From IMG/VR virus record IMGVR_UViG_3300032893_000032, positions 1-64,000 of that record: a DNA stretch of 64,000 bases. One strand, 5' to 3'. Made by a program: the position numbers and the translations under genes. Under the pieces are notes generated by a model, which saw only the letters and a program-made list of their open reading frames with translations, was not told the origin of the DNA and did no database searches. Source of the stretch: a virus. Shown piece after piece: positions 1 through 64,000 of this stretch (the first letter of the stretch is position 1; each line of letters begins with the position of its first letter).

Positions 1-373
1 AACCGTCGCTGCCCTCGATAATCAAGGTTGTAGCGTTCGGGCCAGAGCCACGCAGCACTTCATTCCCTTGATCGGCAAAGTGAAAGCCGTTCACGTAATA
101 AGTGCCCGATGGAAGGTTGACGACATTATGTGTGTCGTCGCAGGTAGCAAGAGCATTCTGAATGGCCGTGTGATTGGCTGCCGCATTTCCCGCGCCGGTC
201 AACAAAGTTGGCGGAGAGCCAGAGCAGGCTACGGTATAGTTCGGAATCGTGAACCCCGCGCTCGTCCAGTCAATCGCACGCGAAGGGTCGAGGAAGGTGG
301 ACCAGTTCTGCCCAAACGCCGAATACGAAATCAGCGCTGCCACGAACAGCGCCGCCCAAGCCCTATTTCGCAT
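1..373 (-). CDS. Secreted beta-helix (pectate-lyase-like) protein, C-terminus beyond window
   Basis: The gene opens at ATG 373 and runs off the left edge, so only about 124 N-terminal residues are visible. They show a Sec signal peptide (hydrophobic stretch ending ...YSAFGQ) followed by a conserved 'VNLPSGTYYVNGF' and 'RGSGPNATTLII' pattern typical of pectate-lyase-3 / right-handed beta-helix folds. Such folds in phages are usually tail spikes or depolymerases. Its start overlaps the end of the upstream gene by 11 bases, so it is the last visible member of a run of secreted proteins. Catalytic residues cannot be judged because the core of the helix lies outside the window. Confidence 0.75.
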   Translation of the reverse strand, partial: MRNRAWAALFVAALISYSAFGQNWSTFLDPSRAIDWTSAGFTIPNYTVACSGSPPTLLTGAGNAAANHTAIQNALATCDDTHNVVNLPSGTYYVNGFHFADQGNEVLRGSGPNATTLIIEGSDG

Positions 374-893
374 TGTTCACCACGATTAGGACGGAGTTGG
401 GGGCCATGGATGGGTCGGATTCCAGCGTAGTGTTTAGCGCTGTGGCCAGCTTGGATAGGATATTTAGTTGGTCGCTTGGACCCTTGAACCCAGAACTTTT
501 GATTCTGGTGGTATAGCTATCAGTGGTCTTCGCGGCAGAGTAGACAGGCCCGGCCTTAGCTTTGGGGTTCGGCGCGGGCAAGGAAACGTATTTGGTGTAG
601 ATCGTTATCCCTGGCTGAGTCGGACGCTTCATCGATTCCCCGCCCGGAGTCGCCGTGCCTCTAATTCCATGGACTCCAGCGGACAATCTCCTGGCGAACG
701 CGATCGTCTGTTCCGTAGCACCTGGTGCCCATTCGACGGTAACGCTGGGTCCGACCTGTCCGATCGAATTAAACACGCTGACCAGCAAGGCGTGGCGGGA
801 CGCGGTAGCCGCCTTGGCGAGTTCCGCATTCGACGTCCCCGGCTGGCCGAAGCAGAGGGCGGTCAGTAAGACAAGAATCAGGAAAGTTCTCAT
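363..893 (-). CDS. Small secreted protein of unknown function
   Basis: I place the start at ATG 893 because it forms an ATGA overlap with the stop of the upstream gene and opens directly into a signal peptide (MRTFLILVLLTALCFGQ); a longer reading frame upstream lacks this logic. The product is 176 aa. The mature part has no motif I recognise; it is moderately hydrophilic with a C-terminal segment ending in '...SVLIVVNNAK'. Translational coupling to both neighbours suggests co-production with the secreted proteins of this block. A virion surface or periplasmic role is inference. Confidence 0.7.
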   Translation of the reverse strand: MRTFLILVLLTALCFGQPGTSNAELAKAATASRHALLVSVFNSIGQVGPSVTVEWAPGATEQTIAFARRLSAGVHGIRGTATPGGESMKRPTQPGITIYTKYVSLPAPNPKAKAGPVYSAAKTTDSYTTRIKSSGFKGPSDQLNILSKLATALNTTLESDPSMAPNSVLIVVNNAK

Positions 894-1963
894 GGATGTT
901 GGATTGACGTCGCTGCCGTCAGTACTCCTAAGTTGGTTCCGCCGGTCGTTGTAAAGGTGGCGGCGACGGCTCCACTGGAAGCGAATGTCTTCCATTCCGC
1001 GCCAACGTTACAGTTGCCCGTGCGTACATTCTGCGTCAAGGTGTATCCGGTACCGGCGCTAAAACTATCGGCATTGCCCCAGCAAGTAATTACAGAACCG
1101 ATAATAAGAGTGTTGGTCTGCGTAGTGGTGATGTTGGTGCTGGTAATCGCATTAGCCCCGGTGCCGGGATTGTCCTGGCTGTTAATTACAAATTGCCCGA
1201 CCGGCGTAGTCAGATTCTCTCCTGAAGCCTCCGCGACATAAACGGCGGCGTTGGCCGACGTCGGGCTAAAATGCGCCGTGACAACGCACGCCTTACCATA
1301 GCCTACGAGTGTGTGAAAAGTCGCGGAATTGTAAGCAGTACCATTCGTCTTCGTCCCATCGGCGGTATAGGTATTGCTCGCCCCTCCGCTCGTCCCGCAA
1401 GTATCCGTGACGCTGGTTAGCGTAGCGGCGTTGTGATAAGCCACCTGAACATACAGAACATTATTGGTAGTTGTGGTGATGCTGTCGGCAGAGCAAGTCG
1501 CAGGGCCACCGGCACACGATGCGCTATCATAAGCGTCCTGGACGAATGCCGCCGGATTGAGACTGATGGTGTAGGTCGTGGTCTCCAGCACGGAGCAGGA
1601 GTAGTTGGTGGCGCAGAACAGGTACTTAAGAGTGCTGGTGGCGGCGATATTGAACGCGCCAGTGTAGTGCGTGCCGTTGCCACAGGACCAGGAAGAACCG
1701 TTATAGGAAGCGTATGGAACGCTGCCGTCCACGGTGTAGCAGCCGTATAACGTGGAACCGGAATAGGGGTCGGAAAGAGTAACCGACTGTGTCCCGCCGT
1801 AGGTGCAGCTTCCGCCCGCGCCGCAGGGGGAATCGGTAGGCGCAGGAACCTTGGTACATACCTTGGCCACCACGTCCGCGAACCATCTGCCGAAATTCGG
1901 CAACACCGGGGCGGTCATGCCCATGGTGCTGAGCAATAAAATGGCGGTTAGAGCCTTCTTCAT
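890..1963 (-). CDS. Secreted beta-sandwich protein with a chitobiase-C-like module
   Basis: 357 aa starting at ATG 1963 behind a GGGAG ribosome site. A signal peptide (MKKALTAILLLSTMGMTAP) is followed by a cysteine-containing module at roughly residues 55-135 with the pattern 'YTVDGSVPYA...GTHYTGAF...TTYTIS', which resembles the chitobiase/beta-hexosaminidase C-terminal (CHB_HEX_C / Fn3-associated) fold. The rest is Ser/Thr/Asn-rich beta-sandwich-like sequence ('NNVLYVQVAYHN', 'TNTLIIGSVI'). It probably binds glycans or forms part of a fibre. It ends with ATGA coupling to the next gene. Confidence 0.75.
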   Translation of the reverse strand: MKKALTAILLLSTMGMTAPVLPNFGRWFADVVAKVCTKVPAPTDSPCGAGGSCTYGGTQSVTLSDPYSGSTLYGCYTVDGSVPYASYNGSSWSCGNGTHYTGAFNIAATSTLKYLFCATNYSCSVLETTTYTISLNPAAFVQDAYDSASCAGGPATCSADSITTTTNNVLYVQVAYHNAATLTSVTDTCGTSGGASNTYTADGTKTNGTAYNSATFHTLVGYGKACVVTAHFSPTSANAAVYVAEASGENLTTPVGQFVINSQDNPGTGANAITSTNITTTQTNTLIIGSVITCWGNADSFSAGTGYTLTQNVRTGNCNVGAEWKTFASSGAVAATFTTTGGTNLGVLTAATSIQHP

Positions 1964-1973
1964 AAAGTCTCCC

Positions 1974-3698
1974 TCAGTTAATTACCACTACAAACCGGCT
2001 GCCCGGCGTACGCTTAAAGGCCGTAGCCAGCGCCACGGTCTGGAACGCGGCGGATACCTGTTTCGTCAGATTCAAGTTCCCAGACTGCGCGGGAGAAGTA
2101 GTAAAACCCTGCGCAACATTGGTACTTACCACGGCGTTTTCGAATGCCGCTGGAGCGGAATGAAAGCTGACACTGGCGCTTACCGAATGCGAACCTGGAC
2201 CGGCTGCCGATGGCACGGCCACGGTCTGGAAGCCTGCGGTGATAGCTGTGAAATGCGCCGAAGAATCGGTAACAGCAGGGGAAGTATGCAGGCTCTGCGC
2301 CACGGTCTTGTTCAGCCCCTGCTGGATGCTGTCGGCGGGCGACACGTGAGCGCTGGCCGTAACGGACGGAGCATGGCTGGTAAAGGCAGTGACGTTGGTA
2401 AGCGTAGTCCAATGTGCGGAGGAAAAGAAATGGCCGACACAGGCAAAACAGGTCGGAGAAGTGTGCTCCGTAGCCAGCGCTCCGGCAGACTGGTTGCTAT
2501 GCTTAGCCCCGGTTACTGCGGGGGAAACGTGGAAACTGGCGGAAAATGGACTAGTGACGCTGGCGCAGCAAGGCGGATCGGTAGTAAACGCCTGAGCTAC
2601 CGATCGGCCTAGAGACCCGTTGGCCGCTGCCGACACTCCGTTATTGAACGTCAATCCTGTGCCAATGGAGACGTTTCCTCCCGCCGACCGCTGCGTGGTA
2701 GGAACAACATTAAAGTGTAGAGAAGCAGACAATGGAGAATCTGTAACCGCGCAGCAAGGCGGGTCGGTAGTAAAACCAGCAGCGAGACTGGAAGTATGCG
2801 CCCGCTGCGCCGTGATGGCGGGAGAAGTATGGGCAGAAACGGACAGACCACGGCTTATAGTGTTGTTGGTAGTCGGATTGGCAGAAAAGTGTACCGTAGC
2901 GGAGAGAGGACTGTCGGTAACCGCGCAGCACGGCGGATCAGTTTTGAAGGCGGCAGCAGCTGGACCATTCTTGTTTACGCTGGCTCCACAGTTGCCGGAA
3001 CAGGTACCCGTAACGGCGGGGGAAGTGTGCTGCGATTGCGCGGGACCGGTCGGCACGTTTCGAAGCGCAGCTACCGCCGGAGATGTATGCTCACTGGCAG
3101 CCACTCCCGAGGCATAGGCCACGTGGTACGTCAAGTCCACGTCAATCGAGTCCATGCTGATGGCCGCAGCCGCCGTCGTGGAGTTACCAATCTCCAGCGT
3201 GGTAGTGCCGCTCACGTAGTTGGTGTTCAAGCCGGTAAAGGCGCAACTGACCTCAGCGAACGCGGAGTTGGCTGCCTGGTTAGAACTGCAAGTGGTGGTC
3301 GCCCCATTAAGTACGATACGCAGCTTGCCAGAAGTGTTGGTCGAGCCGCCACGCGCTTGGCAGGAGTAGACCGTCATGGAGTCAATCACCGCGCCCGTCG
3401 GCAGACTGCTAAGCGTCATGGTGTATTGTTCGGCGCGGGAGTTTGTAGCTGGAGACTTGTTGACCACGCCATTGCCAGGAACGTGCGTGGAGGAGGTGCA
3501 ATTGGTACTACCGCTAGTCTCGTTTACCTGCGAATAGCACGCCGTACCGGTGCAGGCCGTCCCGGAGTTGTTATTCCACTGTTTCACCGAACCGTCACCC
3601 GTGGGGCGAAGGGTAACGGTGGTCTGCGCCAGGAGGCTCCCCAGCCCCAGACAGCAGACCACCATCACAGCTCCGGCGATGTAAAGCAGCCAGCGCAT
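1974..3698 (-). CDS. Secreted repeat protein with HTSPAV / TDPPCCAVTDSP repeats
   Basis: 574 aa with an N-terminal signal or anchor (MRWLLYIAGAVMVVCCLGLG). Residues about 25-190 look like a beta-sandwich domain with disulfide-capable cysteines. From about residue 195 to the end the chain is built from a dozen or so degenerate units of about 20-40 aa with consensus 'aHTSPAVt' or 'FTTDPPCCAVTDSPLSA', the latter appearing almost identically three times. Similar low-complexity repeats form long shafts in fibres, but I do not recognise this family. No strong ribosome site is seen at 3698; translation may be coupled to the upstream gene that ends at 3705. Confidence 0.8.
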   Translation of the reverse strand: MRWLLYIAGAVMVVCCLGLGSLLAQTTVTLRPTGDGSVKQWNNNSGTACTGTACYSQVNETSGSTNCTSSTHVPGNGVVNKSPATNSRAEQYTMTLSSLPTGAVIDSMTVYSCQARGGSTNTSGKLRIVLNGATTTCSSNQAANSAFAEVSCAFTGLNTNYVSGTTTLEIGNSTTAAAAISMDSIDVDLTYHVAYASGVAASEHTSPAVAALRNVPTGPAQSQHTSPAVTGTCSGNCGASVNKNGPAAAAFKTDPPCCAVTDSPLSATVHFSANPTTNNTISRGLSVSAHTSPAITAQRAHTSSLAAGFTTDPPCCAVTDSPLSASLHFNVVPTTQRSAGGNVSIGTGLTFNNGVSAAANGSLGRSVAQAFTTDPPCCASVTSPFSASFHVSPAVTGAKHSNQSAGALATEHTSPTCFACVGHFFSSAHWTTLTNVTAFTSHAPSVTASAHVSPADSIQQGLNKTVAQSLHTSPAVTDSSAHFTAITAGFQTVAVPSAAGPGSHSVSASVSFHSAPAAFENAVVSTNVAQGFTTSPAQSGNLNLTKQVSAAFQTVALATAFKRTPGSRFVVVIN

Positions 3699-3704
3699 GT
3701 CTAA

Positions 3705-4364
3705 TTACGACAGAGTAACGGTCCAAGTGACGGTCAGGGTATCGCCAGAGTTCACCGTGACCTGGGTGTAGGTCGCCTCATAGCACATGGTGCCGACCGA
3801 CGACGCGTTGAAGAGACCGGTGGCCTGACTGGCCTGCGTACCCGTTGCCGTGAAGACCTTCGACACGGTGTAGGTCTGCGTCCCGTTGGTGTGGGCATAG
3901 GTCCCCTGCGCACGGGTAAGGCCGTTGGACGAGATCTCGCCGGACAGGGTGGTGTCGCCAGCCGCCGGGGTGATGGCGGTATTGGTGACGGCGATGTAGT
4001 TACAGGCAGCCGGTTGCGTCGCGGTATTGCTGACCGCCGAGGAGATCAAGTCGAATCCGGCGTTCGTCACCAGATTGTGAACGTCCTGCGAACTGTAAAG
4101 CGTCGACGGGTCCGCTGCGCAGGCCGCCGAATCGGTAACAGTCTTCTTCCAGAACCACGAGCCAGTGGTTCGCTGGTATTTCTGGCAGTGCCGCCAAGAA
4201 AGGTTCACGATGTCCGACCAGTGAACGGTGGCCTGTGACTGGTGCATCGAGTGGTTGACTACCGCCGAGGCCACTGTATTTACGTGTGCCCCACTTCCTG
4301 CCTGGCCGAAGCCGAAAACTGCCGAAGCCAACAGGATTAAGGTTACAGCCAGGACTTGTCTCAT
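3705..4364 (-). CDS. Secreted virion-associated protein, paralogue of the gene at 51930-52625
   Basis: 219 aa. The second ATG (4364) is chosen because AAGGAG lies eight bases upstream of it but only two from the ATG at 4370. After a signal peptide ending ...FGFGQ, the mature protein contains 'CQKY...SAACAADPSTLYS..VTHNL'-type sequence and a central 'NYIAVTNT...AGDTTLSGEI' motif, which resembles the GDT-type segment of phage tail proteins. The same order of blocks occurs in the product of 51930-52625 (CAADPSTVYS, NYLALS, GLARHQATFA, TLQITWTITIT), so the two are paralogues located in separate structural clusters. A tail or surface role is inferred. Confidence 0.8.
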   Translation of the reverse strand: MRQVLAVTLILLASAVFGFGQAGSGAHVNTVASAVVNHSMHQSQATVHWSDIVNLSWRHCQKYQRTTGSWFWKKTVTDSAACAADPSTLYSSQDVHNLVTNAGFDLISSAVSNTATQPAACNYIAVTNTAITPAAGDTTLSGEISSNGLTRAQGTYAHTNGTQTYTVSKVFTATGTQASQATGLFNASSVGTMCYEATYTQVTVNSGDTLTVTWTVTLS

Positions 4365-4430
4365 TGCCATTTCTCCTTAGACTCTAGACTTTCTTCTTAC
4401 TCAAACTTTTTGGGATCGTTCCCCTACCTA

Positions 4431-5183
4431 CTACTGGGTAATGATAGCCGCCACGTGTACCCGGACTACTGACGGCGTCCCGCTCGTCCCCGAGATCAGC
4501 AGGGCGATGGGGGAGTTGGCGGAGTACGCCGGGGTGGCTATGGTGGTGGTGATGGCGGTGTTGGAATTGCACACCAGGGCGGACCCGAGGACCGATGTTC
4601 CGGTGGTGTTAGGAGTAGACTCCTGCCGCAAGTCGAGATTGATGGAAGCCGTCCCCTGGTCGGTGGAGCAGCTCACGCGGACGATCTGCCCCGGACTCTG
4701 CAACTTGTGTTCGTACAGTGCGGAGTCCCCGACCGAGGGCGAGGGCAGATCGAACGAGAAACTTTGTGGGTACCCGAGGCGGGCGGAGGATACTATCGAC
4801 GTGATCTTGATACTGGCCGACGTCCCCCCCGTCCAGGACGGGGTGAAAAGGAAATAGGTGTAGAGCTTGGGAAACACCACGTTCTGGGTAACGGCTGTGG
4901 TGGAGGTAACGGTGACGACGGCGGTGTCGCAGGTGCCGTTCGGCATGCACCCCTGGATGGGGATGCTGACGGTGGCGGGAGACCCGGACGGGATGATCTC
5001 GAAGCTGGCGTTGTAGCCGCCGACGTTGTTGGCGATCTTCAGCGGGGTGCCGCTGGCGGTGGCGGTAACGGTGGAAGTGGACCATCCGCCGGAATTCGGG
5101 GGGGACTGGGGGTAGGTCCGCGTACCCATCCCCATCCCCAGGGTCAGGGCCAGTACGACTAGAAACTGTAGAAGTCTTTTCAC
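4431..5183 (-). CDS. Secreted protein of unknown function, GTG start
   Basis: The best start is GTG 5183: GGAGGAGG lies just upstream and the frame opens into a signal peptide (VKRLLQFLVVLALTLGMGM). The longer upstream frame is Arg/Pro-rich and not protein-like. The product is 250 aa, with a mature region rich in Thr/Ser and beta-strand patterns ('VSIPIQGCMPNGTCDT', 'VVRVHVAAIITQ') suggesting a beta-sandwich. Location between head genes and other secreted proteins suggests a virion-surface or fibre-associated role, but I do not recognise the family. Confidence 0.75.
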   Translation of the reverse strand: MKRLLQFLVVLALTLGMGMGTRTYPQSPPNSGGWSTSTVTATASGTPLKIANNVGGYNASFEIIPSGSPATVSIPIQGCMPNGTCDTAVVTVTSTTAVTQNVVFPKLYTYFLFTPSWTGGTSASIKITSIVSSARLGYPQSFSFDLPSPSVGDSALYEHKLQSPGQIVRVSCSTDQGTASINLDLRQESTPNTTGTSVLGSALVCNSNTAITTTIATPAYSANSPIALLISGTSGTPSVVRVHVAAIITQ

Positions 5184-5223
5184 GTTAGTTATCCTCCTCC
5201 TTTCTGAAGCGTTCGTCCCCAGT

Positions 5224-5604
5224 CTAGGCCGTCTGCCAGGTCCCGGTGGTGTAGCAGATGAAGTCCACCCGGCCCGTGGCCTGCGCGTACATGGCATTGG
5301 CGGAGAGGGCGTTGATGGCGTCTCCAGTCGAGGGATAGACTCCCAAGTTGTTGGCGGCGGCGTTGGAGACGCGGACCTTCAGACCAGCCACGGCCTTGGG
5401 GAGGAGAACGGAGTCGTTGGCCACGGCTACGGTGGTAACGCGGTTGAGGAGGGAAGTGAGGGGAACGGCATTGGCCTGCCCACCTCCGGAGTGCGCCGTG
5501 ATCCCGTCGGTGACCGAGTCGTAGGGAACGGCGGTGACGGACTGGCCGGGGGCGAACGCCGAGGGGAGAACGTTGTTCTGGGTCTGGGCGTAGGATGCTG
5601 TCAT
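5224..5604 (-). CDS. Small phage structural protein (putative)
   Basis: 126 aa with AAGGAG eight bases before ATG 5604. The sequence 'GLKVRVSNAAANNLGVYPSTGDAINALSA' and the ending '...GRVDFICYTTGTWQTA' follow a pattern I associate with small virion proteins (non-ideal carbohydrate-binding or tail proteins that share 'N..V.P..GD.INAL'). There is no signal peptide, in contrast to the next six genes downstream. It lies between the Mu F-like gene and the secreted block, so it may be a head-decoration or tail-adaptor protein. Function unproven. Confidence 0.7.
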   Translation of the reverse strand: MTASYAQTQNNVLPSAFAPGQSVTAVPYDSVTDGITAHSGGGQANAVPLTSLLNRVTTVAVANDSVLLPKAVAGLKVRVSNAAANNLGVYPSTGDAINALSANAMYAQATGRVDFICYTTGTWQTA

Positions 5605-5619
5605 AGGTAGATCTCCTTG

Positions 5620-6519
5620 TTAGGCCGCCTGAGGCGACTGGAATTTGAACCCTTCGTAATGGAACCTATTGCGAAATTCGGCCAGACCCATAGTCAGTAT
5701 CCGGTCGCCATCAGGACAGACCTTCCTCGGCCACTGGACGTCCTGGAGATGGAGCAGGGGAGCGGGGAAGCAGCGGTCGTTGGGGCAGTTTCCAGCCTGA
5801 TAATGGCCGAGGCGGGACTTCTCGTGAGCCAGCGCCTCGGGAGCCGGAGGATGGGACCAGCGGCAAATCACCCCTTGCATTAACCTATGCGACCTTCGAA
5901 CCCGTTCGTCACGGGAAGTCTCCCACACGTACCAGTCGAGGCCCAAGAGGTCGCAACGGGACTGGGTGAGGGCGGAAGTGGCGACGGAAACCTGAGTTCG
6001 ACTAATCAACCGTGCACGGGCGCGGGCGATCCGACCCAGGAGAGACCAGTCGGACAGCGCCCGCTCACCATGTTCCAGCCCGCGCCTCGCTGCCCGCACC
6101 GCAACGAGCTTGGCGGCGTCCCCAGGGAGCGAGGAGATCAGTCGTGCGCTTTCGGAAACCAGCTGACGGTAACGAGAGCCTACCGGACCCTGTAACTCTT
6201 GAGACAGAGACTTTCGAATGAGGGAGCCGGAGGAGGATTTCGCCGCCGCCTGCCTCCACGTCTTCTGGCTGGTGACCAGGACCTGGGTAACCATGCGTTC
6301 GGCTGCGCGGCTAGCCAGCTCCTGTAGCCAGTCGAATTCCGGGACGGCTGAGTACAGGTCCCATCCCTCGTCCAGCAGTTCCGACAGCATCTCCCGCACG
6401 ATCTGGAGCAGGGAGCGCTCAAAGGAGCGGTAGACGGAGGGGGGAGAGTCCCAGGGAGACCGGGGACGGGGCTTGGCCGTCATCTTAATCTTCGGCGAAT
6501 TGGGAGTTCGTTTGTTCAT
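5620..6519 (-). CDS. Minor head protein, Mu F / SPP1 gp7-like
   Basis: 299 aa. The C-terminal third carries the signature of the phage Mu F-like / SPP1 gp7 head-morphogenesis family: 'WYVWETSRDERVRRSHRLM', then 'GVICRWSHPP', then 'GHYQAGNCPNDRCFPAP', with conserved Arg/His/Cys positions. The N-terminal 150 residues are helical. Family members act in capsid assembly and DNA ejection close to the portal. The start overlaps the upstream stop (TAATG at 6517-6521), giving tight coupling with the DUF4054-like gene. Confidence 0.88.
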   Translation of the reverse strand: MNKRTPNSPKIKMTAKPRPRSPWDSPPSVYRSFERSLLQIVREMLSELLDEGWDLYSAVPEFDWLQELASRAAERMVTQVLVTSQKTWRQAAAKSSSGSLIRKSLSQELQGPVGSRYRQLVSESARLISSLPGDAAKLVAVRAARRGLEHGERALSDWSLLGRIARARARLISRTQVSVATSALTQSRCDLLGLDWYVWETSRDERVRRSHRLMQGVICRWSHPPAPEALAHEKSRLGHYQAGNCPNDRCFPAPLLHLQDVQWPRKVCPDGDRILTMGLAEFRNRFHYEGFKFQSPQAA

Positions 6520-7028
6520 TAGTCACTAGGATTAGGGAAGTTCGCAAACCACGGACCCGGCCACGCCGGACCGTTCAGGGGGCCGCCGCAGCCGCTTGGC
6601 CCTATCTGAATCGGCCCCGCCCCCATCTGTCTCGCTAGGTTGATGTACCGCGTGCCGTAAGTCGTAAGGTTCCAGTGTCCCGCCCCCAGCTCCTGTGCCC
6701 CCGCCGTGTCATAGGAGATGGAGACTCCGCCAGCGCCTTGTCCTGCGACAGCCCCCTTGTTCCATCCGGGGAGACGATCTCGGGGAACGTCCCGCTGGTT
6801 AGAAGTATCGAGCACTACCCAGTGGGCGACGTACATCTCCACGCCAAGGGTGAACCAGACGGACGGGTCCCCGCCCCAGCGGTTGGGGTCGAGGGAAGCA
6901 TTGGCAAGGGCTAAGTAGTAGTCGATAGTAGAAGTAGAAAAGGAAATGGCGTTGGGAGACGAAGAGGGATTGGCCGCAGTATTGAACTCCGGGAGGTCGG
7001 TAAGGAATTGGGAACGGGTGACGGGCAT
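6519..7028 (-). CDS. DUF4054-like head completion protein
   Basis: 169 aa. The N-terminus (RSQFLTDLPEFNTAAN) and the middle 'LGVEMYVAHWVVL', followed by 'GVSISYDT..AQELGAGHWNLTTYG' and 'INLARQMG', match the DUF4054 family of head-tail connector/completion proteins, which bind the portal after packaging. The position between capsid genes and the Mu F-like gene fits. Only a weak ribosome site is seen before 7028. Confidence 0.82.
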   Translation of the reverse strand: MPVTRSQFLTDLPEFNTAANPSSSPNAISFSTSTIDYYLALANASLDPNRWGGDPSVWFTLGVEMYVAHWVVLDTSNQRDVPRDRLPGWNKGAVAGQGAGGVSISYDTAGAQELGAGHWNLTTYGTRYINLARQMGAGPIQIGPSGCGGPLNGPAWPGPWFANFPNPSD

Positions 7029-7036
7029 AAGAGGGC

Positions 7037-7657
7037 CTACTCTAGATGTTTAGTCCCGTGTTGCTTTTTGAATTCTTCGGATTGCTTTTGGTAGCTACTA
7101 GACTGGTAATTCCTTGGGCCGGGGCCACTTTTTACCTTTGGGTATGGGTAGCCGGATGGGTCGTGAGATGGGGCTGGTCGTCTTCCTTGTAAGGCCGGGG
7201 GGTACTTACGTCCGGATGGATCGTACTCCGGGTCATCATCCCCAGTAGACGTTCCGCCAGATGGGGGATTTGTCCCTACCCCAGCCTTGTCCGGCGGCTC
7301 CCAGAACTTCCGGTTGTTCTCCGACACCTGGGCCACGGTGAGTTCCGTGGTACACTGCATCGGGGCGTCGTGGGAAATGACCTGACCCTGACGGATGGCG
7401 AAATTCATCTTGCGCTGGTTGAAGTTGGGAGCCGTCATGCCTGATCCGGTGATCGCGCCCTCGGGTCCATCAGCGGAGTCGAATTCTCCCCGTCGCTCTC
7501 GCTTGGTATCTTCGCAAGGGGCGTGGTCCTTCCCTCCTTCCGGGTGCGCCGTGTGGAGGGCAGCCGCTACCGCCTGCTTCTGCGAGTGCCCGTGGGCCTT
7601 CATTTCCCGTATATTGGCGCTAATCGTCTCCCGGCTTGTACCCTTCTTTAGTGGCAT
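7037..7657 (-). CDS. Hydrophilic phage protein with an N-terminal DUF6496-like motif
   Basis: 206 aa with GGGAG upstream of ATG 7657. The first 40 residues (MPLKKGTSRETISANIREM then HGHSQKQAVAAALHTA) form the short conserved motif of small phage proteins of the 'MPLKKG...QKQAVAIAL' type. The remainder is proline- and charge-rich and probably disordered. This motif commonly appears in structural regions of phage genomes; biochemical role unknown. Confidence 0.75.
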   Translation of the reverse strand: MPLKKGTSRETISANIREMKAHGHSQKQAVAAALHTAHPEGGKDHAPCEDTKRERRGEFDSADGPEGAITGSGMTAPNFNQRKMNFAIRQGQVISHDAPMQCTTELTVAQVSENNRKFWEPPDKAGVGTNPPSGGTSTGDDDPEYDPSGRKYPPALQGRRPAPSHDPSGYPYPKVKSGPGPRNYQSSSYQKQSEEFKKQHGTKHLE

Positions 7658-7679
7658 GTCGACAGTCTCCCTTCTACCT

Positions 7680-8201
7680 CTACTTTCCCTTTTTCTTTTT
7701 TGGTGGAGCGTTCGGACGGGTTACAGCCTGTTCACCTTCGGGTGACGGGGTTTCGTCTTCATCAGTCTCGGAGAAGTCCTGATCGTCTTCGTCCTCGACT
7801 GGCGCACCGGTTGGGATCATCACGGGTGGCTCCGGGGGCTTCGGCGGCGTATACCTCTGTACCCCGTTAGCCTCCAGGTACTGGTGATTCGCCATACTAA
7901 CAGGGACTTCCTGTATCCCCGGCAGGAATTCCACTAGCTGCCCCAGCTTGTACTGCAGGAGGACTCGCTTGGGAAATACCATGGTGACGGTCGGCTCCCC
8001 CGCCTTCTGTGCCGCCCGGATGGCGTCGGCTGCGGACTTCGACTGGGAAGAGGTTCCGAGGATCATGTTCGGACGGTCCTCGTCCCGCTCCACTATCCGG
8101 GTGTGGGTGTGGAGCAGCTCCTGGTTGGGAGTCCTGACGACACCGGGTTTAGATGGCATACTGGCGTTGGGATTGCGGTCTGCTGGTTGTTCGTTTGCCA
8201 T
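7680..8201 (-). CDS. Hydrophilic protein of unknown function, head region
   Basis: The start is ATG 8201 (MANEQPADRN), preceded by AGGAGAAAAAAGAC; the upstream extension is out-of-character Arg/His-rich sequence. The 173-aa product has a folded-looking middle ('VFPKRVLLQYKLGQLVEFL') and an acidic Pro-rich tail ending in a lysine run (PPKKKKGK). It directly precedes (in transcription follows) the major capsid gene. No family recognised; it may be a head accessory protein. Confidence 0.7.
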   Translation of the reverse strand: MANEQPADRNPNASMPSKPGVVRTPNQELLHTHTRIVERDEDRPNMILGTSSQSKSAADAIRAAQKAGEPTVTMVFPKRVLLQYKLGQLVEFLPGIQEVPVSMANHQYLEANGVQRYTPPKPPEPPVMIPTGAPVEDEDDQDFSETDEDETPSPEGEQAVTRPNAPPKKKKGK

Positions 8202-8284
8202 GTCTTTTTTCTCCTGTTTCCTCTGTACTCGGTTTGAGGACTGGGGGGTGCGGACCCCGTCCCTTTTTGATGCTTCCGCCCCCG

Positions 8285-9370
8285 CTAGCTGATGCCGTCG
8301 CGGTAGCAGAGGGTGGTTGCGTACACGACTTCCACCACGCCCAGACGGCAGAAGTAGGTGGACTTGTGGTAGATGGAGTCGTACTGCAGAGGGGTGCGCT
8401 GCAGCAGAGTCATGGGGAATCTTACCCTTTTCTTGTCCTTGGTGTAGGCGATCATGCGGTCGTGTCCAGCGTTTCCGGTTCCGACCGTACCACCGCTGCC
8501 CGCCCCATTGCACCACTTCAGGGGGAGGATCTTGAGCTTCCCGTGGCCGCCTTTCGTCGAGATGTTGTTTTCCTCGACGTAGGTGGCGATGGAAACGTTC
8601 CCCGCCGTACTAACCTTCTCGGTCGAGATATAGCCGAAAGCCGTAGGGGGAAGGAGGACTCGGTCGGGCATCACTGCCCAGCCGCTTGCCGCCCAGTTGC
8701 TGGTCAGCATCTCGTTGAAGTCCGCCAGGATCTCATCCGGCGTCTTCTGCGTCCACAGGGGGGAGCCGAGAGCGCCGTTGGCCACGTTGGCGACGTTCGT
8801 AACCAGGGAGTTGTTGAGAAGGCCGTTTACCCCCAGGGTGGTATCGCCGATGTACACCTGCTCGTCGATATCCATCTGGTGCTTCAGCTTCATTCCCTCG
8901 TGGTACTGCTGGTCGACTGGCCGTCCGAGTTTGGCGGCAGACTCCAGCTCCAGAATGGTCCACTTCAGCTCCATGGCCCAGGGGGTCAGGGGGTTGGGAA
9001 TCTTCGCGATGTCCAGCGACAGGCCGGTGATCTGGTCGGTGGATTTTCCGATCCAGGCTTTACCGGTTCCGATTCCATTTCCAGTTCCCAGGCCGCCGGG
9101 TGCGCCGTAGGTCGACTGGGTGAAGGACGAGACCTCGTCCGCAATCGTTACATCCTCGCGGAGGTCGATATCCCGGCCCCAGGTAACGGCGGCCAGGGGT
9201 TCGTGGAGCGTCATGTCCAGACGTTCCAGTTCGCCCACCAGGAAGGCTCCGGTTGAGTCAACCGTCCTCCCGTCGTGGGTAGAGAAGGTGTGGCCGAGGG
9301 GTACGTCCATCGGGCCACCGACACCGTCCCGCGTACGGGTGGCGGAGCGGCTGGTTCCGTAGGTTAACAT
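8285..9370 (-). CDS. Major capsid protein, DUF2184-like
   Basis: 361 aa with a consensus AAGGAG ribosome site nine bases before ATG 9370. The order of blocks fits the DUF2184 family of HK97-fold capsid proteins: 'VTWGRDIDLREDVTIADEVSSF' region, 'LSLDIAKIPNPLTPWAMEL', 'YIGDTTLGVNGLLNN', 'MLTSNWAASGWAVMPDRVLLPP' and the C-terminal 'RFPMTLLQRTPLQYDSIYHKSTY'. It lies directly downstream of the protease/scaffold and cement-like genes in transcription order, as in other phages. The protein should form the icosahedral shell; whether it is proteolytically trimmed cannot be read from the sequence. Confidence 0.88.
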   Translation of the reverse strand: MLTYGTSRSATRTRDGVGGPMDVPLGHTFSTHDGRTVDSTGAFLVGELERLDMTLHEPLAAVTWGRDIDLREDVTIADEVSSFTQSTYGAPGGLGTGNGIGTGKAWIGKSTDQITGLSLDIAKIPNPLTPWAMELKWTILELESAAKLGRPVDQQYHEGMKLKHQMDIDEQVYIGDTTLGVNGLLNNSLVTNVANVANGALGSPLWTQKTPDEILADFNEMLTSNWAASGWAVMPDRVLLPPTAFGYISTEKVSTAGNVSIATYVEENNISTKGGHGKLKILPLKWCNGAGSGGTVGTGNAGHDRMIAYTKDKKRVRFPMTLLQRTPLQYDSIYHKSTYFCRLGVVEVVYATTLCYRDGIS

Positions 9371-9436
9371 ATCTGCGTTCTCCTTTTCCTTTGAAATTGG
9401 TTGGTGAAGTGGCGAGTAGCCAGTTTAGCCGCTCCG

Positions 9437-10087
9437 TTAGCAGTTGAACAGCAGTTCGACGACGCCGGACGAATCCTGCACGCCGTTGTAGATGGAATTG
9501 TTGTTGCCCGAGAGCGTGGCGGTATTGCCACCACTACTGGTGACTTCCCACAGCCCCTGGGTATGGGAGCCGGAAGTAGCCGCGCACCAGATGTACGGCA
9601 CGCCGTTTTTCGTCGAGTTGCCGGTGTTGATCTGGACGAGGATGGCTCCGGAAACCAGGATGTCGATAACGCCAGTCGTCGGGGGAGTCCCGCCGCCGAA
9701 CGCCGGTGAAGCCGACCCCAGGGTGTTGGCGGTGTTCTGCTGCAGGGGGTAGGGGCGGACGGTGATGCCGTAGGCTGCCGTAACGGCGGTGTCGCCAGCG
9801 GCAAACGGACGCACCCCAAGAGTAGTGGCGTCGATCAGGACCGCCTGGCCGTAGTACAGCGGGGGAGCGTTCTTGTCGATAAGCGCCTGGAAGATCGAAG
9901 CCGGATGGGTACGGGTGACGGTGCCGGGGACGCCAGCACCCATGCGGAAGGTGAAGGCCACGTCACGCGTCTTGCACGGTCCGAGGAGCTGGACCTTGGG
10001 GATTGACCGCTCGTAGTCAGGCGTGAACAGACCGCCGGGCGACTTGCGGGAGAAGTGGAAACTCTTCATCATCTCCTTGATAGTCAT
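9437..10087 (-). CDS. Putative head cement/decoration protein
   Basis: 216 aa with AAGGAG before ATG 10087. The segment 'IDKNAPPLYYGQAVLIDATTLGVRPFAAGD' and 'YGITVRPYPLQQ' follows the pattern of phage 'structural cement' proteins that are encoded immediately before the capsid gene and bind the shell exterior. Gene order (protease, this, capsid) supports that. Assignment is by pattern and location. Confidence 0.72.
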   Translation of the reverse strand: MTIKEMMKSFHFSRKSPGGLFTPDYERSIPKVQLLGPCKTRDVAFTFRMGAGVPGTVTRTHPASIFQALIDKNAPPLYYGQAVLIDATTLGVRPFAAGDTAVTAAYGITVRPYPLQQNTANTLGSASPAFGGGTPPTTGVIDILVSGAILVQINTGNSTKNGVPYIWCAATSGSHTQGLWEVTSSGGNTATLSGNNNSIYNGVQDSSGVVELLFNC

Positions 10088-10188
10088 GTCTTATTTCTCC
10101 TTTGTTCGATTTTTACTGCCGCGCCGCCCGGCGAAGGACGGAACGCGTTGGTGCGAGACTTTTCGACTGTACGCTGTCGACTTTCGAA

Positions 10189-11091
10189 TTACTTGTAGAA
10201 CTCCGCCAGTTCCTTGTTCAAGTCGGCGGGGGTCTTGACCTTTCCCTTCACCCCCAGCCCGTTGCCGGACGAGATCCCGACGATGCCTGCGCGGGAGGCC
10301 GGACCAGTGCCCGCCGAATCGTTGTTCTGCGCCCGCTTGAAGTTGCCGACGGCAAGGAAGGCGTCCCGGACGCGGGAGCACGGGGTCTTCTTGTCGCCCA
10401 CCTTCAGGCGGGGGAAGGCGGAGTCGACGAAGTCCCGGACCTCTACGTCCTGGGTGTAAGCCTGATCGAGAACGCGGCGGCGGAATCCGCAGAGTTGGTC
10501 GAAGGTCTTCTTCCGTGGGGCTGAGGAGTCGACAGTCGGCACCGAAACGCCGGGGAGAATGATCTCGGCCAGGGCGATGGTCTGTTCAAAACTATCCACA
10601 AGGTAGCGGCTGTCCGTTACCTTCCACGCCTTGTCCCCCGTTCCCTCGGGAGCCTCCGCTTCGAACTCGATCTCATGACCGTCCTTCGACCGCTTCTTGT
10701 CGGAATCTTCCTCTTCCTCCTCCTTGTCCCCCTCCTCGTACTCCTCCTCGGAGGATTCGTCGAGGACGGCGGCGGCGACCTTGTCCAGCGTGGTCTTGAG
10801 GTCGGCGGTGGCGGTAGCCTGAGCGGCCAGACCGTCCTCCACCTTCTTGAACCGGGCATCGATGGCGGCATCCATAGTCTTGCCGCTGTCTCCAGTCCGC
10901 TTGTCCTTGCAGTCCTTGCAGTCGCAGGCGGCCCCGTGGGCATCGTCAGTCTTCTTATCAACGGTGTGAACGTGCACGTGGGTCTCGGACTTCGCCCCGG
11001 ACCCGGCTTCAGCGATCTCGTCGATGACGGCGGCAGTAGCAGCTTGATCTCCACTGTCGACAGCCTTCTTGAGTTTATCGAACCATTTCAT
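10189..11091 (-). CDS. Nested in-frame scaffold start within the protease gene
   Basis: ATG 11091 (MKWFDKLKKAVDSGDQ) lies at codon 207 of the protease-scaffold gene and has a consensus AAGGAG (11099-11104) seven bases upstream, much better than the signal at the start of the full-length gene. Translation from here would give a 300-aa scaffold without the protease. This copies the classic arrangement in lambda (C / Nu3) and other phages, where free scaffold is made in excess over protease-scaffold fusion. The start site is seen directly; its use is inferred. Confidence 0.7.
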   Translation of the reverse strand: MKWFDKLKKAVDSGDQAATAAVIDEIAEAGSGAKSETHVHVHTVDKKTDDAHGAACDCKDCKDKRTGDSGKTMDAAIDARFKKVEDGLAAQATATADLKTTLDKVAAAVLDESSEEEYEEGDKEEEEEDSDKKRSKDGHEIEFEAEAPEGTGDKAWKVTDSRYLVDSFEQTIALAEIILPGVSVPTVDSSAPRKKTFDQLCGFRRRVLDQAYTQDVEVRDFVDSAFPRLKVGDKKTPCSRVRDAFLAVGNFKRAQNNDSAGTGPASRAGIVGISSGNGLGVKGKVKTPADLNKELAEFYK

Positions 11092-11709
11092 AATTCTTCT
11101 CCTTATTGAGAGTGGAGCTTCTGGTATTTCTACTGCTAAAATCGATACCGGGGAAGAGTAAGCCGCATCCCCGATGGCGCACCGGGACCCGCACCTGCCT
11201 TTTTCAACTAGAGCCACGTGGTTGCCCACGATGTCGTACTGGAAACCTTCGCCGGGTGCCGTCTGGGCGTACTTGGCGTCGTAGCCGCAGGACAGCTCCC
11301 TCTTCCCACTTCCCCCGTCCCCCCCATCGGTAGACAGCTCTTGGATCAGGAACTTGTCGTACACGATTAAATCGCCGACCAGACAGTCCCGCAAGTCGCC
11401 AGTCCCGCGATGCGGTCCCAGGACGGAACCTTTCGAGAATTCCAACCAGTTCTCCGGGTCGACGTCCACCGGCGGATGGTTGTCGACAAAGGGTTTGCCG
11501 TTGAAGCTGTCTACCGTCTCCGGTCGAAAGACCTCCTTCTCCGTGCGGGTGATGTGAGCCACGCCATCGGGACCGGGGGCAACGGGGGTCTCATGGGGGC
11601 CGTAGATCATCGTTCCCGTGCGGGCGAGGACCACGTCCTTGCAGACGAGGAATCCCTCCGGGGTAAGGAAGCGGGTAGGTCCGATCTGTTCAGTGGTGTA
11701 GAAACGCAT
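10189..11709 (-). CDS. Prohead protease (DUF2213) fused to scaffold
   Basis: 506 aa. Residues 1 to about 185 match the DUF2213 family of head-maturation proteases: 'FLVCKDVVLARTGTMIYG', 'FNGKPFVDNHPP', 'RELSCGYDAKY' and 'QYDIVGNHVALVEKGRCGSRC', with candidate catalytic His and Ser residues. Residues about 207-400 are charged, coiled-coil-like and highly acidic (a run of Glu/Asp near residue 325), as in capsid scaffolds. The C-terminal about 100 residues resemble a capsid-interacting delivery segment. A second start inside the frame (separate entry) would give free scaffold. No clear ribosome site precedes ATG 11709, so expression may depend on coupling with the upstream mini-genes. Confidence 0.85.
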   Translation of the reverse strand: MRFYTTEQIGPTRFLTPEGFLVCKDVVLARTGTMIYGPHETPVAPGPDGVAHITRTEKEVFRPETVDSFNGKPFVDNHPPVDVDPENWLEFSKGSVLGPHRGTGDLRDCLVGDLIVYDKFLIQELSTDGGDGGSGKRELSCGYDAKYAQTAPGEGFQYDIVGNHVALVEKGRCGSRCAIGDAAYSSPVSILAVEIPEAPLSIRRRIMKWFDKLKKAVDSGDQAATAAVIDEIAEAGSGAKSETHVHVHTVDKKTDDAHGAACDCKDCKDKRTGDSGKTMDAAIDARFKKVEDGLAAQATATADLKTTLDKVAAAVLDESSEEEYEEGDKEEEEEDSDKKRSKDGHEIEFEAEAPEGTGDKAWKVTDSRYLVDSFEQTIALAEIILPGVSVPTVDSSAPRKKTFDQLCGFRRRVLDQAYTQDVEVRDFVDSAFPRLKVGDKKTPCSRVRDAFLAVGNFKRAQNNDSAGTGPASRAGIVGISSGNGLGVKGKVKTPADLNKELAEFYK

Positions 11710-11737
11710 GAGGATGGGGTAGGGGAACTGTACCCGG

Positions 11738-11872
11738 CTAGACCGTAATTATCAAGGGCGCGGTCCCGGTCTTCTTTTCACCCGGCTGTACGTCCGCGCC
11801 CCGCTCTGGCACTCCCATCTCCCCGTTCAGCGAGATGAGTAACCACCCGTTAGAACCCGCGCCGCTAATCAT
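11738..11872 (-). CDS. 44-aa mini-protein between portal and protease
   Basis: An open frame of 44 codons beginning MISGAGSNGWLLISLNGE and ending ...APLIITV. Its ATG overlaps the stop of the preceding 36-aa gene as ATGA, which supports translation by coupling. No known motif; the middle is charged (GVPERGADVQPGEKK). Possibly an accessory head or lysis-related peptide. Evidence is only frame, overlap and position. Confidence 0.5.
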   Translation of the reverse strand: MISGAGSNGWLLISLNGEMGVPERGADVQPGEKKTGTAPLIITV

Positions 11873-11979
11873 ACCAACCAGTCCGCCAGATAGAGGAAGA
11901 GTAGAAAGGTGATGCCGAACAAAATGAAGAGGAAGATCATCCAGTCCTTCCAGTTCCAGCCGTTGGGGTCAAGCCACAT
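11869..11979 (-). CDS. 36-aa single-pass membrane mini-protein
   Basis: The frame encodes MWLDPNGWNWKDWM followed by a strongly hydrophobic helix (IFLFILFGITFLLFLYLADWLV). It starts six bases after the portal stop and ends with an ATGA overlap to the 44-aa gene. A tryptophan-rich juxtamembrane segment and a single transmembrane helix are seen; such peptides can be holin-like or membrane-signalling proteins, but here the location is in the head operon. Function unknown. Confidence 0.55.
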   Translation of the reverse strand: MWLDPNGWNWKDWMIFLFILFGITFLLFLYLADWLV

Positions 11980-11984
11980 TCGAC

Positions 11985-13685
11985 TTACATCCACTCCCCG
12001 GCGTAGTACATCGGTCCCTTGTGCGAATTCCGGAGGGCGTCGACCGTCAGTCCGGACCAGCCGTCCTTCGCCTTCCCATTAGGCTTTACCTTAACTTTTA
12101 CCTTCAATTTCGACCTGGACTTTCCCTTGGCGCTGGCACCTTTCGCCTTATCCCCCTTCTCGTCCTTCCGGTCTTCCATCTCCGCCTTGTGCGCTTCCTC
12201 GGCCCTTTCCCCTTCCTCACCGGACTGTTCGAACTCCTGCTCCCCACCGGCCAGGGCCAGTTCCTGTTCCGCCCTCTGCATCTCCTGCTGCTCTTCCCAG
12301 TTCGCCTCCGCCTGCTCAATAGCCTGGTCCGTAATATTGGTCCCTCTCCCCGTGACCTTCGACAGCTGACGAATCTCCCGGAGGGCGGTGGGGGGATCGT
12401 AGATCCCGGCGGTAACCAGGCCCTGAATGTTGGTCGAATCCTGAGCGGCGATGGCAGCTTTGTCGTTGTCCGACAGCACCCAGAGGGAGCGGAAGTCCAG
12501 GGTGAACCCTTCCGGCACCTTAATCCCCTCCGACCGCATCATCAGGACGTAGGCATTCGTCACGGGAACTCTTAAGTCTTGTTCCTGCGACTGCTTGATG
12601 TTGTCGTAGTAGGTTCGCAAGTCGGCTTCCCCAGTCGAGTTCAAACCAGCAGGGGAGACGCCGAACATCCGGACCTGGGGAATCTGGAGAGCGCCGCAGA
12701 GCTGCTGCCCGATATAGGTTACGGCTTCCGCCAGACCGGTCATGGACCCGACCTGCTGGACCTCCAGCTTGTCCTTCATGTCGAGGAGGGAGATGCCCTC
12801 GGTGGACTGCATCTGCCGCATCATCTGGACCTGGGCCATCAGGCCCTTGAGGGCTGGGGATGACCCTGAGGCGACTATCTCCCGGAGATTCTCGATGGAA
12901 AGGGTACGGAACCAGCACTTGTAGACGAGCTGAGCCATCCCCTGAGTGGCGGAATCGAAAGCCAGCATCCGGTCGTAGATGCGTTCGAGTACCGAAATGC
13001 CCCAGAGGTTTTCCATCACCGCCTGCCAGTAGGGAAGCTTTATCCCGACCAGACGGAGGCAGCGGGAGTAGTGAATCTTCTGGCCACGGAGGGCGGGATA
13101 CTCGGTATTGACCGTGTAGAACTTCGGGAGTCCGATGTTCGGACCCGGTTCGGTGATGAGGTCGGAGAGGGATGGTTCTACCGACCAGCGGTCCAGGGCC
13201 ACCATCCCCTTGAACTGACCCTTGCCGACCGTTTCAGGACGGAGGGGGGTGTCCATGCGCTGGCCGTCGACCAGGAGGACTCCGATGGCCCCGCCGTAAA
13301 GGCGGCTGGCCTTCACCACGTCACAAATCGAATTCCAAAGTCCTAAGGAGTGGGCGGTACGCTCCAGATGTTCGATGTCCTCCGTCTCCACGTCACCACG
13401 GATGTCGACCCCGCCACGGGTCATGTCCTGAGCGACCAGATCGATGGCGACACCGCCAAGCCAGGAACCGCGATGTATCCACTCAAGGAGAGTACGAACC
13501 CGAGAAATCGGAAGGAATCCGTAGGTCCCCCCCGATGATATATTATCGGTTCCAATTCCAAGTCCTGCCGCAAAATTCTGGAACGAATCAACAGTCCGTA
13601 TCCCTCCAGCCTTGTCCGCCGCTTTCCGCATGCGTCTATCTTCGGCTGCAGCTGTCTTTGCAATCCCTTTGGCTGACGCTCTCAT
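11985..13685 (-). CDS. Portal protein, DUF1073 family
   Basis: 566 aa from ATG 13685, which overlaps the HNH gene stop as ATGA; a GTG at 13700 is the alternative. The order 'FLPISRVRTLLEWIHRGSWLGG', 'KASRLYGGAIGVLLVDG', 'IHYSRCLRLVGIKLPYWQ', 'LCGALQIPQVRMFGVSPAGLNSTGE' and 'YYDNIKQSQEQDLR' is that of DUF1073 portals. The ring of portal subunits sits at one capsid vertex and is the channel for DNA. The C-terminal 110 residues are an unusual highly charged tail with a Lys-Val alternating stretch (KLKVKVKVKP). Databases may label this family 'anti-CBASS Acb1-like'; here context says portal. Confidence 0.88.
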   Translation of the reverse strand: MRASAKGIAKTAAAEDRRMRKAADKAGGIRTVDSFQNFAAGLGIGTDNISSGGTYGFLPISRVRTLLEWIHRGSWLGGVAIDLVAQDMTRGGVDIRGDVETEDIEHLERTAHSLGLWNSICDVVKASRLYGGAIGVLLVDGQRMDTPLRPETVGKGQFKGMVALDRWSVEPSLSDLITEPGPNIGLPKFYTVNTEYPALRGQKIHYSRCLRLVGIKLPYWQAVMENLWGISVLERIYDRMLAFDSATQGMAQLVYKCWFRTLSIENLREIVASGSSPALKGLMAQVQMMRQMQSTEGISLLDMKDKLEVQQVGSMTGLAEAVTYIGQQLCGALQIPQVRMFGVSPAGLNSTGEADLRTYYDNIKQSQEQDLRVPVTNAYVLMMRSEGIKVPEGFTLDFRSLWVLSDNDKAAIAAQDSTNIQGLVTAGIYDPPTALREIRQLSKVTGRGTNITDQAIEQAEANWEEQQEMQRAEQELALAGGEQEFEQSGEEGERAEEAHKAEMEDRKDEKGDKAKGASAKGKSRSKLKVKVKVKPNGKAKDGWSGLTVDALRNSHKGPMYYAGEWM

Positions 13686-14299
13686 CGAATCGCCGCCCAC
13701 TCTTCCATTGTCCGCGCACCCTTCGACTCATTGCACGGCGGACAGAGAAGTTGTAAGTTTTCGAACCCGTTGCTGCCATTCCGCGACAATGGGATGACGT
13801 GGTCAACGTGGTACTTGTGGAGAGTGGCTGGGCAGGCGGCACACTTCCCGTCCTGTAGAATCATGAGCAAGCGAACGTCGTCAGGGGTGTGGTGACCCTC
13901 TGCGCCCCGCTTCAATGCTCGATGGTTGCGAGTAGCGGCGGCCCCGCGACAGCGAATGCGATATGGGTCACGCTCAATCGCCCGCTGGCGCTGCTCCTTT
14001 ACACGGTCCCGATTAGCCCGTTTCCATTCTCGGTTAGCAACGATCCTTCGCTGCTTGTCACGACGGTAATAGTTGCGCTGATAGGCACTGGTGTCCCGAT
14101 ACGGACGCTTTACCGAATGGATATGGCCACACTCTACACAGACACCAGTCGCGAATCGCCGCTCTGCGATGTGACCATTCAAGCACGGTTCTCCTGTAAA
14201 GTACCGACCCGGAGAAGTGGCGAGATGAGCAAAGTCCAACATCCGGCGTGCGCGGGCCTCCTGCTTGTATTGCTGGCGATTCTCAGGGCGGATAGGCAT
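13682..14299 (-). CDS. Freestanding HNH homing endonuclease
   Basis: 205 aa. The C-terminus carries a complete HNH core: CAACPATL, then 'YHVDHVIPLSRNGSN', then 'ENLQLLCPPCNESKG', with two CxxC zinc knuckles. The N-terminal half has another Cys-containing segment (CLNGH...CVECG) and a basic helical region, which resembles DNA-recognition parts of homing endonucleases. It stands between the terminase-side genes and the portal and overlaps the portal start. A free HNH next to a terminase with a mini-intein raises the possibility of collaborative homing, or the HNH could assist packaging as in HK97-type phages. Confidence 0.88.
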   Translation of the reverse strand: MPIRPENRQQYKQEARARRMLDFAHLATSPGRYFTGEPCLNGHIAERRFATGVCVECGHIHSVKRPYRDTSAYQRNYYRRDKQRRIVANREWKRANRDRVKEQRQRAIERDPYRIRCRGAAATRNHRALKRGAEGHHTPDDVRLLMILQDGKCAACPATLHKYHVDHVIPLSRNGSNGFENLQLLCPPCNESKGARTMEEWAAIR

Positions 14300-14400
14300 C
14301 AGAAAGTCGACTGGTCCTCGGCGGAGGCGGAACGGGCTAGAGATTTGGCGGAGACTTTAGACACAGGCTGTGGGAGGAATTAAAGTAGAAAGTCTAAAAA

Positions 14401-15360
14401 CTAATCTTCCAACTTCTTGAGACTGTTGGACATTGCCTTGTGTCCGTAGTGCGCAGCCGCTTTCGCGTAAGAACCGGCCTGATCCGGGTCCCCACGCTCT
14501 ATTTTCTCTTTTGCAATGTGGCCCATGTATGAGGCCCCGGAGGCGTGCTTCTTCTTGAGGGCACTTTTTAAGATTTTGGTAATTCCTGGGTCAAATTTGG
14601 CGTCGCCTGCGTCCTGAGCCATGCTCTGGTGTTCTTCCGTCTTCGGGTTCCACATCGCGTCGTTGGCCGCCTGGATGTCGGAGAGGGACATGTCGGTGAC
14701 CGGTTGATAATCCGCCGTGTCGTTCATGTGCTTGATGGACTTCTCCATTCCTTTGGGAAGAATGGGCTTGGAGCCGGGCTTCTTGGATGTCCATGGAGTA
14801 CGGATAGTCGACCGCAGGCTTGGCGATAATCCGGCCTTGATTCGGCGCAAATTGGCCTGGCCGATCTCCTCGCGGTTGCTGTCGTCATGGGCGACTATTT
14901 TCTTACCCTCCTTGTTCCTTATCTCCTGCCCGCCGCCGGGAGGATGGGCGACATCTGTCGACTTCCCTTTGCCGCCGTGTTCCTTTTCCTTCGCCTCCTC
15001 CGACAGGAACTCCCCGAGGTCCTTCTTCAACTCGGAAATGTTGGAGTCGTTCCACGTCGGCAATCCCGCCGGGTGGCGACGATTGCTGGACCGGACCACT
15101 CGCGGGCGCTTCCTCTCTTTCGCTTCGGCCTCCGCCTGTTCCTTTCTCAGTTGTTGTATGCTTGCCCCGGTCTTCCGGCTCATCGCCTGCTCATACCCCG
15201 TCCCGTGGAGCTGTGAGTGGCCAGTCGGGTGGGAGCCGGAGTCGTAGGCTGTCGCCTGCCCCTGTCCGTATGCCTCGTCGTTTGCCCTTTGTACGTCTCC
15301 GAGCGTCAATCCCGGAGCCACCGGGCCGTAGGCGTCTCTATTTTTATTCTGATTCGTCAT
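14401..15360 (-). CDS. Hydrophilic protein of unknown function, terminase-portal interval
   Basis: 319 aa, start at ATG 15360 with GGAG upstream and an ATGA overlap with the preceding small frame. The protein is rich in Lys, Gln, Glu and Gly and looks largely disordered. It contains two similar segments, 'LTLGDVQRANDEAYGQ' near the N-terminus and 'MSLSDIQAANDAMWNP' at about residue 224, i.e. an internal repeat. No catalytic motif. A promoter-like sequence at 15385-15413 lies just upstream and may fire the head operon from here. Confidence 0.7.
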   Translation of the reverse strand: MTNQNKNRDAYGPVAPGLTLGDVQRANDEAYGQGQATAYDSGSHPTGHSQLHGTGYEQAMSRKTGASIQQLRKEQAEAEAKERKRPRVVRSSNRRHPAGLPTWNDSNISELKKDLGEFLSEEAKEKEHGGKGKSTDVAHPPGGGQEIRNKEGKKIVAHDDSNREEIGQANLRRIKAGLSPSLRSTIRTPWTSKKPGSKPILPKGMEKSIKHMNDTADYQPVTDMSLSDIQAANDAMWNPKTEEHQSMAQDAGDAKFDPGITKILKSALKKKHASGASYMGHIAKEKIERGDPDQAGSYAKAAAHYGHKAMSNSLKKLED

Positions 15361-15569
15361 CTTCGGTCTCCAGTCTCCTTCTCCAGTCTACCGTTTCCCG
15401 CCCCCTGTGTCAAGTATTTATCTCTCAGCGCCAGCGCTTTTTCCAGCTTTTCCCCCAAGTTGTAGCCGGACGGCGAGGGGGACGGGCAGTAGAAGGACGG
15501 GAACACGACTACGAATCCGTCCGGCACCCGGTGGTCGACTTCCATGAAGCTGTCTATCCGTGTCGACAT
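15357..15569 (-). CDS. 70-aa small protein after the terminase (tentative)
   Basis: Open frame from ATG 15569 (MSTRIDSFMEVDHRVPDGF) ending with an ATGA overlap to the next gene. Middle segment 'GYNLGEKLEKALALRDKYL' could be a helix. It contains a promoter-like sequence, so part of it could be regulatory DNA instead. No recognised family. Confidence 0.5.
   Translation of the reverse strand: MSTRIDSFMEVDHRVPDGFVVVFPSFYCPSPSPSGYNLGEKLEKALALRDKYLTQGAGNGRLEKETGDRR
15385..15413 (-). promoter_or_regulatory. Leftward sigma70-type promoter for the head operon
   Basis: On the minus strand TTGACA (15413-15408), a 17-base spacer and TAGACT (15390-15385). It is preceded by TAC and has GG before the -10, the same style as the rightward promoter family. 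It would start RNA about 20 bases before ATG 15360. Confidence 0.6.
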
Positions 15570-15591
15570 TCGACTTTCGCCTAGCGCCTTC

Positions 15592-17484
15592 TTACCGTCC
15601 CAGCCTCGCCCACACTCCCAGCGTCCCCGCTCCCTGGATCATCGGGGTCAGGGCGTATCTATCGGCGTCCCAGCAGTGGTTGTTCTTATCCACAATCTCC
15701 GGGAGAACGTCTCTCGTCAATCTATCCCGCTTGTAGCTGTAGTGTCTAGCCTCCATCGCCTGATGGGGACAATTCGTCTGGTGGATGACGATCTCGTCGA
15801 ACTTCTTCAGGAACGCCACGCCGTCTTCTACCGACCCCGGCCATTTTTCAGCTTCCTCGATCATCAGGTGGGCGTCGTCCCCGGTCTGTTTCTTGATATT
15901 TTCGCCAGAGGTACGACCGACGTAGGAAATGGTCTCAGGTCGACTGGAATCCGCCCGGATCATTCGCCCGACGACCTCGGGCATCGCCCGGTAGAAAAAG
16001 GTGGCGGTGTCATCCAGCTCCAGCCCGATCTTCCAAGCTTCCTTTTCGATCATCAGTCTATTCTTTCGTCCGTCTATCCACATCTTCATCAGCACCGTGG
16101 GGTCCTGGGCGAATCCCCAGTCCGCTCCGTAGTACGGACCATCCCACTGCTGGTCGGCGGGGGCGTCGGAAGGGGGTGGGGTGAAATCGGCGATGGAATA
16201 CTTCCCACGGAAGATCTGGGAAGACATATTCTGGCGGCAGAGTCCGCCCCAGACGTTGGCGGCAGACTCCGGGTCCACGCGGTAGAGAAAGTCTTTCTCC
16301 TGGCGAAGATCCTCGGGGAACCACGGGTTCTCGGTCCAGTTAACCTGGGCAAGGAACAGGCGGTCAGGCCCAATGTCGTCAGCGTTGACCACGAACCGTT
16401 GATACGTCGGGTCCGTTTCCTCATCCGGGTTGAAGCTTACCCAGATTTCCGACCCCTGTTCACGTAGCGTGGGGATCAGGATGTTCCAGCTGTCCTCCGA
16501 GACCTTTTCCGCTTCCTCTACCCAAGCTATGTCCAGTCCCTCAGCCGATTTCACCTTGTTGGTATTCGACTTGATCCCGTAGAAGATGAATTCTGACCCG
16601 CGCTTCGGACCGGATTCGGTAGGGTAAGGGAAGCGGTATATCCCTTGCTTCTGGATATCGAAGAACTTGTCGAATCCCAGGAGATGAATCTGGTTGGAAA
16701 GAAGGCGGTGGACGGACTCCTCGATGGAGTTCTGCAGTTCGCGGGCGCAGAGGATGCGGAGAGGGCGCTGGACAGAGAGGATTAGAAGGGCGCGGGCGAT
16801 GGACCAGGAATTGTGCGTTACTGTTCCATCTTCTAACAAGAACAGTTGGTCTCCGTCCAGCGCTACACCCGCAAATTCCCCTGTGCCGTACGGCGTTACG
16901 TTGACTTCGGACAACAGGAAGTCTTTGTTCTTATGTACGTCTTCCTTCTTAATCTTCTTGCGGGCTACGCGGCAAGGGATGCGCCATCCACGAAAGTGGG
17001 CACGCCAACGCTTGGATTGTGACATCCAGCCTTGAATACCAATATTGGTGATATCTGGCCACGATGGATAACGCCCATTTGGCCAGCGGTATCTACCAGT
17101 ACTCGGGTTCATTCCGCGTGGCTGGCCGGAGGAGGCGGACTTGCGCAGCGATAGGGTGTGGTTCTCGTTGACCACGTAGTCCATAGCCGAAGTCTGATGC
17201 ACCTTGTACAACTTCCCGAACCCCCGCGTGGTCGACAACACATTGCGGGGAAGGGAGTCCGGACCCATTAATTGCTCACCCATCCGTACCTCTTCAATTG
17301 GGCGCAGAGCCCCATCGGCCATAATGACACGTGTCCCTAGAGCGAGGCACTTCGTACTTCCACGGCCCCCGTAGGCGACCTTGTACCTCTTGGGTCGAAA
17401 CAGACCTTGTGCCCAGACGGGGAAGGCAGCCTGGACCTGAGGCTGCCGGATGGGACTAAGGGTGGATTGAGCCAGGGCCGACAT
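15592..17484 (-). CDS. terL: Terminase large subunit (PBSX-like) with a mini-intein in Walker A
   Basis: 630 aa precursor; 450 aa after removal of a 180-residue intein (residues 46-225). The ATPase P-loop is GGRGSTK, intein, then S, i.e. the loop is cut between Lys45 and Ser226. The Walker B segment 'LDIAWVEEAEKVSEDSW' lies about 85 residues after the intein. The nuclease half shows 'YYGADWGFAQDPTVLMKMW', 'IRADSSRPETISY' and a late 'NNHCWDADRYAL', typical acidic residues of the RNase H-like nuclease of PBSX-type terminases. It translocates and cuts DNA at the portal. It immediately follows the small subunit gene. ATPase activity requires splicing, because the Walker A loop is interrupted. Confidence 0.93.
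   Translation of the reverse strand: MSALAQSTLSPIRQPQVQAAFPVWAQGLFRPKRYKVAYGGRGSTKCLALGTRVIMADGALRPIEEVRMGEQLMGPDSLPRNVLSTTRGFGKLYKVHQTSAMDYVVNENHTLSLRKSASSGQPRGMNPSTGRYRWPNGRYPSWPDITNIGIQGWMSQSKRWRAHFRGWRIPCRVARKKIKKEDVHKNKDFLLSEVNVTPYGTGEFAGVALDGDQLFLLEDGTVTHNSWSIARALLILSVQRPLRILCARELQNSIEESVHRLLSNQIHLLGFDKFFDIQKQGIYRFPYPTESGPKRGSEFIFYGIKSNTNKVKSAEGLDIAWVEEAEKVSEDSWNILIPTLREQGSEIWVSFNPDEETDPTYQRFVVNADDIGPDRLFLAQVNWTENPWFPEDLRQEKDFLYRVDPESAANVWGGLCRQNMSSQIFRGKYSIADFTPPPSDAPADQQWDGPYYGADWGFAQDPTVLMKMWIDGRKNRLMIEKEAWKIGLELDDTATFFYRAMPEVVGRMIRADSSRPETISYVGRTSGENIKKQTGDDAHLMIEEAEKWPGSVEDGVAFLKKFDEIVIHQTNCPHQAMEARHYSYKRDRLTRDVLPEIVDKNNHCWDADRYALTPMIQGAGTLGVWARLGR
16810..17349 (-). mobile_element. 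Mini-intein in terminase large subunit
   Basis: The insert starts with Cys46 (block A: CLALGTRVIMADG), has a block-B-like 'VVNENHTLSL', and ends with 'VALDGDQLFLLEDGTVTHN' followed by Ser226. Cys1, terminal His-Asn and +1 Ser are all present, so the splicing chemistry looks intact. At 180 residues it has no room for, and shows no motif of, a homing endonuclease. The middle has a Trp/Arg-rich stretch. The insertion point in the P-loop is a classic intein site. Confidence 0.9.
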
Positions 17485-17486
17485 TT

Positions 17487-18314
17487 TTACTTCGTCTCAC
17501 CCTCTAAAAATTTTACATCGATCGTTGGCACAGGGGAAGCGGGGACAGGGGCTGGAGACTGTCCGCTGTCGCCAGGCGTCTGGAATGTCACGTTGACTAT
17601 CGGAACTAGGAAGTTTGCCGCTCCCCCTCCCGGAATCTTGTCGTCCCCCCACAGCTTGAAATGTCTCCCAAGGAGTTCCGCCGCCTTCTGGCTATCCTTA
17701 AGTTCCAGCGTGGTCTTCCGTACCAGGAATCCCGGACGGACGACCTCCCCGGTCTCCTTATCTACCTTCGTCGGCTCCCTCTCTATCACTTCGCTCGACA
17801 CCTTCTTTATCCGTCCAAACTGGTCCTTGGTGCAGTTCGCCAGATTGACGTATGGCGCACCGTTCTGGTCGAGGTCGATGTAGTTAGCCATGTTGGAGAA
17901 CGCGTCCTTGTCCAGCTCCTGGAGCACCGCATCCGCCTGTCGGGCGTACTTTGCCGACTGGATGGAGAGGAGGCTGGCTATTGCCAGTTGCACCCGGTCC
18001 AGGGCCAATAAGCGGGAACTGGCTACCGCCGCCCACCGGGCCTTGTATCCTGCTTCCAGGGCCGCGTCCTTCCCCTTGAATCCGCTCGCTATCCAGGCGC
18101 GTACGAATATCTGTTCCTGTGGAAGGCAGGATTCGAGTTCGGGAGTGGAATTCTCCAGGGGGAGTTTGACAAGGCTTGACTCGCGGGGGAGGTGGCGGCG
18201 CAGGGCAGCGGTGGAGCGGGAATTGGGGATGGGACGAGTCTTCGGGCGGTGGGTGGAGGAGAATTGTCCCTTGTTCTTAGTTGGTTTCGACTTGGATTTG
18301 GACTTAGATGGCAC
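17487..18314 (-). CDS. terS: Terminase small subunit
   Basis: 275 aa. The core 'QIFVRAWIASGFKGKDAALEAGYKARWA' is a helix-turn-helix segment of the XtmA/Terminase_2 type, followed by a helical oligomerisation region ('ADAVLQELDKDAFSNMANYIDL') and 'LKDSQKAAELLGRHFKLW', which is highly typical of the family. The N-terminal 60 residues are Lys/Ser/Pro-rich. It recognises the packaging site and hands DNA to TerL, encoded two bases downstream. Confidence 0.88.
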   Translation of the reverse strand: MPSKSKSKSKPTKNKGQFSSTHRPKTRPIPNSRSTAALRRHLPRESSLVKLPLENSTPELESCLPQEQIFVRAWIASGFKGKDAALEAGYKARWAAVASSRLLALDRVQLAIASLLSIQSAKYARQADAVLQELDKDAFSNMANYIDLDQNGAPYVNLANCTKDQFGRIKKVSSEVIEREPTKVDKETGEVVRPGFLVRKTTLELKDSQKAAELLGRHFKLWGDDKIPGGGAANFLVPIVNVTFQTPGDSGQSPAPVPASPVPTIDVKFLEGETK

Positions 18315-18510
18315 GGGAATTTGAAGGAGAAGGTGGAACTAGGGTTCGCTGGGCATAGGCTACAGCCGCCTTCTCCAGCCGTATCTCACGGGTGCGGTAG
18401 ATGATCGACCGGCCACGGACGACTAACGAGTGATCGTACTCCCTGGGAAAACGGAGAAGGTTGGTAGACGGTCGACGTCTGGACTTAGGCTTAAACCAGT
18501 TCATACTCAT
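18304..18510 (-). CDS. Small basic protein upstream of terS
   Basis: 68 aa, coupled at both ends: its ATG overlaps the previous stop as ATGA and its stop overlaps the terS start by 11 bases. Arg-rich N-terminus (WFKPKSRRRP) and 'LVVRGRSIIYRTREIRLEKAAVAYAQ', which could be a small DNA-binding helix-strand protein. No family recognised. Confidence 0.55.
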   Translation of the reverse strand: MSMNWFKPKSRRRPSTNLLRFPREYDHSLVVRGRSIIYRTREIRLEKAAVAYAQRTLVPPSPSNSRAI

Positions 18511-18887
18511 AAGTCGGCAGCCACCAGTCTGCCTTCTAGAAATGCGTGATGCGGGTGACCGGAAGTGGTCCGCCAGGCTTCCGGATAAGCTAGGTCCAAG
18601 TTCTGGGGAGGAAGAGGGGGAAGGAGGCGGGGGATGGGGACTTTCGCCAGTCGACTGGACTTGTCCTGGAAGCGGTGGCGGATACTGGAGATAGGCTCAA
18701 GCGTATGAAGATGGATGAGGAACTTGGAGACTCGGGTGGCGGCGAACTGGAGACGTTCGACACCGTTCACCGACCACCCCTGGGAAATTCTCTCGGCGCA
18801 GAGGGCGGCGGCGGTGGAAGCGGAAAAGTAGTGGGAAGGGGGGTCGATCCGGGGATCGTGGTGAGGAAGGATAGCGCCTATTCGCAT
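18507..18887 (-). CDS. First gene of the leftward operon, unknown function
   Basis: 126 aa starting at ATG 18887, about 130 bases after a good leftward promoter (19027-19056), with ATGA coupling to the next gene. Sequence features: 'SASTAAALCAERISQGWSV' (helical) and 'FQDKSSRLAKVP'. No recognised domain. Ribosome site is weak. The alternative frame on the other strand (18675-19079) is glycine-rich and not protein-like. Confidence 0.55.
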   Translation of the reverse strand: MRIGAILPHHDPRIDPPSHYFSASTAAALCAERISQGWSVNGVERLQFAATRVSKFLIHLHTLEPISSIRHRFQDKSSRLAKVPIPRLLPPLPPQNLDLAYPEAWRTTSGHPHHAFLEGRLVAADL

Positions 18888-19026
18888 CTCGAAAGTAACC
18901 TAGCTAGGGATCGCCCTTGTGTTTCGAATTCCCCAAGGGGAAGGGGAAACCGAACTCTTGCACCGGACGGAGGAGACTCACGCCAAGGAGTTAGTTGTTT
19001 GGGTGCGGAGACTGCTTCCAGCTACG

Positions 19027-19056
19027 AAGGTACCACGTGGGGGGAGGGGGTGTCAA
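19027..19056 (-). promoter_or_regulatory. Leftward promoter of terS operon
   Basis: Minus strand TTGACA (19056-19051), 18-base spacer ending GTGG, then TACCTT (19032-19027). The -35 is perfect and the TGG before the -10 copies the rightward promoter family. Confidence 0.6.
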
Positions 19057-19077
19057 TAGATCGGGCGGGGAAGGGGT

Positions 19078-19092
19078 AGGAGAAAGTCTCCT
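19078..19092. promoter_or_regulatory. Inverted repeat between divergent promoters (operator candidate)
   Basis: AGGAGA-AAG-TCTCCT, a perfect 6-base inverted repeat, placed between the two -35 boxes. A regulator such as the adjacent XRE-type protein could bind here; this is inference. Confidence 0.4.
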
Positions 19093-19167
19093 TGTCAATA
19101 CGGGGAAGGCTGTATCCTGACGTTTGGAGATTTACCCAGGAGAAGCGGAAGAAGGGGGAGGAAGGTA

Positions 19168-19197
19168 TTGACCGGAGACGTTCGCCTGGGGTATACT
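19168..19197 (+). promoter_or_regulatory. Rightward promoter of the XRE regulator gene
   Basis: TTGACC (19168-19173), 18-base spacer, TATACT (19192-19197) with GGG upstream. RNA would start about 20 bases before ATG 19226. Confidence 0.65.
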
Positions 19198-19225
19198 TGA
19201 CCGTAAGGTAGGCCGACGAGGGGTC

Positions 19226-19618
19226 ATGAGCAGCCCGAACGTCAATCCCGAGACGAAATCCGCTAGGAAATCGGAACGGGACTATCCGGGGATGGTGAGG
19301 AAGGGGAAGGCAGCACGGGGCTTGCCTACACCTCTTTCCCTTGCGTCCCCGGACCGCCCTCTACACAGGCGAATTTCCCACCCACCGAGACGGAACCCCA
19401 GGCTCCACAAGCTGGCTCCCGGACTTACACTAGGGGAACTGGCGAGGAGACTGGGTGTGAACACGGAGTACGTCTCCCGGATTTTCAACCGGAAGCGGCA
19501 GCCCAGCGCCGAACTCGCGATGCGCATGGCGAATACCTTAGGCATTAGCTTTGAGGAATTCACTAGAGTGGTGGTAGGTAGATTCCGCCCGCACCGATCC
19601 CGGTCCAAGTCCCTGTAA
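19226..19618 (+). CDS. XRE/Cro-type helix-turn-helix regulator
   Basis: 130 aa. Residues about 67-112 (LTLGELARRLGVNTEYVSRI then 'FNRKRQPSAELAMRMANTLGISFEEF') form a complete five-helix Cro/C1-type HTH. The first 60 residues are basic and Pro-rich and probably disordered, as is the Arg-rich C-terminal tail. It is the first gene rightward from the divergent promoter region, the usual place for an early repressor. Operators may be the inverted repeats on either side of it (19078-19092 and 19642-19669). Confidence 0.85.
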   Translation: MSSPNVNPETKSARKSERDYPGMVRKGKAARGLPTPLSLASPDRPLHRRISHPPRRNPRLHKLAPGLTLGELARRLGVNTEYVSRIFNRKRQPSAELAMRMANTLGISFEEFTRVVVGRFRPHRSRSKSL

Positions 19619-19669
19619 CATCCCTTGTAACATTACCATCGGAATGTGAGACACATTCTTGTCACATTC
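19614..19669. promoter_or_regulatory. Direct and inverted repeats upstream of promoter 19677 (operator candidate)
   Basis: Two direct copies of TGTAACAT (19614-19621, 19626-19633) are followed by a perfect inverted repeat GAATGTGA (19642-19649) / TCACATTC (19662-19669) with 12 bases between. All lie just upstream of a -35 box, in the position of regulator sites. Confidence 0.5.
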
Positions 19670-19676
19670 AGGATAC

Positions 19677-19705
19677 TTGCCCGACTGTAGGGGATGTGGT
19701 AGAAT
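19677..19705 (+). promoter_or_regulatory. Rightward promoter
   Basis: TTGCCC (19677-19682), 17-base spacer ending TGG, TAGAAT (19700-19705); preceded by the family's ATAC. The -35 is one of the weaker members, consistent with activator or repressor control by the repeats upstream. Confidence 0.6.
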
Positions 19706-19729
19706 TGGGGTAGATGGAGGTACTGCCGA

Positions 19730-20182
19730 ATGACCAATCCGATTCGAAATGCTGTCGTCCCCCTCACCCCTCGCGACCTCGTCCGCTGCAAGCGCTGCGG
19801 CTGCCCCGACCTCGCCTGGGTCCAGTTCAAGTCCGGCAAGTGGGCGCCGGTTCAGACCGCCTGCCGCCGCCCGCTGTGGCGCGGCCAGGGTCCGGCCCCC
19901 GAGGGATTGTTCGCCCTGAAGTTCAACTACCACCGCTGCGAGGAGTACCGGGCGCTGCAGGCCGAGATCGAACGGCGCAACAGCCAGTGCCATCCCAAGG
20001 CCGACCGGCCAGCCGAGATCGTGGCGGACGCCGCCGGATACTTGATCCGGCAAATGTACGCCAACGGGGCGGCGGAAGCCACCACCCGGATAACAAACGA
20101 GAACGATCCATTGACCGCCGCCATCCACTTGCTGGCCAAGAAGGCGGCGGAAGTGCCCAATTTGAATGGAGTGAAGCTATGA
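19730..20182 (+). CDS. Zinc-ribbon phage protein of unknown function
   Basis: 150 aa with GGAGG nine bases upstream of ATG 19730. The N-terminus contains 'LVRCKRCGCPDLAWVQFKSGKW', a CxxCxC zinc-knuckle followed by an aromatic strand, then 'CRRPLW...FNYHRCEEY'. Such zinc-ribbon proteins occur in early regions of many phages and often bind nucleic acid. The C-terminal half is helical. Its stop overlaps the next gene as ATGA. Confidence 0.75.
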   Translation: MTNPIRNAVVPLTPRDLVRCKRCGCPDLAWVQFKSGKWAPVQTACRRPLWRGQGPAPEGLFALKFNYHRCEEYRALQAEIERRNSQCHPKADRPAEIVADAAGYLIRQMYANGAAEATTRITNENDPLTAAIHLLAKKAAEVPNLNGVKL

Positions 20183-20610
20183 ACCAGTCCAAGGTCGAAT
20201 CCCAGCTGGTTGCCGAATACTCCGGCCTCACGGATCTCCAGATCTGTATCATGGAAAGTCTCAAGACGGATGGTCCGGGGTGCACCGCCGACTTGCAGTT
20301 TCGCCTGTCGATAGAGCTTGCTGGTCAGGGTGTGCCGCAGCCCCGGAGATGGACAAAAAAGGAGGTGCAGCACGCGGTAGACGGTCTGGTGGATCTGAGG
20401 AAAGTCGGCTGGCTGAGGGGGGAGGGGAAGTGGACGGCGCAACTGGACCTTCCCCTGTCGACCGTCGTCCTCGCCAGCCGCCGGGAGATTCCGACGTTCG
20501 ACTCCTGCGAGATCTGCGGGGACGGGGACCCAGGGAAGGTGCAAACGGTGCTGGACTACCTGACGGCTGCGGTACGCCGGGGGGAGATAAAGCTGGAGCG
20601 GGAACGGTAA
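20179..20610 (+). CDS. Putative winged-helix protein, early region
   Basis: 143 aa starting at ATG 20179 (ATGA overlap); the longer open frame upstream is only the shadow of the zinc-ribbon gene. Residues about 15-75 ('DLQICIMESLKTDGPGCTADLQFRL' followed by 'VQHAVDGLVDLRKVGWLRGEGKW') have the pattern of a winged helix. A second, shorter copy of the same pattern is at 'KVQTVLDYLTAAVRRGEIKL'. It is probably DNA-binding. No named family recognised. Confidence 0.7.
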   Translation: MNQSKVESQLVAEYSGLTDLQICIMESLKTDGPGCTADLQFRLSIELAGQGVPQPRRWTKKEVQHAVDGLVDLRKVGWLRGEGKWTAQLDLPLSTVVLASRREIPTFDSCEICGDGDPGKVQTVLDYLTAAVRRGEIKLERER

Positions 20611-20624
20611 CCAGCTGGGGATAC

Positions 20625-20653
20625 TTGACAAACGGTTCGGGTGATGGTAGAAT
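20625..20653 (+). promoter_or_regulatory. Rightward promoter of the UvrD-like helicase gene
   Basis: TTGACA (20625-20630), 17-base spacer ending TGG, TAGAAT (20648-20653): near-consensus with extended -10. The palindrome CCAGCTGG lies just upstream. Confidence 0.75.
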
Positions 20654-20691
20654 CGTAGACAGTTGTACAGGTCCCAAGGAGGGACCGAGAA

Positions 20692-22344
20692 ATGGTGAAC
20701 ATCCGCCCACAATCCTTCTCCTCCACCCCCGATTCCAACCCCGAACAGGAACATACGCAGACGGAGGCGGCAGTCGGCAGCCGCCAGTGGTCCCCCTTTC
20801 AGCAGGCCATCTTCGACTTCGTGGAGAAGGGGAAAGGGTCAGCCACCGTCGTAGCAGTCGCAGGTAGCGGAAAGACGACAACGATAGTGGAAGCGGCCAA
20901 GCGCCTGCCTCAAGGGATTTCCGCTTCGTTCGTCGCCTTCAACAAGTCCATCGCTGACGAGTTAAAGCAGCGTCTACCCGGTCACGTCCGGGCGCAGACT
21001 ATGAACAGCCTAGGATTCGGAGCGTGGCGCAGGCATCTTGGCGGGGACGCCACCGGGTTGCGGCTGGATGCGAACAAGACCCGGGAACTGTGCCGGACCG
21101 AGATCCCGGACCAGTTCTACGGACTGCTGAGCAAGGGAATGCCCCGGCTCATCGGGGTGGCGAAAGCCTGCGGGATAGTTCCCATGGATCTGGATGGAGC
21201 CGGGGAGTACGACGGTCTGATCCCGGATTCGGACGACGTTTGGTCGGACATTGTTGAGAGATATGGGATAGACATGGAGGCGGACGTCGACAAGCCATCG
21301 GAGGCTGAGCTTATCGCCCGGTACGCCCGCAAGATCCTGACCCAGTCGATAGCCGTCTCCCGCCACCTGATAGACTTCGACGACCAGTTGTACATGCCCG
21401 TCATTACTGGGGCAAGGTTCTGGCAGAACGACATCCTGTTCGTCGACGAGGCCCAGGACCTGAATATGGTGCAGCGGGTGATCGTGAGAAGAGCGCTGAA
21501 GGGAAACGGAAGGTTGATAGCGGTGGGAGACCCGAACCAGGCCATCTACATGTTCCGTGGAGCGGGGCACAACTCGATGGATGAGCTGAAGGAAGCTTTC
21601 AACTGTCAGGAGCTGCCGCTGACTATTTCCTACCGGTGTCCGAAACTGGTGGTCGCCGAAGCTCAGAGGTTCGTCACTCATATCCGGAGCCACGAGCAGG
21701 CGAAGGATGGAGTGGTGGAGATCCGGGCGAAGTATTCAGCGACCGATTTCCAGGGGACGGATCTAGTGATCTGTCGAAATTCGAAACCGTTGATCGAGCT
21801 TGCTTTCCGTCTCCTCCGGGACGGGGTACCGTGCAAAGTCCGGGGCCGGGACATCGGGCAGGGGCTGGTAGCACTGGTACGGCGGTTTAAGGAGGCGGAT
21901 CTCGACAAGTTCCAGACGAAGCTCGACGAGTACGTGTCGAAGAAGACCTGGGACTGGCTGCAGAAGCGAAAGGAGGATCTGGCGCAGCGGCTGCAGGACC
22001 AGTACGACACCCTCCAGGTGTTCATCGAGGCTCTAGACCCCGGATCGACCACGGACCATCTGGTGCAGAGGATCGAGGGAATGTTCACGGACAACGGGGT
22101 GGGAAGCTGCCTGATGCTCTCGACCATCCACAAGAGCAAAGGGACCGAATCAAGGCGGATCTGGATCTTGGACTGGGACCTCATGCCTTCGCGCTTCGCC
22201 CGTACGCCGGAGGCCAAGCAACAGGAAAGGAATCTTCAGTACGTCGCCCTCACGCGGTCTTTGGAGGAGTTGAGGTTCATTACCAGCAAAGGGTTTGTAG
22301 AAGGGAAGCAGAAATCGGCTGGTAACCAATTAACCGAGTCGTAA
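20692..22344 (+). CDS. UvrD/Rep-like superfamily 1A DNA helicase
   Basis: 550 aa, AAGGAGG before ATG 20692. Motifs in order: Q-motif-like 'WSPFQQAIFDFV', motif I AGSGKTTT (residues 57-64), Ia 'SFVAFNKSIADEL', motif II 'ILFVDEAQDL' (about 250), III 'GDPNQAIYMFRGA', IV 'LTISYRCP', V 'MLSTIHKSKGTES', VI 'QYVALTRSLEEL'. All SF1A motors are intact. It unwinds DNA 3' to 5' in replication or recombination. The 550-aa length is shorter than UvrD (about 720), with reduced 1B/2B subdomains, as usual for phage versions. It stands alone behind its own promoter. Confidence 0.92.
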   Translation: MVNIRPQSFSSTPDSNPEQEHTQTEAAVGSRQWSPFQQAIFDFVEKGKGSATVVAVAGSGKTTTIVEAAKRLPQGISASFVAFNKSIADELKQRLPGHVRAQTMNSLGFGAWRRHLGGDATGLRLDANKTRELCRTEIPDQFYGLLSKGMPRLIGVAKACGIVPMDLDGAGEYDGLIPDSDDVWSDIVERYGIDMEADVDKPSEAELIARYARKILTQSIAVSRHLIDFDDQLYMPVITGARFWQNDILFVDEAQDLNMVQRVIVRRALKGNGRLIAVGDPNQAIYMFRGAGHNSMDELKEAFNCQELPLTISYRCPKLVVAEAQRFVTHIRSHEQAKDGVVEIRAKYSATDFQGTDLVICRNSKPLIELAFRLLRDGVPCKVRGRDIGQGLVALVRRFKEADLDKFQTKLDEYVSKKTWDWLQKRKEDLAQRLQDQYDTLQVFIEALDPGSTTDHLVQRIEGMFTDNGVGSCLMLSTIHKSKGTESRRIWILDWDLMPSRFARTPEAKQQERNLQYVALTRSLEELRFITSKGFVEGKQKSAGNQLTES

Positions 22345-22347
22345 TAC

Positions 22348-22377
22348 TTGACAAACGGTTCGGATTTGTAGTAGAAT
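22348..22377 (+). promoter_or_regulatory. Rightward promoter
   Basis: TTGACA (22348-22353), 18-base spacer, TAGAAT (22372-22377). The 14 bases from TACTTGAC through AACGG match promoter 20625 exactly, so the two are recent duplicates or co-regulated. Confidence 0.72.
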
Positions 22378-22427
22378 TGTTGTGCAATTCAGTTTGGTTT
22401 GGCAGGTACCAGAAAAGGAGGCAGTAA

Positions 22428-22655
22428 ATGGCATCACCAGCAACAGAACGAGCGAAAGTGAGAAAGGCGGCAATGGCCGCCGATCTACGCGCAATGAAGT
22501 CTTACATCGTCACCTACCCGAACGGCACCCGAACAATTGAGATAGCAGCGCGGCTCCTAGAGCAAACTTCTGTTGGCCGATTCAATGCCGCCATCCGGTC
22601 GCTGAACGCCGACGAAGGCCGATATCAGCGGAAGGAGGCGGCCCCGTGCAGCTAG
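22428..22655 (+). CDS. Small helical protein, early region
   Basis: 75 aa with AAGGAGG six bases before ATG 22428. Contains 'GTRTIEIAARLLEQTSVGRFNAAIRSLN', which looks like a helix-turn-helix/winged-helix half. The next gene starts inside it at GTG 22646. Function unknown; DNA binding is plausible. Confidence 0.65.
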   Translation: MASPATERAKVRKAAMAADLRAMKSYIVTYPNGTRTIEIAARLLEQTSVGRFNAAIRSLNADEGRYQRKEAAPCS

Positions 22656-23695
22656 CCCCCAATCCCAGCGGATGGTCGAAAGGTCAACCGGAGTACCGTC
22701 TCGACAGTCTCCCGGTCGGCTCCCGCTTCCGTTGCTCCTTCCCCCACCGGGTGGTCACGGGAGTGGTGGCGGACCAGTTCAAGGGGTCCGTGCAAGTACG
22801 GCTGGACGGGGGGTCGAAACAGGTTACCATGACCACGGCGGACGGGGAGGCGGTAGAATTCCAGAGTAGAAAGTCGAATTATACCTATTGGGCAGGGGAT
22901 TGCCCGGTGGAGTACGTCGGAGTGGACGAAAAATTCTTAGCACAACTACAGGAGGAAAAGGACATGCCCCGAGGAATAAAGGGAAGTGGAAAGTCGAAAA
23001 ATGGAAAGGCTGCGAATTCTGCCCAGCCCGCACAGGCAGAGCAAAAGACCAATGGAAACGGCAAGGCGAACGGGGAGACTACCAGTTCGATCCGGCATAC
23101 GGACCCCAAGACCAAGGCTCTTCTCCTCAGGTGGCGGTTCGCCGTCCAGAGCCTAGGGGAACTGTTGAAGGTAGACGGTCCGGTGGAGAAGTCCTGTTCC
23201 GCTCGAGACAAGGTCCAGTCGATCTACGACGAAGCCGTCGGGCAGCAGGTTAAGCTCCCGGCGATCCAGACCTATCCCGATCCGGTGTTCCAGAAGATGG
23301 AGCTGGCGGAAGTCGGGCCAGAGGGGGTGGGGATGATAGAGACCCGCAACGAGAAGGAAAATTCGAATCAGGAGGTTGATGAAGATATGAAGAAGGCGAA
23401 AGCGGTAAAGAAGGGCAAGGCGAAAGCAGCCAAGCCACGTGCTGAAAAGAAGGCGAAGGTGGCCAAGAAGGCCGACAACCCCTGCGGCTGCGGCTGCGGG
23501 GCGCTGGTTGCCGGGAAGTTCAAACAGGGTCACGACTCCACCTACAAGTCCCGCGTGCTGAAGGTCGAACGGGGAGAGATGAAGCCCACGGACCCGGAAG
23601 TCCGGAAGATGCTGGGGAAGGATGGAGAGAAGATTGCGTTCCGGGAGCTGGCGAAGGGTGGATGGAGCTGCACCAACTCGCTGACGGCAAAGTAA
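22646..23695 (+). CDS. Three-module protein with C-terminal zinc motif and internal ribosome sites
   Basis: 349 aa from GTG 22646 (GGAGG seven bases upstream). Residues 1-106 form a small beta-rich domain ('YRLDSLPVGSRFRCSFPHRVVTG', 'YWAGDCPVEYVG'). Residues 107-247 begin with MPRGIKGSGKSK, itself preceded by AGGAGG, and contain a helical 'LLLRWRFAVQSLGELLKV' segment. Residues 248-349 begin with MKKAKAVKKG, again preceded by GGAGG, a Lys/Ala-rich stretch leading to 'NPCGCGCGALVAGKFKQGHD', a zinc-binding motif common in phage and actinobacterial proteins. One frame may thus yield three products. Function unknown; the basic tail suggests nucleic-acid binding. Confidence 0.7.
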   Translation: MQLAPNPSGWSKGQPEYRLDSLPVGSRFRCSFPHRVVTGVVADQFKGSVQVRLDGGSKQVTMTTADGEAVEFQSRKSNYTYWAGDCPVEYVGVDEKFLAQLQEEKDMPRGIKGSGKSKNGKAANSAQPAQAEQKTNGNGKANGETTSSIRHTDPKTKALLLRWRFAVQSLGELLKVDGPVEKSCSARDKVQSIYDEAVGQQVKLPAIQTYPDPVFQKMELAEVGPEGVGMIETRNEKENSNQEVDEDMKKAKAVKKGKAKAAKPRAEKKAKVAKKADNPCGCGCGALVAGKFKQGHDSTYKSRVLKVERGEMKPTDPEVRKMLGKDGEKIAFRELAKGGWSCTNSLTAK

Positions 23696-23716
23696 GTAGA
23701 CCGTCGACGGGCGGAA

Positions 23717-23762
23717 GGGGCCTCGGGGCGTCCTGCTGGCGAAGGACGGCTACCGAGGCCCC
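23717..23762 (+). repeat. Strong two-tier hairpin without U-tract
   Basis: GGGGCCTCGG (23717-23726) pairs perfectly with CCGAGGCCCC (23753-23762). Inside, CGTCCT (23729-23734) pairs with AGGACG (23743-23748). No T run follows, so it is not a canonical Rho-independent terminator. It may be an RNA stability element, a structured leader or a DNA cruciform. Confidence 0.6.
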
Positions 23763-23855
23763 AGCCGTATCCGGACGGTTGAAGGAAGGCGGCACGACGT
23801 TGCAGGACGGATAGGAGACGAGAGGCGGCTACCCGGCCCGGTGTCGGCTCAGATA

Positions 23856-23884
23856 TTGACGGGGAGGCCGGTATCTGGTATACT
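23856..23884 (+). promoter_or_regulatory. Rightward promoter
   Basis: TTGACG (23856-23861), 17-base spacer ending TGG, TATACT (23879-23884). Extended -10 type. Confidence 0.7.
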
Positions 23885-24030
23885 GGGTCCGCTCATGATC
23901 CGGACGACGACGGCCCGCTACGGCACAGACGGCACGCCCCCTGATATACGAAGTGTCATCCTGCCGCAGCCTCCCGCCCGTACGCCCTGACCCACAAGCA
24001 GACTTAGTAAGAAAAAGGAGCCTTCGCCAC

Positions 24031-24621
24031 ATGGCTTTCGACCCGTCTGCGTTTGACAACAACGACTCGATGTTCGACCAGTCCGAATTCATCGTCCCCG
24101 CAAGCGATACCAAGGGGCACTCCGTCATGTACCACTTCCGCTTCCCCGCCAGCATGCAGCGGCACATGCAGCAGATCGTGACCAGCAGGAAATTTCCCTA
24201 CATCACTCCCTCAGACCTGGTCCGCCACGCCCTGATGCGGCACTTCGAATGGCTGGAGGAGATTACCAAGTCCCACCCCATGCCGAACAACTGTAGAAAT
24301 TCCCTGGCGCTGATCCGGATGGAGGCGGAATACGTCCGGTCGACCATGGAGGAGAAGGAATTCGACGACCACTTCCAGCTGGTGCAGAAAAGGGTACAGG
24401 AACTGCTGGCGAAGAAGGGTGGAAGGGCGGAAGCTCTGAGGACAATTTCCAGAGCGATATCCGCCACCCGGCAAATGCCGTCAGGGTTCTTCCGGGACCA
24501 GCACCTGGAGCGGCTGGAGGAGAACTTCGGCCACCTGCTGGATGGAGGGAAGATGGGGAAGGTGAATAGAGCAACGGACGAGGAGGAGGGGGAGGGGGCC
24601 GGAGATGGACTACCGCAGTAG
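24031..24621 (+). CDS. Putative ribbon-helix-helix-like DNA-binding protein
   Basis: 196 aa from ATG 24031 (AAGGAG upstream; an upstream extension is not protein-like). Residues about 33-70 ('MYHFRFPASMQRHMQQIVTS' then 'ITPSDLVRHALMRHF') show a beta-strand followed by two helices, the pattern of ribbon-helix-helix regulators. The C-terminal part is helical and ends acidic (ATDEEEGEGAG). It is the sole gene between promoter 23856 and terminator 24675, so it forms a monocistronic unit and may be a regulator or a nucleoid-type protein. Confidence 0.65.
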   Translation: MAFDPSAFDNNDSMFDQSEFIVPASDTKGHSVMYHFRFPASMQRHMQQIVTSRKFPYITPSDLVRHALMRHFEWLEEITKSHPMPNNCRNSLALIRMEAEYVRSTMEEKEFDDHFQLVQKRVQELLAKKGGRAEALRTISRAISATRQMPSGFFRDQHLERLEENFGHLLDGGKMGKVNRATDEEEGEGAGDGLPQ

Positions 24622-24674
24622 GGGGGACGGGGGCATGGAGAAGGCCGAGGGATACTGGGATGGGGGTGGGTACT

Positions 24675-24703
24675 GGGCCGCAGGCCCGTGGTCTTTTTTT
24701 TTT
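24675..24703 (+). terminator. Rho-independent terminator
   Basis: GGGCC (24675-24679), loop GCA, GGCCC (24683-24687), then GTGGTC and ten T residues (24694-24703). Classical terminator after the RHH-like gene. Confidence 0.85.
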
Positions 24704-24704
24704 A

Positions 24705-24777
24705 GTGCTACACGGACTTTCCGATGCACACGTAGCACACACACAGGGATATACCAAAGAAGTAGCACAAGTAGCAC
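24705..24777. repeat. GTAGCAC repeat cluster upstream of the methyltransferase gene
   Basis: GTAGCAC occurs at 24732-24738, 24762-24768 and 24771-24777, and inverted (GTGCTAC) at 24705-24711. The outer pair extends to TTAGTGCTAC / GTAGCACTAA. The cluster ends 19 bases before ATG 24797 in an AT-rich stretch. It could be an operator for the methyltransferase gene or iteron-like sites. No promoter consensus is visible here. Confidence 0.55.
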
Positions 24778-24796
24778 TAAGGAATTCTAACCAAAA

Positions 24797-25621
24797 ATGA
24801 ACTACATGGGTGGGAAATTTCGACAGGGGAAGAAGATCGCAGAGGTGGTGGCGAGACTGTCGGCGGGCGGGGGGAGATTGTATTACGAACCGTTCTGCGG
24901 GGCAATGGGGTCGGCTTATCAAGTACTGGACCGCTGTGGCGTGAATTTAGCCGGAAGCCGCCTATCGGATGTATCCTCTCCCTTAATAACAATGTGGACG
25001 GCGGTCTTGAACGGATGGGAACCTCCTGACCAAGTCACCGAGGAGTTTTATGACTACGTGAAGTTGATCCAAGACCCCGACGACCCTATTACGGCTTTTG
25101 TTGGCTTCGGACTCTCCTTCGGCGGGAAGTATTTCGGAACATTCGCTCGATCCAAGCCCGGAAAGAAGCCGCACGGGCACGACGCGGGGTGCGCGAAGAG
25201 GTCGTGTAAGAGACGCGCCTCCGTTCTATCAAAACACGGGGCGAAGGTCTATTGCTGTGACTACCGGGAAGTTATAGACTCCGGCCAGATCTTTTACCTT
25301 GATCCCCCGTACCACCCCGGAAAAGGGAGGAATAAGTGCCACGACTTCGCCGGGGGGTTCGACACCCAGGAGTTCTTCGAGTACGCCCGGATGCTGGTGG
25401 CGCTGGGCAACCGAGTGATAGTGACGGGATTCGATGCCCCAGACGACTGGCGGGTGATCCATTCTTGGGGCGACACGGTAGTCCGCCACTACGCCGGGAA
25501 GGGGTCGGATGGGACCTGTGAGTCGATCTACGCCCATGTGTCGCAGGTGGAGGACGGGACGTTCGACGCCTACCTGCATACGAAGGCGGAGGGAAAGGAG
25601 GCTGTCGCCCGTGCCCGTTAG
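24797..25621 (+). CDS. DNA N6-adenine methyltransferase (Dam / D12 class)
   Basis: 274 aa. N-terminal 'MNYMGGKFRQGKKIAE' and 'RLYYEPFCGAMGSAY' (residues 28-41) correspond to the AdoMet-binding motif I of D12-class enzymes, and DPPY (169-172, in FYLDPPYHPG) is the catalytic motif IV. A Cys/His-containing insert (HDAGCAKRSCKRRA, about 128-141) is unusual. It transfers a methyl group to N6 of adenine, or here probably of 2-aminoadenine if the genome is Z-substituted. Its end overlaps the helicase start. Modification protects against host restriction; recognition site unknown. Confidence 0.88.
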   Translation: MNYMGGKFRQGKKIAEVVARLSAGGGRLYYEPFCGAMGSAYQVLDRCGVNLAGSRLSDVSSPLITMWTAVLNGWEPPDQVTEEFYDYVKLIQDPDDPITAFVGFGLSFGGKYFGTFARSKPGKKPHGHDAGCAKRSCKRRASVLSKHGAKVYCCDYREVIDSGQIFYLDPPYHPGKGRNKCHDFAGGFDTQEFFEYARMLVALGNRVIVTGFDAPDDWRVIHSWGDTVVRHYAGKGSDGTCESIYAHVSQVEDGTFDAYLHTKAEGKEAVARAR

Positions 25622-28181
25622 CCTGCGCCATTCGAAGGTTGACCTTCCCTCCCCCGTCTGTTTCGGCATTCCCCAGAAGTTCGCCGACTGGCGGGGGATA
25701 CAGGCGCAGGCTATCTCCGCCTCCCTAGCCAGCCAGAAGAGGTTCGTGTTCCAGTCCGCCCCTACTGGGACGGGGAAGAGCCTGATGTACGTAGCCGAAG
25801 CCCTGATGACTGGACAGAGGACCGTTATCCTGACGTCGACCAAGGGGCTACAATCGCAGCTGGTGGGGGACTTCCAGGAGTCCGGACTGGTAGACATCCG
25901 GGGGATGGGGAACTATCCATGTAAGGCGGCGGAGGACTTCGGGCTAACGGCTGGGGCTACGTCCCATGCCATCTCGTGTGAAGAGGGGCCGTGCCGCTCG
26001 GGACTTAAGTGTTCGCTAAAAGACTTCGGCTGTTCCTACTACGATGCCTACCGAGTGGCCCAGGGGGCGGGACTGGTGGTTACTAATTACGCCTACTGGA
26101 TGACGATTAACAAGTATGGCGAGGGACTGGGGCACTTCGACCTGCTGGTGATGGACGAAGGCCACAATTGTGTTGTAGCGGGGACGGACGTGGGCGGCAC
26201 CCCCATAGAAAAAATAGAGGTGGGGGATTGGGTGCCATCGTGTTGGCGCGGCTGCATAATTTATAGACGTGTTGTACAGACCTTCCGAAGCCGACCAACA
26301 CACCTATTAAGGCTGTGGTGCAACGGACGGCCCACAATTTGTACGGAAAATCACCCAGTCCTGACGCACCGGGGATGGGTATCAGCGGGAACACTACGAA
26401 TTGGCGACCTTATAAGGAGCACTCAGAATGAAGAGAACCTTGTACCCCAAGAGAGTGGAGACGAAATGTCACTGGTGTCACGGCCCGGCGGTAGTGGAAG
26501 GAAGCAGGCGATGCTGGGAGTGGCGAAAGAGCGGGAGGGCATACTGCTCGGAGACGTGCGCCCAATCCTACCGGAACAAAGTGACAACGGAGCGAGGGCA
26601 GCCGTTGCACGTACGTCTGTTCCACTCCAAAAGGATCAAAGGGAAGAACAACCCAATGAAGTCGGCGTCTGCGCGACAGAAACTGAGTCGGACGCTAAAA
26701 GCAAATGGAGTGAAGCCGCCAATTCGAGGAGGGTTTGGGAGTCCGACGCCGAAACCGCAACTGATACTAGCCAAAGCGCTGGATTGGCCGTTAGAAGTAG
26801 TGGTACCGACCGGACCACGAAGGCCGGGGAAACCGACCAACTACAAGATAGACATTGCAAGTGCGGAACACAAAATCGCAGTGGAAGTAGACGGCAAAAG
26901 CCACGGGATGTTGGATCGTCAACGCGCCGACCGAGTGAAGGAGAAGTTCTTGGCTGGACGCGGCTGGACGGTGTTGAGGTTCTCAAACCAACAAGTGATG
27001 GAGAATTTGGAGGACTGTGTCCGGGCGGTTATGTCTATAACCTCGAAGTCGAAGATACCCACAACTATATCGCCAACGGCATAGTCATGCACAATAGCCC
27101 CGACGAGCTGTCCAATTTTCTGGCGGTGGAGATGGAGATGGGGGAACTGGAGACTGTGCTGGGGGACGCGGGGGTAGGGGTAGGAACGAAGCTTGGAGAC
27201 TGGCAGAAGTGGGCTGCGGGACACGCCAGCCGATTGGCGGAGAAGATCGACCGGGCGCAGGCGGAAATGGAAGAGGCAAGGGAAAACGGGTCGGGAAGGG
27301 TAGGGTACGGACGGCTGAAGGTCCTTACCCAGTGGAAAAAGGTCAGCGGACGTCTGAAGTCTATCCTGGGAGCGAAAGGGGAGTGGGTGTATGAGAGACA
27401 GGGAAGGACGCACAGGTTCGACCCGGTGTGGCCGGGGGAGTACGCCGAGGGAGCGTTGTTTAGAGGAATTAAGAAAGTGGCTGTCTTCTCTGCCACGCTT
27501 AGACCGAAGACGGCTGAGGTCCTGGGCGTCCGACGAGAGGAAATGGAGTTCCTTGACTGGCCGTCTCCGTTCCCTGTAAGCAGGCGACCTATCTACCACG
27601 TCCCGACCGTGCAGATGAATCACCGGACGGCGAAGGATGGAGACAGCTTAAGAAGATGGATGACGAGGATAGATCAGATCCTGAGGCAGAGGCAGGACCG
27701 GAAGGGGATTGTCCACTGCGTAAGCTATGAAAGGAGGAACTACATACTGCAGAACTCGGAATTCGCCGGATCGATGATCAGCCACGACAGCCGGGGAACG
27801 AGGCTGGCGGTGGAGAAGTACAAGAAAGCGGAGGCACCGGCTGTTCTAGTGTCGCCATCGGTGGGTACGGGTTTCGATTTTCCCGGCAGCGAATGTCGCT
27901 TTATCATCATTGGGAAGCTTCCGTACCCGGACCTACGGTCAGAAATAATGAAAGTAAGGAGGAAGCGGGACGGGACGTACTACGACTACTTAGTCGCCCA
28001 GAACTTCGTCCAGATGGCGGGAAGAGGGATGAGGTCGGAAGACGACTGGTGCGAGGTACTGGTGATAGATGACAATTGCCTGTGGCACGTGTACCGGTAC
28101 AAGTCGTTCTACCCCACGTGGTTCATGGACAGCTTCCAACCTAAAAACGCTATTCCTCCCCCTTTAGGGCTAGATACTTGA
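25611..28181 (+). CDS. DinG/XPD-like superfamily 2 helicase interrupted by an intein
   Basis: Start taken at GTG 25611: AAGGAG ten bases upstream and overlap with the methyltransferase end; the 34 codons before it are a shadow. The precursor is 856 aa, 547 after splicing. Motif I is PTGTGKS (51-57). A Cys-rich segment follows (NYPCKAA, ISCEEGPCRSGLKC, FGCSYY), placed like the Fe-S domain of XPD/DinG. Motif II is MDEGHN, interrupted by the intein (residues 187-495) right after Asn and resumed by SPDEL. Later motifs are 'VAVFSATLRP', 'GIVHCVSYERR', 'LVSPSVGTGFDFPG' and 'NFVQMAGRGMRSEDD' (QxxGRxxR). A 5'-3' helicase role in recombination or replication is likely. Splicing is needed to rebuild the DEAH-type box region. 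Confidence 0.9.
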   Translation: MPVSLRHSKVDLPSPVCFGIPQKFADWRGIQAQAISASLASQKRFVFQSAPTGTGKSLMYVAEALMTGQRTVILTSTKGLQSQLVGDFQESGLVDIRGMGNYPCKAAEDFGLTAGATSHAISCEEGPCRSGLKCSLKDFGCSYYDAYRVAQGAGLVVTNYAYWMTINKYGEGLGHFDLLVMDEGHNCVVAGTDVGGTPIEKIEVGDWVPSCWRGCIIYRRVVQTFRSRPTHLLRLWCNGRPTICTENHPVLTHRGWVSAGTLRIGDLIRSTQNEENLVPQESGDEMSLVSRPGGSGRKQAMLGVAKEREGILLGDVRPILPEQSDNGARAAVARTSVPLQKDQREEQPNEVGVCATETESDAKSKWSEAANSRRVWESDAETATDTSQSAGLAVRSSGTDRTTKAGETDQLQDRHCKCGTQNRSGSRRQKPRDVGSSTRRPSEGEVLGWTRLDGVEVLKPTSDGEFGGLCPGGYVYNLEVEDTHNYIANGIVMHNSPDELSNFLAVEMEMGELETVLGDAGVGVGTKLGDWQKWAAGHASRLAEKIDRAQAEMEEARENGSGRVGYGRLKVLTQWKKVSGRLKSILGAKGEWVYERQGRTHRFDPVWPGEYAEGALFRGIKKVAVFSATLRPKTAEVLGVRREEMEFLDWPSPFPVSRRPIYHVPTVQMNHRTAKDGDSLRRWMTRIDQILRQRQDRKGIVHCVSYERRNYILQNSEFAGSMISHDSRGTRLAVEKYKKAEAPAVLVSPSVGTGFDFPGSECRFIIIGKLPYPDLRSEIMKVRRKRDGTYYDYLVAQNFVQMAGRGMRSEDDWCEVLVIDDNCLWHVYRYKSFYPTWFMDSFQPKNAIPPPLGLDT
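26169..27095 (+). mobile_element. Intein in the helicase DEGH box, with an overlapping endonuclease gene
   Basis: 309 residues: Cys1 (block A CVVAGTDVGGTPIEKIEVGDW), block B 'CTENHPVLTHRGW', block F 'YNLEVEDTHNYIANGIVMHN', +1 Ser. All splice residues are present. Between about 26420 and 27030 the intein-frame translation is an Arg/Ser/Gly/Glu mixture without protein character, because the real coding there is a +1-frame endonuclease gene (separate entry). The intein frame stays open throughout, so precursor translation and endonuclease translation can both occur. Confidence 0.9.
26428..27084 (+). CDS. Homing endonuclease nested out of frame within the intein (EDxHD/Vsr-like)
   Basis: 218 aa in the +1 frame relative to the helicase, wholly inside the intein, with its own ribosome site AAGGAG and ATG 26428. 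N-terminus has a Cys4 zinc knuckle (CHWC at 14-17, YCSETC at 39-44). A NUMOD3-like segment 'GKNNPMKSASARQKLSRTLK' (72-91) suggests DNA recognition. The C-terminus has the Vsr/DUF559-like nuclease core: YKIDIAS (D142), 'IAVEVDGKSHGMLDRQRAD' (E153, D155, H159, D163) and 'GWTVLRFSNQQV'. Such EDxHD enzymes were described with fractured genes and split inteins. Here the endonuclease overlaps an unsplit intein. It would cut intein-free alleles of the helicase gene. Confidence 0.85.
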   Translation: MKRTLYPKRVETKCHWCHGPAVVEGSRRCWEWRKSGRAYCSETCAQSYRNKVTTERGQPLHVRLFHSKRIKGKNNPMKSASARQKLSRTLKANGVKPPIRGGFGSPTPKPQLILAKALDWPLEVVVPTGPRRPGKPTNYKIDIASAEHKIAVEVDGKSHGMLDRQRADRVKEKFLAGRGWTVLRFSNQQVMENLEDCVRAVMSITSKSKIPTTISPTA

Positions 28182-28213
28182 CAGTCGGGCCGGATCAGTA
28201 GGAGCAGCAAAAA

Positions 28214-28504
28214 ATGCCGTTTAGACCGTGGAGAAACAGTAAAAAGAGAATAGCGGAGCGCAACAAACGTATAATAAGAGAATTCAAAAACGTACCGTGC
28301 GCCGATTGTAGGAAGAGGTACCCCTTCTACGTCATGGACTTCGATCACGTACGGGGTAAAAAGGAGTGTGGTATAGCAAATTTTGTAACCCGTAAGGGTT
28401 GCTCCGTAGAGAAGTTGTTGGAGGAAATCGCAAAGTGTGATGTAGTGTGTGCCAACTGCCACCGGAAAAGAACGCATAAGAGAAGCTCGGGACTATATAC
28501 TTGA
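28214..28504 (+). CDS. Small HNH endonuclease, freestanding
   Basis: 96 aa. Pattern 'VPCADCRKRYPFYVMDFDHVRG', then 'IANFV', then 'KCDVVCANCHRKRTHKR' is the short HNH family frequent in phages (two CxxC knuckles, central DFDHV, final NCHR). The DNA is AT-richer than neighbours. It is flanked by two copies of a -35-like block, TACTTGACAG at 28175 and TACTTGACGG at 28498. It seems inserted at the promoter of the downstream gene. GGAG nine bases before ATG. Confidence 0.85.
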   Translation: MPFRPWRNSKKRIAERNKRIIREFKNVPCADCRKRYPFYVMDFDHVRGKKECGIANFVTRKGCSVEKLLEEIAKCDVVCANCHRKRTHKRSSGLYT

Positions 28505-28530
28505 CGGGCTGGTCATGTGCGTGGTATCCT
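28501..28530 (+). promoter_or_regulatory. Rightward promoter after the HNH gene
   Basis: TTGACG (28501-28506), 18-base spacer ending GTGG, TATCCT (28525-28530). Overlaps the last codon of the HNH gene. A -35-like TTGACA at 28178-28183 before the HNH gene has no matching -10. Confidence 0.65.
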
Positions 28531-28611
28531 TGCCGTGGCTGGTAGGTAAGCAGGAGAGCAAGGCGGCGTCGGGACCACCTGACAGCCGATTTCGAAAGGA
28601 GACAGGACAAA

Positions 28612-29427
28612 ATGGCAGGACAAAAGGAAACTGGAACAGGAATTAGCATTCGGCCCGACGCATTCAAACATGGCGGCGGTCTGATCAATGACGTGGACGC
28701 CCTCATCAAGCAGGCGCGGTGGGGATACTCCGATTTCAACGGCAAGGCCCCCAACACCCTGGTGGCGCACCTGACCTACGAGTACGAGGACGCGGACGGG
28801 GCGAAGCTGGAGGAAGAAGGGCTATACAGCTGCGGGAAGAAGGGGAGCGAGAACTTCACTCCGTCGAAGGACGGAAAGACCCTGCAGCAAGTCGGCGGGG
28901 AAAGCCAGCTGTCCGACGGGTGCAACTTCTTCACCTTCATCTCGAGCGTGGTGAATGCCGGATACCCGACGGACCAGATCGAGGGATCGGACATCTCCTT
29001 CCTCGACGGGTTGAAGGTTCACCTGTTGCGGGAGAAGCAGCCGGAGCGGTCGGGGATTGCGAAGCGGGAAGACGGGAGAGAGTCGACCGTCCTCTGCATT
29101 TCGAAGATCTACAACCTTCCGGGCCAGGCTGGGACGAAAGCGGCTGGGAAGGGAGCCAGCGCACCGGCGGCGGCCAAAGGTGGAAAGGCCAATGGAGCGG
29201 CGGCTGGATCGGCGGATGTCGAGTCGGCTGCGGTCGATGCCGTGCTGGATGTGCTGGGAGACGCCGGAGGGACGCTGCAGAAGAAGGAGATCAGCCAGAA
29301 ACTGTTCGCCTCCCTCAAGGGAAAGCCGATGCAGAAGGAGATTATCCAGATGGCCTTCCGCGACGAATTTCTATCGGCAGAAGGCCGCCCCTGGACGTTC
29401 GCCGACAATACCGTTTCGCTGGGCTAG
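28612..29427 (+). CDS. Phage DNA-metabolism protein of unknown function (ssDNA-binding candidate)
   Basis: 271 aa with AAGGAG before ATG 28612. The N-terminal about 170 residues ('TLVAHLTYEYEDADG', 'QLSDGCNFFTFISSVVNAG', 'ISFLDGLKVHLLREKQPER') form a beta-rich domain that resembles small phage proteins encoded next to RecB-like nucleases and Sak4-type ATPases. An Ala/Gly/Lys linker follows. The last 60 residues look like a winged helix ('AVLDVLGDAGGTLQKKEISQKL'). ssDNA binding is a guess from context. It is a one-gene unit between promoter 28501 and a terminator. Confidence 0.65.
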   Translation: MAGQKETGTGISIRPDAFKHGGGLINDVDALIKQARWGYSDFNGKAPNTLVAHLTYEYEDADGAKLEEEGLYSCGKKGSENFTPSKDGKTLQQVGGESQLSDGCNFFTFISSVVNAGYPTDQIEGSDISFLDGLKVHLLREKQPERSGIAKREDGRESTVLCISKIYNLPGQAGTKAAGKGASAPAAAKGGKANGAAAGSADVESAAVDAVLDVLGDAGGTLQKKEISQKLFASLKGKPMQKEIIQMAFRDEFLSAEGRPWTFADNTVSLG

Positions 29428-29452
29428 TGGAAGTAGAAAGTCTCTTTCCCCG

Positions 29453-29485
29453 GTGGGCGGGGGATGGCTGCACCGCCCACTTTTT
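29453..29485 (+). terminator. Rho-independent terminator
   Basis: GTGGGCGG (29453-29460) and CCGCCCAC (29473-29480) form a perfect 8-base stem with a 12-base loop, followed by five T residues. Confidence 0.88.
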
Positions 29486-29596
29486 CCTTCCAAGGCAGGT
29501 TTGATTGAAAAAATGTCCATGTCGAAGATTGATCCGATTCGGTAGATGGTGCGAACTTTGCCGGAAAAGGGCTAAAGAACGGAAGCGGAAACGAAA

Positions 29597-30196
29597 ATGG
29601 TAGTGACGGAAGTACAATTCGACCCCAGACAGATCCTGGGACCGGCGGACACGGACAAGCACCTTGCCCCCCGATCCAAGGGCCTGCACCTGTCGCAGAT
29701 CTACGACGACCTACAGCAGTCGGCAAGGGGTATGGTCATCGGCCAGGACAAGTTGACGAGTGAGGAATTGCAGTGGTACCGCAGCGTCGGATATGTATGG
29801 GAGAGGGTGGTGGACGATGCCTTCGCCAAATGTCTGCTGTCGCCTAATTGCGTACGACTGGGAGAGGTAACGGTCGACGGAATAACGGGGTCGCCGGATC
29901 TCGTGGACCTGTCGTCGGACGACTGGGTCGTGGTGGATACAAAAGCAACATTCAAATCGTCGCGGAAGCTGGACGATCTGGAGAAGAACTTCTGGACGTG
30001 GACGGTGCAGCTGAAGGGGTACTGCTACATGGTGAAGGCGACCCGAGCGCGGCTGCTGGTAATGCATATCTGTGGTAACTATGCGCCGCCCCGACCGATA
30101 GTGAAGCAGTTGGAACTGGAATTCACGCAGGAAGAGCTACAGCAGAACTGGAACGTCCTTGTGGCTCATGCCCGCCGGAGGAAATGGTTAAAATGA
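29597..30196 (+). CDS. RecB/Cas4-like PD-(D/E)XK nuclease
   Basis: 199 aa. Catalytic pattern: Glu69 in 'GYVWERVVDDAF', Asp101 in 'GSPDLVDL', Asp114-Thr-Lys116 in 'VVVDTKATF', and Gln138/Tyr142 in 'VQLKGYCYM', the order of RecB-family nucleases. Phage relatives act as 5'-3' exonucleases in recombination, typically with Sak4-type ATPase and ssDNA-binding partners, both candidates for which are nearby (31419, 28612). The stop overlaps the NADAR gene as ATGA. No clear promoter follows the upstream terminator, so read-through may be needed. Confidence 0.85.
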   Translation: MVVTEVQFDPRQILGPADTDKHLAPRSKGLHLSQIYDDLQQSARGMVIGQDKLTSEELQWYRSVGYVWERVVDDAFAKCLLSPNCVRLGEVTVDGITGSPDLVDLSSDDWVVVDTKATFKSSRKLDDLEKNFWTWTVQLKGYCYMVKATRARLLVMHICGNYAPPRPIVKQLELEFTQEELQQNWNVLVAHARRRKWLK

Positions 30197-30630
30197 CGGA
30201 CGGCACACGCATTACCCATTTCGACGGCCCGTACAATTTCCTGTCGAACTTCTATCGGGTAGATATCGAATTTGAAGGGGTGGTATACCCGTCCGTAGAG
30301 CACGCCTATCAGGCGGCTAAGACGCTGGATACGGGGGAGCGTATCAGGATCGCCCAACTCCCTAGCCCGGCTGCCGCCAAGAAAGCGGGGAGGAAGGTGG
30401 AGCTACGGCCCCACTGGGACGCGATGCGGATAGACGTGATGCATGAACTCCTACGCCGGAAGTTCTACCTCGGCGACGGCCTGAGGGAGCGGCTGCTGGC
30501 CACCGGGAACGCCACCCTAGTGGAAGGGAACTGGTGGGGGGATAACTTCTGGGGGTCATGCCCACCTAATGGGCGTGGTGCTAACAACCTAGGAAAGCTC
30601 CTAATGAAGGTAAGAGAGGAATTAAAATGA
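30193..30630 (+). CDS. NADAR-domain protein (YbiA/RibX-like N-glycosidase)
   Basis: 145 aa from ATG 30193 (ATGA overlap; GGAGG is too close to ATG 30184 to serve it). Shows the family's motifs: 'GPYNFLSNFY' (12-21), 'YPSVEHAYQAAK' (32-43) and 'WWGDNFWGSCP...NNLGKLLM'. NADAR proteins hydrolyse N-glycosidic bonds; some members remove ADP-ribose from guanine in nucleic acids, others act on riboflavin intermediates. In a phage it could reverse DarT-type ADP-ribosylation or serve nucleotide salvage. All core residues appear intact. Confidence 0.88.
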   Translation: MTDGTRITHFDGPYNFLSNFYRVDIEFEGVVYPSVEHAYQAAKTLDTGERIRIAQLPSPAAAKKAGRKVELRPHWDAMRIDVMHELLRRKFYLGDGLRERLLATGNATLVEGNWWGDNFWGSCPPNGRGANNLGKLLMKVREELK

Positions 30631-31400
30631 AGATTATTAGGCCGTATGCCCGAATCACTTCTGACTCCCACGCCCATATTCCACTAAACGGGATGCGGCA
30701 TATTGAGTGGTGCGCCCGTATTTCCCACCGTTCGGAGGACGCCCAGTCACAAGACTCCTGGCGGCGGCTGATCCAGTCGGTGGTGTTGGAGCACGGGGAC
30801 TGGTCGGTGGTGGAGCATGTCAGCGTGACTGTTGACGCGGTGGTCGACCGGGGAATAACACACGAGTGGGTGAGACACCGGCTATTCTCGTATACGCAAG
30901 AGTCAACGAGGTTCGTGAACTACGAGAAGAAGATGGCACCGAGTTTCATTTACCCGAAGCCGGAGGTAGAGTGCCTTCTGTGCATGAACGGTCACGAACT
31001 CCGCCACGACTACAAAAATCCTTATGGTGTGTGGTGGCACAGCGATGTCAGTTTACGGACACCGGAAGAATGCGCTAATCGGAACTGCGCGTATGATCCG
31101 CGTTGGCTAAATGCGATTAATGAGGCGGAAACTTCCTACATCTCACTTGTCAAAAATGGGTGGAGGCCACAGGAGGCCCGGTCCGTCTTCCCTAACGCTC
31201 TCGCCTCCCGCCTAGTCACCACCGGCAACCTCCGCAACTGGCGACACTTTTTCATCATGCGGACCACCGCCGAGGCCCACCCGCAGATGCGGCAGGTAAC
31301 CATTCCGCTGCTGGCGGAGTTCAAGTCCAAGTTCCCGCTGATCTTCGACGACATCGAACCAACGGCGAAACAATCGGAATCCATGAAAAGGATGCGGTAG
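30627..31400 (+). CDS. thyX: Flavin-dependent thymidylate synthase with a Cys4 insert
   Basis: 257 aa, ATGA overlap with the NADAR gene. The ThyX motif RHRxxxxxxxS is 'RHRLFSYTQES' (83-93). C-terminal 'NALASRLVTTGNLRNWRHFF...AHPQMRQV' is the conserved substrate-binding region. The enzyme makes dTMP from dUMP with FAD and methylene-tetrahydrofolate. Between residues 112 and 155 lies an insert with CLLC (116-119) and CANRNC (149-154), placed like a zinc knuckle, absent from typical ThyX. The gene belongs to the nucleotide-supply part of the cluster. Confidence 0.93.
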   Translation: MKIIRPYARITSDSHAHIPLNGMRHIEWCARISHRSEDAQSQDSWRRLIQSVVLEHGDWSVVEHVSVTVDAVVDRGITHEWVRHRLFSYTQESTRFVNYEKKMAPSFIYPKPEVECLLCMNGHELRHDYKNPYGVWWHSDVSLRTPEECANRNCAYDPRWLNAINEAETSYISLVKNGWRPQEARSVFPNALASRLVTTGNLRNWRHFFIMRTTAEAHPQMRQVTIPLLAEFKSKFPLIFDDIEPTAKQSESMKRMR

Positions 31401-31418
31401 GGAGGAACAAGGAGACTT

Positions 31419-32267
31419 ATGGCAACGAACGTACCAAGTGGCAGTCAGCAGTCGAACGTCGTCCGGACCCAGTCGGCAGCCGACTTACTTTCAGGTCCGG
31501 ACCTCAGGGAATTTCTCCTCCTGGTGGGGAAGGACGGCGTGGGGAAGACCTGTGCCGTCCTTTCTCTTGCCCGATGGGTGGAGATGTGTGTCAACCCGGA
31601 GGCTACCTTCTACCTGATAGACAGTGAGAACAAGGTCCGGTCGGCCATGAAGGCGTTTGGCGGCGATGCGCCGGGGAACGTCGTCTACTACAAGGTCGAC
31701 ACCATGAACCAGGCGACCTGGGCGGTGGACGACATACTGAGGAAGCATAAGCCGGGGGACTGGTTGGGTGTGGAATCAATGTCCAGATTGTGGGAGCGGG
31801 CACAAGACTTAGCCTATCTCGCCACCTCCCAGCTGGACAAGGCGGAGTATTTGGAGAAGCGAGCAAGGGAAGGGAAGAAGGCTCCTCCGATCCCGTCCCC
31901 GGACAGCTTCTGGTCGGTGGCCAAGGGGGCGCATGACGGGGCCTTTCTGGATAGGCTGGCGCTGGTTGAGGATCTGAACGTCGTCCTGACATCCACGCTG
32001 CAGAAGCCGCCGAAGGAAGGCGGATTCATGAAGGAGAATGTGGATAGGAAAGCTGTGCGAGTCGAAATGGGGATAGACCTTGGGATCGACGGGGCACCGA
32101 GACTGCCGTATTACGTCGAGACCCTGGCGATGCTGACGCTGAAAGCCGGACAGGTAAGCTGCCAGGTGCTGAGGGACAACCTGTCGGGGAAGGACGAGAC
32201 GCGGGTGGAGTTCGAAGTCCCGGACCGGAAGAGCTGGGCGGGAGAATTCTGGGGGAGGTGCAGGTAA
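31419..32267 (+). CDS. Sak4-like RecA-type ATPase
   Basis: 282 aa, AAGGAG four bases before ATG 31419. Walker A is GKDGVGKT (37-44), with 'FYLIDSENK' and 'WLGVESMSRLWERA' as candidate Walker B region, then a helical lid. A conserved 'LNVVLTSTLQKPP' strand matches AAA_24/Sak4-type recombinases. These minimal RecA-like ATPases promote single-strand annealing with an SSB partner. Neighbouring RecB-like nuclease supports a recombination module. Confidence 0.85.
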   Translation: MATNVPSGSQQSNVVRTQSAADLLSGPDLREFLLLVGKDGVGKTCAVLSLARWVEMCVNPEATFYLIDSENKVRSAMKAFGGDAPGNVVYYKVDTMNQATWAVDDILRKHKPGDWLGVESMSRLWERAQDLAYLATSQLDKAEYLEKRAREGKKAPPIPSPDSFWSVAKGAHDGAFLDRLALVEDLNVVLTSTLQKPPKEGGFMKENVDRKAVRVEMGIDLGIDGAPRLPYYVETLAMLTLKAGQVSCQVLRDNLSGKDETRVEFEVPDRKSWAGEFWGRCR

Positions 32268-32268
32268 G

Positions 32269-32589
32269 ATGAAAACGGTGGCGAACGCCGACATGAATCC
32301 GAAGACGGACCTTTCCCGCACCCCTCGCGCCCTCGCCATGCTGCTGGCCATCTCGAACTTCGACGGGGACTGGCGACAGGTGGAGGGGGTGACGGAGGTG
32401 GACCGGATCTTTCTGGAAGACATGCTGGGGAAGGCGGGGAAATACAGAAAGGGAATGCAGGTGAGCCGGAGACAGTTCGCCCGTCTCCGGGACCTGCACG
32501 GGCTAATTGTTAGGGGGAAGACGGTGGGGAAGGTCGAAACGAAGGCGGAGAAGATGGCTGAGAAGGTGGAAGGAGCGGTCGCCCGATGA
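32269..32589 (+). CDS. Small protein of unknown function
   Basis: 106 aa, starting two bases after the Sak4-like stop and overlapping the next gene as ATGA. 'MQVSRRQFARLRDLHGLIVRGK' could be a helical DNA-binding element. The C-terminus is a Lys/Glu-rich helix (AEKMAEKVEGA). No family recognised. Confidence 0.65.
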   Translation: MKTVANADMNPKTDLSRTPRALAMLLAISNFDGDWRQVEGVTEVDRIFLEDMLGKAGKYRKGMQVSRRQFARLRDLHGLIVRGKTVGKVETKAEKMAEKVEGAVAR

Positions 32590-32828
32590 ACATCTCCTGT
32601 CCCAATTGCCGCGCCGTCATCATCTCCTCCCTTTCCACCGCCCGCCATCCCTCCCCCGACATCTGGTCGCGGGAAGTAGTCTGTAGCCGCTGCCGGGCGG
32701 TATACCGGATAGAGGTAAATCTGCTAAGAGAAGGGGAGACGAAAGAAGAAAGAGCGGGGAGAAAGGAAAAAGAGCAGGGGAAAGGGGGTAAGCCCGATGA
32801 AGTCGATAACGCTGCTCAGCGATCATGA
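32586..32828 (+). CDS. Small zinc-ribbon protein
   Basis: 80 aa. 'ISCPNCRAVI' and 'EVVCSRCRAVYRIEV' form a CxxC...CxxC zinc ribbon. The last 30 residues are charged and disordered (Lys/Glu-rich). ATGA overlap with the previous gene. Probably a nucleic-acid-binding or scaffold mini-protein. Confidence 0.65.
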   Translation: MNISCPNCRAVIISSLSTARHPSPDIWSREVVCSRCRAVYRIEVNLLREGETKEERAGRKEKEQGKGGKPDEVDNAAQRS

Positions 32829-33135
32829 GGCGGATGTGCTGCAGGCCATCCATAGGGAGGCCCAGCGCGCTGTCCTCTTCCACGGGGAAGTTACCGACGA
32901 CCCCTGCCGCGTGATCGCCAACCTGACGAAGGAACTGGGGGAGGCGGCGCAGGAAGTGACGAAGATGACCAGCCGGTCGATGAAGGAGCGGGAGGGGAGG
33001 AACGACCCGGAAGAAAAGATCCTCCCGGTGACGAGGGAGGACAGGCTGGCGAGAATCGCGATGGAGCTGGTACAGGTGGCGGCTTACTGCTACCTGGTGG
33101 TAATGAAAATTGAACAAGGTGGATACCGGGATTGA
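32797..33135 (+). CDS. MazG-like nucleotide pyrophosphohydrolase, MazZ candidate
   Basis: 112 aa from ATG 32797, overlapping the zinc-ribbon gene. Helical pattern 'IANLTKELGEAAQEV' (ExxE) and 'LARIAMELVQVAAYCYLVV' matches the compact MazG-like family of phages; the second motif is ExxQ rather than ExxD. In Z-genome phages a MazG-family enzyme (MazZ) converts dGTP/GTP to the monophosphate used by PurZ. PurZ is encoded one gene further on, which makes this the best MazZ candidate, but the sequence alone does not prove the substrate. Confidence 0.75.
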   Translation: MKSITLLSDHEADVLQAIHREAQRAVLFHGEVTDDPCRVIANLTKELGEAAQEVTKMTSRSMKEREGRNDPEEKILPVTREDRLARIAMELVQVAAYCYLVVMKIEQGGYRD

Positions 33136-33139
33136 TAGG

Positions 33140-33168
33140 TTGACGTCGGCAAGACTGCGTGGTATACT
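33140..33168 (+). promoter_or_regulatory. Rightward promoter of the purZ unit
   Basis: TTGACG (33140-33145), 17-base spacer ending TGG, TATACT (33163-33168). The expected RNA start coincides with ATG 33175, so the homing endonuclease would be translated leaderless, and purZ lies about 540 bases downstream. Confidence 0.72.
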
Positions 33169-33174
33169 GATCCC

Positions 33175-33810
33175 ATGACTGGTAAGGTACTTTACGCATG
33201 GCTGGCTGCGCTTATCGACGGGGAAGGGGCGGTAATGCTGATAGACAAGCGGGGGAGTGGGCACGCGGTCCGTGTTGGTCAATTCCGCCCCACCATCAAT
33301 GTGTCGAACTCCGACTACCGACTGATCCTAGCTCTGATGAAGGAGACAGGGATTCACCGAGTGTACGCCCACAAAAAGGGAAGCCCCAACGGAAAAGTTC
33401 GCAATCGATACGTGTGGTCGTGGCGTCTTGCCAACCGGGACATACGAGAGTGGGGGCCAAAAATTCTTCCGTTTCTGGTTATTAAGCGACGTCAGGTAGA
33501 GCTGATATTGGAGTACGTAAACTTCAACTATCGGTGGTTGACGCTACGTAAGAACAAAAAGAAAGTTGAGGAGATGAAGCGACGCAAGGTGGAGATCTTC
33601 ACGGAGATACGGGCGCTTAACGAACGCGGGATCGACAATCGCCATCTTATTCCAGAAATTAACCGGATTCGTAATGAGTATAATGCCAAATTAAAACAGG
33701 AGAGGGGAAACAAGTCATGGAAAGAGCTAAGGGAACAGGAAACCCGATCACAGTCGTCCAAGGCGGTTTTTGGGGATCGGAGGGGAAGGGCGCAGTTACA
33801 GCGTTCCTGA
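33175..33810 (+). CDS. LAGLIDADG homing endonuclease, freestanding
   Basis: 211 aa. One LAGLIDADG motif, WLAALIDGEGAV (residues 9-20), followed by 'RPTINVSNSDYRLILALMKETG' and 'YVWSWRLANRDI', typical of single-motif dimeric enzymes. DNA is AT-richer than the flanks. It is inserted exactly between promoter 33140 and purZ and overlaps the purZ start by 94 bases. The Arg/Ser-rich last 30 codons lie over purZ and may be a by-product of the insertion. It probably targets the intron-less or HEG-less site at this promoter. Confidence 0.85.
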   Translation: MTGKVLYAWLAALIDGEGAVMLIDKRGSGHAVRVGQFRPTINVSNSDYRLILALMKETGIHRVYAHKKGSPNGKVRNRYVWSWRLANRDIREWGPKILPFLVIKRRQVELILEYVNFNYRWLTLRKNKKKVEEMKRRKVEIFTEIRALNERGIDNRHLIPEINRIRNEYNAKLKQERGNKSWKELREQETRSQSSKAVFGDRRGRAQLQRS

Positions 33811-35162
33811 CTAACAGGGACAAAGTCGACTTCTGCGTACGCGGAGGAACTATCAACGCTGGTCACACGGCCTACTATAAAGGGAAGCCGTATGTATGTC
33901 AGCAAATCCCAGTGGGGTTCACTAACCCCAACACGGCATTGGTAATTGCTCCTGGCGCTTATGTACACCCGTTCGTCCTTGCCAAAGAGATTGAAATGAT
34001 AAACAAGGCCACAGGCGAGGATGTCCGTAAGCGCCTATTTATTGATCACCGCTGTGGGCTTCATTTACCCGTTCATACTGACCGGGCAAAAGTAGCAAAC
34101 AGGCATCACTCAATGGGCGCAGTCGGCAAGGGGTGTTCGGAAGCGGTGGTCGACAAGATCCGGAACCGGGGGAGTGGGAAGACGCAGCTGTTTGAACAGT
34201 GGCTTCAGGAATTTAGACTGACGGATAGGGAGGAGAAGTTCGCCGACTGCATCGGGGCTGGAAGGAGACTGACGGACGTCCTCGGTCCGGTGGCTTTCGC
34301 CGACACCACGGCCCTCCTTAACCGGAGCTGGGATGGCGGGGCAAAGATACTGGTGGAAGGGACGCAGGGGACGCTGCTGGATCTTCACCTCGGTCCCTAC
34401 CCCTACACTACGCACAAGCAGACTCAGTGTGGAAACTGGATAGCGGAATGCGGACTATCCCCTAGCCTGCCCTACGAAGTGGTGCTGGTCGTCCGTTCGT
34501 ACCCCATCCGCGTGGCGGGGAACTCCGGACCGATGCCTCGGGAGATCTCCTGGGTGGATCTGGCGCGGAGGATCAACGGAAGGCTGGAGGCCCACGGTCT
34601 GCCGCCACGGGTAAGGGAAAGCAGCTTGCGACAGTTCGAATCCGCCTGTCAACATGTCGCCGGGATGTCCGATCCCCCGAGGAACTGGAAAATCGAAAAC
34701 TGGCCGCAGGAGATAAGGGAGAAGAATCCGGAATTCGTCTCGGAACTTCATAAGGCGGCCCTTGAACAGCTGGAGACGGAGGTGGTGGACGACCTAAGGA
34801 ACCTATTCGAACTGACAACGGTAACGAAGAAGCTCCGGAGAATTGCGGAGCTGGACCGGGATACGCTGAAGCGGAGTGTCCAGATGAACCGCCCGGCGTA
34901 CATTGTCCTAACGTTTGCCAACTACCTATTCCCTGAGATGTGGGGGTGGGGGCAAGACGAATTCGATGGATTGGACAGGCGGAATGGGGAGTCGTTCGAC
35001 AATCTCTTCACCTACGCCAGCGAGCTGGAGGCGGACACCGGGACGGAGGTAAGGTGGTGCACGCTGGGGCCGGAGGACAAACACTTCGTCGACGTGCTGG
35101 GAAGGACGAATGGTCAGTACCCCATGCATTTCACCGGGACGGAGAATGAGGTAAACGGGTGA
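33717..35162 (+). CDS. purZ: PurZ, N6-succino-2-amino-deoxyadenylate synthase
   Basis: 481 aa. Related to adenylosuccinate synthetase PurA: P-loop-like 'VVQGGFWGSEGKGAV' (13-27), 'NAGHT' (47-51, catalytic His50) and a GTP-binding C-terminal part ('AYIVLTFANYLFP'). The PurA motif WGDEGKG reads WGSEGKG here: Ser21 replaces the catalytic Asp. This change is the recognised hallmark of phage PurZ, which condenses dGMP with aspartate towards 2-aminoadenine. DatZ-like, MazG-like and PolA genes are in the same cluster, matching Z-genome phages. AGGAG precedes the start. Overlap GTGA with the next gene. Confidence 0.93.
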   Translation: MERAKGTGNPITVVQGGFWGSEGKGAVTAFLTNRDKVDFCVRGGTINAGHTAYYKGKPYVCQQIPVGFTNPNTALVIAPGAYVHPFVLAKEIEMINKATGEDVRKRLFIDHRCGLHLPVHTDRAKVANRHHSMGAVGKGCSEAVVDKIRNRGSGKTQLFEQWLQEFRLTDREEKFADCIGAGRRLTDVLGPVAFADTTALLNRSWDGGAKILVEGTQGTLLDLHLGPYPYTTHKQTQCGNWIAECGLSPSLPYEVVLVVRSYPIRVAGNSGPMPREISWVDLARRINGRLEAHGLPPRVRESSLRQFESACQHVAGMSDPPRNWKIENWPQEIREKNPEFVSELHKAALEQLETEVVDDLRNLFELTTVTKKLRRIAELDRDTLKRSVQMNRPAYIVLTFANYLFPEMWGWGQDEFDGLDRRNGESFDNLFTYASELEADTGTEVRWCTLGPEDKHFVDVLGRTNGQYPMHFTGTENEVNG

Positions 35163-35905
35163 TCACCGTCGACCCCAGGACGGGTTCCGACAGACTCTTC
35201 GCCAGACTCCGGCAGAAGAAGGGCCTACCGGTGGTATCCGGGACGCTGGAGTTCGGCGACGCCTGCTGGCTTGGTCAGGGGCCGGAGGGGAGACCAGTGA
35301 CCGTGGGGGTTGAGTACAAGTGCGTCCCAGACGTATTAAGTTGTATCGCCAACGGGAGGTTCGCCGGTCACCAGCTCCCCGGTCTGCTGGCGACCTACGA
35401 CTTGCCGATTCTGCTGGTCGAGGGGGATACGAGGGCTAGTTTGAAGGATGGCAGCCTGCAGATTCGCCACCCAGTGAAGAAGTTCTGGTTCGAACCGAAG
35501 TCGGGCGGAAGAGGGTGGATGTACCGGGACCTAGTCCACTGGCTGGCAACGGTTCAGTTTAAAGCCGGGGTACGGGTGGCGAGGACCGGAGATCTGGAGG
35601 AAAGCGCGGAATGGGTGGCTGCCTCCTATTCGTGGTGGAATTCCAAAACATGGGAAGATCACAAGTCCCATTTACATCTGCATTCATCCCTGGACGATCA
35701 GGTCAGCATCCTTAAGCCCACTCTGTTGAGACAGCTGGCAGCTTGTCTCCCCGGCGTCGGCCTGCTAAAATCGGCGGCGGTAGCCAGACACTTCCGTAGC
35801 CCATTCGAAATGCTGATGGCGGACGAGGGGGAGTGGGAAAAGATCGAGGGAATAGGAAAGGGAACGGCGAGGAAGATATGTCAGGCGATGATGAACGGAA
35901 AATAG
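35159..35905 (+). CDS. ERCC4/XPF-type nuclease with helix-hairpin-helix
   Basis: 248 aa, GTG start in a GTGA overlap with purZ. The N-terminal nuclease shows 'EFGDACWLG', 'VGVEYKCVPDVLSCI' and 'RFAGHQLPGLLATYDLPILLVEGD', the ERCC4 order (GD...(E)xK...D). The last 60 residues are a tandem helix-hairpin-helix: 'CLPGVGLLKSAAVARHF' and 'IEGIGKGTARKICQAM'. It probably cleaves branched or flap DNA during replication and recombination. Confidence 0.85.
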   Translation: MITVDPRTGSDRLFARLRQKKGLPVVSGTLEFGDACWLGQGPEGRPVTVGVEYKCVPDVLSCIANGRFAGHQLPGLLATYDLPILLVEGDTRASLKDGSLQIRHPVKKFWFEPKSGGRGWMYRDLVHWLATVQFKAGVRVARTGDLEESAEWVAASYSWWNSKTWEDHKSHLHLHSSLDDQVSILKPTLLRQLAACLPGVGLLKSAAVARHFRSPFEMLMADEGEWEKIEGIGKGTARKICQAMMNGK

Positions 35906-36315
35906 GGGGACCACCCAGTGCCGATGGGGCAAGGGGGTGGCAGGCGGTGCTTGATAGGGCCGAAATTGCCTTATATAAGAATCGGGCCAGAAGATCGCGG
36001 CTACTAGCCGCCATCAAGTTATTCAAGGATAAAATTAGAACCGGGGAGCCTTGGCCAGTTAATTGTGAAGCTGGCCGGTATCCAGACAGCGAGGAAAGGC
36101 CAATGATCCAGCTTCTTGATTCCGATGTCGACCTCCTGGAGGCATTCCTCAGGCGTCTGGTCACCAATGTGGTCATCCGGCAGGAGATCCGCGACACCGC
36201 CCTATCCATGCTTCGGCGGCTGGAGCTGGCCCGGAAGGGGTACCCGGACTACCGGAAGCCGATGGAGGGGAAGGCCGAGGAGAGGGCGGAAGGGATGGAA
36301 GGGGAGAAGGGGTAG
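35878..36315 (+). CDS. Helical protein of unknown function
   Basis: 145 aa from ATG 35878 (AGGA close upstream), overlapping the nuclease gene by 28 bases. Long helices: 'WQAVLDRAEIALYKNRARRSRLLAA' and 'VDLLEAFLRRLVTNVVIRQEIR'. No catalytic motif. Location before the polymerase suggests a replication accessory role. Confidence 0.6.
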   Translation: MSGDDERKIGGPPSADGARGWQAVLDRAEIALYKNRARRSRLLAAIKLFKDKIRTGEPWPVNCEAGRYPDSEERPMIQLLDSDVDLLEAFLRRLVTNVVIRQEIRDTALSMLRRLELARKGYPDYRKPMEGKAEERAEGMEGEKG

Positions 36316-36319
36316 GGGT

Positions 36320-39163
36320 ATGGTGACGAAGACGCGCAAGAAAGGTAGTCGTCCTGCAACGTCCTTCAACGGACGCGGGCTGCGGACCGTCACCCCGCCC
36401 TCTACCCCTCCCGCAGCCCCCGGAGCCGTCTCCGGTATATCCCGGTTGCTCCACCCCCCCTACCGGCAGGAGGACTGGGTATCGGCGTACGGACCAGAGA
36501 AAGCGGCGATTTATGTCTTAGGTGAGCGTCCGGGGGAGGACGAATGGCGACGGGGGATTCCCTTTATCGGTCCGTCTGGCCGTGTGCTCTCGGACTGGTT
36601 CGAACGGGCCGGACTATCGCTCGACTGCGCCCGACGGTGGAACGTGGTAAACGACTACAAGCCGGGGAACCCGGAACCGGCGAAGTGGGAAGTGGAAAGG
36701 GACAGGGAGAAAGTCAAGGAGGACATCGACAGGTCGGGGGCAAGGGTAATTGCGGCGGTGGGGGCGCACGCCATCCGGTGGGTGTTGGGGGAAGGGTACG
36801 ACTTGGACACGGTGAACGGGGTGCCGATCTGGTGGACAGAGGGGAGAATCTGTGTCCCGGTTTATCATCCGGCGAACTCCTTCTACCAGATCCATTTGGC
36901 GGCGAACGGGCAGGCTGACGTAAGGACGGTGGCTAGAGTCGTTCGAAGGGAGCAATGGCCGCTCACCGACACCTTCCTCTGTCCGGATTACCAAGAGGCG
37001 AAGTGGGGGGAACTCCACTCCCATATTCTACTTGACGCGGACGTACGCCGGATAGCGATCGATACCGAGGGGAGCCGGAGCGGGCCGTGGTGCCTAACCT
37101 ACTCCACAGCCGCCGGAGATGCCCGTCTGGTTAAAGCTGGTAGCCCGGAATTGAAGTGGTTCATAAAGGAGCTGGAGATATTCACCCTGTGCGGTGGGAA
37201 GGTTGTTCTCCATAACGCGATGTTCGACTTGGGGGTGCTGCGGGCGATGGGGATAGACTTACCATTCGGGTCGGTGATCGATACGATGGTCCGCGCCTAC
37301 AACCTCTGTCTGGAGCCGCAGGGGCTGAAGGCTCTCGCCTACCGCCACGCCGGGATGGAGATGTCGAGCTACGAGGAGCTGGTGCACGAGGCCAATCAGG
37401 CGCATGCCGTAGACTACATCATGCAGGCGGCGTTCGGATGGAACTGGCCGGATTCCGAACCCTACCTCGTGATGGAGAGGAACAAGGAAACGAAGAAGTT
37501 CGAACCGAAGGTGAAGAAGCCGTGGTCCATCCAGAGGTATCTGGACAGGCTGGTGGCGGACAAATGTAAGAATCCGGAGGAAATAGACCTGAGGAAGAGG
37601 TGGGAGGGGATTGACGTAGAGGTGAGGAGACCGGTGGAAGATGTACTCGGTCCGATGCCCGTGGCGACTCTTGACGACGTTCCCTTTGAGAAGGCCTGCG
37701 CCTATGCCAACCGGGACGCAGATGCGACTCTTCGGATAGACCCGGTGCTCGAGCGAATGCAGGCGGACATGGGGATGCTGACGGTGGACCCCGACCAGCC
37801 TAGGGTGTTCGAGATCGACATGGGGGCGCTGCCGATGTTCGAACGGATGCAGGCTAACGGGTTCCGGGCGGACAAGGGGCACTTTGTACAGCTGGGGCAG
37901 AGGATGGGAAGGGAGATGGAAAGGCTCCGGGGAGAGATCCACGGGCTGACGGGGGCGGAGATCAATCCGAATTCCCCGGATCAGGTGGCGGAACTGATCT
38001 TCGGACAGCTGAACCTTCCGGTGGGGAAGCTGACCAAGGGTGGGAAGAGCGGGAAGAAGAAGCCGTCGACGAACGACAAGGTACTGGAGGCGATGAGATT
38101 CGTCCACCCGGTGATGCCGCTGATCCTGGACTACCGGGAGTGTAGCAAGATTAAGTCCAGCTTCTGCGACCCTTTGTCCCAGCTGCTGGGAAGGGACGGA
38201 AGGATAAGGGGGACGATAAAGATCACGAGGGTGCCGACTGGCAGACCGTCGATGGTCGACCCCAACCTCCTTGCCCAACCGGTAAGGTCGGAACTGGGGA
38301 GGGAGTTAAGGAAGGGATTCATCGCGGAGGAAGGGTGTGTGCTGGGGGACTGGGACCTGTCGCAGATCGAGATGTGCGTCATGGGGGACCAGTCGATGGA
38401 CCCGGTGCTGGTAGACCTCCTATGTGATCCCAACAAGGACGCGCACTCGGAGACTGCCGCCTTAATCTTCGGATTGCCGCTACACAAGGGGACGAAGAAG
38501 GAAAGATACGCAGAGGTGGACGAGATCCGGCACCGGTATCCGGCGAAACGGGTGGGGTTCGGCGTGATAACGGGGATAACGGGAGTGGGACTGGAAGCGC
38601 AGATGGCGCTGGCGAACGCGACGAAGAACGGACTGCCGCTGGGGCAGGGCGGGGACCCGTGGACCGAGGATGACTGCGATGGGATGATCGAGGAGTGGTT
38701 CAAGGTATATCGGGGAGTAAAACAGTACATGTTGAACTGCCGGGCGGAACTGAGGCAATACGGGTATGTCACCGACCAGTGGGGTCGCGTGAGGTATTTA
38801 CCGGGGGTCTACTCAGAAAAGTCGTGGGTGAGGGAAGAGGCGGAGCGGCAGAGCCACAGCCACAAGATCTCGTCCTCGGCCCAGGGGATCATGAAGCTGG
38901 CGATGCGGGAGATCTGGGGATTCATGCTGCAGGAGTGGGGGGACGAGGGGAGAACGCACAAGGTGGGGGACACGGTCTACCCCGGACGGCACGTCGAACC
39001 ACTGCTATCCATTTACGATAGTCTGGTGATGGAACTCGACGATGACCCAGTGTTCAAGGAATATTGGAATTCCGTAATGGTCGGGTGTATGACGCAGACG
39101 GTGAAACTGAAAGTTCCGATCCGCGTAAAGGGAAGCTGGTCGTATAGATGGGGAGGAGACTAG
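36320..39163 (+). CDS. Uracil-DNA glycosylase fused to 3'-5' exonuclease and family A DNA polymerase
   Basis: 947 aa from ATG 36320. (1) About 60-190: UDG family 4-like, 'GERPGEDEWRRGIPFIG' (68-84) and VYHPANS (181-187). (2) About 240-470: DnaQ-type exonuclease, DTE (248-250), HNAMFD (298-303), YANRDADAT (462-470). (3) About 490-947: polymerase A motifs, 'LGDWDLSQIEMC' (675-686), 'RYPAKRVGFGVITG' (739-752) and 'LSIYDSLVMEL' (896-906, YDS where most have HDE). No 5'-nuclease domain. DpoZ-type polymerases with proofreading accompany purZ in Z-genome phages. The UDG part could remove uracil or check the template. This is the replicative polymerase candidate. Confidence 0.92.
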   Translation: MVTKTRKKGSRPATSFNGRGLRTVTPPSTPPAAPGAVSGISRLLHPPYRQEDWVSAYGPEKAAIYVLGERPGEDEWRRGIPFIGPSGRVLSDWFERAGLSLDCARRWNVVNDYKPGNPEPAKWEVERDREKVKEDIDRSGARVIAAVGAHAIRWVLGEGYDLDTVNGVPIWWTEGRICVPVYHPANSFYQIHLAANGQADVRTVARVVRREQWPLTDTFLCPDYQEAKWGELHSHILLDADVRRIAIDTEGSRSGPWCLTYSTAAGDARLVKAGSPELKWFIKELEIFTLCGGKVVLHNAMFDLGVLRAMGIDLPFGSVIDTMVRAYNLCLEPQGLKALAYRHAGMEMSSYEELVHEANQAHAVDYIMQAAFGWNWPDSEPYLVMERNKETKKFEPKVKKPWSIQRYLDRLVADKCKNPEEIDLRKRWEGIDVEVRRPVEDVLGPMPVATLDDVPFEKACAYANRDADATLRIDPVLERMQADMGMLTVDPDQPRVFEIDMGALPMFERMQANGFRADKGHFVQLGQRMGREMERLRGEIHGLTGAEINPNSPDQVAELIFGQLNLPVGKLTKGGKSGKKKPSTNDKVLEAMRFVHPVMPLILDYRECSKIKSSFCDPLSQLLGRDGRIRGTIKITRVPTGRPSMVDPNLLAQPVRSELGRELRKGFIAEEGCVLGDWDLSQIEMCVMGDQSMDPVLVDLLCDPNKDAHSETAALIFGLPLHKGTKKERYAEVDEIRHRYPAKRVGFGVITGITGVGLEAQMALANATKNGLPLGQGGDPWTEDDCDGMIEEWFKVYRGVKQYMLNCRAELRQYGYVTDQWGRVRYLPGVYSEKSWVREEAERQSHSHKISSSAQGIMKLAMREIWGFMLQEWGDEGRTHKVGDTVYPGRHVEPLLSIYDSLVMELDDDPVFKEYWNSVMVGCMTQTVKLKVPIRVKGSWSYRWGGD

Positions 39164-39167
39164 GACC

Positions 39168-39464
39168 ATGACAAATCAGACCAAGACCAATCCGTACCTC
39201 GTCCCGGCCACCGTCCGGTGCGCGGGTCCGAACTGTCAGAAGGTGAAGGGGGAGACGAACCACTGGTTCACCGTCGCGCCGAATACCACCACCGACGGAC
39301 CGTATAGCAGCATACTGACTGTCTGGAGGGGGGCACAGGCTGTTTACGAACTAGACTCGTCTTTCCTCCCGGTCTGTGGTGAGGAGTGTCTCCAGAAGGT
39401 CATCAGCCACATTCTACACACGCCCAGGCAGGAAGAGGCGAAACAGGAGGCGAAAGATGTTTAG
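39168..39464 (+). CDS. Small Cys-containing protein, zinc-finger-like
   Basis: 98 aa. 'RCAGPNCQKVKGETNHWF' and 'LPVCGEECLQKVISHIL' place four cysteines in two pairs like a treble-clef finger. Starts four bases after the polymerase stop with AGGAG upstream. Unknown function. Confidence 0.68.
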   Translation: MTNQTKTNPYLVPATVRCAGPNCQKVKGETNHWFTVAPNTTTDGPYSSILTVWRGAQAVYELDSSFLPVCGEECLQKVISHILHTPRQEEAKQEAKDV

Positions 39465-39885
39465 TCCAGGGGACAGAGAAGTTCTCGACCGAGTTCTGAT
39501 GCTGGCGGAGGCGATCTATACCAACACCCGCCCCCGCTTATCCGCAACCCTCAACTACAGACCCAGAAGAATGGGAGAAGGAAAAGGAAAAGGAGAAAGG
39601 AAAATGGCGACGATCAGAGTGGGACAGACGGCTAGCCCCGTCTACCAAGAGTGGAGTGGGCCGAACGGCACGGGGGACAAGCTCCCGCCCGCAGGCCCGG
39701 TGACGTACGCGAGCGACAACCCGGCGGCGGTGACGGTCGATTCGAATTCCGGGGTGGCTACCGGTGTAGCGGCGGGAACGGCCAACATCACGGCTACGGA
39801 CGCTGCGGACAGCCTCACCGCTACGACCCAGATCACGGTGGTGGAGGAGGCTGTTTCGGCAACGCTCGACTACACGCCGAACTAG
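39457..39885 (+). CDS. BIG2 (Ig-like) domain protein with two possible starts
   Basis: 142 aa from ATG 39457 (GGAGG six bases upstream, overlapping the previous stop). The last 93 residues, from Met at 39604 with its own AAGGAG, form a bacterial Ig-like group 2 domain: 'VTYASDNPAAVTVDSNSGVA' and 'GTANITATDA'. Residues 24-39 (PRLSATLNYRP) resemble the C-terminus (SATLDYTPN). BIG2 domains decorate capsids and tails, which is odd for a gene in the replication cluster. Internal translation would give the bare Ig domain. Confidence 0.75.
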   Translation: MFSPGDREVLDRVLMLAEAIYTNTRPRLSATLNYRPRRMGEGKGKGERKMATIRVGQTASPVYQEWSGPNGTGDKLPPAGPVTYASDNPAAVTVDSNSGVATGVAAGTANITATDAADSLTATTQITVVEEAVSATLDYTPN

Positions 39886-39891
39886 CCAGAT

Positions 39892-39937
39892 CTAGGGGCG
39901 AGAGGCAAGGGAAAGGTAAATGGCCGACCGCCCCTAG
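39892..39937 (+). repeat. Inverted repeat before promoter 39942
   Basis: CTAGGGGCG (39892-39900) and CGCCCCTAG (39929-39937), perfect 9-base arms with a 28-base loop, four bases before the -35. May end the upstream RNA or bind a regulator. Confidence 0.5.
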
Positions 39938-39941
39938 GTAC

Positions 39942-39970
39942 TTGACAGGGAGGCTGGTAAGTGGTAGACT
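39942..39970 (+). promoter_or_regulatory. Rightward promoter
   Basis: TTGACA (39942-39947), 17-base spacer ending TGG, TAGACT (39965-39970), preceded by GGTAC. Confidence 0.75.
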
Positions 39971-39990
39971 GTGGAATGGAGGCGGGAGAT

Positions 39991-40551
39991 ATGGTACAAA
40001 AGAAAAAGAAAACGGCAGTGCGAACCAAGGCGGAACTGGGAAGGAAACTAAATCCGGAGCGGAAGAAGGAACTGGAAAAAGCGGCCAGCCGACCGAAGCC
40101 TGCCCCCATGGCGGAGGAAGTGGAGCAGGAGCTGGAGTTTACCGTCCGCGAGTGCGATCTCGAACAGGTGGACGAGGGCTACCAGCAGATGCTGGAGGAG
40201 CTGGCTCTGGACCGGACGAAGTATAAGGATCTGGCGGAGACGAACGAGAAGCTGCGGAAGGACACCGACGCCCTGCTGCAGGGGATGATGGCGGACATCG
40301 GGTACAACCGGATAAACCTTCCGGGGGATGGTAAACTGGTGGTAAAGGAATGCCGGGGAAGGTCCGGGTCGACAGTCTCCGTGCCGAAGCTGCTGGAGCA
40401 GGGAGTGGACCCGGACGTAATTAGAAAGGCGACGGTGCCGGGGAAGGCTTACTATTACGTGAAGGTGGAGGAGAGGACGGAGAAGGAGCAGGAGGAGTAC
40501 GACCGGAGGAGACTGGCGGAGGCAGCCAGAGCGACAGGCGGTAGGCAATGA
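39991..40551 (+). CDS. Coiled-coil phage protein of unknown function
   Basis: 186 aa from ATG 39991 (GGAGG eight bases upstream; earlier frame starts lie at or before the RNA start). Lys-rich N-terminus, then coiled coil ('YQQMLEELALDRTKYKDLAETNEKLRKDTDALLQGM' region), then a compact C-terminal part 'LVVKECRGRSGSTVSVPKLL...VPGKAYYYVKV'. I have seen this type in other phages without function. First gene of the DatZ-containing unit. Confidence 0.72.
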   Translation: MVQKKKKTAVRTKAELGRKLNPERKKELEKAASRPKPAPMAEEVEQELEFTVRECDLEQVDEGYQQMLEELALDRTKYKDLAETNEKLRKDTDALLQGMMADIGYNRINLPGDGKLVVKECRGRSGSTVSVPKLLEQGVDPDVIRKATVPGKAYYYVKVEERTEKEQEEYDRRRLAEAARATGGRQ

Positions 40552-40667
40552 GCCTGATCTGGGCGCAGCAGGACTTCGAACGGCGTCGGCGAGGATGGAG
40601 GCTGTGGAGCAGGCAGCCGTGGAGCTGGGGAATGGTGAAACACCTGTGGAGGCTGATATGGGAATGA
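40548..40667 (+). CDS. 39-aa Trp/Arg-rich mini-protein
   Basis: Fills the gap between two genes with an ATGA overlap at both ends, which argues that it is translated. It has seven Trp and eight Arg in 39 residues (e.g. DFERRRRGWRLWSRQPWSW). No known family; could be membrane-active or DNA-binding, or only a coupling peptide. Confidence 0.5.
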   Translation: MSLIWAQQDFERRRRGWRLWSRQPWSWGMVKHLWRLIWE

Positions 40668-41206
40668 CGATTGACCTCCTCGACCTCAGCCACGTACCCC
40701 GATGGACGACGCACCCCGTGGCCCGTCCGCAGTCCGTCGCCGAACACTCCTACCGCGTAGCCATCCTTGTTAACCGTCTAGCTGGGTTGTTCAACGAACA
40801 GCCGGACAGGTTCACCACTCTGGACCTAGACATCACCATGCGGGCCGTGTGGTGGGCCTTGTTACACGATGGCCCGGAGGTGAAGACCGGGGACCTGCCG
40901 CATCCGGCCAAGCGCATGATCGGGGCTGGAGAGTGGGAAAGGATGGAGGAGGAAGCCTGCCCCTGGTACCGATGGTTCAAACCGGACCCGAACGGGATTG
41001 TCTACCGGATGGTCCAGCTGGCGGACGTGGTGGAGGCCCTGACCTGGATGTCGAGGTATGGGCAGGGGTGCAGGGACAGGTTCAACGGGGAAGATGTGGT
41101 AGGGCAACTGAGAGCGAGGATTGGGAAGGCGGCGGAAGAGGCGGACAAGGTATTCCCTGGACTAGGGGGAGCGGTGAAAGAACTGGTAAAGGAGACATGT
41201 GAATGA
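40664..41206 (+). CDS. datZ: DatZ-like HD-domain dATP triphosphohydrolase
   Basis: 180 aa from ATG 40664 (ATGA overlap), the usual length of DatZ. HD motifs: 'RWTTHPVARPQSVAEHSYRV' (His28), 'ALLHDGPEVKTGDLPHPAK' (His68-Asp69, Glu72, Asp77) and a later 'VQLADVVEALTW' (Asp). Belongs to the YfbR/DatZ branch. In Z-genome phages DatZ removes dATP so that dZTP is used instead. Presence with PurZ and MazG-like protein in one transcription direction supports this assignment. A general 5'-nucleotidase is the alternative. Confidence 0.85.
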   Translation: MTIDLLDLSHVPRWTTHPVARPQSVAEHSYRVAILVNRLAGLFNEQPDRFTTLDLDITMRAVWWALLHDGPEVKTGDLPHPAKRMIGAGEWERMEEEACPWYRWFKPDPNGIVYRMVQLADVVEALTWMSRYGQGCRDRFNGEDVVGQLRARIGKAAEEADKVFPGLGGAVKELVKETCE

Positions 41207-41640
41207 AGTTCGATCTAGACTTTCCTGACTCCATCTACAACATCGAACCGGAGACGTGGAACCGGTTCGCCGAGGCCCTTCAGGGCATGCTCAACCGGAT
41301 GGCGATGAGCTACCACAAGTACCATTCCTCCCGCCCCCTGTACGATTCCTGCCCGGAAGAGACCAAGATGGTATTCACCCGGCAGAGAATGGCGATGTAC
41401 GACGGGGGAGGGCCGGGGGAGAACTTGTGCGACTGCGGGGTGGGTATAGGAGTTCCAATCCGCCGTCATCGATTAAACTGCTTTCTGTCTCGGGTTAAAC
41501 TTAGTACCGGAAATGTGGAAAACTGTCTGGACGCAGCCAACGGTCTGGTATTAGAGATGTTGTTCCCCACCCACCCCAAGGCACACTTCCGGTCACAGTC
41601 GAGTGAGGAGTCTCCGGGGATCACCTATAAGGAGGATTAG
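41203..41640 (+). CDS. Conserved phage protein, unknown function
   Basis: 145 aa, ATGA overlap with datZ. The end 'AANGLVLEMLFPTHPKAHF' plus 'SQSSEESPGI' is a recurring phage pattern of unknown role. A Cys pair 'CDCGVGIG' occurs mid-protein. Coupling with datZ suggests a nucleotide-related function, unproven. Confidence 0.72.
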   Translation: MKFDLDFPDSIYNIEPETWNRFAEALQGMLNRMAMSYHKYHSSRPLYDSCPEETKMVFTRQRMAMYDGGGPGENLCDCGVGIGVPIRRHRLNCFLSRVKLSTGNVENCLDAANGLVLEMLFPTHPKAHFRSQSSEESPGITYKED

Positions 41641-41645
41641 GAAGT

Positions 41646-42170
41646 ATGGCAAACAGCGATCCGAATAAGTTTGATCTTCAGGGGGCCTTGTCCTCCTTCT
41701 TCGCCGTCCGTCCTCCCCATCCGGACCGGGCGGAACTTGTTCGTACCTTCATCCAGTTCATTTCCACCCCCGAGGGCGTTCGACTGGCGGCGGCGGTGGC
41801 GAGCGACAACAAGGATACGAAGCTTACCCCTCCGGCGGTCATCCGCCTGGGAATAGTCCATGGGATGGCGGTGGGGGTGCTGCTGGAGCGGAATCGTGAC
41901 CAGCCGGGGAACGAATTCGACACCCGGATGATAGTGAGACTGTACCTCGGGGACGGGGGATTGGGGGGGCTGAGGGACCAGAGGGAGGTGCAGCACGCGC
42001 TTCGCCCGCTGGTGGTGGCGGAGGCGGAAGGGTTCAAAAAGGTGTCGGAGGAGATGGCGGGGGAGTGCGAAAAGAATGGGTTGCCACCGGCGAGGGCGCT
42101 GCAGCTGGGGCTGGTGTACGGCATGGCTGTGGGAGTGATAATGGAAAGGGATAAGGGAAAGGGTAGGTGA
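41646..42170 (+). CDS. Protein with internal duplication, unknown function
   Basis: 174 aa with AAGGAGG upstream of ATG 41646. Two similar helices: 'PAVIRLGIVHGMAVGVLLERN' region (about 72-92) and 'ARALQLGLVYGMAVGVIMERD' region (about 149-169). This indicates duplication of a roughly 75-residue unit. No catalytic motif. Confidence 0.7.
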   Translation: MANSDPNKFDLQGALSSFFAVRPPHPDRAELVRTFIQFISTPEGVRLAAAVASDNKDTKLTPPAVIRLGIVHGMAVGVLLERNRDQPGNEFDTRMIVRLYLGDGGLGGLRDQREVQHALRPLVVAEAEGFKKVSEEMAGECEKNGLPPARALQLGLVYGMAVGVIMERDKGKGR

Positions 42171-42175
42171 GGGGA

Positions 42176-42373
42176 ATGGCGAACGAAGCAGCGGCGCACC
42201 GGGAGTTTGACGAGAAGATCGCGCGGAAGTACGAGCTAGAAATGAACGTCTGTGTCGCGGTGGGCAAACGGGCAAAACAGCCGTCCATACTAGCTGTGCG
42301 GGCCATCGACGAAGCGGTACGGACGGCGCTGGAGAAGGCAGCGCAGGTTGCCAATGACGAAACTAGCCACTAG
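42176..42373 (+). CDS. Small helical protein, possibly truncated by an amber codon
   Basis: 65 aa from ATG 42176 (a GTG at 42167 is an alternative). 'IDEAVRTALEKAAQVANDETSH' is an amphipathic helix typical of a widespread phage mini-protein in which a further helix with '..I..AIR.L' follows. Here TAG (42371-42373) interrupts and the expected helix continues in the same frame afterwards. Confidence 0.6.
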   Translation: MANEAAAHREFDEKIARKYELEMNVCVAVGKRAKQPSILAVRAIDEAVRTALEKAAQVANDETSH

Positions 42374-42466
42374 GCTGCCAGCAGCGAAGGGCAGAAGGCG
42401 GCTTACAACATTTGGGCGGCAATCCGCTCCATCGTGCTCCGGGCGGAGGATGTGAGGGAGGGATAG
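42374..42466 (+). pseudogene. In-frame continuation after amber codon
   Basis: Directly after TAG 42371-42373 the same frame stays open for 30 codons to TAG 42464-42466, reading AASSEGQKAAYNIWAAIRSI and VLRAEDVREG. This is the family's usual C-terminal helix. It has no start codon of its own, so either the gene is broken, the stop is read through, or the base is a sequencing error. Confidence 0.5.
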
Positions 42467-42469
42467 GCG

Positions 42470-42733
42470 ATGTCCAAGTCTCAAGTGGTCGTACTCCGTA
42501 GTAAATACGATAAGTTAAGGGAAGAGTTATCCAAGAAAATATCGGAGACTTATCCTGCCGGAACCCGCTGTGCAATCTTGCGCGAAAGAAACGGGAGTAA
42601 ATTTCGCATCTACGGGAGAGTCGCCTTCGGTCCTTGGCCTTCAGAGCCTACACGCTTGGGGATTAAAACCGACAAGCGGGGAACGATAATGTGGGCCGAC
42701 TGTAACGATTTAGAATGCCACTGCGCGACGTAG
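42470..42733 (+). CDS. 87-aa protein of unknown function
   Basis: Starts three bases after the previous stop with GGGAGGGA upstream. Helical N-terminus (VVVLRSKYDKLREELSKKI) and a beta-rich C-terminus with 'DLECHCAT'. First gene of an AT-richer stretch of tiny genes running to 44.4 kb. Confidence 0.65.
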   Translation: MSKSQVVVLRSKYDKLREELSKKISETYPAGTRCAILRERNGSKFRIYGRVAFGPWPSEPTRLGIKTDKRGTIMWADCNDLECHCAT

Positions 42734-42750
42734 CCAAGGAGGGATGACCA

Positions 42751-42918
42751 ATGACGGCCTGCGATCACAAGTGTCACACAGTAGGGCTTAATCCGTGGGT
42801 CGAATACTGTCCGGTTTGTGGGTGCAGGAATGAGAAGTTTGATCCGAAAGCGGAAGTCCCACAATGGTTGCGAGACTTCATGGCGGACGTTCCAGAGCGT
42901 AAAGGAGAGATGAGATGA
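42751..42918 (+). CDS. 55-aa zinc-binding mini-protein
   Basis: ATG 42751 with AAGGAGG upstream. 'CDHKCH' and 'EYCPVCGCRNE' provide four to five metal-binding Cys/His. Ends with ATGA overlap to the next gene. Unknown function. Confidence 0.62.
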   Translation: MTACDHKCHTVGLNPWVEYCPVCGCRNEKFDPKAEVPQWLRDFMADVPERKGEMR

Positions 42919-43097
42919 GCGGACGTATTCTTACTGTGATTATGCGAAACGATGCGCCATTGATATACACCAACGATAGCCCAACATATCGAACGGTTCA
43001 GATCGAACTAACGGAGGATCAAGTCAGTAAGATCGTCCCTTTGTCGAAAGAAGAAGCAATCTCAAAATGTTGGATCGAACCTGAGCGGGGAGCCTAA
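42915..43097 (+). CDS. 60-aa mini-protein
   Basis: AAAGGAG before ATG 42915 and ATGA overlap. Sequence 'YRTVQIELTEDQVSKIVPL' looks like a small alpha/beta fold. Unknown function. Confidence 0.58.
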   Translation: MSGRILTVIMRNDAPLIYTNDSPTYRTVQIELTEDQVSKIVPLSKEEAISKCWIEPERGA

Positions 43098-43101
43098 CTC
43101 A

Positions 43102-43314
43102 ATGACGACACGCGACAAGGCGGGGACGCGGGCCACGATGCAAGAAGTCCGAGACTTGATCGCATTCTATGACGCTCACGGATGGGATTGGCTTTTGGCC
43201 GCTGAATACACACTCGGTTTGCGCAGTGGCGAGTTAGATCGAAGAGAACACTGGCTTAATGACTACATCATGATTCCGAGAAGGAAAGCGCGAAAGGAGG
43301 CCAACCGTGGCTGA
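43102..43314 (+). CDS. 70-aa mini-protein
   Basis: MTTRDKAGTRATMQEVRDL then 'AHGWDWLLAAEYTLGLRSGE'; Arg/Lys-rich end. Starts four bases after the previous stop and overlaps the next gene. Helical; unknown function. Confidence 0.58.
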   Translation: MTTRDKAGTRATMQEVRDLIAFYDAHGWDWLLAAEYTLGLRSGELDRREHWLNDYIMIPRRKARKEANRG

Positions 43315-43489
43315 GGGGAAGACGGGCCGCTGTAGGTGGCCGTGGTCGCATAACTGGACGAAGTGGACCACTACCGAGCGCGGAACCGGATACAGAAGTG
43401 AATCATCCTTCAGTATCGGACGATATGAGATGCAGCGTCGTGAGTGCATAGTGTGCGGAAAGTCACAACTTCGGGAGACGATGTCATGA
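43307..43489 (+). CDS. 60-aa zinc-binding mini-protein, GTG start
   Basis: GTG 43307 with GGAGG upstream. 'RCRWPWSHNWTKWTTTERG' and 'QRRECIVCGKS' fit a family of phage mini-proteins with W-x2-W and a final CxxC. Followed by an 11-codon frame (43486-43521) that supplies the ribosome site for the next gene. Confidence 0.62.
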   Translation: MAEGKTGRCRWPWSHNWTKWTTTERGTGYRSESSFSIGRYEMQRRECIVCGKSQLRETMS

Positions 43490-43525
43490 GCGTCCCCGAG
43501 GGCCGGACGGAGAAGGAGTGAGGGT

Positions 43526-43900
43526 ATGAGCGACTTTAAACACGATTGGGAATGTGCGGCAATTGGCGAAAAGGGTTATTACTTCTGGAGGTGCAAGAGG
43601 TGTGGAACTAGTCTTCCCTATCCTTCTCCAAATGAAGCATTTGATGCTAAAGGCCCGTGCTCCGGCAACGCCACGCCATTGTCCAGCCTGCATACTTGCA
43701 GCCTTGCGCCAGACGCCGAAGCCTCCGTCCGGAAGATGCGGGAAAGGATCGAGACGATTGATTGGAAGATGATTAAAGCCGCTGAGGACGACTGGAAGAA
43801 ACAGGGAAGGGTCGGACAGTATCACGGACACATAGCAGAGTTTGTTCGGGCCGCGCTCGCCGCCCCGGACGCTCCCCCGGAGAAGGAGAATGGACAGTGA
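43526..43900 (+). CDS. Small zinc-knuckle protein
   Basis: 124 aa. 'WRCKRCGTSLPYP' CxxC plus a second Cys pair; C-terminal helix 'GHIAEFVRAALAAP'. GGAG lies 12 bases before ATG. GTGA overlap with the following gene. Unknown function. Confidence 0.62.
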   Translation: MSDFKHDWECAAIGEKGYYFWRCKRCGTSLPYPSPNEAFDAKGPCSGNATPLSSLHTCSLAPDAEASVRKMRERIETIDWKMIKAAEDDWKKQGRVGQYHGHIAEFVRAALAAPDAPPEKENGQ

Positions 43901-44100
43901 CAAAGCAGGAAATTCTTGATGGCTTGAAGTCGGGCAGGAAACTTCGATGTGACCGCAAAAACGAGCCATTGCTTCCTTGGTTACTTGGACATCCACACAT
44001 TACTAACAAGTTCGTTCAGTCAGATGACCAGTGCAGTTATATTGAGTTTTCGTGGTCCGAATCCACTACGCCGGAGGGAAAATGCTCGGACTCGCAATAA
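43897..44100 (+). CDS. 67-aa mini-protein, GTG start
   Basis: MTKQEILDGLKSGRKLRCDRK then 'DDQCSYIEFSW', similar in outline to small phage proteins with an N-terminal 'I...L..G..L' helix. GGAG upstream; overlaps the next start by 19 bases. Confidence 0.58.
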   Translation: MTKQEILDGLKSGRKLRCDRKNEPLLPWLLGHPHITNKFVQSDDQCSYIEFSWSESTTPEGKCSDSQ

Positions 44101-44234
44101 TGATCGTTGGTCTCTATTCGTTCTTATGGCGCATGTCTCATGATATTGAGGAAATTGAGAGGGTAGTAAAACGCCTCGAAAAGTTTTGCAAACCGACTAC
44201 GCCGGAAGATGGCGGGAAAGGAGGTGCCAATTGA
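44082..44234 (+). CDS. 50-aa membrane-anchored coiled-coil protein
   Basis: ATG 44082 with GGAGG four bases away. One N-terminal transmembrane helix (MLGLAIMIVGLYSFLW) followed by 'IEEIERVVKRLEKF' coiled coil. Could be holin/antiholin-like or an inner-membrane effector. The block ACTACGCCGGA before its start recurs before the next gene. Confidence 0.6.
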   Translation: MLGLAIMIVGLYSFLWRMSHDIEEIERVVKRLEKFCKPTTPEDGGKGGAN

Positions 44235-44385
44235 CAAAGATATCACTGACCCGTGCTATTCAAAGTATTGCGAAGTCGGCCAAGGTGGACTGCAAATCAA
44301 TGCGGAACCCGCATACGTTAGCTGTCCTGATGGTTACGAACTTAACGCTGCTGACCTCAAGTGCCATCGCACAGGCAGCGATTGA
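44209..44385 (+). CDS. 58-aa Cys-rich mini-protein
   Basis: ATG 44209, overlapping the previous gene by 26 bases. 'DPCYSKYCEVG' and 'YVSCPDGYELNAADLKC' have the pattern of a small EGF-like or disulfide/zinc-stabilised domain. An 84-codon frame over the same DNA with TTG start is less protein-like. Unknown function. Confidence 0.6.
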   Translation: MAGKEVPIDKDITDPCYSKYCEVGQGGLQINAEPAYVSCPDGYELNAADLKCHRTGSD

Positions 44386-44460
44386 CCGCGCCCAGCGAGG
44401 CCGCATAGCTGGAGGCGGAAGGGAACATGCGGCTTCTTAGTGAAAAGAAGGAGAAAGACT

Positions 44461-45117
44461 ATGAAGAAACGTGAAGTGGGAATTCGGTTTTGGTGCTTAC
44501 TGCTGGTGCTCGTCGTCCTGTCTACTTTGTCCCGTGCCGACTCCATCCGCCTCGTCTACCTCCCTGGTGACGGGTCCTTCTCCATTTCCCAGTCTTCCGG
44601 GATACGGGAGTCCGCCTACGTCTGGGGCCTGGATGGAAGGTACGGAAGGAGAGGGCAGTGGCGGGGAGTGATAACCCTGTCCACCGGCCCGATGCTTAGC
44701 GGCAGCCTCCTGTCCTCAGCCGTCTTCTCCAGCCAAGGGTCGACGTTCGACGTCTACGGGGGACTGGGGAATAGCCTGTTTACCGGGGGGTTGACGGGAG
44801 ACGTCTACTGGACGGCGCTGGGGGTGCATCGGCGGGCGGGAAAAGCAGAAGAGGAATTCGAACTGCGGGGAGAGGTGGAAGGGGAGCTGTGGAATGGGGT
44901 AGAGGTAACGGGGGAAGCGAGGCAGCAGGTGTGGCTACTGAGGAACGGGGAATGGCGAGGGGGGAAGGGGTGGATGTCGGCGGGCGGCGGAGGAAAGGGA
45001 GGAGGGGGAGGATTGGGGACGGCCCCGGAACCCTCCACCCTTTGGTTGCTGGGGAGCGGCGGACTAGCCACCGGATTGAGACTAGTCCTGCTTAAGGTCC
45101 GCCAGATCCGCCAGTAG
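44461..45117 (+). CDS. Exported PEP-CTERM protein
   Basis: 218 aa from ATG 44461 (AAGGAG seven bases upstream). Signal peptide MKKREVGIRFWCLLLVLVVL. The middle is beta-rich ('GDGSFSISQSSG', 'STFDVYGGLGNSLFTGGLTG'), typical of exosortase-sorted surface proteins. The C-terminus has the PEP-CTERM signal: 'APEPSTLWLLGSGGLATG' and a basic end (LLKVRQIRQ). Exosortase of the host would process it and place it on the cell surface. A Gly-rich linker precedes the signal. Its end overlaps the convergent gene by 36 bases. Probably a moron affecting the host surface; seen almost only in cellular genomes. Confidence 0.85.
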   Translation: MKKREVGIRFWCLLLVLVVLSTLSRADSIRLVYLPGDGSFSISQSSGIRESAYVWGLDGRYGRRGQWRGVITLSTGPMLSGSLLSSAVFSSQGSTFDVYGGLGNSLFTGGLTGDVYWTALGVHRRAGKAEEEFELRGEVEGELWNGVEVTGEARQQVWLLRNGEWRGGKGWMSAGGGGKGGGGGLGTAPEPSTLWLLGSGGLATGLRLVLLKVRQIRQ

Positions 45118-45831
45118 CTGGGAGATGTCGAACCCGCTGTACGACTTTCCACTAAGCTTGTCCACCCAGTCTTGAGTCACGACGGCGTACGCCTCCGAAC
45201 AAATCTTGGAGAAGGTCCCCCACCCCATCTGCTGGAGCTTCGCCCAGGTCACGCAGGTACACCCGTCCCGTCCGTAGCCGAACAGTGGTACGGAATGGCC
45301 GCCGAGATTTTGTCCTGATGGCTGGTCCCACGCCTTTCCCTGGTCGAACTGCTCCTCCATCGACTGGTAGACCGATATCCCGACGTTAACTCCGCCGAAG
45401 AGCCAGATGGCCTGGCGGACCTCCTCGATATTCGTCTGGTCCACTTCCGCCCATGCTAGGATCTGGTGTCCGGCAATCCCCGTCTTCCGCCAGTATTCCA
45501 GGACGTCCGGGATGGCCGCTCCTTGGTCGGTGGAAGGATCGCCGGGGACGTACCCGGTGATGGCTGAATAGGCCGCCACTACCTCTTCGACAGTCGGTAC
45601 GACCATAGACCCGGTATGAATGGTGGCACACATCAGCGTGTGGGCGATGCAGGCGCAGGTACAATCCCCTATCGAATCGTTCCCGAACATGTTCCACTGG
45701 TCGGCGGGGACTTTGTACTCCCAGTAGACCTTGAGGGGAGAGGGGGGGACAGAAGCGAGGTAACGGCTGAGCTGAAGGGGACGGGAGGAGGATGGGGACT
45801 TTCGGGGGGCGAGTGCAGCTAGGGACTTCAT
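45082..45831 (-). CDS. Papain-like cysteine-peptidase-fold protein
   Basis: 249 aa from ATG 45831. 'WNMFGNDSIGDCTCACIAHTL' (candidate Cys nucleophile), 'DVLEYWRKTGIAGHQI', 'IWLFGGVNVGIS', 'NLGGHSVPLFGYGRDG' (candidate His) and 'ICSEAYAVVTQDWVD' follow a known phage/bacterial family with a C1/C39-like fold. It may be a lysis or entry peptidase, or a non-catalytic relative. Last gene of the leftward structural cluster in this window; convergent with the PEP-CTERM gene. Confidence 0.78.
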   Translation of the reverse strand: MKSLAALAPRKSPSSSRPLQLSRYLASVPPSPLKVYWEYKVPADQWNMFGNDSIGDCTCACIAHTLMCATIHTGSMVVPTVEEVVAAYSAITGYVPGDPSTDQGAAIPDVLEYWRKTGIAGHQILAWAEVDQTNIEEVRQAIWLFGGVNVGISVYQSMEEQFDQGKAWDQPSGQNLGGHSVPLFGYGRDGCTCVTWAKLQQMGWGTFSKICSEAYAVVTQDWVDKLSGKSYSGFDISQLLADLADLKQD

Positions 45832-45950
45832 AGGGAGAATTCTCCTGTGTAAACGGGTAGAAATGGGGTAAAAATCCGGAGAGGGCGCAGGTCTCCTCCC
45901 CCTCCGGTAGGCGTTGGTTGCTGGCGGTAAGTACGAAATTCTAGGCCGAC

Positions 45951-46598
45951 TCAACTCCTGCTGGCGGCAGCCTTCTGCAGTTTCTTCAGCTTCTTCGCCT
46001 CGTGCGCCCGCATGTGGGCGAGCTTCTTGGCTGAGGCGGTCTGGCTGGTCCCCAGTCCGAAGTTGATTCCCGTGGTGTAGCCGCACTTGAACACGTTCCG
46101 GGCGGACACGTTGTCCGGATTAAGGACGGGAAAGGTCCCGCAGTCGGCCTCGAAGATGTTGAGGGTGAAGCGTCCTGACCCGGTGGGGTCGAAGTTGGCA
46201 CCGAGGCGCAGCATGGCGGCGGGCTTGTTGATGTTCTGGTTATTATTCACCGCCACCCGTCCGAATCCCCCCGCCCCGCCGAAGTACGGGTTAAGCCTGT
46301 TGCAGGGGAGGGTGGTCTCGTCCAGAAGCTTGCAGGCGAACCACATATCGATGTCGGTGCCGAAGAGGAAGCTCTCGGACCCAGCCGCCGGAATGGACCA
46401 GACGTCGGCGCGGAGGCGGGAGTAGGTGGTGAACTGGTAGGCTCCCCCTACGTCTATTCCACTGGTCGATCCGGCTACCGGCGATCCCAGGAAGTTGGAC
46501 ATGAAGGTGAAGCTGGGGGCGTTGGGGACATTGGACTGGGTCCAGCCGCATACCGCCAGCACCAGTGTGGCTGCCACGATAATGCTTACCTTTTTCAT
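45951..46598 (-). CDS. Secreted beta-barrel-like protein
   Basis: 215 aa; the second ATG (46598) has better AAGGAG spacing than ATG 46604. Signal peptide MKKVSIIVAATLVLAVCGWTQ. The mature part resembles an outer-membrane or porin-type small barrel ('GIDVGGAYQFTTYSRLRADVW', 'PAAMLRLGANFDPTG'). The Lys/Ala-rich C-terminus (KKLAHMRAHEAKKLKKLQKA) is unusual. Role unknown; surface modification is possible. Confidence 0.72.
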   Translation of the reverse strand: MKKVSIIVAATLVLAVCGWTQSNVPNAPSFTFMSNFLGSPVAGSTSGIDVGGAYQFTTYSRLRADVWSIPAAGSESFLFGTDIDMWFACKLLDETTLPCNRLNPYFGGAGGFGRVAVNNNQNINKPAAMLRLGANFDPTGSGRFTLNIFEADCGTFPVLNPDNVSARNVFKCGYTTGINFGLGTSQTASAKKLAHMRAHEAKKLKKLQKAAASRS

Positions 46599-46646
46599 TT
46601 GCATTCTCTCCTTTGTTGGTTTGTTCTACTTTTTTTACGCCAGTGT

Positions 46647-47054
46647 CTACTTACCACCAGTTCCACTGCCCGCGTTCCCACCAGTAGGGTCCAGGTAACT
46701 AATGGTCACCGGCCCCTGCTCCAGAGCAGCTTGCAGCTTTTGGAAGAACAGGTTGAACTCCTCCACCGAGTGGCCGACGAAGTCGGTACCGACAGTTTCC
46801 CCCACCAGAGTGCAGTCCTCCGTATCCTTCGCCCAGTTTCCCCAGTGTATCCGTATCCCCGAGTGGCCGGGGACGTTGAGGACGTGGGGCATGAGACGGC
46901 GGAAGCGTACGGACTGGTCTATCACCAGGTCAAACGTCCCCGCCGCAAAGGTGGAGGCTGGCTCCAGGGTAAAACACTCGTGCACCCCGTCGATCAGCAT
47001 CTCGCCCAGGGTGGCGATGGAGTCGGGCGGACGGCGCTGTACCACTATCTTCAT
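46647..47054 (-). CDS. DUF5675-like protein
   Basis: 135 aa. 'ATLGEMLIDGVHECFTLEP', 'AAGTFDLVIDQS', 'VLNVPGHSGIRIHWGNWAKDTEDCTLVG' is the conserved DUF5675 pattern found in phages and mobile elements. Its location near lysis-type membrane genes is common, but the activity is unknown. Confidence 0.82.
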   Translation of the reverse strand: MKIVVQRRPPDSIATLGEMLIDGVHECFTLEPASTFAAGTFDLVIDQSVRFRRLMPHVLNVPGHSGIRIHWGNWAKDTEDCTLVGETVGTDFVGHSVEEFNLFFQKLQAALEQGPVTISYLDPTGGNAGSGTGGK

Positions 47055-47062
47055 AGGGATGT

Positions 47063-47296
47063 CTAGTTATCCTCCCCTCCGTTGGATTGAGACCAGGCGA
47101 GGATCTTTGGACCCCATACCAGGGCCTCGCGGCTCACTACCGTGGCCAAAGCTACTTTTCCGACGTTCACCCACCAGTCGGCGGTGTGCCACCCCATGAA
47201 CTGGGGAAATAAAGTGGTCATGGTGGCGTTGGTAAGCAGGGCGTTCACCGCCTGCTTTAGCGAAACGATGAGAAAAGACTTCAGTTTAGCTGTCAT
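47063..47296 (-). CDS. Small membrane-associated protein (holin-like candidate)
   Basis: 77 aa. Two moderately hydrophobic stretches ('LKSFLIVSLKQAVNALLTNA' and 'VGKVALATVVSREALVWGP'), GGAGG before ATG. The size, location and helix pattern suggest a holin-like protein, not demonstrated. Confidence 0.62.
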   Translation of the reverse strand: MTAKLKSFLIVSLKQAVNALLTNATMTTLFPQFMGWHTADWWVNVGKVALATVVSREALVWGPKILAWSQSNGGEDN

Positions 47297-47327
47297 CCCG
47301 TTCCTCCTTTTTGCCTACTCGTTCATC

Positions 47328-47666
47328 CTACCCATCCAGTTTTTCCTTGTCATGCATCCGGAAGCAGCGGTTCTCGATAAGCCGGAGACGGCGTTCGGAC
47401 AGCTCCACCGACTGCTGGATAAGGGCGGTCTGCATCTTCAGCTCCCCTATCTGCTCGTCCCGCTTTCCATTAAGCTCCTTCTGCTCGCTGTGAAACTCGG
47501 TAAGAGCGCGGAGCTTCTGCTGGTTCTCGGTGTACATTTCTATCTGCTCCTTCTCGGTCTTTTTTCTGTCCAGATAAAGGGTGGCGAAGGCTACTATGAA
47601 CACGCCCAGCTCGATCACGTGTCCGATGTTGAACTCGAAAAATCCCTGTCCTTGCGTGATTACCAT
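47328..47666 (-). CDS. Membrane-anchored coiled-coil protein (spanin-like candidate)
   Basis: 112 aa from ATG 47666. One N-terminal transmembrane helix ('IGHVIELGVFIVAFATLYL') and a long coiled coil ('KKTEKEQIEMYTENQQKLRALTEF...ELKMQTALIQQSVELSERRLRLIE'). This topology matches i-spanins or Rz-like proteins, next to the holin candidate. No strong ribosome site. About 140 bases on its upstream side carry no credible gene. Confidence 0.62.
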   Translation of the reverse strand: MVITQGQGFFEFNIGHVIELGVFIVAFATLYLDRKKTEKEQIEMYTENQQKLRALTEFHSEQKELNGKRDEQIGELKMQTALIQQSVELSERRLRLIENRCFRMHDKEKLDG

Positions 47667-47809
47667 TGTTGCTCGTCCCCCGGCCAGATCTCGCTGCGGT
47701 CGCCCCCTCAGACGCCGCAACGCTGGCTAACGACTGTCGACTCTCTACTGCTACCGCTATCATTACTTCTACATCTACTTTTATTACCATTACCATGGTT
47801 TCTCTGACT

Positions 47810-50800
47810 CTAGTGGTGACTTCCCCCAGTCACTATCCCCCCATCTCCCATCTTCATCCCGTCGTTCAGCGCTACCGTATAGTTCGACTGTCCAAACGCC
47901 CCGACGTGGTCCTCCGAGTACGGACCGTGGGGGCCGCAGTAGCTGGCCGCCGGACACACCCACTGGTGGCTGGTCATGTCGAACAGGAACTGGGAGTAGT
48001 TGAACCCCCCGACGTAGGACGATCCGGCGGCCAGCTCCACCTTCGTCAGGTCGAAGTTCGTCGACCAGGGACGGGCGGTGAAGGGGCAGTTGTTGGGGTC
48101 GAACGGAGTGGATGGGACGCAGGGGGTGATGGGGAAAACGTTCCCCGAGAGATATCCGGCAAACCCCAGGCAGCTCGGGTCGGGGGAGGACCCGAGGCAG
48201 CCAGCGGTCGTGGGAGTTGGGGACGCCCAGTTGGTAAAGGGTGATGGCGGGGAATTATTGCCCGACCCGCCGGGTACGGATAGGTAATTGGAAATGGGAC
48301 GGCCCAGCATGACGGACCGGTACCAGGCGAACGTCTGGGGGTCCATGCACAGGTCCCCCGGAGCCGTCCCCCCAGAATTGTGGCTGCCCTCCCCCGTGGT
48401 GCAGGTCAGGCCGACCAGGTTTACCCCCATCCCCGGTTTCGTCCCGGTGGGGAAGGCGAACAGGTTGTCGTGGTAGCGGTTGCTGATAGACTGGGCGGAG
48501 GTCCCGGCGGCATAGTCCCATCCCACCGGCTGCGTCCCGAACATGGTGTTGTGGTGGACGCGGATGCTGAAGGGGAGGCCGGAGCCGTTGCCCAGCATGC
48601 AAAAGTGGGTAGATGGGGGGTAGTCATCAGGAAGCCCCACCTGGTTCCAGTAGACGTCCAGCCCGTTGGGAGCGGTGGGGGGAATGGCGTAGGCGACCGT
48701 AGAGCTGCTGTTCCCCACTATATATCCGTTGGCTGAGCAGGTCGAGTCGGAAATAGCACCCGACGTGAAGGTGGAAATGTCCTGCGTCTCCACCCCGTTC
48801 CCCGGATAGATGTCGGTTACCTGATAGGCGTGGGTAGGAATGATGATAGACCACTGGAGATTGCCGCAGGTGGCCACGGAATTGCACAGGGTCCCGGACG
48901 GGTAGCCCGACCCCGCAGGCGGCTGGTAGTCGAACGCGTCCCCTAGAGACCCGTCGTTGGTGATAAGCTGGGTCCCGTTGTTATAGGCGTAACGGATAGG
49001 GAAGGTCCCGGACCAGTCGACCACCGCCGTCGGGGTGATCTGTGCGCCGGAGCCGGTAGAGTTCCCGGTGAGGATGTACGCCGTACCCGTGGCGTATCCG
49101 CTTCCCATAGTCTGCTGCGTCATTCCCGTCACCGCTCCGCCGGAGACCGAGGTGACCTTGAAGACAGCCGCCCCCTGCTGGGTGCAGGACCCTGAGGCAA
49201 AGGTCAGGCAGGCGGTGAGGATCTTCCCCACGTCCCCCGAAACGAACCCGGTCCCGCCCGCCGACAGGGTGTAGGTGGAGATCGACCCCCCCGCATTGGT
49301 GATGATGACGGAACAGTTTGGCATCACCACGCCGAAATTGTTCCCCGGCTTTCCCGTGGCCGGATTCGTACCGGTACAGTTGGGAGAGTTGGTCACCGGG
49401 TCCTGCCGGGAGGTGAACGACACGAGGACCACGCCCGAGGAGGAGACGACGGAGGAGAATGGAGTAGAATTAAGGGAAAAGACTGCGTCCGGATAGGCGG
49501 GATTGACCACCGATCCGGGGACCGGGTCGAACCCCAGGGGGGAGGGACGGCAGGCGGCGTGGGAAACTCCCGAGAGGCGGGACATCTGGCAGTAGAAGTT
49601 CTGCTGCGTACCGGCAAATTCCGCTATCTCCCCTGCTCCCGTTCCCCAGCTGGCCGCCTCCCCCAGGTTCCCGACCACGCAGTTGAAGAAGTCCAGGTTC
49701 CCCATAGACTTCGACACTCCCCCGCCGTTTCCCGGCGATCCCGCGCGTAGGCCAAGGGTCCAGGCCCCGGACGAGTCCCGGACCCAGCAGGACTGGATGT
49801 GGACGTTGTCCGTGCCATTCAGCGGCACCCCCAGCTGGTCGAACACCCCCGCCGCCCCTCCGCCCGAAATCGACCGCTCGTCGATCAACCAGGTGTATCC
49901 GTGCTGCGCGTCCGGCCAGGTGTGCTCGGCCAGAACCCCCACGAAGGCCACCCTCTCCCCCATCTTGCTCTCGATGGTGTTCTTGACGGAGTAGTTCATG
50001 GGGCAGGTATTGAGGCTGGCCCCTCCGGACAAGGTCCCGCATCCGAATGGTAAGGTGGGGGAGTGGCCTGCGCCGGCGGAGAGCTGGCGGTAGTCGGGAT
50101 TACGGGAGAAGACGGAACGATGGATGAACATGTCATTAGCAATCCCCTTCTGATCCGCCGGTCCTCCCCCCGAGAACCACCCGGCGGACCCGCACTCCAT
50201 GTACAGGCCGTAGAAGAGGATGTTGCCGGGGGTGGCGAACCCGGTGGAGATGCAGTGGGACTCGGAGTTCACCCAGTGGCTCTTCTCCAGGTAGGAATTG
50301 CCGAACCAGGAATTGTTGGCGTTCCAGGCGACGAGGGAGATGGTGTCGTCTCCGCAGCCGTTCGCCCACTGGGCGGGGGGATTGGTAAGGGAGAAGGAGA
50401 CGGTGGTACCGGCGGTGCCGGGAACGACCGAGGAGGTGGAAAAGGTAAGGTCGGAAATGGAAGGCTGGACGGTGGTGGGGGTGAGCCAGACCCCGGTAGG
50501 GCCGAGGGTGTAAGGGGAGCCGTTGATCGTAATGGTGGCCCCGGGGACAAAGGTCAGTCCTATCCGGTCACCGTTCACCCAGGTAAAGTTCTTTCCGTCA
50601 GTGGTGGAAGCCTGCCCGGACATCGTCCACCCGTGCTGGGCGTTGGTGGCCTGCGTTCCCGTTCCGCACGGGCCGGAGGGCTGTCCGGGGTCTCCGGGGT
50701 CCCAGCCGTGGATGTAGGACCGCTCCAGTCCCACGTGGTCCGCCCCGTACCAGGTGGGGGCGGTAGTGGTGTTGACGGAGTAGTCGGCGTTGATCACCGC

Positions 50801-51919
50801 CCCCGAGGCGCGGACGGGCTGGGCCGGGGAGTACCCCTTGGCCCCTCCCTGCGATCCGCCGGGGATGGGGGAGACCTGAAGGTCGCGCAGAACCACGTGG
50901 TTGGACCAGGTAAAGGGGCCATAGACCGGGTCGACGTAGGGAGAGGAGCCACCCAGGGTGTTGATGCTGGCGTCCTGGTCGAAAAGTATCCCGGAATTGG
51001 TAGTGGGAACCTTGCCGGAGGGTCCGGATTCGACTATCGACCACATGCGGGCTACGTCGTTTAGGCTACCTCCGGGCTTGCCATCTGAAGTCAAGGTGTG
51101 GCCGTCGCATCCCGGGTTCCTCTGGCCGCCGAATTCGGAGATGGAGGTGTAGAAGCCGTTGGGGGCGACCCCGCCGGAACAGGCCGGACGGTTAGGGGGA
51201 AGGGGCTGAGTAGATTCGACTATGGCCCATTTGGTCGGCTCCTGATAAGTCACGGGGTCAAGCTTCCCGGTAACCAGTACCCCGTAGGCGTCCCCGGTGG
51301 TCTTGCCGTAGGTGGTCTCCACGATAGAGCAGGAGGGGGGGACGGCTAGGTGCCAGCAGGCATCCTTGTAGTGGGAGGAGGAGAAGTTGGATGGGGAACA
51401 GCCATTGCCAGGGGAGGAGGGAGGAGTGTTGGCATTGCACGCCCAGTCGTTGAAGAAAGCCTGGAGACCGGCCTGGGAGCAGGCGTAGGGGCCGTAGCCG
51501 GAGACCGCCGAACCCCCCATAGTGACGGATAGGTCATAAGACGGACAGTCGGTATCGGGCTGAGCGGGATTAACCCAGTTGACGGGGAGCTGGGCGGCGA
51601 AGTCGGTGTTGAGACCGGGATAGACCTGATCCGACATCGACATGGAGTCGGTGAGGGTAGCGATATGCTGGGAATGGGAATTGTGTACGGTCACCAGGGC
51701 GTCGGTCAGGGTCTGGGAATCGGAGATGAAGAACCCGTGGCCGAGGCGGATGGTGTCGCCGAAGGATTGGAAGTCGGAGATGGTGATGATGGTGGAGTTC
51801 TGGCTGGCGAAGGGGGTACCCATTTGCCCCCCGGCGAGGAGGCCGCCGTTTAGGGTCCCCTGGGCACAGGAGAGCGCCGGGATGAGGACCAGAACTCCAG
51901 TAAGGAGGAAATTTCGCAT
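47810..51919 (-). CDS. Very large secreted beta-helix protein (tail spike/fibre candidate)
   Basis: 1369 aa from ATG 51919; upstream extension is Pro/Arg-rich shadow. Signal peptide MRNFLLTGVLVLIPALSCAQ. The core contains parallel beta-helix patterns ('HVVLRDLQVSPIPGG', 'ADHVGLERSYIHGWDPGD', 'NSYLEKSHWVNS') separated by cysteine-containing loops; the end ('DGMKMGDGGIVTGGSHH') is Gly/His-rich. Likely binds or cleaves surface polysaccharide. The signal peptide is unusual for a tail protein. Confidence 0.8.
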   Translation of the reverse strand: MRNFLLTGVLVLIPALSCAQGTLNGGLLAGGQMGTPFASQNSTIITISDFQSFGDTIRLGHGFFISDSQTLTDALVTVHNSHSQHIATLTDSMSMSDQVYPGLNTDFAAQLPVNWVNPAQPDTDCPSYDLSVTMGGSAVSGYGPYACSQAGLQAFFNDWACNANTPPSSPGNGCSPSNFSSSHYKDACWHLAVPPSCSIVETTYGKTTGDAYGVLVTGKLDPVTYQEPTKWAIVESTQPLPPNRPACSGGVAPNGFYTSISEFGGQRNPGCDGHTLTSDGKPGGSLNDVARMWSIVESGPSGKVPTTNSGILFDQDASINTLGGSSPYVDPVYGPFTWSNHVVLRDLQVSPIPGGSQGGAKGYSPAQPVRASGAVINADYSVNTTTAPTWYGADHVGLERSYIHGWDPGDPGQPSGPCGTGTQATNAQHGWTMSGQASTTDGKNFTWVNGDRIGLTFVPGATITINGSPYTLGPTGVWLTPTTVQPSISDLTFSTSSVVPGTAGTTVSFSLTNPPAQWANGCGDDTISLVAWNANNSWFGNSYLEKSHWVNSESHCISTGFATPGNILFYGLYMECGSAGWFSGGGPADQKGIANDMFIHRSVFSRNPDYRQLSAGAGHSPTLPFGCGTLSGGASLNTCPMNYSVKNTIESKMGERVAFVGVLAEHTWPDAQHGYTWLIDERSISGGGAAGVFDQLGVPLNGTDNVHIQSCWVRDSSGAWTLGLRAGSPGNGGGVSKSMGNLDFFNCVVGNLGEAASWGTGAGEIAEFAGTQQNFYCQMSRLSGVSHAACRPSPLGFDPVPGSVVNPAYPDAVFSLNSTPFSSVVSSSGVVLVSFTSRQDPVTNSPNCTGTNPATGKPGNNFGVVMPNCSVIITNAGGSISTYTLSAGGTGFVSGDVGKILTACLTFASGSCTQQGAAVFKVTSVSGGAVTGMTQQTMGSGYATGTAYILTGNSTGSGAQITPTAVVDWSGTFPIRYAYNNGTQLITNDGSLGDAFDYQPPAGSGYPSGTLCNSVATCGNLQWSIIIPTHAYQVTDIYPGNGVETQDISTFTSGAISDSTCSANGYIVGNSSSTVAYAIPPTAPNGLDVYWNQVGLPDDYPPSTHFCMLGNGSGLPFSIRVHHNTMFGTQPVGWDYAAGTSAQSISNRYHDNLFAFPTGTKPGMGVNLVGLTCTTGEGSHNSGGTAPGDLCMDPQTFAWYRSVMLGRPISNYLSVPGGSGNNSPPSPFTNWASPTPTTAGCLGSSPDPSCLGFAGYLSGNVFPITPCVPSTPFDPNNCPFTARPWSTNFDLTKVELAAGSSYVGGFNYSQFLFDMTSHQWVCPAASYCGPHGPYSEDHVGAFGQSNYTVALNDGMKMGDGGIVTGGSHH

Positions 51920-51929
51920 CGGCTCGTCC

Positions 51930-52625
51930 TTAGGTAATGGTGATGGTCCAGGTGATCTGGAGGGTGTCGGCGATAGCCATGGAGACTGGGGTGAAGGTAT
52001 TCTCAAAGAGAATGGGTCCGGTGCCAGCCGTTCCGCCAGTGGCGACTCCTGCCGATGCGATAGTCCCATTAGGAGTACCATGAGAAACGTCCTGAGCCGC
52101 TCCGGCGGTCCAGGTATAGGTAAGGGTATAGACCCCATTTCCGGTCCGGGCAAAGGTGGCCTGATGCCGGGCAAGGCCGGAGGTGGAAATCTCGTAAGTC
52201 CCCGGAGAAGCCCCCCCGTTCATGTTACAGTTGGAGGAGGCGGGGGTGGCGGAAGCGGGGCAGTCGGCGGCTGCTACGGTGCCGGAGACGGAGAGGGCTA
52301 GGTAATTACCGAGACCGGCGGTAGGAAGACCGGAGGTGCCGGACATGAGGAAGGCGGACCAGTCCTTGGCGAGATTGGTATCGAGGTTGTGGGTGACCTC
52401 ACGGGAGTAGACGGTCGACGGATCAGCGGCGCACCCGATTTGGTCAACTACGACCTGATACGGAGCATCTTTTCCATCTTGGAAGTAGGTGGTGTAGTTC
52501 TGACAGTGGCGGGCGACGATCTCCACTCGGTCGGCGTGCGACATGTGGTCGGCCTGGGCTAAGGCGAAGGTGGGGGTAAAGGTGAGTGCCGCCAGTACGA
52601 GGGTTGCTGCTAATACCTTTTTCAT
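51930..52625 (-). CDS. Secreted virion-associated protein, paralogue of 3705-4364
   Basis: 231 aa from ATG 52625 (AAAGGA upstream). Signal peptide ends TFALAQ. Contains 'RHCQNYTTYF', 'GCAADPSTVYSREVTHNL', 'LGNYLALSVSGTVA' and 'FTPVSMAIADTLQITWT', same order as the left-cluster paralogue. It lies between the giant beta-helix and a beta-rich secreted protein, so it is probably part of the same fibre assembly. Confidence 0.8.
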   Translation of the reverse strand: MKKVLAATLVLAALTFTPTFALAQADHMSHADRVEIVARHCQNYTTYFQDGKDAPYQVVVDQIGCAADPSTVYSREVTHNLDTNLAKDWSAFLMSGTSGLPTAGLGNYLALSVSGTVAAADCPASATPASSNCNMNGGASPGTYEISTSGLARHQATFARTGNGVYTLTYTWTAGAAQDVSHGTPNGTIASAGVATGGTAGTGPILFENTFTPVSMAIADTLQITWTITIT

Positions 52626-52665
52626 TTGTCCTTTTCTCCTGTCTGTTTCGAATTTCGATTTCGAC

Positions 52666-53691
52666 TTACGGAAGTATACTGCAGCTTGCCCCAGCCACCA
52701 CCGTGACGGTCCCGGCCACACTGGTCGTCGCCGCCTGCAGGCTAAACGTTCCCGGCGTACCAGCGTTCCACTGGATTGCCCCGTAGATCTCGAAGTTGTA
52801 GTTGGTGCTGGTGGCGAATGCATTGGCGCCCGAGAGGAGCGTCCCGTTAGTCACCGAGTTCGTCTCCTTCGGACCGGTGGTGACGTTGTTGGCGATGGCG
52901 GTGCCATACCAGATGGACTGGGGGGTCTGGCTGGCGGTTATCGCCAGGGCCATTCCCGCCGTGGTGGAGGAAGAGGACCACAGGCCATCGCAGCGGAAGT
53001 GGATGGTGGAGTTGGCGGCGATGGTCGGGGAAGTGAGGCCGGATATGGTGGTTCCGGAGACGCTGTTGGTGGAGTAGGAGGTGGAAAAGAAGGAATTGGC
53101 GGCGTGAAGGGTGTGGTTGGTAACCGTCGGACCGGAAGCCCCGTCGTCTCCTGCCAGCGTTCCAGATGTATTGTTCCAGAACATCAGGTCGTTGACGACG
53201 GTCGTCCCCGGACCGGCGAGGCTGCCCGACACCGGGTTGATCTCGGGCGGGAAGAGGTAGACGAGGGAGGTGGAGCCGGAGCCTGTGGAGGCCGACTGGA
53301 CGAAGCCTAGTACGTCCCCGCCGGACGCAGGATAAGTCGTGGACCCAGTATCGTGGCCGTCGCCGCCGACCGAGGAAGAGATCTGGATATAGTGCCGTAC
53401 GGTTGTCGACCCATCCACCACCATCGGCCATGCCCCGGAGATGGCGAGGCAGGCCAGCCCTGACGTTCCGGCGTTCGCCACCACCAGACCGGCATAACCG
53501 GTAGTATCGGTGGTCTGCATGACTACGGCCTGGCCGGTGGAGGTAAGTTTGGCCGCCTTGTTAAGAGTGGTCCCGGTGGAGGTGTCGTTGGGGACGGGGG
53601 CGGTGTTGAAGGGACAGGCTTGAGCCATTCCCCGTGTGGAAAGGAAAAGGGCCGAAGCCAGCGCCAGAGTCAGTAGAAATGTGCGTCTCAT
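52666..53691 (-). CDS. Secreted tail-region protein, unknown family
   Basis: 341 aa, AAGGAG before ATG 53691. Signal peptide ending RGMAQ, then Ser/Thr/Gly-rich beta sequence with 'VLGFVQSASTGSGSTSLVYLFPPEINP' near residue 130 and a jelly-roll-like C-terminus ('NYNFEIYGAIQWN'). This pattern resembles receptor-binding fibre tips. Exact role unproven. Confidence 0.75.
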   Translation of the reverse strand: MRRTFLLTLALASALFLSTRGMAQACPFNTAPVPNDTSTGTTLNKAAKLTSTGQAVVMQTTDTTGYAGLVVANAGTSGLACLAISGAWPMVVDGSTTVRHYIQISSSVGGDGHDTGSTTYPASGGDVLGFVQSASTGSGSTSLVYLFPPEINPVSGSLAGPGTTVVNDLMFWNNTSGTLAGDDGASGPTVTNHTLHAANSFFSTSYSTNSVSGTTISGLTSPTIAANSTIHFRCDGLWSSSSTTAGMALAITASQTPQSIWYGTAIANNVTTGPKETNSVTNGTLLSGANAFATSTNYNFEIYGAIQWNAGTPGTFSLQAATTSVAGTVTVVAGASCSILP

Positions 53692-53725
53692 TGAGAATTC
53701 TCCTTGTTCCTAAATTTCCTTATCC

Positions 53726-56700
53726 CTAGATCCTCTGTCCGGGGTAGATGGATAGCTGGTTCGCCGTCAGGATGTTGGACGAGCTTGCCGTCCCCCACGT
53801 CACCTGCAGGTCCAGATTCTGGTTGGCCGAGAACTGCAGCCCCGTCATCTGCCCGCTGTCGCACCCGCCCACCATCGCCCCGGCGGTGCTGAGGAAGCGG
53901 AAGCAGCCGTGGCCCTGAGCCGTAGTCAGTCCGGTGATGGTGAGGTAGTAGTCGAACTCCCACGCCGCCCCCGACAGCGAACCGACTACTGGGACGGTGA
54001 TGGTGCGGCTGCCCGACCCCACGACTATCGTGACGGTGAGGGTAGGGGGAGAACCGGCTGTACTCAGTATCCCGCCCGCCGAAAAGTGGAGGGTCTTGTC
54101 CCCCGCCGAGTAGGGAAGGATGACGTTGGCGGTCAAGGTACGGTTGCCGATGAAGGTTGCCCCGAGGATGGTGGTGGCGGAGGCGGTATTAGAAACCGTG
54201 GAAGCGGAGGTGAGGGAAAGTCCGGGGTAGACCGGGGTGGCGAGGACCGGGGGGTAGAAGGACGATCCCCCGCCGCCTGATCCCGAGGGGACGAAGCATC
54301 CCACGGAATTACCCCCGACGTCTACGCCAGCCGCCGCCTGTCCCGCCGGGCATGGGGTGGGGGAAGTGGCAAGAGCGGAAGCGGTGGCGGCCAGTCCGGA
54401 GATTCCGACGGGGAGGGGATTGTTAAGGAGGGCGTTGGGAATGTGGCCGCCGGAATCGGTCTTTACCAGCTGGCTGGGGCCGTTGGTGGAATTACCCTGA
54501 GTCGTGACGTTGGACTGGAAGGACCAGCCGGGGATGGATGGGTCGAAGAACAGACCGGAGAGGGAGGAAAGGCCGGAGACCAGCGGCAGGGCGTCCCCCT
54601 CAATCCCGACGACCGTCTGAGACGTATTGGTACCGGACAGATCCCCACCGGCAGTGAAAAGGTTACCAATCGACGGGTCAAACTTCACCCACCCCGCCCC
54701 GAGGATGTTCATGTAGAAGTGGCCATCGGTGTCGAACGCCCATCCGGACTGGGAGCCGGACAGCGCCGTGGGATGGTTGGAAAGGTTGGCGGTGGTGTAC
54801 TGCTGGGGACAGGTAGGGCAGGTGGCGGAGATGGTGTCCTGCACCTCCAGCTTATTGGGAATTACCACTCCCCCGGTCCCGTTCGCTGCCGTATCTCCCA
54901 CCTGCAGCCGGGTGTTGTCCCCCGACCCCGCCCATCCGGTGACGGCGGTGTTGTCGGTCCCGACGCTGCTCGTTCCGTTCCTATACTTCACCTGGTCGGC
55001 GTGGGCCAGCCGTAGCGACCCGGTCTGTGCGGAATTGGCGGAGGAGGATTCCAGACGGTTAAAGACCCAGGAGTAGGCGGCGTTGAACTGAGAAAAGATC
55101 GAGGCGTAGCCGGAAGAAATGGTGTAGGTCCCGGCGGAGGGAAGGGTGCCGGGCTGGAACCCGATGTCACAGCTGGCGGCGGCCAGGCAGGTGTTGGCAC
55201 CAGGGGTGCAGGTATTGGTGGATTCACAGGAAGACCCAGGAGCTTCCTTCGTCAGGACAGTGAAGGTGGTGTTAAGGAGAATGGCGAGGGAGCCGCTGGT
55301 AGGGGTAAGGGCGGGGAATTGGAAGGTCCCGCCTATCGGCCAGGCAAACTTGTTGGTGAGCGAGGGGTTGAGCATCGTCGCCCAGACGGTGGTGCCAAGG
55401 GAGGGGACGAAGACCTGGGAGACTTGATTCTGAATTGGGCTGAGAGCGGCGTACCATCCGATCTCCGGATGGTTCTGGTAGGAGTAGATAGCGGAATTAG
55501 GAGAACCCTGGTCAATAGTGGACTCGATAGGAAAGACCACGGGACCGGGAATGCCCTGAGGACCCTGGGGTCCGGTAGGGCCAGCGGGACCGGTCGCGCC
55601 CGCCGGACCGGTGGGGCCGGTAGCGCCGGTGGCTCCGGTCAGTCCACTGGGAATTCCGAAGTCGAGGGCAGCAGCGGAAGAGGACCCGCTATTACTGACG
55701 GTGGCGGGGGAACCGGGGGTAAGAGTGGTGGTGGAGTTGACGGAAATGGTGGCGGCGGTGCCGGCAGGACCGGTCGGACCGGTGGCTCCGGTGGGTCCCT
55801 GTGGCCCGGTGTTGCCCTGGGGGCCTTGAGGACCGGTAGGTCCGGTAGGTCCGGCGGGTCCCGTAGCGCCAGCCGGTCCCGTGGCCCCCGTCGGCCCCGG
55901 AGGACCCTGGAGACTGCCCTGGGCGGTCCAGTGGCCGGAGATCTTCTGGTAGTAGATGCCGGTGGAAGAATTGATGTCGAAGTCGCCGTTCGACCCGGTG
56001 CCGTCCGAGGGGACGCCGGACTGGGAATACCAGACGGACCCGGCGGTACCGGCAGGACCCTGGGGACCGGTTGGACCTTGGGGACCGGTGTTACCCTGAG
56101 GACCCTGTGGTCCGGTAGCCCCCTGTGGCCCAGTTGCACCAGTTGCACCCTGCGGACCCTGCGGCCCAGTCTGTCCGGTTGGACCCTGCGGACCGGTAGG
56201 TCCGGTTGCCCCGGTAGCTCCGGTAGGACCCTGGACTCCGGCGAACGACAGCACCCCCCAGTTGGAGTTGATCGTCGACCCGTAGACGCAGGGGGTGACG
56301 GAGCAAGGTTCCTGATTAGTGTTGGAAGTGGTGGCGAGGAAGGAGGCTCCACGGTCGGAAACCGCCTGGCCAACGGCATAGGTCGGGGAGTTGGACCACG
56401 CCCCCTGCCACGCTACCCCCGTACCTCCGCCCCCGGTGACGCACACCGGACGACCAGTGGTGTCATACCCCTGAACCACCGTCCCCGATCCACAGGCCAG
56501 GGAATAGATCCCGCCGAGCGATGAGGGGGTAGGAGGGGGAAGCTTACTAAGAAACATGTTGGGAAGGGAGGGGATGAACTGGTCGAAATTGCAGGTCCCT
56601 ACGCCAGCGGTAGTCGAACACCAGTAGTTGGAGGTCTGGGGCTGGATGCACTGGTAGCCGGAACGCTGGGACTGGGGAATGAGGACCTGGCCCTGCGGAC

Positions 56701-57031
56701 CACGGAGGGTGAGGGAGAAGCAGACGTTGGCCGGATTGGTGATGACGGTGTTGGGAAGCTTGCAGGGCTGGTTGATGGCCCCGGTGGTAACGGAGCAGGA
56801 GGTGGGGGACTGGATCTGCTGCCCCCCGCCGCCTAACTGGTAGGAGATGGGGTTGCCGTAATTGTCCACCGGGGCTAGGATCATGGTGCCGGAGGAGAGG
56901 AGGGTAGCACCCGGACCGGTGATGTCGGAGGCGGTAACGGTCATCCATACCGGGTCCTGAGCAAGGGCCGGGGAGATGAGGGACAGGGCCGAAGCCAGCA
57001 GGAGAAAAAGGGAGACTGTAAGTTTTCGCAT
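53726..57031 (-). CDS. Secreted collagen-like tail fibre protein
   Basis: 1101 aa from ATG 57031 (AGGAGG upstream). Signal peptide ending SPALAQ. After about 240 residues come three collagen-like Gly-X-Y blocks (coding roughly 56040-56250, 55770-55920 and 55530-55650) rich in [16 protein letters not shown], separated by globular beta segments. The C-terminal half has '[18 protein letters not shown]' and jelly-roll-like '[11 protein letters not shown]'. Triple-helical trimeric fibres of this kind bind receptors. It follows the gp53-like fibre gene and baseplate genes, so it should be a virion fibre in spite of the signal peptide. Confidence 0.85.
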
Positions 57032-57048
57032 AGTTTTTATTCCTCCTG

Positions 57049-57735
57049 TTAAGCCTTCCCGATGGCTACCCACATGACCTCGGTCCCGCCCCTAGCCGCC
57101 TCGATGGTGGCCCCGGTGGTGGAGACGCTGGTGTAGTCGCAGGATGAACTGTTGGCCGTCATAACCAGGGCGGGGCGGGCGGAAAATGTCTTGGGGAAGG
57201 AGAAGGATGTGGGGGAACCGCCGGGGACGGTAAGCGCCCCGAACTGGATGAGAAGGGGGCCGATGTAGATGTAGCTGGAGGAGGGAGTGGCGACGAGATT
57301 GCTGTTCCCCGTACCCACCGCCCGCTGGACGAAGGCGGTGTCGGCCAGACGGGTGGAGTTGTCGGTAGATGGTTGGGTGGGGCAGGTAGGATTTCCGGTA
57401 AGAGGGGTGTTGGTGAGGATGCCGGGGAGGTCGGCAGCCGTCAGGACGTTGGCGAATATGGCTGCCAGGGATGTAACGGCGGCGGAGTAGGACCCGGCGT
57501 AAGCCGCCTGCCCCGGCGATCCGTCCAGCACCATATACCCCTTGGTAGCGAGAGCGAGGGCGAGAGCGGTGTAGAAGGTGGACGACTGGTAACGGAACTT
57601 GTTGATGGAGACGGAGGGGACGATGGCTCCCGAAGCCACGCCGTTGACCCTCTGCCCGTCGGTCTGATAAGTGGAATCGTTCTCCTGATTGGTGGCGGGA
57701 GGGTTGAACTGGAGGAAGTTGTTAGAACCCGGCAT
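57049..57735 (-). CDS. Tail fibre protein with gp53-like C-terminus
   Basis: 228 aa. N-terminal 'NNFLQFNPPATNQENDSTYQ' and a central 'PLTGNPTCPTQPSTDNSTRLADTAFVQRAV' are typical of phage tail fibres. The last 70 residues ('LIQFGALTVPGGSPTSFSF', 'FSARPALVMTAN', 'VMWVAIGKA') match the gp53-like fibre tip domain. No signal peptide. Likely attached to the baseplate. Confidence 0.82.
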   Translation of the reverse strand: MPGSNNFLQFNPPATNQENDSTYQTDGQRVNGVASGAIVPSVSINKFRYQSSTFYTALALALATKGYMVLDGSPGQAAYAGSYSAAVTSLAAIFANVLTAADLPGILTNTPLTGNPTCPTQPSTDNSTRLADTAFVQRAVGTGNSNLVATPSSSYIYIGPLLIQFGALTVPGGSPTSFSFPKTFSARPALVMTANSSSCDYTSVSTTGATIEAARGGTEVMWVAIGKA

Positions 57736-57784
57736 TTGGAAGTCTCCTGTATCCTGTATCCTATGTCCTGTTTCCTATTGAGCC

Positions 57785-59131
57785 TTAGACGGCATATCCC
57801 GTATCGGCACCCGCCACGGTAGCGTCGTTCCGGTCGGCTCCGTACATCGGGAGTTGGGCGAATGAAATGTTGGACAGCACCCCCTCCGAAACCGGTAGGA
57901 TGAGACCGTTGAGAATGATCTGCTGGGTGAGGTTGTCGAAGTCTCCCGACACGACTATAATTACCGACATGTCCTGGTTGTCGATGATCCGGAGGCTGGT
58001 ACCGGGGAAGGCGGAATTCCAGTAGGGATAGAGGTCCCTAGGTAGTCCGGACCAGTGGTTCTGGATGACCTTCCAGCGGAGCAGCATGCGGTAGTGAGAG
58101 TCGTCCATCAGGGCGCTGAAGTTCTGCGTCGCCGTGATGTTGACCGTCAGCCCCGACCCGCTCCCCCCGGTCGTGCTCAACCCGCTGGCGTTGCTGTACC
58201 CGTTGCCCCCAGTGTTAACCGACAGCTGGTAGACGTTGCCCAGTCCCCCCACTGCGGTAACCTTGGCCGTTCCGCCGCTGGCTCCCCCCTGTATTATGTT
58301 TACGATGTCCCCCAGGTGGTAATGCGAACCGCCGCCTCCGCCGCCTCCCGCCTGCTGCACGGTAAGGAGCGCCCCGCCCATGGGCTGGAAGGGGAGAAGG
58401 CGGGGGACGCCGATAACCTGTCCCAGGATGTCCAGCTGTTGTCCAACGGCGAGGTCCAGGTCGAAGTCCGATGGGAGGAGGGAGGCGGAATACTGAATGT
58501 GGGAAAGGACCCCAACGATGGTCCCCAGCCACTGCTGCAGATTGGGGGCGGAGGAATATTCGGAAGTAAGAAGGCCGAGGTAATAATCGACTGCCGATAT
58601 GCGGAGACAGGAGACCGCAGCCAGTTCCCAGATAGTGGACCCCGGGCCGCCGGAAGGTACGTAGTCGACGGCGGACTTGACCGAGGCGTAGGCGGTGCCG
58701 AACGGGGCCGGACCGGAGATAGTTAATGAGTGCCAGTTCGAATCGGTAAGAACGGCGGACTGGGAAACGTACCCGAGGATGTTCCCCTGGGAGTCGAAAA
58801 ATTCCACGTAGGCCTTCGGCTGCATCGGGCCGGATACGTACTTGATAGCGATGGTGAGGGAGAAGTAGTCGCCGAACTTGGCCGGGAAGTATCCGGGAGT
58901 CCACCCTAGGGTGTCCGCCCGCTGGCTGCTGGCCACCACGCCGCCGAAGTGGTCGGCGGAGGAAATCTGGAGGGACTGGGCACCGGCATAAGGGGTGGAG
59001 GTGTCGTAAGATAGAGACGGAGGATTGCCGCCGCTGTCCGGCTGCAGGAACCAGCCGGGGGGAGGGAGGCCGGGAAGCTGGAATCCGCCGTTCTGAATCG
59101 GTAGGGGAACGGACTGAAGGGGGGTGGACAT
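57785..59131 (-). CDS. DUF2612-like baseplate protein with an added carbohydrate-binding-like domain
   Basis: 448 aa. Residues 1 to about 185 look like a jelly-roll domain ('LQSVPLPIQNGGFQLPGLPPPGWF', 'AYVEFFDSQGNILGYVSQ', 'SGPAPFGTAYASVKSAV'). Residues about 190-448 are DUF2612-like: 'DYYLGLLTSEYSSAPNLQQW', 'AVGQQLDILGQVIG', 'YRMLLRWKVIQNHW'. A poly-Gly stretch (GGGGGGGS) and 'VTAVGGLGNVYQLSVNTGG' repeat form an insert. The protein connects baseplate to fibres; the jelly-roll fusion is uncommon. Confidence 0.82.
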   Translation of the reverse strand: MSTPLQSVPLPIQNGGFQLPGLPPPGWFLQPDSGGNPPSLSYDTSTPYAGAQSLQISSADHFGGVVASSQRADTLGWTPGYFPAKFGDYFSLTIAIKYVSGPMQPKAYVEFFDSQGNILGYVSQSAVLTDSNWHSLTISGPAPFGTAYASVKSAVDYVPSGGPGSTIWELAAVSCLRISAVDYYLGLLTSEYSSAPNLQQWLGTIVGVLSHIQYSASLLPSDFDLDLAVGQQLDILGQVIGVPRLLPFQPMGGALLTVQQAGGGGGGGSHYHLGDIVNIIQGGASGGTAKVTAVGGLGNVYQLSVNTGGNGYSNASGLSTTGGSGSGLTVNITATQNFSALMDDSHYRMLLRWKVIQNHWSGLPRDLYPYWNSAFPGTSLRIIDNQDMSVIIVVSGDFDNLTQQIILNGLILPVSEGVLSNISFAQLPMYGADRNDATVAGADTGYAV

Positions 59132-59149
59132 TGGGCTGCGAACTAGGGA

Positions 59150-60361
59150 CTAGATGCTGTTGATCTGTACTCCGCCGGACGACGCCACCTGGTTGTACGG
59201 AACCGGGATGTCGATGGTGGTAACGGGTCCGGGGGAAAGTCCTAGGGCCACGCCCCGGACGCTGTAGATGGGCTGCTGGAGATTGGTGTTCTGCGACATG
59301 GCGACGGCGTATAAGGCCGACTGGGTAACGGTCTCCCCGATGGCTAGCGACCCGAGATAAGAAACGAGGGCGGACTGGATGGCAGCGGTGACGGAGGAGG
59401 TGTAGGCCGGGGTAAGTCCGTGGATTTGGACGACCACGTAGATGGGAAGGAATCCGGGACCGGACCCCACCGCCGGAGCGGAGATGACATCGAACTGGAT
59501 CGGTTCGGTGAGCTGGGTGTTGGGATCGAGGACGTTCACCACGGTAGTGCCGTTGGTCGCGCACCCCTCGGACTTGTTGGTATAGATGGTGGTGGCCAGG
59601 GTAAGGGGATCGCCTCCCTGGACGATGACGGTAATGGAGTGAGGGGGGCAGCCGTTCGAATCGGTAGAGCCGGTAGGGTTGTGCTCGATGGCGGCGCGAA
59701 CTACGCCGGAAACGGCTTCGACCTGGGCCAGGGTACCGGCGACGAGGGAGCGGGATGGCTTGGCTACCGACTGGAAGAAACGGGCACGGAGCTGGCTATC
59801 CGACTCCACAGGCTGTCCGGGGGTGGCGACGTTCGACCCGTTGTCCACTCCGGTCCATCCCGACTGGGGATTGGTGATGATGGAGAGCTGTCCGGGGGCG
59901 GTAATGTTGAAATTTCCAAGTTGCTCACAGATGACCAGGGCCTGGGCGTTGCCTGTGCCGTCGAGGGTGATGGACGGGGAAAGGTCCCAGAGTAACCCGT
60001 AGACGGTATCCTGCACCACTCCGTTGGAGATGGTGGCGTTGGGAGTGCCAGTGAGGTTGACGAGGCAAATGGAATGGGTGGCGGGCTTACGGGAAATCCC
60101 GACGAGCTTGCACAGGGCGTCCAGTCCCGCTCCGACCGCCGTCTGTGGGGAAAACTGGTTATAAGAGAGCTGTAGCCCCTGCATGGCGTCGGCAAGGGCC
60201 AGGGAGGTGGAGGAAATCTCCTGGTGGTCGGAGGAATCGTTTCCCAGGTAGACCGACTGGCCGTAGATGGAGAGGTAGGCCGACTGGAGAAAGTCCAGGA
60301 TGTCCTGGTAGGACGGAAGATGAAGGCCGGAGGCGTCGACGTATGGTGGGGTATAGGACAT
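59150..60361 (-). CDS. Baseplate J-like wedge protein
   Basis: 403 aa. 'YQDILDFLQSAYLSIYGQSVYLGNDS' and 'AVGAGLDALCKLVGISRKPAT' are the N-terminal signature; 'VESDSQLRARFFQSVAKPS' and 'AQVEAVSGVVRAAIEHN' the middle of baseplate J / gp47 proteins. This is a wedge subunit of contractile tails, so the phage is myovirus-type. Confidence 0.9.
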   Translation of the reverse strand: MSYTPPYVDASGLHLPSYQDILDFLQSAYLSIYGQSVYLGNDSSDHQEISSTSLALADAMQGLQLSYNQFSPQTAVGAGLDALCKLVGISRKPATHSICLVNLTGTPNATISNGVVQDTVYGLLWDLSPSITLDGTGNAQALVICEQLGNFNITAPGQLSIITNPQSGWTGVDNGSNVATPGQPVESDSQLRARFFQSVAKPSRSLVAGTLAQVEAVSGVVRAAIEHNPTGSTDSNGCPPHSITVIVQGGDPLTLATTIYTNKSEGCATNGTTVVNVLDPNTQLTEPIQFDVISAPAVGSGPGFLPIYVVVQIHGLTPAYTSSVTAAIQSALVSYLGSLAIGETVTQSALYAVAMSQNTNLQQPIYSVRGVALGLSPGPVTTIDIPVPYNQVASSGGVQINSI

Positions 60362-60366
60362 AGGAG

Positions 60367-60768
60367 TTAGGCCAAAGAGGCTGATGGAGGCTGTGGGTAA
60401 GTGATCACGGGTATGGGTCCGAAGACGGTCGAAACGCTACAGGAGAAGGAGAGGCGGCGGGTGGACTTGTCGATGGAGGACTGGACGTTCGAAACGCCGG
60501 TGACATAGGGAGTATCGGTAATTCGCTTCTGAATAAGGAGACTGACCTGGGGAAGGTTGGCCCCACCGTAAGTCAAGATCTTCTGCCACAGGGGTAGGCC
60601 GTCGGTCAGGTTCTCCCACCATTCCCCCTCGAATAGGAGCAGGCGGGTGCGGATGATCTGGTCGACAGCGGCCTTGTCGGCAAGGAAATTCCCCTGTCCC
60701 TGGCCACGCTGCGGATCATTCGAACCGTCAGTAGATAGCGCCCGGACTGTGATCAAGGGTGCGGCCAT
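60367..60768 (-). CDS. Baseplate wedge protein, gp25/W-like
   Basis: 133 aa. 'FLADKAAVDQIIRTRLLLFEGEWWENLTDGLPLWQKIL' region and 'LLIQKRITDTPYVTGVSNV' match small wedge proteins next to J genes. It starts directly at the upstream stop (TAGATG). Part of the inner baseplate. Confidence 0.8.
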   Translation of the reverse strand: MAAPLITVRALSTDGSNDPQRGQGQGNFLADKAAVDQIIRTRLLLFEGEWWENLTDGLPLWQKILTYGGANLPQVSLLIQKRITDTPYVTGVSNVQSSIDKSTRRLSFSCSVSTVFGPIPVITYPQPPSASLA

Positions 60769-61446
60769 CTAGAGAACCCCTCCCGTGTGTCCGCCGCCGG
60801 TCTGTACGCCGGTGTGTTCATGGGTGAGGAAAGCTTTGTTCTGGATGGTGGCGGTACCCTGGAGATTGGTGGTGCCGGTGACCACCAGATTGCCGTTGAC
60901 GGTGACGGTTGGAGCGGTAAGCTGTATCTCCCCGTTCCCCACCTCCACGACAGTCTGGCCATCCCGCGAGCGCAGTTGGGCGGAGGAGGAGGACCAGTTG
61001 GTAGGGACGTTGGGAAGGGAGAAGGGGCCGAAGATTGCCAACCCGTCCGACAGGTCGTGCCGCCGCCGCTTCTCCCTGTTCTGCAGCCCACCGTTCTGCC
61101 ACCAGGCGTTGATGCAGGTGTCGGAGAACACCAGCAGGCACTCGTCGCCGGGGGATATGGGGAAGGTAAGGAGAAAGTCCCCAGCGGATGGAACGAGGAC
61201 CGGGACCTTGGAAAGCTGGGGCAGGGGAACGTCCGTAGGGACGAGGTCCTTGTTCACCTTCTCCCGAATGAGGGGTTGGACGGTGACGGTCGCCGTGGAG
61301 GGGTCGAAGGAGACAACTTCAGCCGGGATGGCCACGCGGAACATGCAGTCGTGGTCCCAGAGGAGCCGCCGCCACTGCTCGATCTCCGGAGCCAGGCGGG
61401 TGGGGATGTCGACGAACGACGAAGCGGGAGTCTGGGTATTGCCCAT
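60769..61446 (-). CDS. Baseplate spike protein, Gp138-like, with HxH tip
   Basis: 225 aa from ATG 61446 (TAATG overlap with the hub gene). 'MFRVAIPAEVVSFDPSTATVTVQP', 'LPQLSKVPVLVPSAGDFLLTFPI', 'GDECLLVFSD' is the OB-fold N-domain of Gp138/gpV spikes. Then a short beta-helix ('VTVNGNLVVTGTTNLQG') and a tip 'AFLTHEHTGVQTGGGHTGG' with HxH, which in P2 gpV-type spikes binds an iron ion. Punctures the outer membrane. Confidence 0.85.
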   Translation of the reverse strand: MGNTQTPASSFVDIPTRLAPEIEQWRRLLWDHDCMFRVAIPAEVVSFDPSTATVTVQPLIREKVNKDLVPTDVPLPQLSKVPVLVPSAGDFLLTFPISPGDECLLVFSDTCINAWWQNGGLQNREKRRRHDLSDGLAIFGPFSLPNVPTNWSSSSAQLRSRDGQTVVEVGNGEIQLTAPTVTVNGNLVVTGTTNLQGTATIQNKAFLTHEHTGVQTGGGHTGGVL

Positions 61447-62510
61447 TAGCTGTTCCCCCTGTTCGTGTTCCAGTTCTGCAGCAGCATCATGGCTGTCCTG
61501 CCACCCGTACGGGTTATCCCATCGATCTCCACGTACCACGCCTGCCCACGCGAATCCCCCACGAACCGCGTCCCGGCTACGATGTACACCCCATCCTGAT
61601 CCAGAACGGTGAGGGTAGCGGGGACCGGGGACTGCTGGTAGAGGAGCATCTTTCGGATCAAGGAATTGTCGATCTTCACTAGGAGATAGGGTTTTGTCAC
61701 CTGCACGCGGGCGTCTAGTAGAGCGGTAAAGCGAACTCCACCGGGGACCTGCTGCGGCGTCCCCACTATCACCCCGTCGGCATTGGAACTAGGACGGGGC
61801 TGGGCGAGATTCGGCTGCGGGAGGGCGGGAGGAGTAAAGGTGAGGGTGGGGACGGCGGGAATGTCCGTGTCGTTCACCCCCTGGAAGTTCAGTCCGGCCT
61901 TGCCCTCATACCACTGGAGGTTGGCATCCTCCGCTATCTGGGTGAAGTAGTGAGACTGGGAGCCGAAGAAGGCATCGGGACGGGACGGCTTGGTGGAAGG
62001 GATGAGGGTGGAGAGGGCGGAGACCGGAGTCTGGGTCTGGGCGGCGAGCTTGCGGACGATGTCCGGCTGGGTAAGTCCGGTATACTCTCCCGAAACCAGC
62101 TGCTGCTGCCCCGTTAGGCCGAGGATGCAGTGGAAAGTTAGCTTGCGGTCGATCACGTTCTCCCGCTCGAAGAGCAGCTGGAATACCGGGGAGGACCACA
62201 CCACCCCGTAGCCGTTCGAATTGGTCTTGTACCCAGCCTCCAGCGAAACCTGGATGTCCTGGTAGTTCGTCACTCCCATGATGTCGTTGATGGTGGCGGC
62301 GGAAAGGTTGTAGACGGAGATGTCCCCTACCCAGAACACCTGGAACGCCCGCTGCTGCAGGTCGAAGGTGAAACGGAGGGCGGGGGAGTCGTCGGAAGAG
62401 ATGGAGTAAGTGGTGCCGGGAATCTGGATAGTCAACTCATACTTCCGCTGGAAAAGGGCCAGCGGTGGTGTGCTGGCGGCGTTCGACTGCGGGCTGGAGA
62501 CTGTCGGCAT
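61446..62510 (-). CDS. Baseplate hub protein (gpD/gp27-like)
   Basis: 354 aa. Beta-rich N-terminal half ('YELTIQIPGTTYSISSDDSPALRFTFD' region, 'QVSLEAGYKTN', 'VFQLLFERENVIDRKLTFHCILG') and 'LVSGEYTGLTQPDIVRKLAAQT', 'SHYFTQIAEDANLQWYEG' are typical of hub proteins. Gene order next to the spike supports it. Confidence 0.8.
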   Translation of the reverse strand: MPTVSSPQSNAASTPPLALFQRKYELTIQIPGTTYSISSDDSPALRFTFDLQQRAFQVFWVGDISVYNLSAATINDIMGVTNYQDIQVSLEAGYKTNSNGYGVVWSSPVFQLLFERENVIDRKLTFHCILGLTGQQQLVSGEYTGLTQPDIVRKLAAQTQTPVSALSTLIPSTKPSRPDAFFGSQSHYFTQIAEDANLQWYEGKAGLNFQGVNDTDIPAVPTLTFTPPALPQPNLAQPRPSSNADGVIVGTPQQVPGGVRFTALLDARVQVTKPYLLVKIDNSLIRKMLLYQQSPVPATLTVLDQDGVYIVAGTRFVGDSRGQAWYVEIDGITRTGGRTAMMLLQNWNTNRGNS

Positions 62511-62547
62511 GTGGCTGCTTCTACAGTTGATTCCCTGTTTCGTTGGG

Positions 62548-62817
62548 CTAGCTCAGATGGATCGGCTCAATCTTCAAATCAACGCTCTGGTACGATCCGG
62601 TCTTGTTTTGCCAGTCCTTGAAGCCCATCGATCCCGACGCACTTACACGCAGGATCTTTTCAGGTTCAATCGTAGATAGGGTTTGGGCGACAAGTTTCCG
62701 CACGTGTTGGACGGTTTCCTGTTCGCCTTTGTCGTTCATGTTGATTCGTTCAAACTGCTGTTCGAGCTGCTCCGCAATTTTCGGTGCGAAGCCGCAAGCA
62801 CTAACGCTCCATGACAT
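62548..62817 (-). CDS. Small conserved phage protein, unknown function
   Basis: 89 aa starting MSWSVSACGFAPKIAEQLEQQF; 'VRKLVAQTLSTIEPEKILRVSASGSMG' follows. I know this pattern from tail regions of other phages without function. DNA is AT-richer than the baseplate genes around it, which hints at separate acquisition. AAGGAG upstream. Confidence 0.7.
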   Translation of the reverse strand: MSWSVSACGFAPKIAEQLEQQFERINMNDKGEQETVQHVRKLVAQTLSTIEPEKILRVSASGSMGFKDWQNKTGSYQSVDLKIEPIHLS

Positions 62818-62878
62818 AAGTTTCTCCTTTTTGGAATTTGGTAGTCATGGGAATCAACTGTAGAAGTAGCCATGGGAA

Positions 62879-63229
62879 CTAGTTGTTGGTATACTCCGGG
62901 GTGTCGCCCCAGATCAGTACGAAATCCGTTCCGAGGTCTGTATCGTCCGGGGAGTCCTTCGCCACCCCGGAGGCATTGATGATGTAGGCTGAACCCAGAG
63001 CCATGTAGATGAACTGGCCGAGTAGGTTGGCGGAGGGGAAGCCCCCGCAGAGCAGTGGAATGTTGGAAAGAAGGGGGGTGCCGGAGGAATCAAAAATAGC
63101 CAGTTCCCAGTAGCCAGCCGTCTCGTTGAAGTTGAGGTCCAGGCCGAGGGCCAGAGTCTCCCCGTCTACGTTGAGCACGCAGGTGAGGGACTGGTTGGGA
63201 GAATTGGTAAGTGGAATGAGCTGCTGCAT
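62879..63229 (-). CDS. Baseplate plug protein (DUF6983-like)
   Basis: 116 aa from ATG 63229. 'MQQLIPLTNSPNQSLTCVLN', 'FNETAGYWELAIFD', 'ANLLGQFIYMALGSAYIINAS' and 'DDTDLGTDFVLIWGDT' match phage baseplate plug proteins. Located between Dit-like and hub genes as usual. Confidence 0.85.
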   Translation of the reverse strand: MQQLIPLTNSPNQSLTCVLNVDGETLALGLDLNFNETAGYWELAIFDSSGTPLLSNIPLLCGGFPSANLLGQFIYMALGSAYIINASGVAKDSPDDTDLGTDFVLIWGDTPEYTNN

Positions 63230-63234
63230 AGTCC

Positions 63235-63849
63235 CTAGCTCCCCCCTCCCGTAGCCGACTGCAGCGGCCCCTGGACTCCCGGGGGAACGGGCTGGGGAAG
63301 TACCCCTCCCTGCGGGGAATTGCCATTCTGGTTCGGGCGGGCGGAGACGGAATTCGGCGTACTGGTCACCGTGCCGGTAAGGATCTCCTCGAAGGTAACT
63401 AGCGCGCGGAGAGCCGTCCGGGTCCGGAAGTCGTCTATCGCCCGGATGTGCTGGACCAGCATGTTCGAATAGGTACGGAGCTTGGTCTGTATAGTTAAGA
63501 TTACGACTTGTTCCTTGAGCTGCAGAAGGGTCTGGTAGGCCGACACCGACTTGGTGCTGGCGGAGGTCCATTGACCGGCGGTGTAGCTGTCCATCGAGTC
63601 CGACATCCCGATCTCGACGCGGAGCATTGAGGGATTGTTATAGGCATTGTCGGTGATGGAGGCACCGGCCTGGATGGGCTGCTGCGACTTGGTAAGGGAA
63701 TCCTCGTGTTCCGTGCGGAGGATGGCGTCGAAATAGTAAGTGGTGGATGATCCGGAGCCGCCGGAGGAAGACGGAAGGGTCCCGGTGATGGAGAACTTCT
63801 GCGTCTTCTGCCAACCCGGCGGACGGAATCCTGTGGCCGCGCTGCTCAT
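63235..63849 (-). CDS. Dit-like tail protein
   Basis: 204 aa. 'YYFDAILRTEHEDSLTKSQQPIQAGASITDNAYNNPSMLRVEIGM' region is the conserved N-domain of Dit-like proteins in myoviruses ('SDSMDSY' follows). The middle is beta-rich ('LRTYSNMLVQHIRAIDDFRTRTALRALVTFEEI'), the end Gly/Pro-rich. Sits between tape measure and baseplate plug genes. Confidence 0.82.
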   Translation of the reverse strand: MSSAATGFRPPGWQKTQKFSITGTLPSSSGGSGSSTTYYFDAILRTEHEDSLTKSQQPIQAGASITDNAYNNPSMLRVEIGMSDSMDSYTAGQWTSASTKSVSAYQTLLQLKEQVVILTIQTKLRTYSNMLVQHIRAIDDFRTRTALRALVTFEEILTGTVTSTPNSVSARPNQNGNSPQGGVLPQPVPPGVQGPLQSATGGGS

Positions 63850-64000
63850 CTATGCGAACACCGTAGAGGCGTTGGCCATGTTGAACTGCGCCCGCCACCT
63901 CAGTCTCTCGTCTACCTTCGTAGCCACCGCATGACCGATTTCCTCGGCTGAAGCCCCCGGATGGTTGACGTGAACGTGGATGTCGCCGAAGGTCGCCCCC
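63850..64000 (-). CDS. C-terminus of a probable tape-measure protein, partial
   Basis: The stop TAG is at 63850-63852 and the frame stays open to the window edge (49 residues). 'IHVHVNHPGASAEEIGHAV' is typical for the C-terminus of tail tape-measure proteins, and the gene lies directly upstream of the Dit-like gene. The remainder lies beyond the window. Confidence 0.6.
   Translation of the reverse strand, partial: GATFGDIHVHVNHPGASAEEIGHAVATKVDERLRWRAQFNMANASTVFA

Follow-up and report, generated by a model that had tools for sequence, protein, structure and literature searches.

Homing endonucleases of the EDxHD type are known from group I introns, as free-standing genes, or between the halves of split inteins. 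The last of these arrangements was reportedly described in 2009 by Dassa and colleagues for fractured phage replication genes, in which an EDxHD-type nuclease lies between the N- and C-terminal splicing halves. The enzymes themselves have been treated elsewhere (PMC3943268). In canonical inteins, such as PI-SceI, the nuclease is in frame, belongs to the same chain as the splicing domain and is usually of the LAGLIDADG type; the conserved placement of in-frame nucleases within inteins has been discussed (PMC6801210). A different case is the ShiLan domain, an insertion without a splicing domain that carries an HNH nuclease out of frame while the host frame stays open; this nuclease is read in the third frame and has no detectable Shine-Dalgarno sequence (PMC11855218, 2025). 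Beside a statement on overlapping frames, the same paper cites Gosselin, Arsenault and Gogarten (2025) and Gorbalenya (1998). In our search of the literature for nucleases that lie out of frame in inteins or overlap them, the ShiLan work was the only report found, and the preprint by Gosselin and colleagues may overlap with the subject. The preprint is said to concern actinobacteriophage inteins with a 'non-canonical architecture', and the work of Gorbalenya reportedly bears the title 'Non-canonical inteins'; judged by these titles and by the citing sentence, both may describe something similar to the element presented here.

This element was found in a stretch of viral DNA of 64,000 nucleotides (the window), which belongs to an IMG/VR virus record of 71.7 kb. 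It is very probably a dual-frame mobile element, in which a class-1 intein located at motif II of a phage helicase carries its homing endonuclease in the +1 frame, as an overprinted gene of its own. With the canonical inteins it has in common the Hint fold and a nuclease region placed between the N and C splicing halves, but its nuclease is in the +1 frame. With the ShiLan domain it shares an out-of-frame nuclease within an insertion that is open in the host frame; however, the window holds a genuine intein, and the nuclease is of the EDxHD type, lies in +1 and has a Shine-Dalgarno sequence. In contrast with the fractured genes, the intein chain is unbroken in the window, as in the other nested families described below, and the nuclease overlaps it in another frame.

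The host helicase and the intein

The helicase is encoded in frame 0 from 25611 to 28181 and this frame is open to 28181; its start is probably the GTG at 25611, which is preceded by AAGGAGG. The intein interrupts the protein at motif II (DEGHN^S), so that the N-extein ends in ...LLVMDEGHN and the C-extein begins with SPDELSN... (Table 1). When the exteins of the window are joined, they align without a gap at this junction with two intein-free phage helicases (L264 and L265). These are distant proteins, used for the comparison because a scan with the C-extein gave no close empty allele of the window helicase; no viral relative of the C-extein was obtained by the single-sequence scan.

The intein frame has no stop in its 309 codons and all the residues of a class-1 intein are present, i.e., C1, T59xxH62, H308, N309 and a +1 Ser; C1, T59, H62 and N309 are invariant among 36 intein relatives. 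AlphaFold predicted for this frame a confident Hint domain, formed by residues 1-88 and about 260-309, with a disordered loop of ~170 residues between them, and Foldseek matched the predicted fold to the Mtu RecA and Npu DnaB inteins (E about 1e-5). The residues, the predicted Hint fold and the precise insertion site identify the element as a class-1 intein, which would be expected to splice.

Other kinds of element were ruled out for the window. A canonical bifunctional intein is incompatible with a nuclease in +1 and with an in-frame linker that is predicted to be disordered and in which no Pfam domain was detected, i.e., the endonuclease is not in the frame of the splicing domain. A group I or group II intron was discarded because no Rfam match was obtained at E<=1 over positions 25000-29000 and frame 0 is open throughout, and a fractured gene with a split intein because the intein frame has no stop. 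Finally, a hidden HNH insertion of the ShiLan type was discarded because the window has a DUF559 domain instead of HNH, plus a splicing domain.

Table 1. Positions of the features of the helicase locus in the window, and of the HNH_3 nucleases in terminase inteins.
Feature	Positions	Strand	Basis or remarks
N-extein, superfamily-2 (Rad3/DinG-like) helicase	25611..26168	+	Pfam DEAD/ResIII; PHROG 2488 DNA helicase
Intein, 309 aa, predicted class-1	26169..27095	+	Pfam PF14890 Intein_splicing E=1.7e-9; catalytic residues; Hint fold
N-terminal splicing half, residues 1-88	26169..26432	+	AF2 pLDDT about 95-98; mainly single-frame reading
Shine-Dalgarno of the nuclease, TAAGGAG	26413..26419	+	sequence; 8 nt spacing to ATG 26428
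Putative EDxHD/Vsr-like (DUF559) homing endonuclease, 218 aa, +1 frame	26428..27084, stop included	+	Pfam PF04480 E=2.5e-13
Intein-frame linker, residues 89-259, predicted disordered	26433..26945	+	pLDDT about 43-51; DNA is the body of the nuclease gene
Cys4 zinc-ribbon-like segment (C14, C17, C40, C44)	26467..26559	+	alignment: C17 invariant, C14 nearly invariant
Catalytic domain of the nuclease, conserved D142, E153, D155, H159, D168	26752..27051	+	residue conservation and fold match
C-terminal splicing half, blocks F/G, residues 260-309	26946..27095	+	pLDDT 86-98
C-extein of the helicase	27096..28181, stop included	+	Pfam Helicase_C_2 E=2.2e-13
HNH_3 in the +2 frame, terminase inteins	L009:2817-3461; L275:2498-3172; L276, L280, L281-L288, L290-L295		host frame open

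The nuclease in the +1 frame

The +1 frame is open from 26416 to 27081 and ends with a stop at 27082-27084; upstream it is closed by the TAA at 26413-26415, which lies inside the Shine-Dalgarno motif. The C-terminal splicing half shares its DNA with the C-terminus of the nuclease up to 27084. Among 42 nuclease relatives there is no variation at residues D142, D155, H159 and D168, and almost none at E153. An AlphaFold2 model based on the alignment of these relatives reached a pLDDT of 88.9, and its best PDB matches in Foldseek were 3hrl (Vsr-like) and 3r3p (I-Bth0305I), both with prob 1.00 but with E-values of only 0.012-0.027 (TMt 0.65 against 3r3p). Sequence-profile comparison gave E=1.4e-9 for 3hrl, and only 0.12 for 3r3p. 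The window nuclease and the EDxHD homing endonucleases (I-Bth0305I; Vsr/DUF559 fold) have in common the DUF559 domain, the fold, matched to the I-Bth0305I catalytic domain 3r3p and to 3hrl, the D..E.D..H..D residues and DNA-binding-like segments at the N-terminus; the difference is the overprinting within an intact intein. Given its Vsr-like predicted fold and these residues, the protein is assigned to the EDxHD type, and it may cleave DNA in a site-specific manner.

An earlier note on this DNA had described an intein frame open over 309 codons with its splice residues, and nested in it a 218-aa Vsr/EDxHD-like nuclease in +1 with its own Shine-Dalgarno and ATG, a stop 11 bases before the end of the intein (27084 versus 27095) and a C-terminus overlapping blocks F/G; this description is confirmed by the features of Table 1. 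The note had also ascribed zinc and NUMOD3-like parts to the nuclease. The first is visible as the zinc-ribbon-like N-terminus, whereas the second label is weak because the NUMOD3 match (E=0.15) is below the Pfam cut-off.

Distribution and phase of the nested nucleases

Profile-based scans of viral contigs and genomes, in which the loci were classified automatically with HMMs of the intein halves and the nuclease, revealed 178 nested loci (some contigs entered twice). These form 119 families when clustered at 80% amino acid identity, with GC contents from 25 to 68%. The nested nuclease is in the +1 phase in all 178 loci and 119 clusters, and none of them has an EDxHD nuclease in frame or in +2. 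The nested set includes the isolate phages CP-T1, phi673 (Corynebacterium) and MR14 (Pseudomonas); in these, as well as in Vibrio 1.088.O, 159E43-1b and the metagenomic contig L001, frame 0 is open through the insert and the nuclease is in +1. In the nested phage records that were inspected, the annotation covers the helicase or terminase only. A tblastn search of phage records, from which the five phages named above were taken, gave 44 matches; for the 40 listed, the annotation of the CDS is helicase, P-loop NTPase, coiled-coil or hypothetical protein. The same search of plasmids gave partial matches only, mostly to stand-alone DUF559 proteins.

The insertions affect a wide range of helicases and ATPases; most lie at DE^C of motif II, and in a few members the position is shifted to DEAH^C, DEAHHA^C or DEGHN^S. 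The point of insertion moves by a few codons within motif II in L045, L078, L103, L118, L135 and the window (26160-26170), and this shift would imply a drifting target specificity.

Proposed translation of the nuclease

In the proposed mechanism, frame 0 would be translated as helicase-intein-helicase, and the Hint halves would fold around a long disordered loop, which results from reading the nuclease DNA out of its own frame; the intein would then splice out to give an intact helicase. Ribosomes would also restart on this mRNA, at the internal Shine-Dalgarno and ATG just past the N-terminal splicing half, and produce a free EDxHD/Vsr-type nuclease. This enzyme would cleave helicase genes that lack the intein, either at the insertion site or close to it, and the whole element would be copied during repair of the cut.

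A Shine-Dalgarno sequence of at least four matched bases precedes the nuclease start in 71% of the members, versus 23% in a control formed by +1-frame ATG or GTG codons elsewhere within the same genes; for at least six matched bases the values are 22% and 1%. This enrichment favours internal initiation over frameshifting. Initiation may vary, given that no Shine-Dalgarno is recognisable in 25 of the 90 representatives and no clear start in 3/90. These 28 cases, together with a phase that is always +1 as in known +1 frameshifts, would be expected if a programmed +1 frameshift from the intein frame produced the nuclease fused to the N-terminal splicing half. Nevertheless, common descent with a locked C-terminal overlap explains the fixed phase equally well, in many members the +1 frame is closed by a stop shortly upstream of the nuclease start (in the window, 12 nt upstream of the ATG), and start codons bearing a Shine-Dalgarno are enriched 3-fold, or about 20-fold for six or more bases. 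Frameshifting is therefore unlikely, and internal initiation is favoured, although not proven, as the origin of the nuclease.

Selection on the two frames

The nuclease was recoded with synonymous codons at the usage of the host gene, and the stops appearing in the intein frame were counted. Across 90 families this frame has no stops, against 816.5 expected, and the third frame, used as a control, has 1044. For the window alone 6.3 stops were expected and none is present; none of 400 recodings was free of stops. Selection in the family keeps frame 0 stop-free across the nuclease gene.

Since the window lacks a close relative, the codon-position test was carried out on ten pairs of relatives. 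In the N half the substitutions peak at position 3 of the intein codons (299/525), and in the linker at position 3 of the nuclease codons (717/1270); the last ~46 codons show a divergence of 8.9%, versus 22.9% in the linker, and no codon-position bias. This pattern indicates that the N half is constrained as intein, that the linker is constrained as nuclease while the intein frame is merely kept open, and that the end is truly dual-coding, with constraint acting on both frames over these last ~46 codons in the relatives. In the family, selection preserves both products over the stretch that the nuclease C-terminus shares with blocks F/G. Regarding the distances between nucleases, they correlate with those of the host gene (r=0.50) more than with those of the intein N half (r=0.33), suggesting that parts may also be exchanged.

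Homing nucleases decay cyclically, and the ORF of the window could be the remnant of a dead nuclease in an intein that is no longer mobile. A loss of this kind is seen in the 142-aa mini-intein of L002 (5739-6164), which lacks the nuclease but whose overlap segment (TSDGTFGGLCPGGYVYNLEV) has remained almost the same as that of the window. However, the window retains all the conserved catalytic residues and a confidently predicted fold, and purifying selection acts on the nuclease frame of the relatives, which makes a dead enzyme quite improbable.

Fractured and free forms

The layout reported for the fractured genes is found exactly in L119 and L186-L195, where the N ORF ends after the N splicing half and is followed by a free nuclease and then by the C half. 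There are 15-35 stops between the halves, the +1 relation is kept and, as in the nested forms, the end of the nuclease still overlaps the C splicing half; in L119 (2963-5242) and L186 (2939-5158) the C ORF restarts at its own ATG inside the nuclease gene. In the nuclease tree the fractured forms are one clade (SH-aLRT 99) that branches among nested lineages, so the nested form looks ancestral and stable, not transient. The simplest reading is that the nested form came first and that the fractured, mini and free forms are derived; given that the deep branches of the tree are weakly supported, this order is a preference and not a proof.

The existence of fractured forms in the same family would also fit a passing intermediate, i.e., a recent entry of a free nuclease gene into a mini-intein, with a frame that happens to be open and an in-frame or split form still to come. 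The earlier note had proposed an intermediate or a new arrangement. The idea of an intermediate has to be abandoned as highly improbable, and the element is not a lone oddity either: the +1 state is kept without a single stop, and under selection against stops in the intein frame, across 119 diverged families that include genomes of 25% GC. The search of homologous inteins for split, in-frame or overlapping nucleases, which the note had suggested, yielded these 119 overlapping families, one fractured clade and no in-frame form. An architecture present in more than 100 distinct relatives points to a stable design rather than to an error or a transient state. Of the two findings that the note named as able to overturn its reading, the first, a +1 frame not conserved among relatives, was checked and the frame proved to be conserved, and the second, a single-base sequencing error, is excluded because the arrangement recurs across 119 families and in the genomes of isolate phages. 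An artefact, in which a frameshift from sequencing or assembly had disrupted an ordinary in-frame intein nuclease, has a negligible probability: every one of the 119 families, as well as the isolate phages sequenced independently, would have to contain two compensating errors.

Two other arrangements were observed. In L111 (3471-4076) and L215 (3358-3999) a free nuclease of the family lies directly upstream of an intein-free helicase and overlaps its start; these nucleases may act by intron-less homing on the adjoining gene. L016 (5357-5962) has an HNH nuclease between intein halves and many stops in the host frame, i.e., a fractured form with an HNH enzyme.

HNH_3 nucleases in terminase inteins

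A second class of nested nucleases was found in the inteins of phage large terminases, where HNH_3 enzymes occupy the +2 frame, e.g., in L008/L009, Acinetobacter phage Highwayman, Tetrasphaera phage TJE1 and others (Table 1). The phase bearing the nuclease is open in 23 of 26 loci, with 0 stops versus 6-27 in the other phase, and in nine loci 0 stops were found against 22.7 expected. The two classes differ in nuclease, host gene and phase, which speaks for an independent origin of this one, unrelated to the EDxHD class.

Considering both classes (EDxHD in +1 of helicases, HNH_3 in +2 of large terminases), we lean towards the view that overprinting is a general and repeatedly evolved lifestyle of homing endonucleases in inteins, and that these dual-coding elements are widespread, unannotated and stable, and ancestral to fractured genes and natural split inteins through stops arising in the disordered linker. 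In such elements the two jobs of the intein would be separated into two proteins without separating the DNA, which would explain how a free nuclease gene could colonise an intein without breaking it, and would offer a concrete path from whole inteins to split inteins, valuable tools in protein engineering. Surveys limited to in-frame nucleases would call these inteins nuclease-free and miss many homing enzymes. The families also provide a large and well-replicated set for the study of overlapping genes.

Neighbouring genes

Right after the helicase, a small ORF (28214-28504) shows an HNH-like pattern, CADC...DFDHV...CANCHRKR, with no Pfam match at 1e-3. Further downstream, at 30184-31400, a NADAR-domain gene overlaps the start of a ThyX (Thy1) gene.
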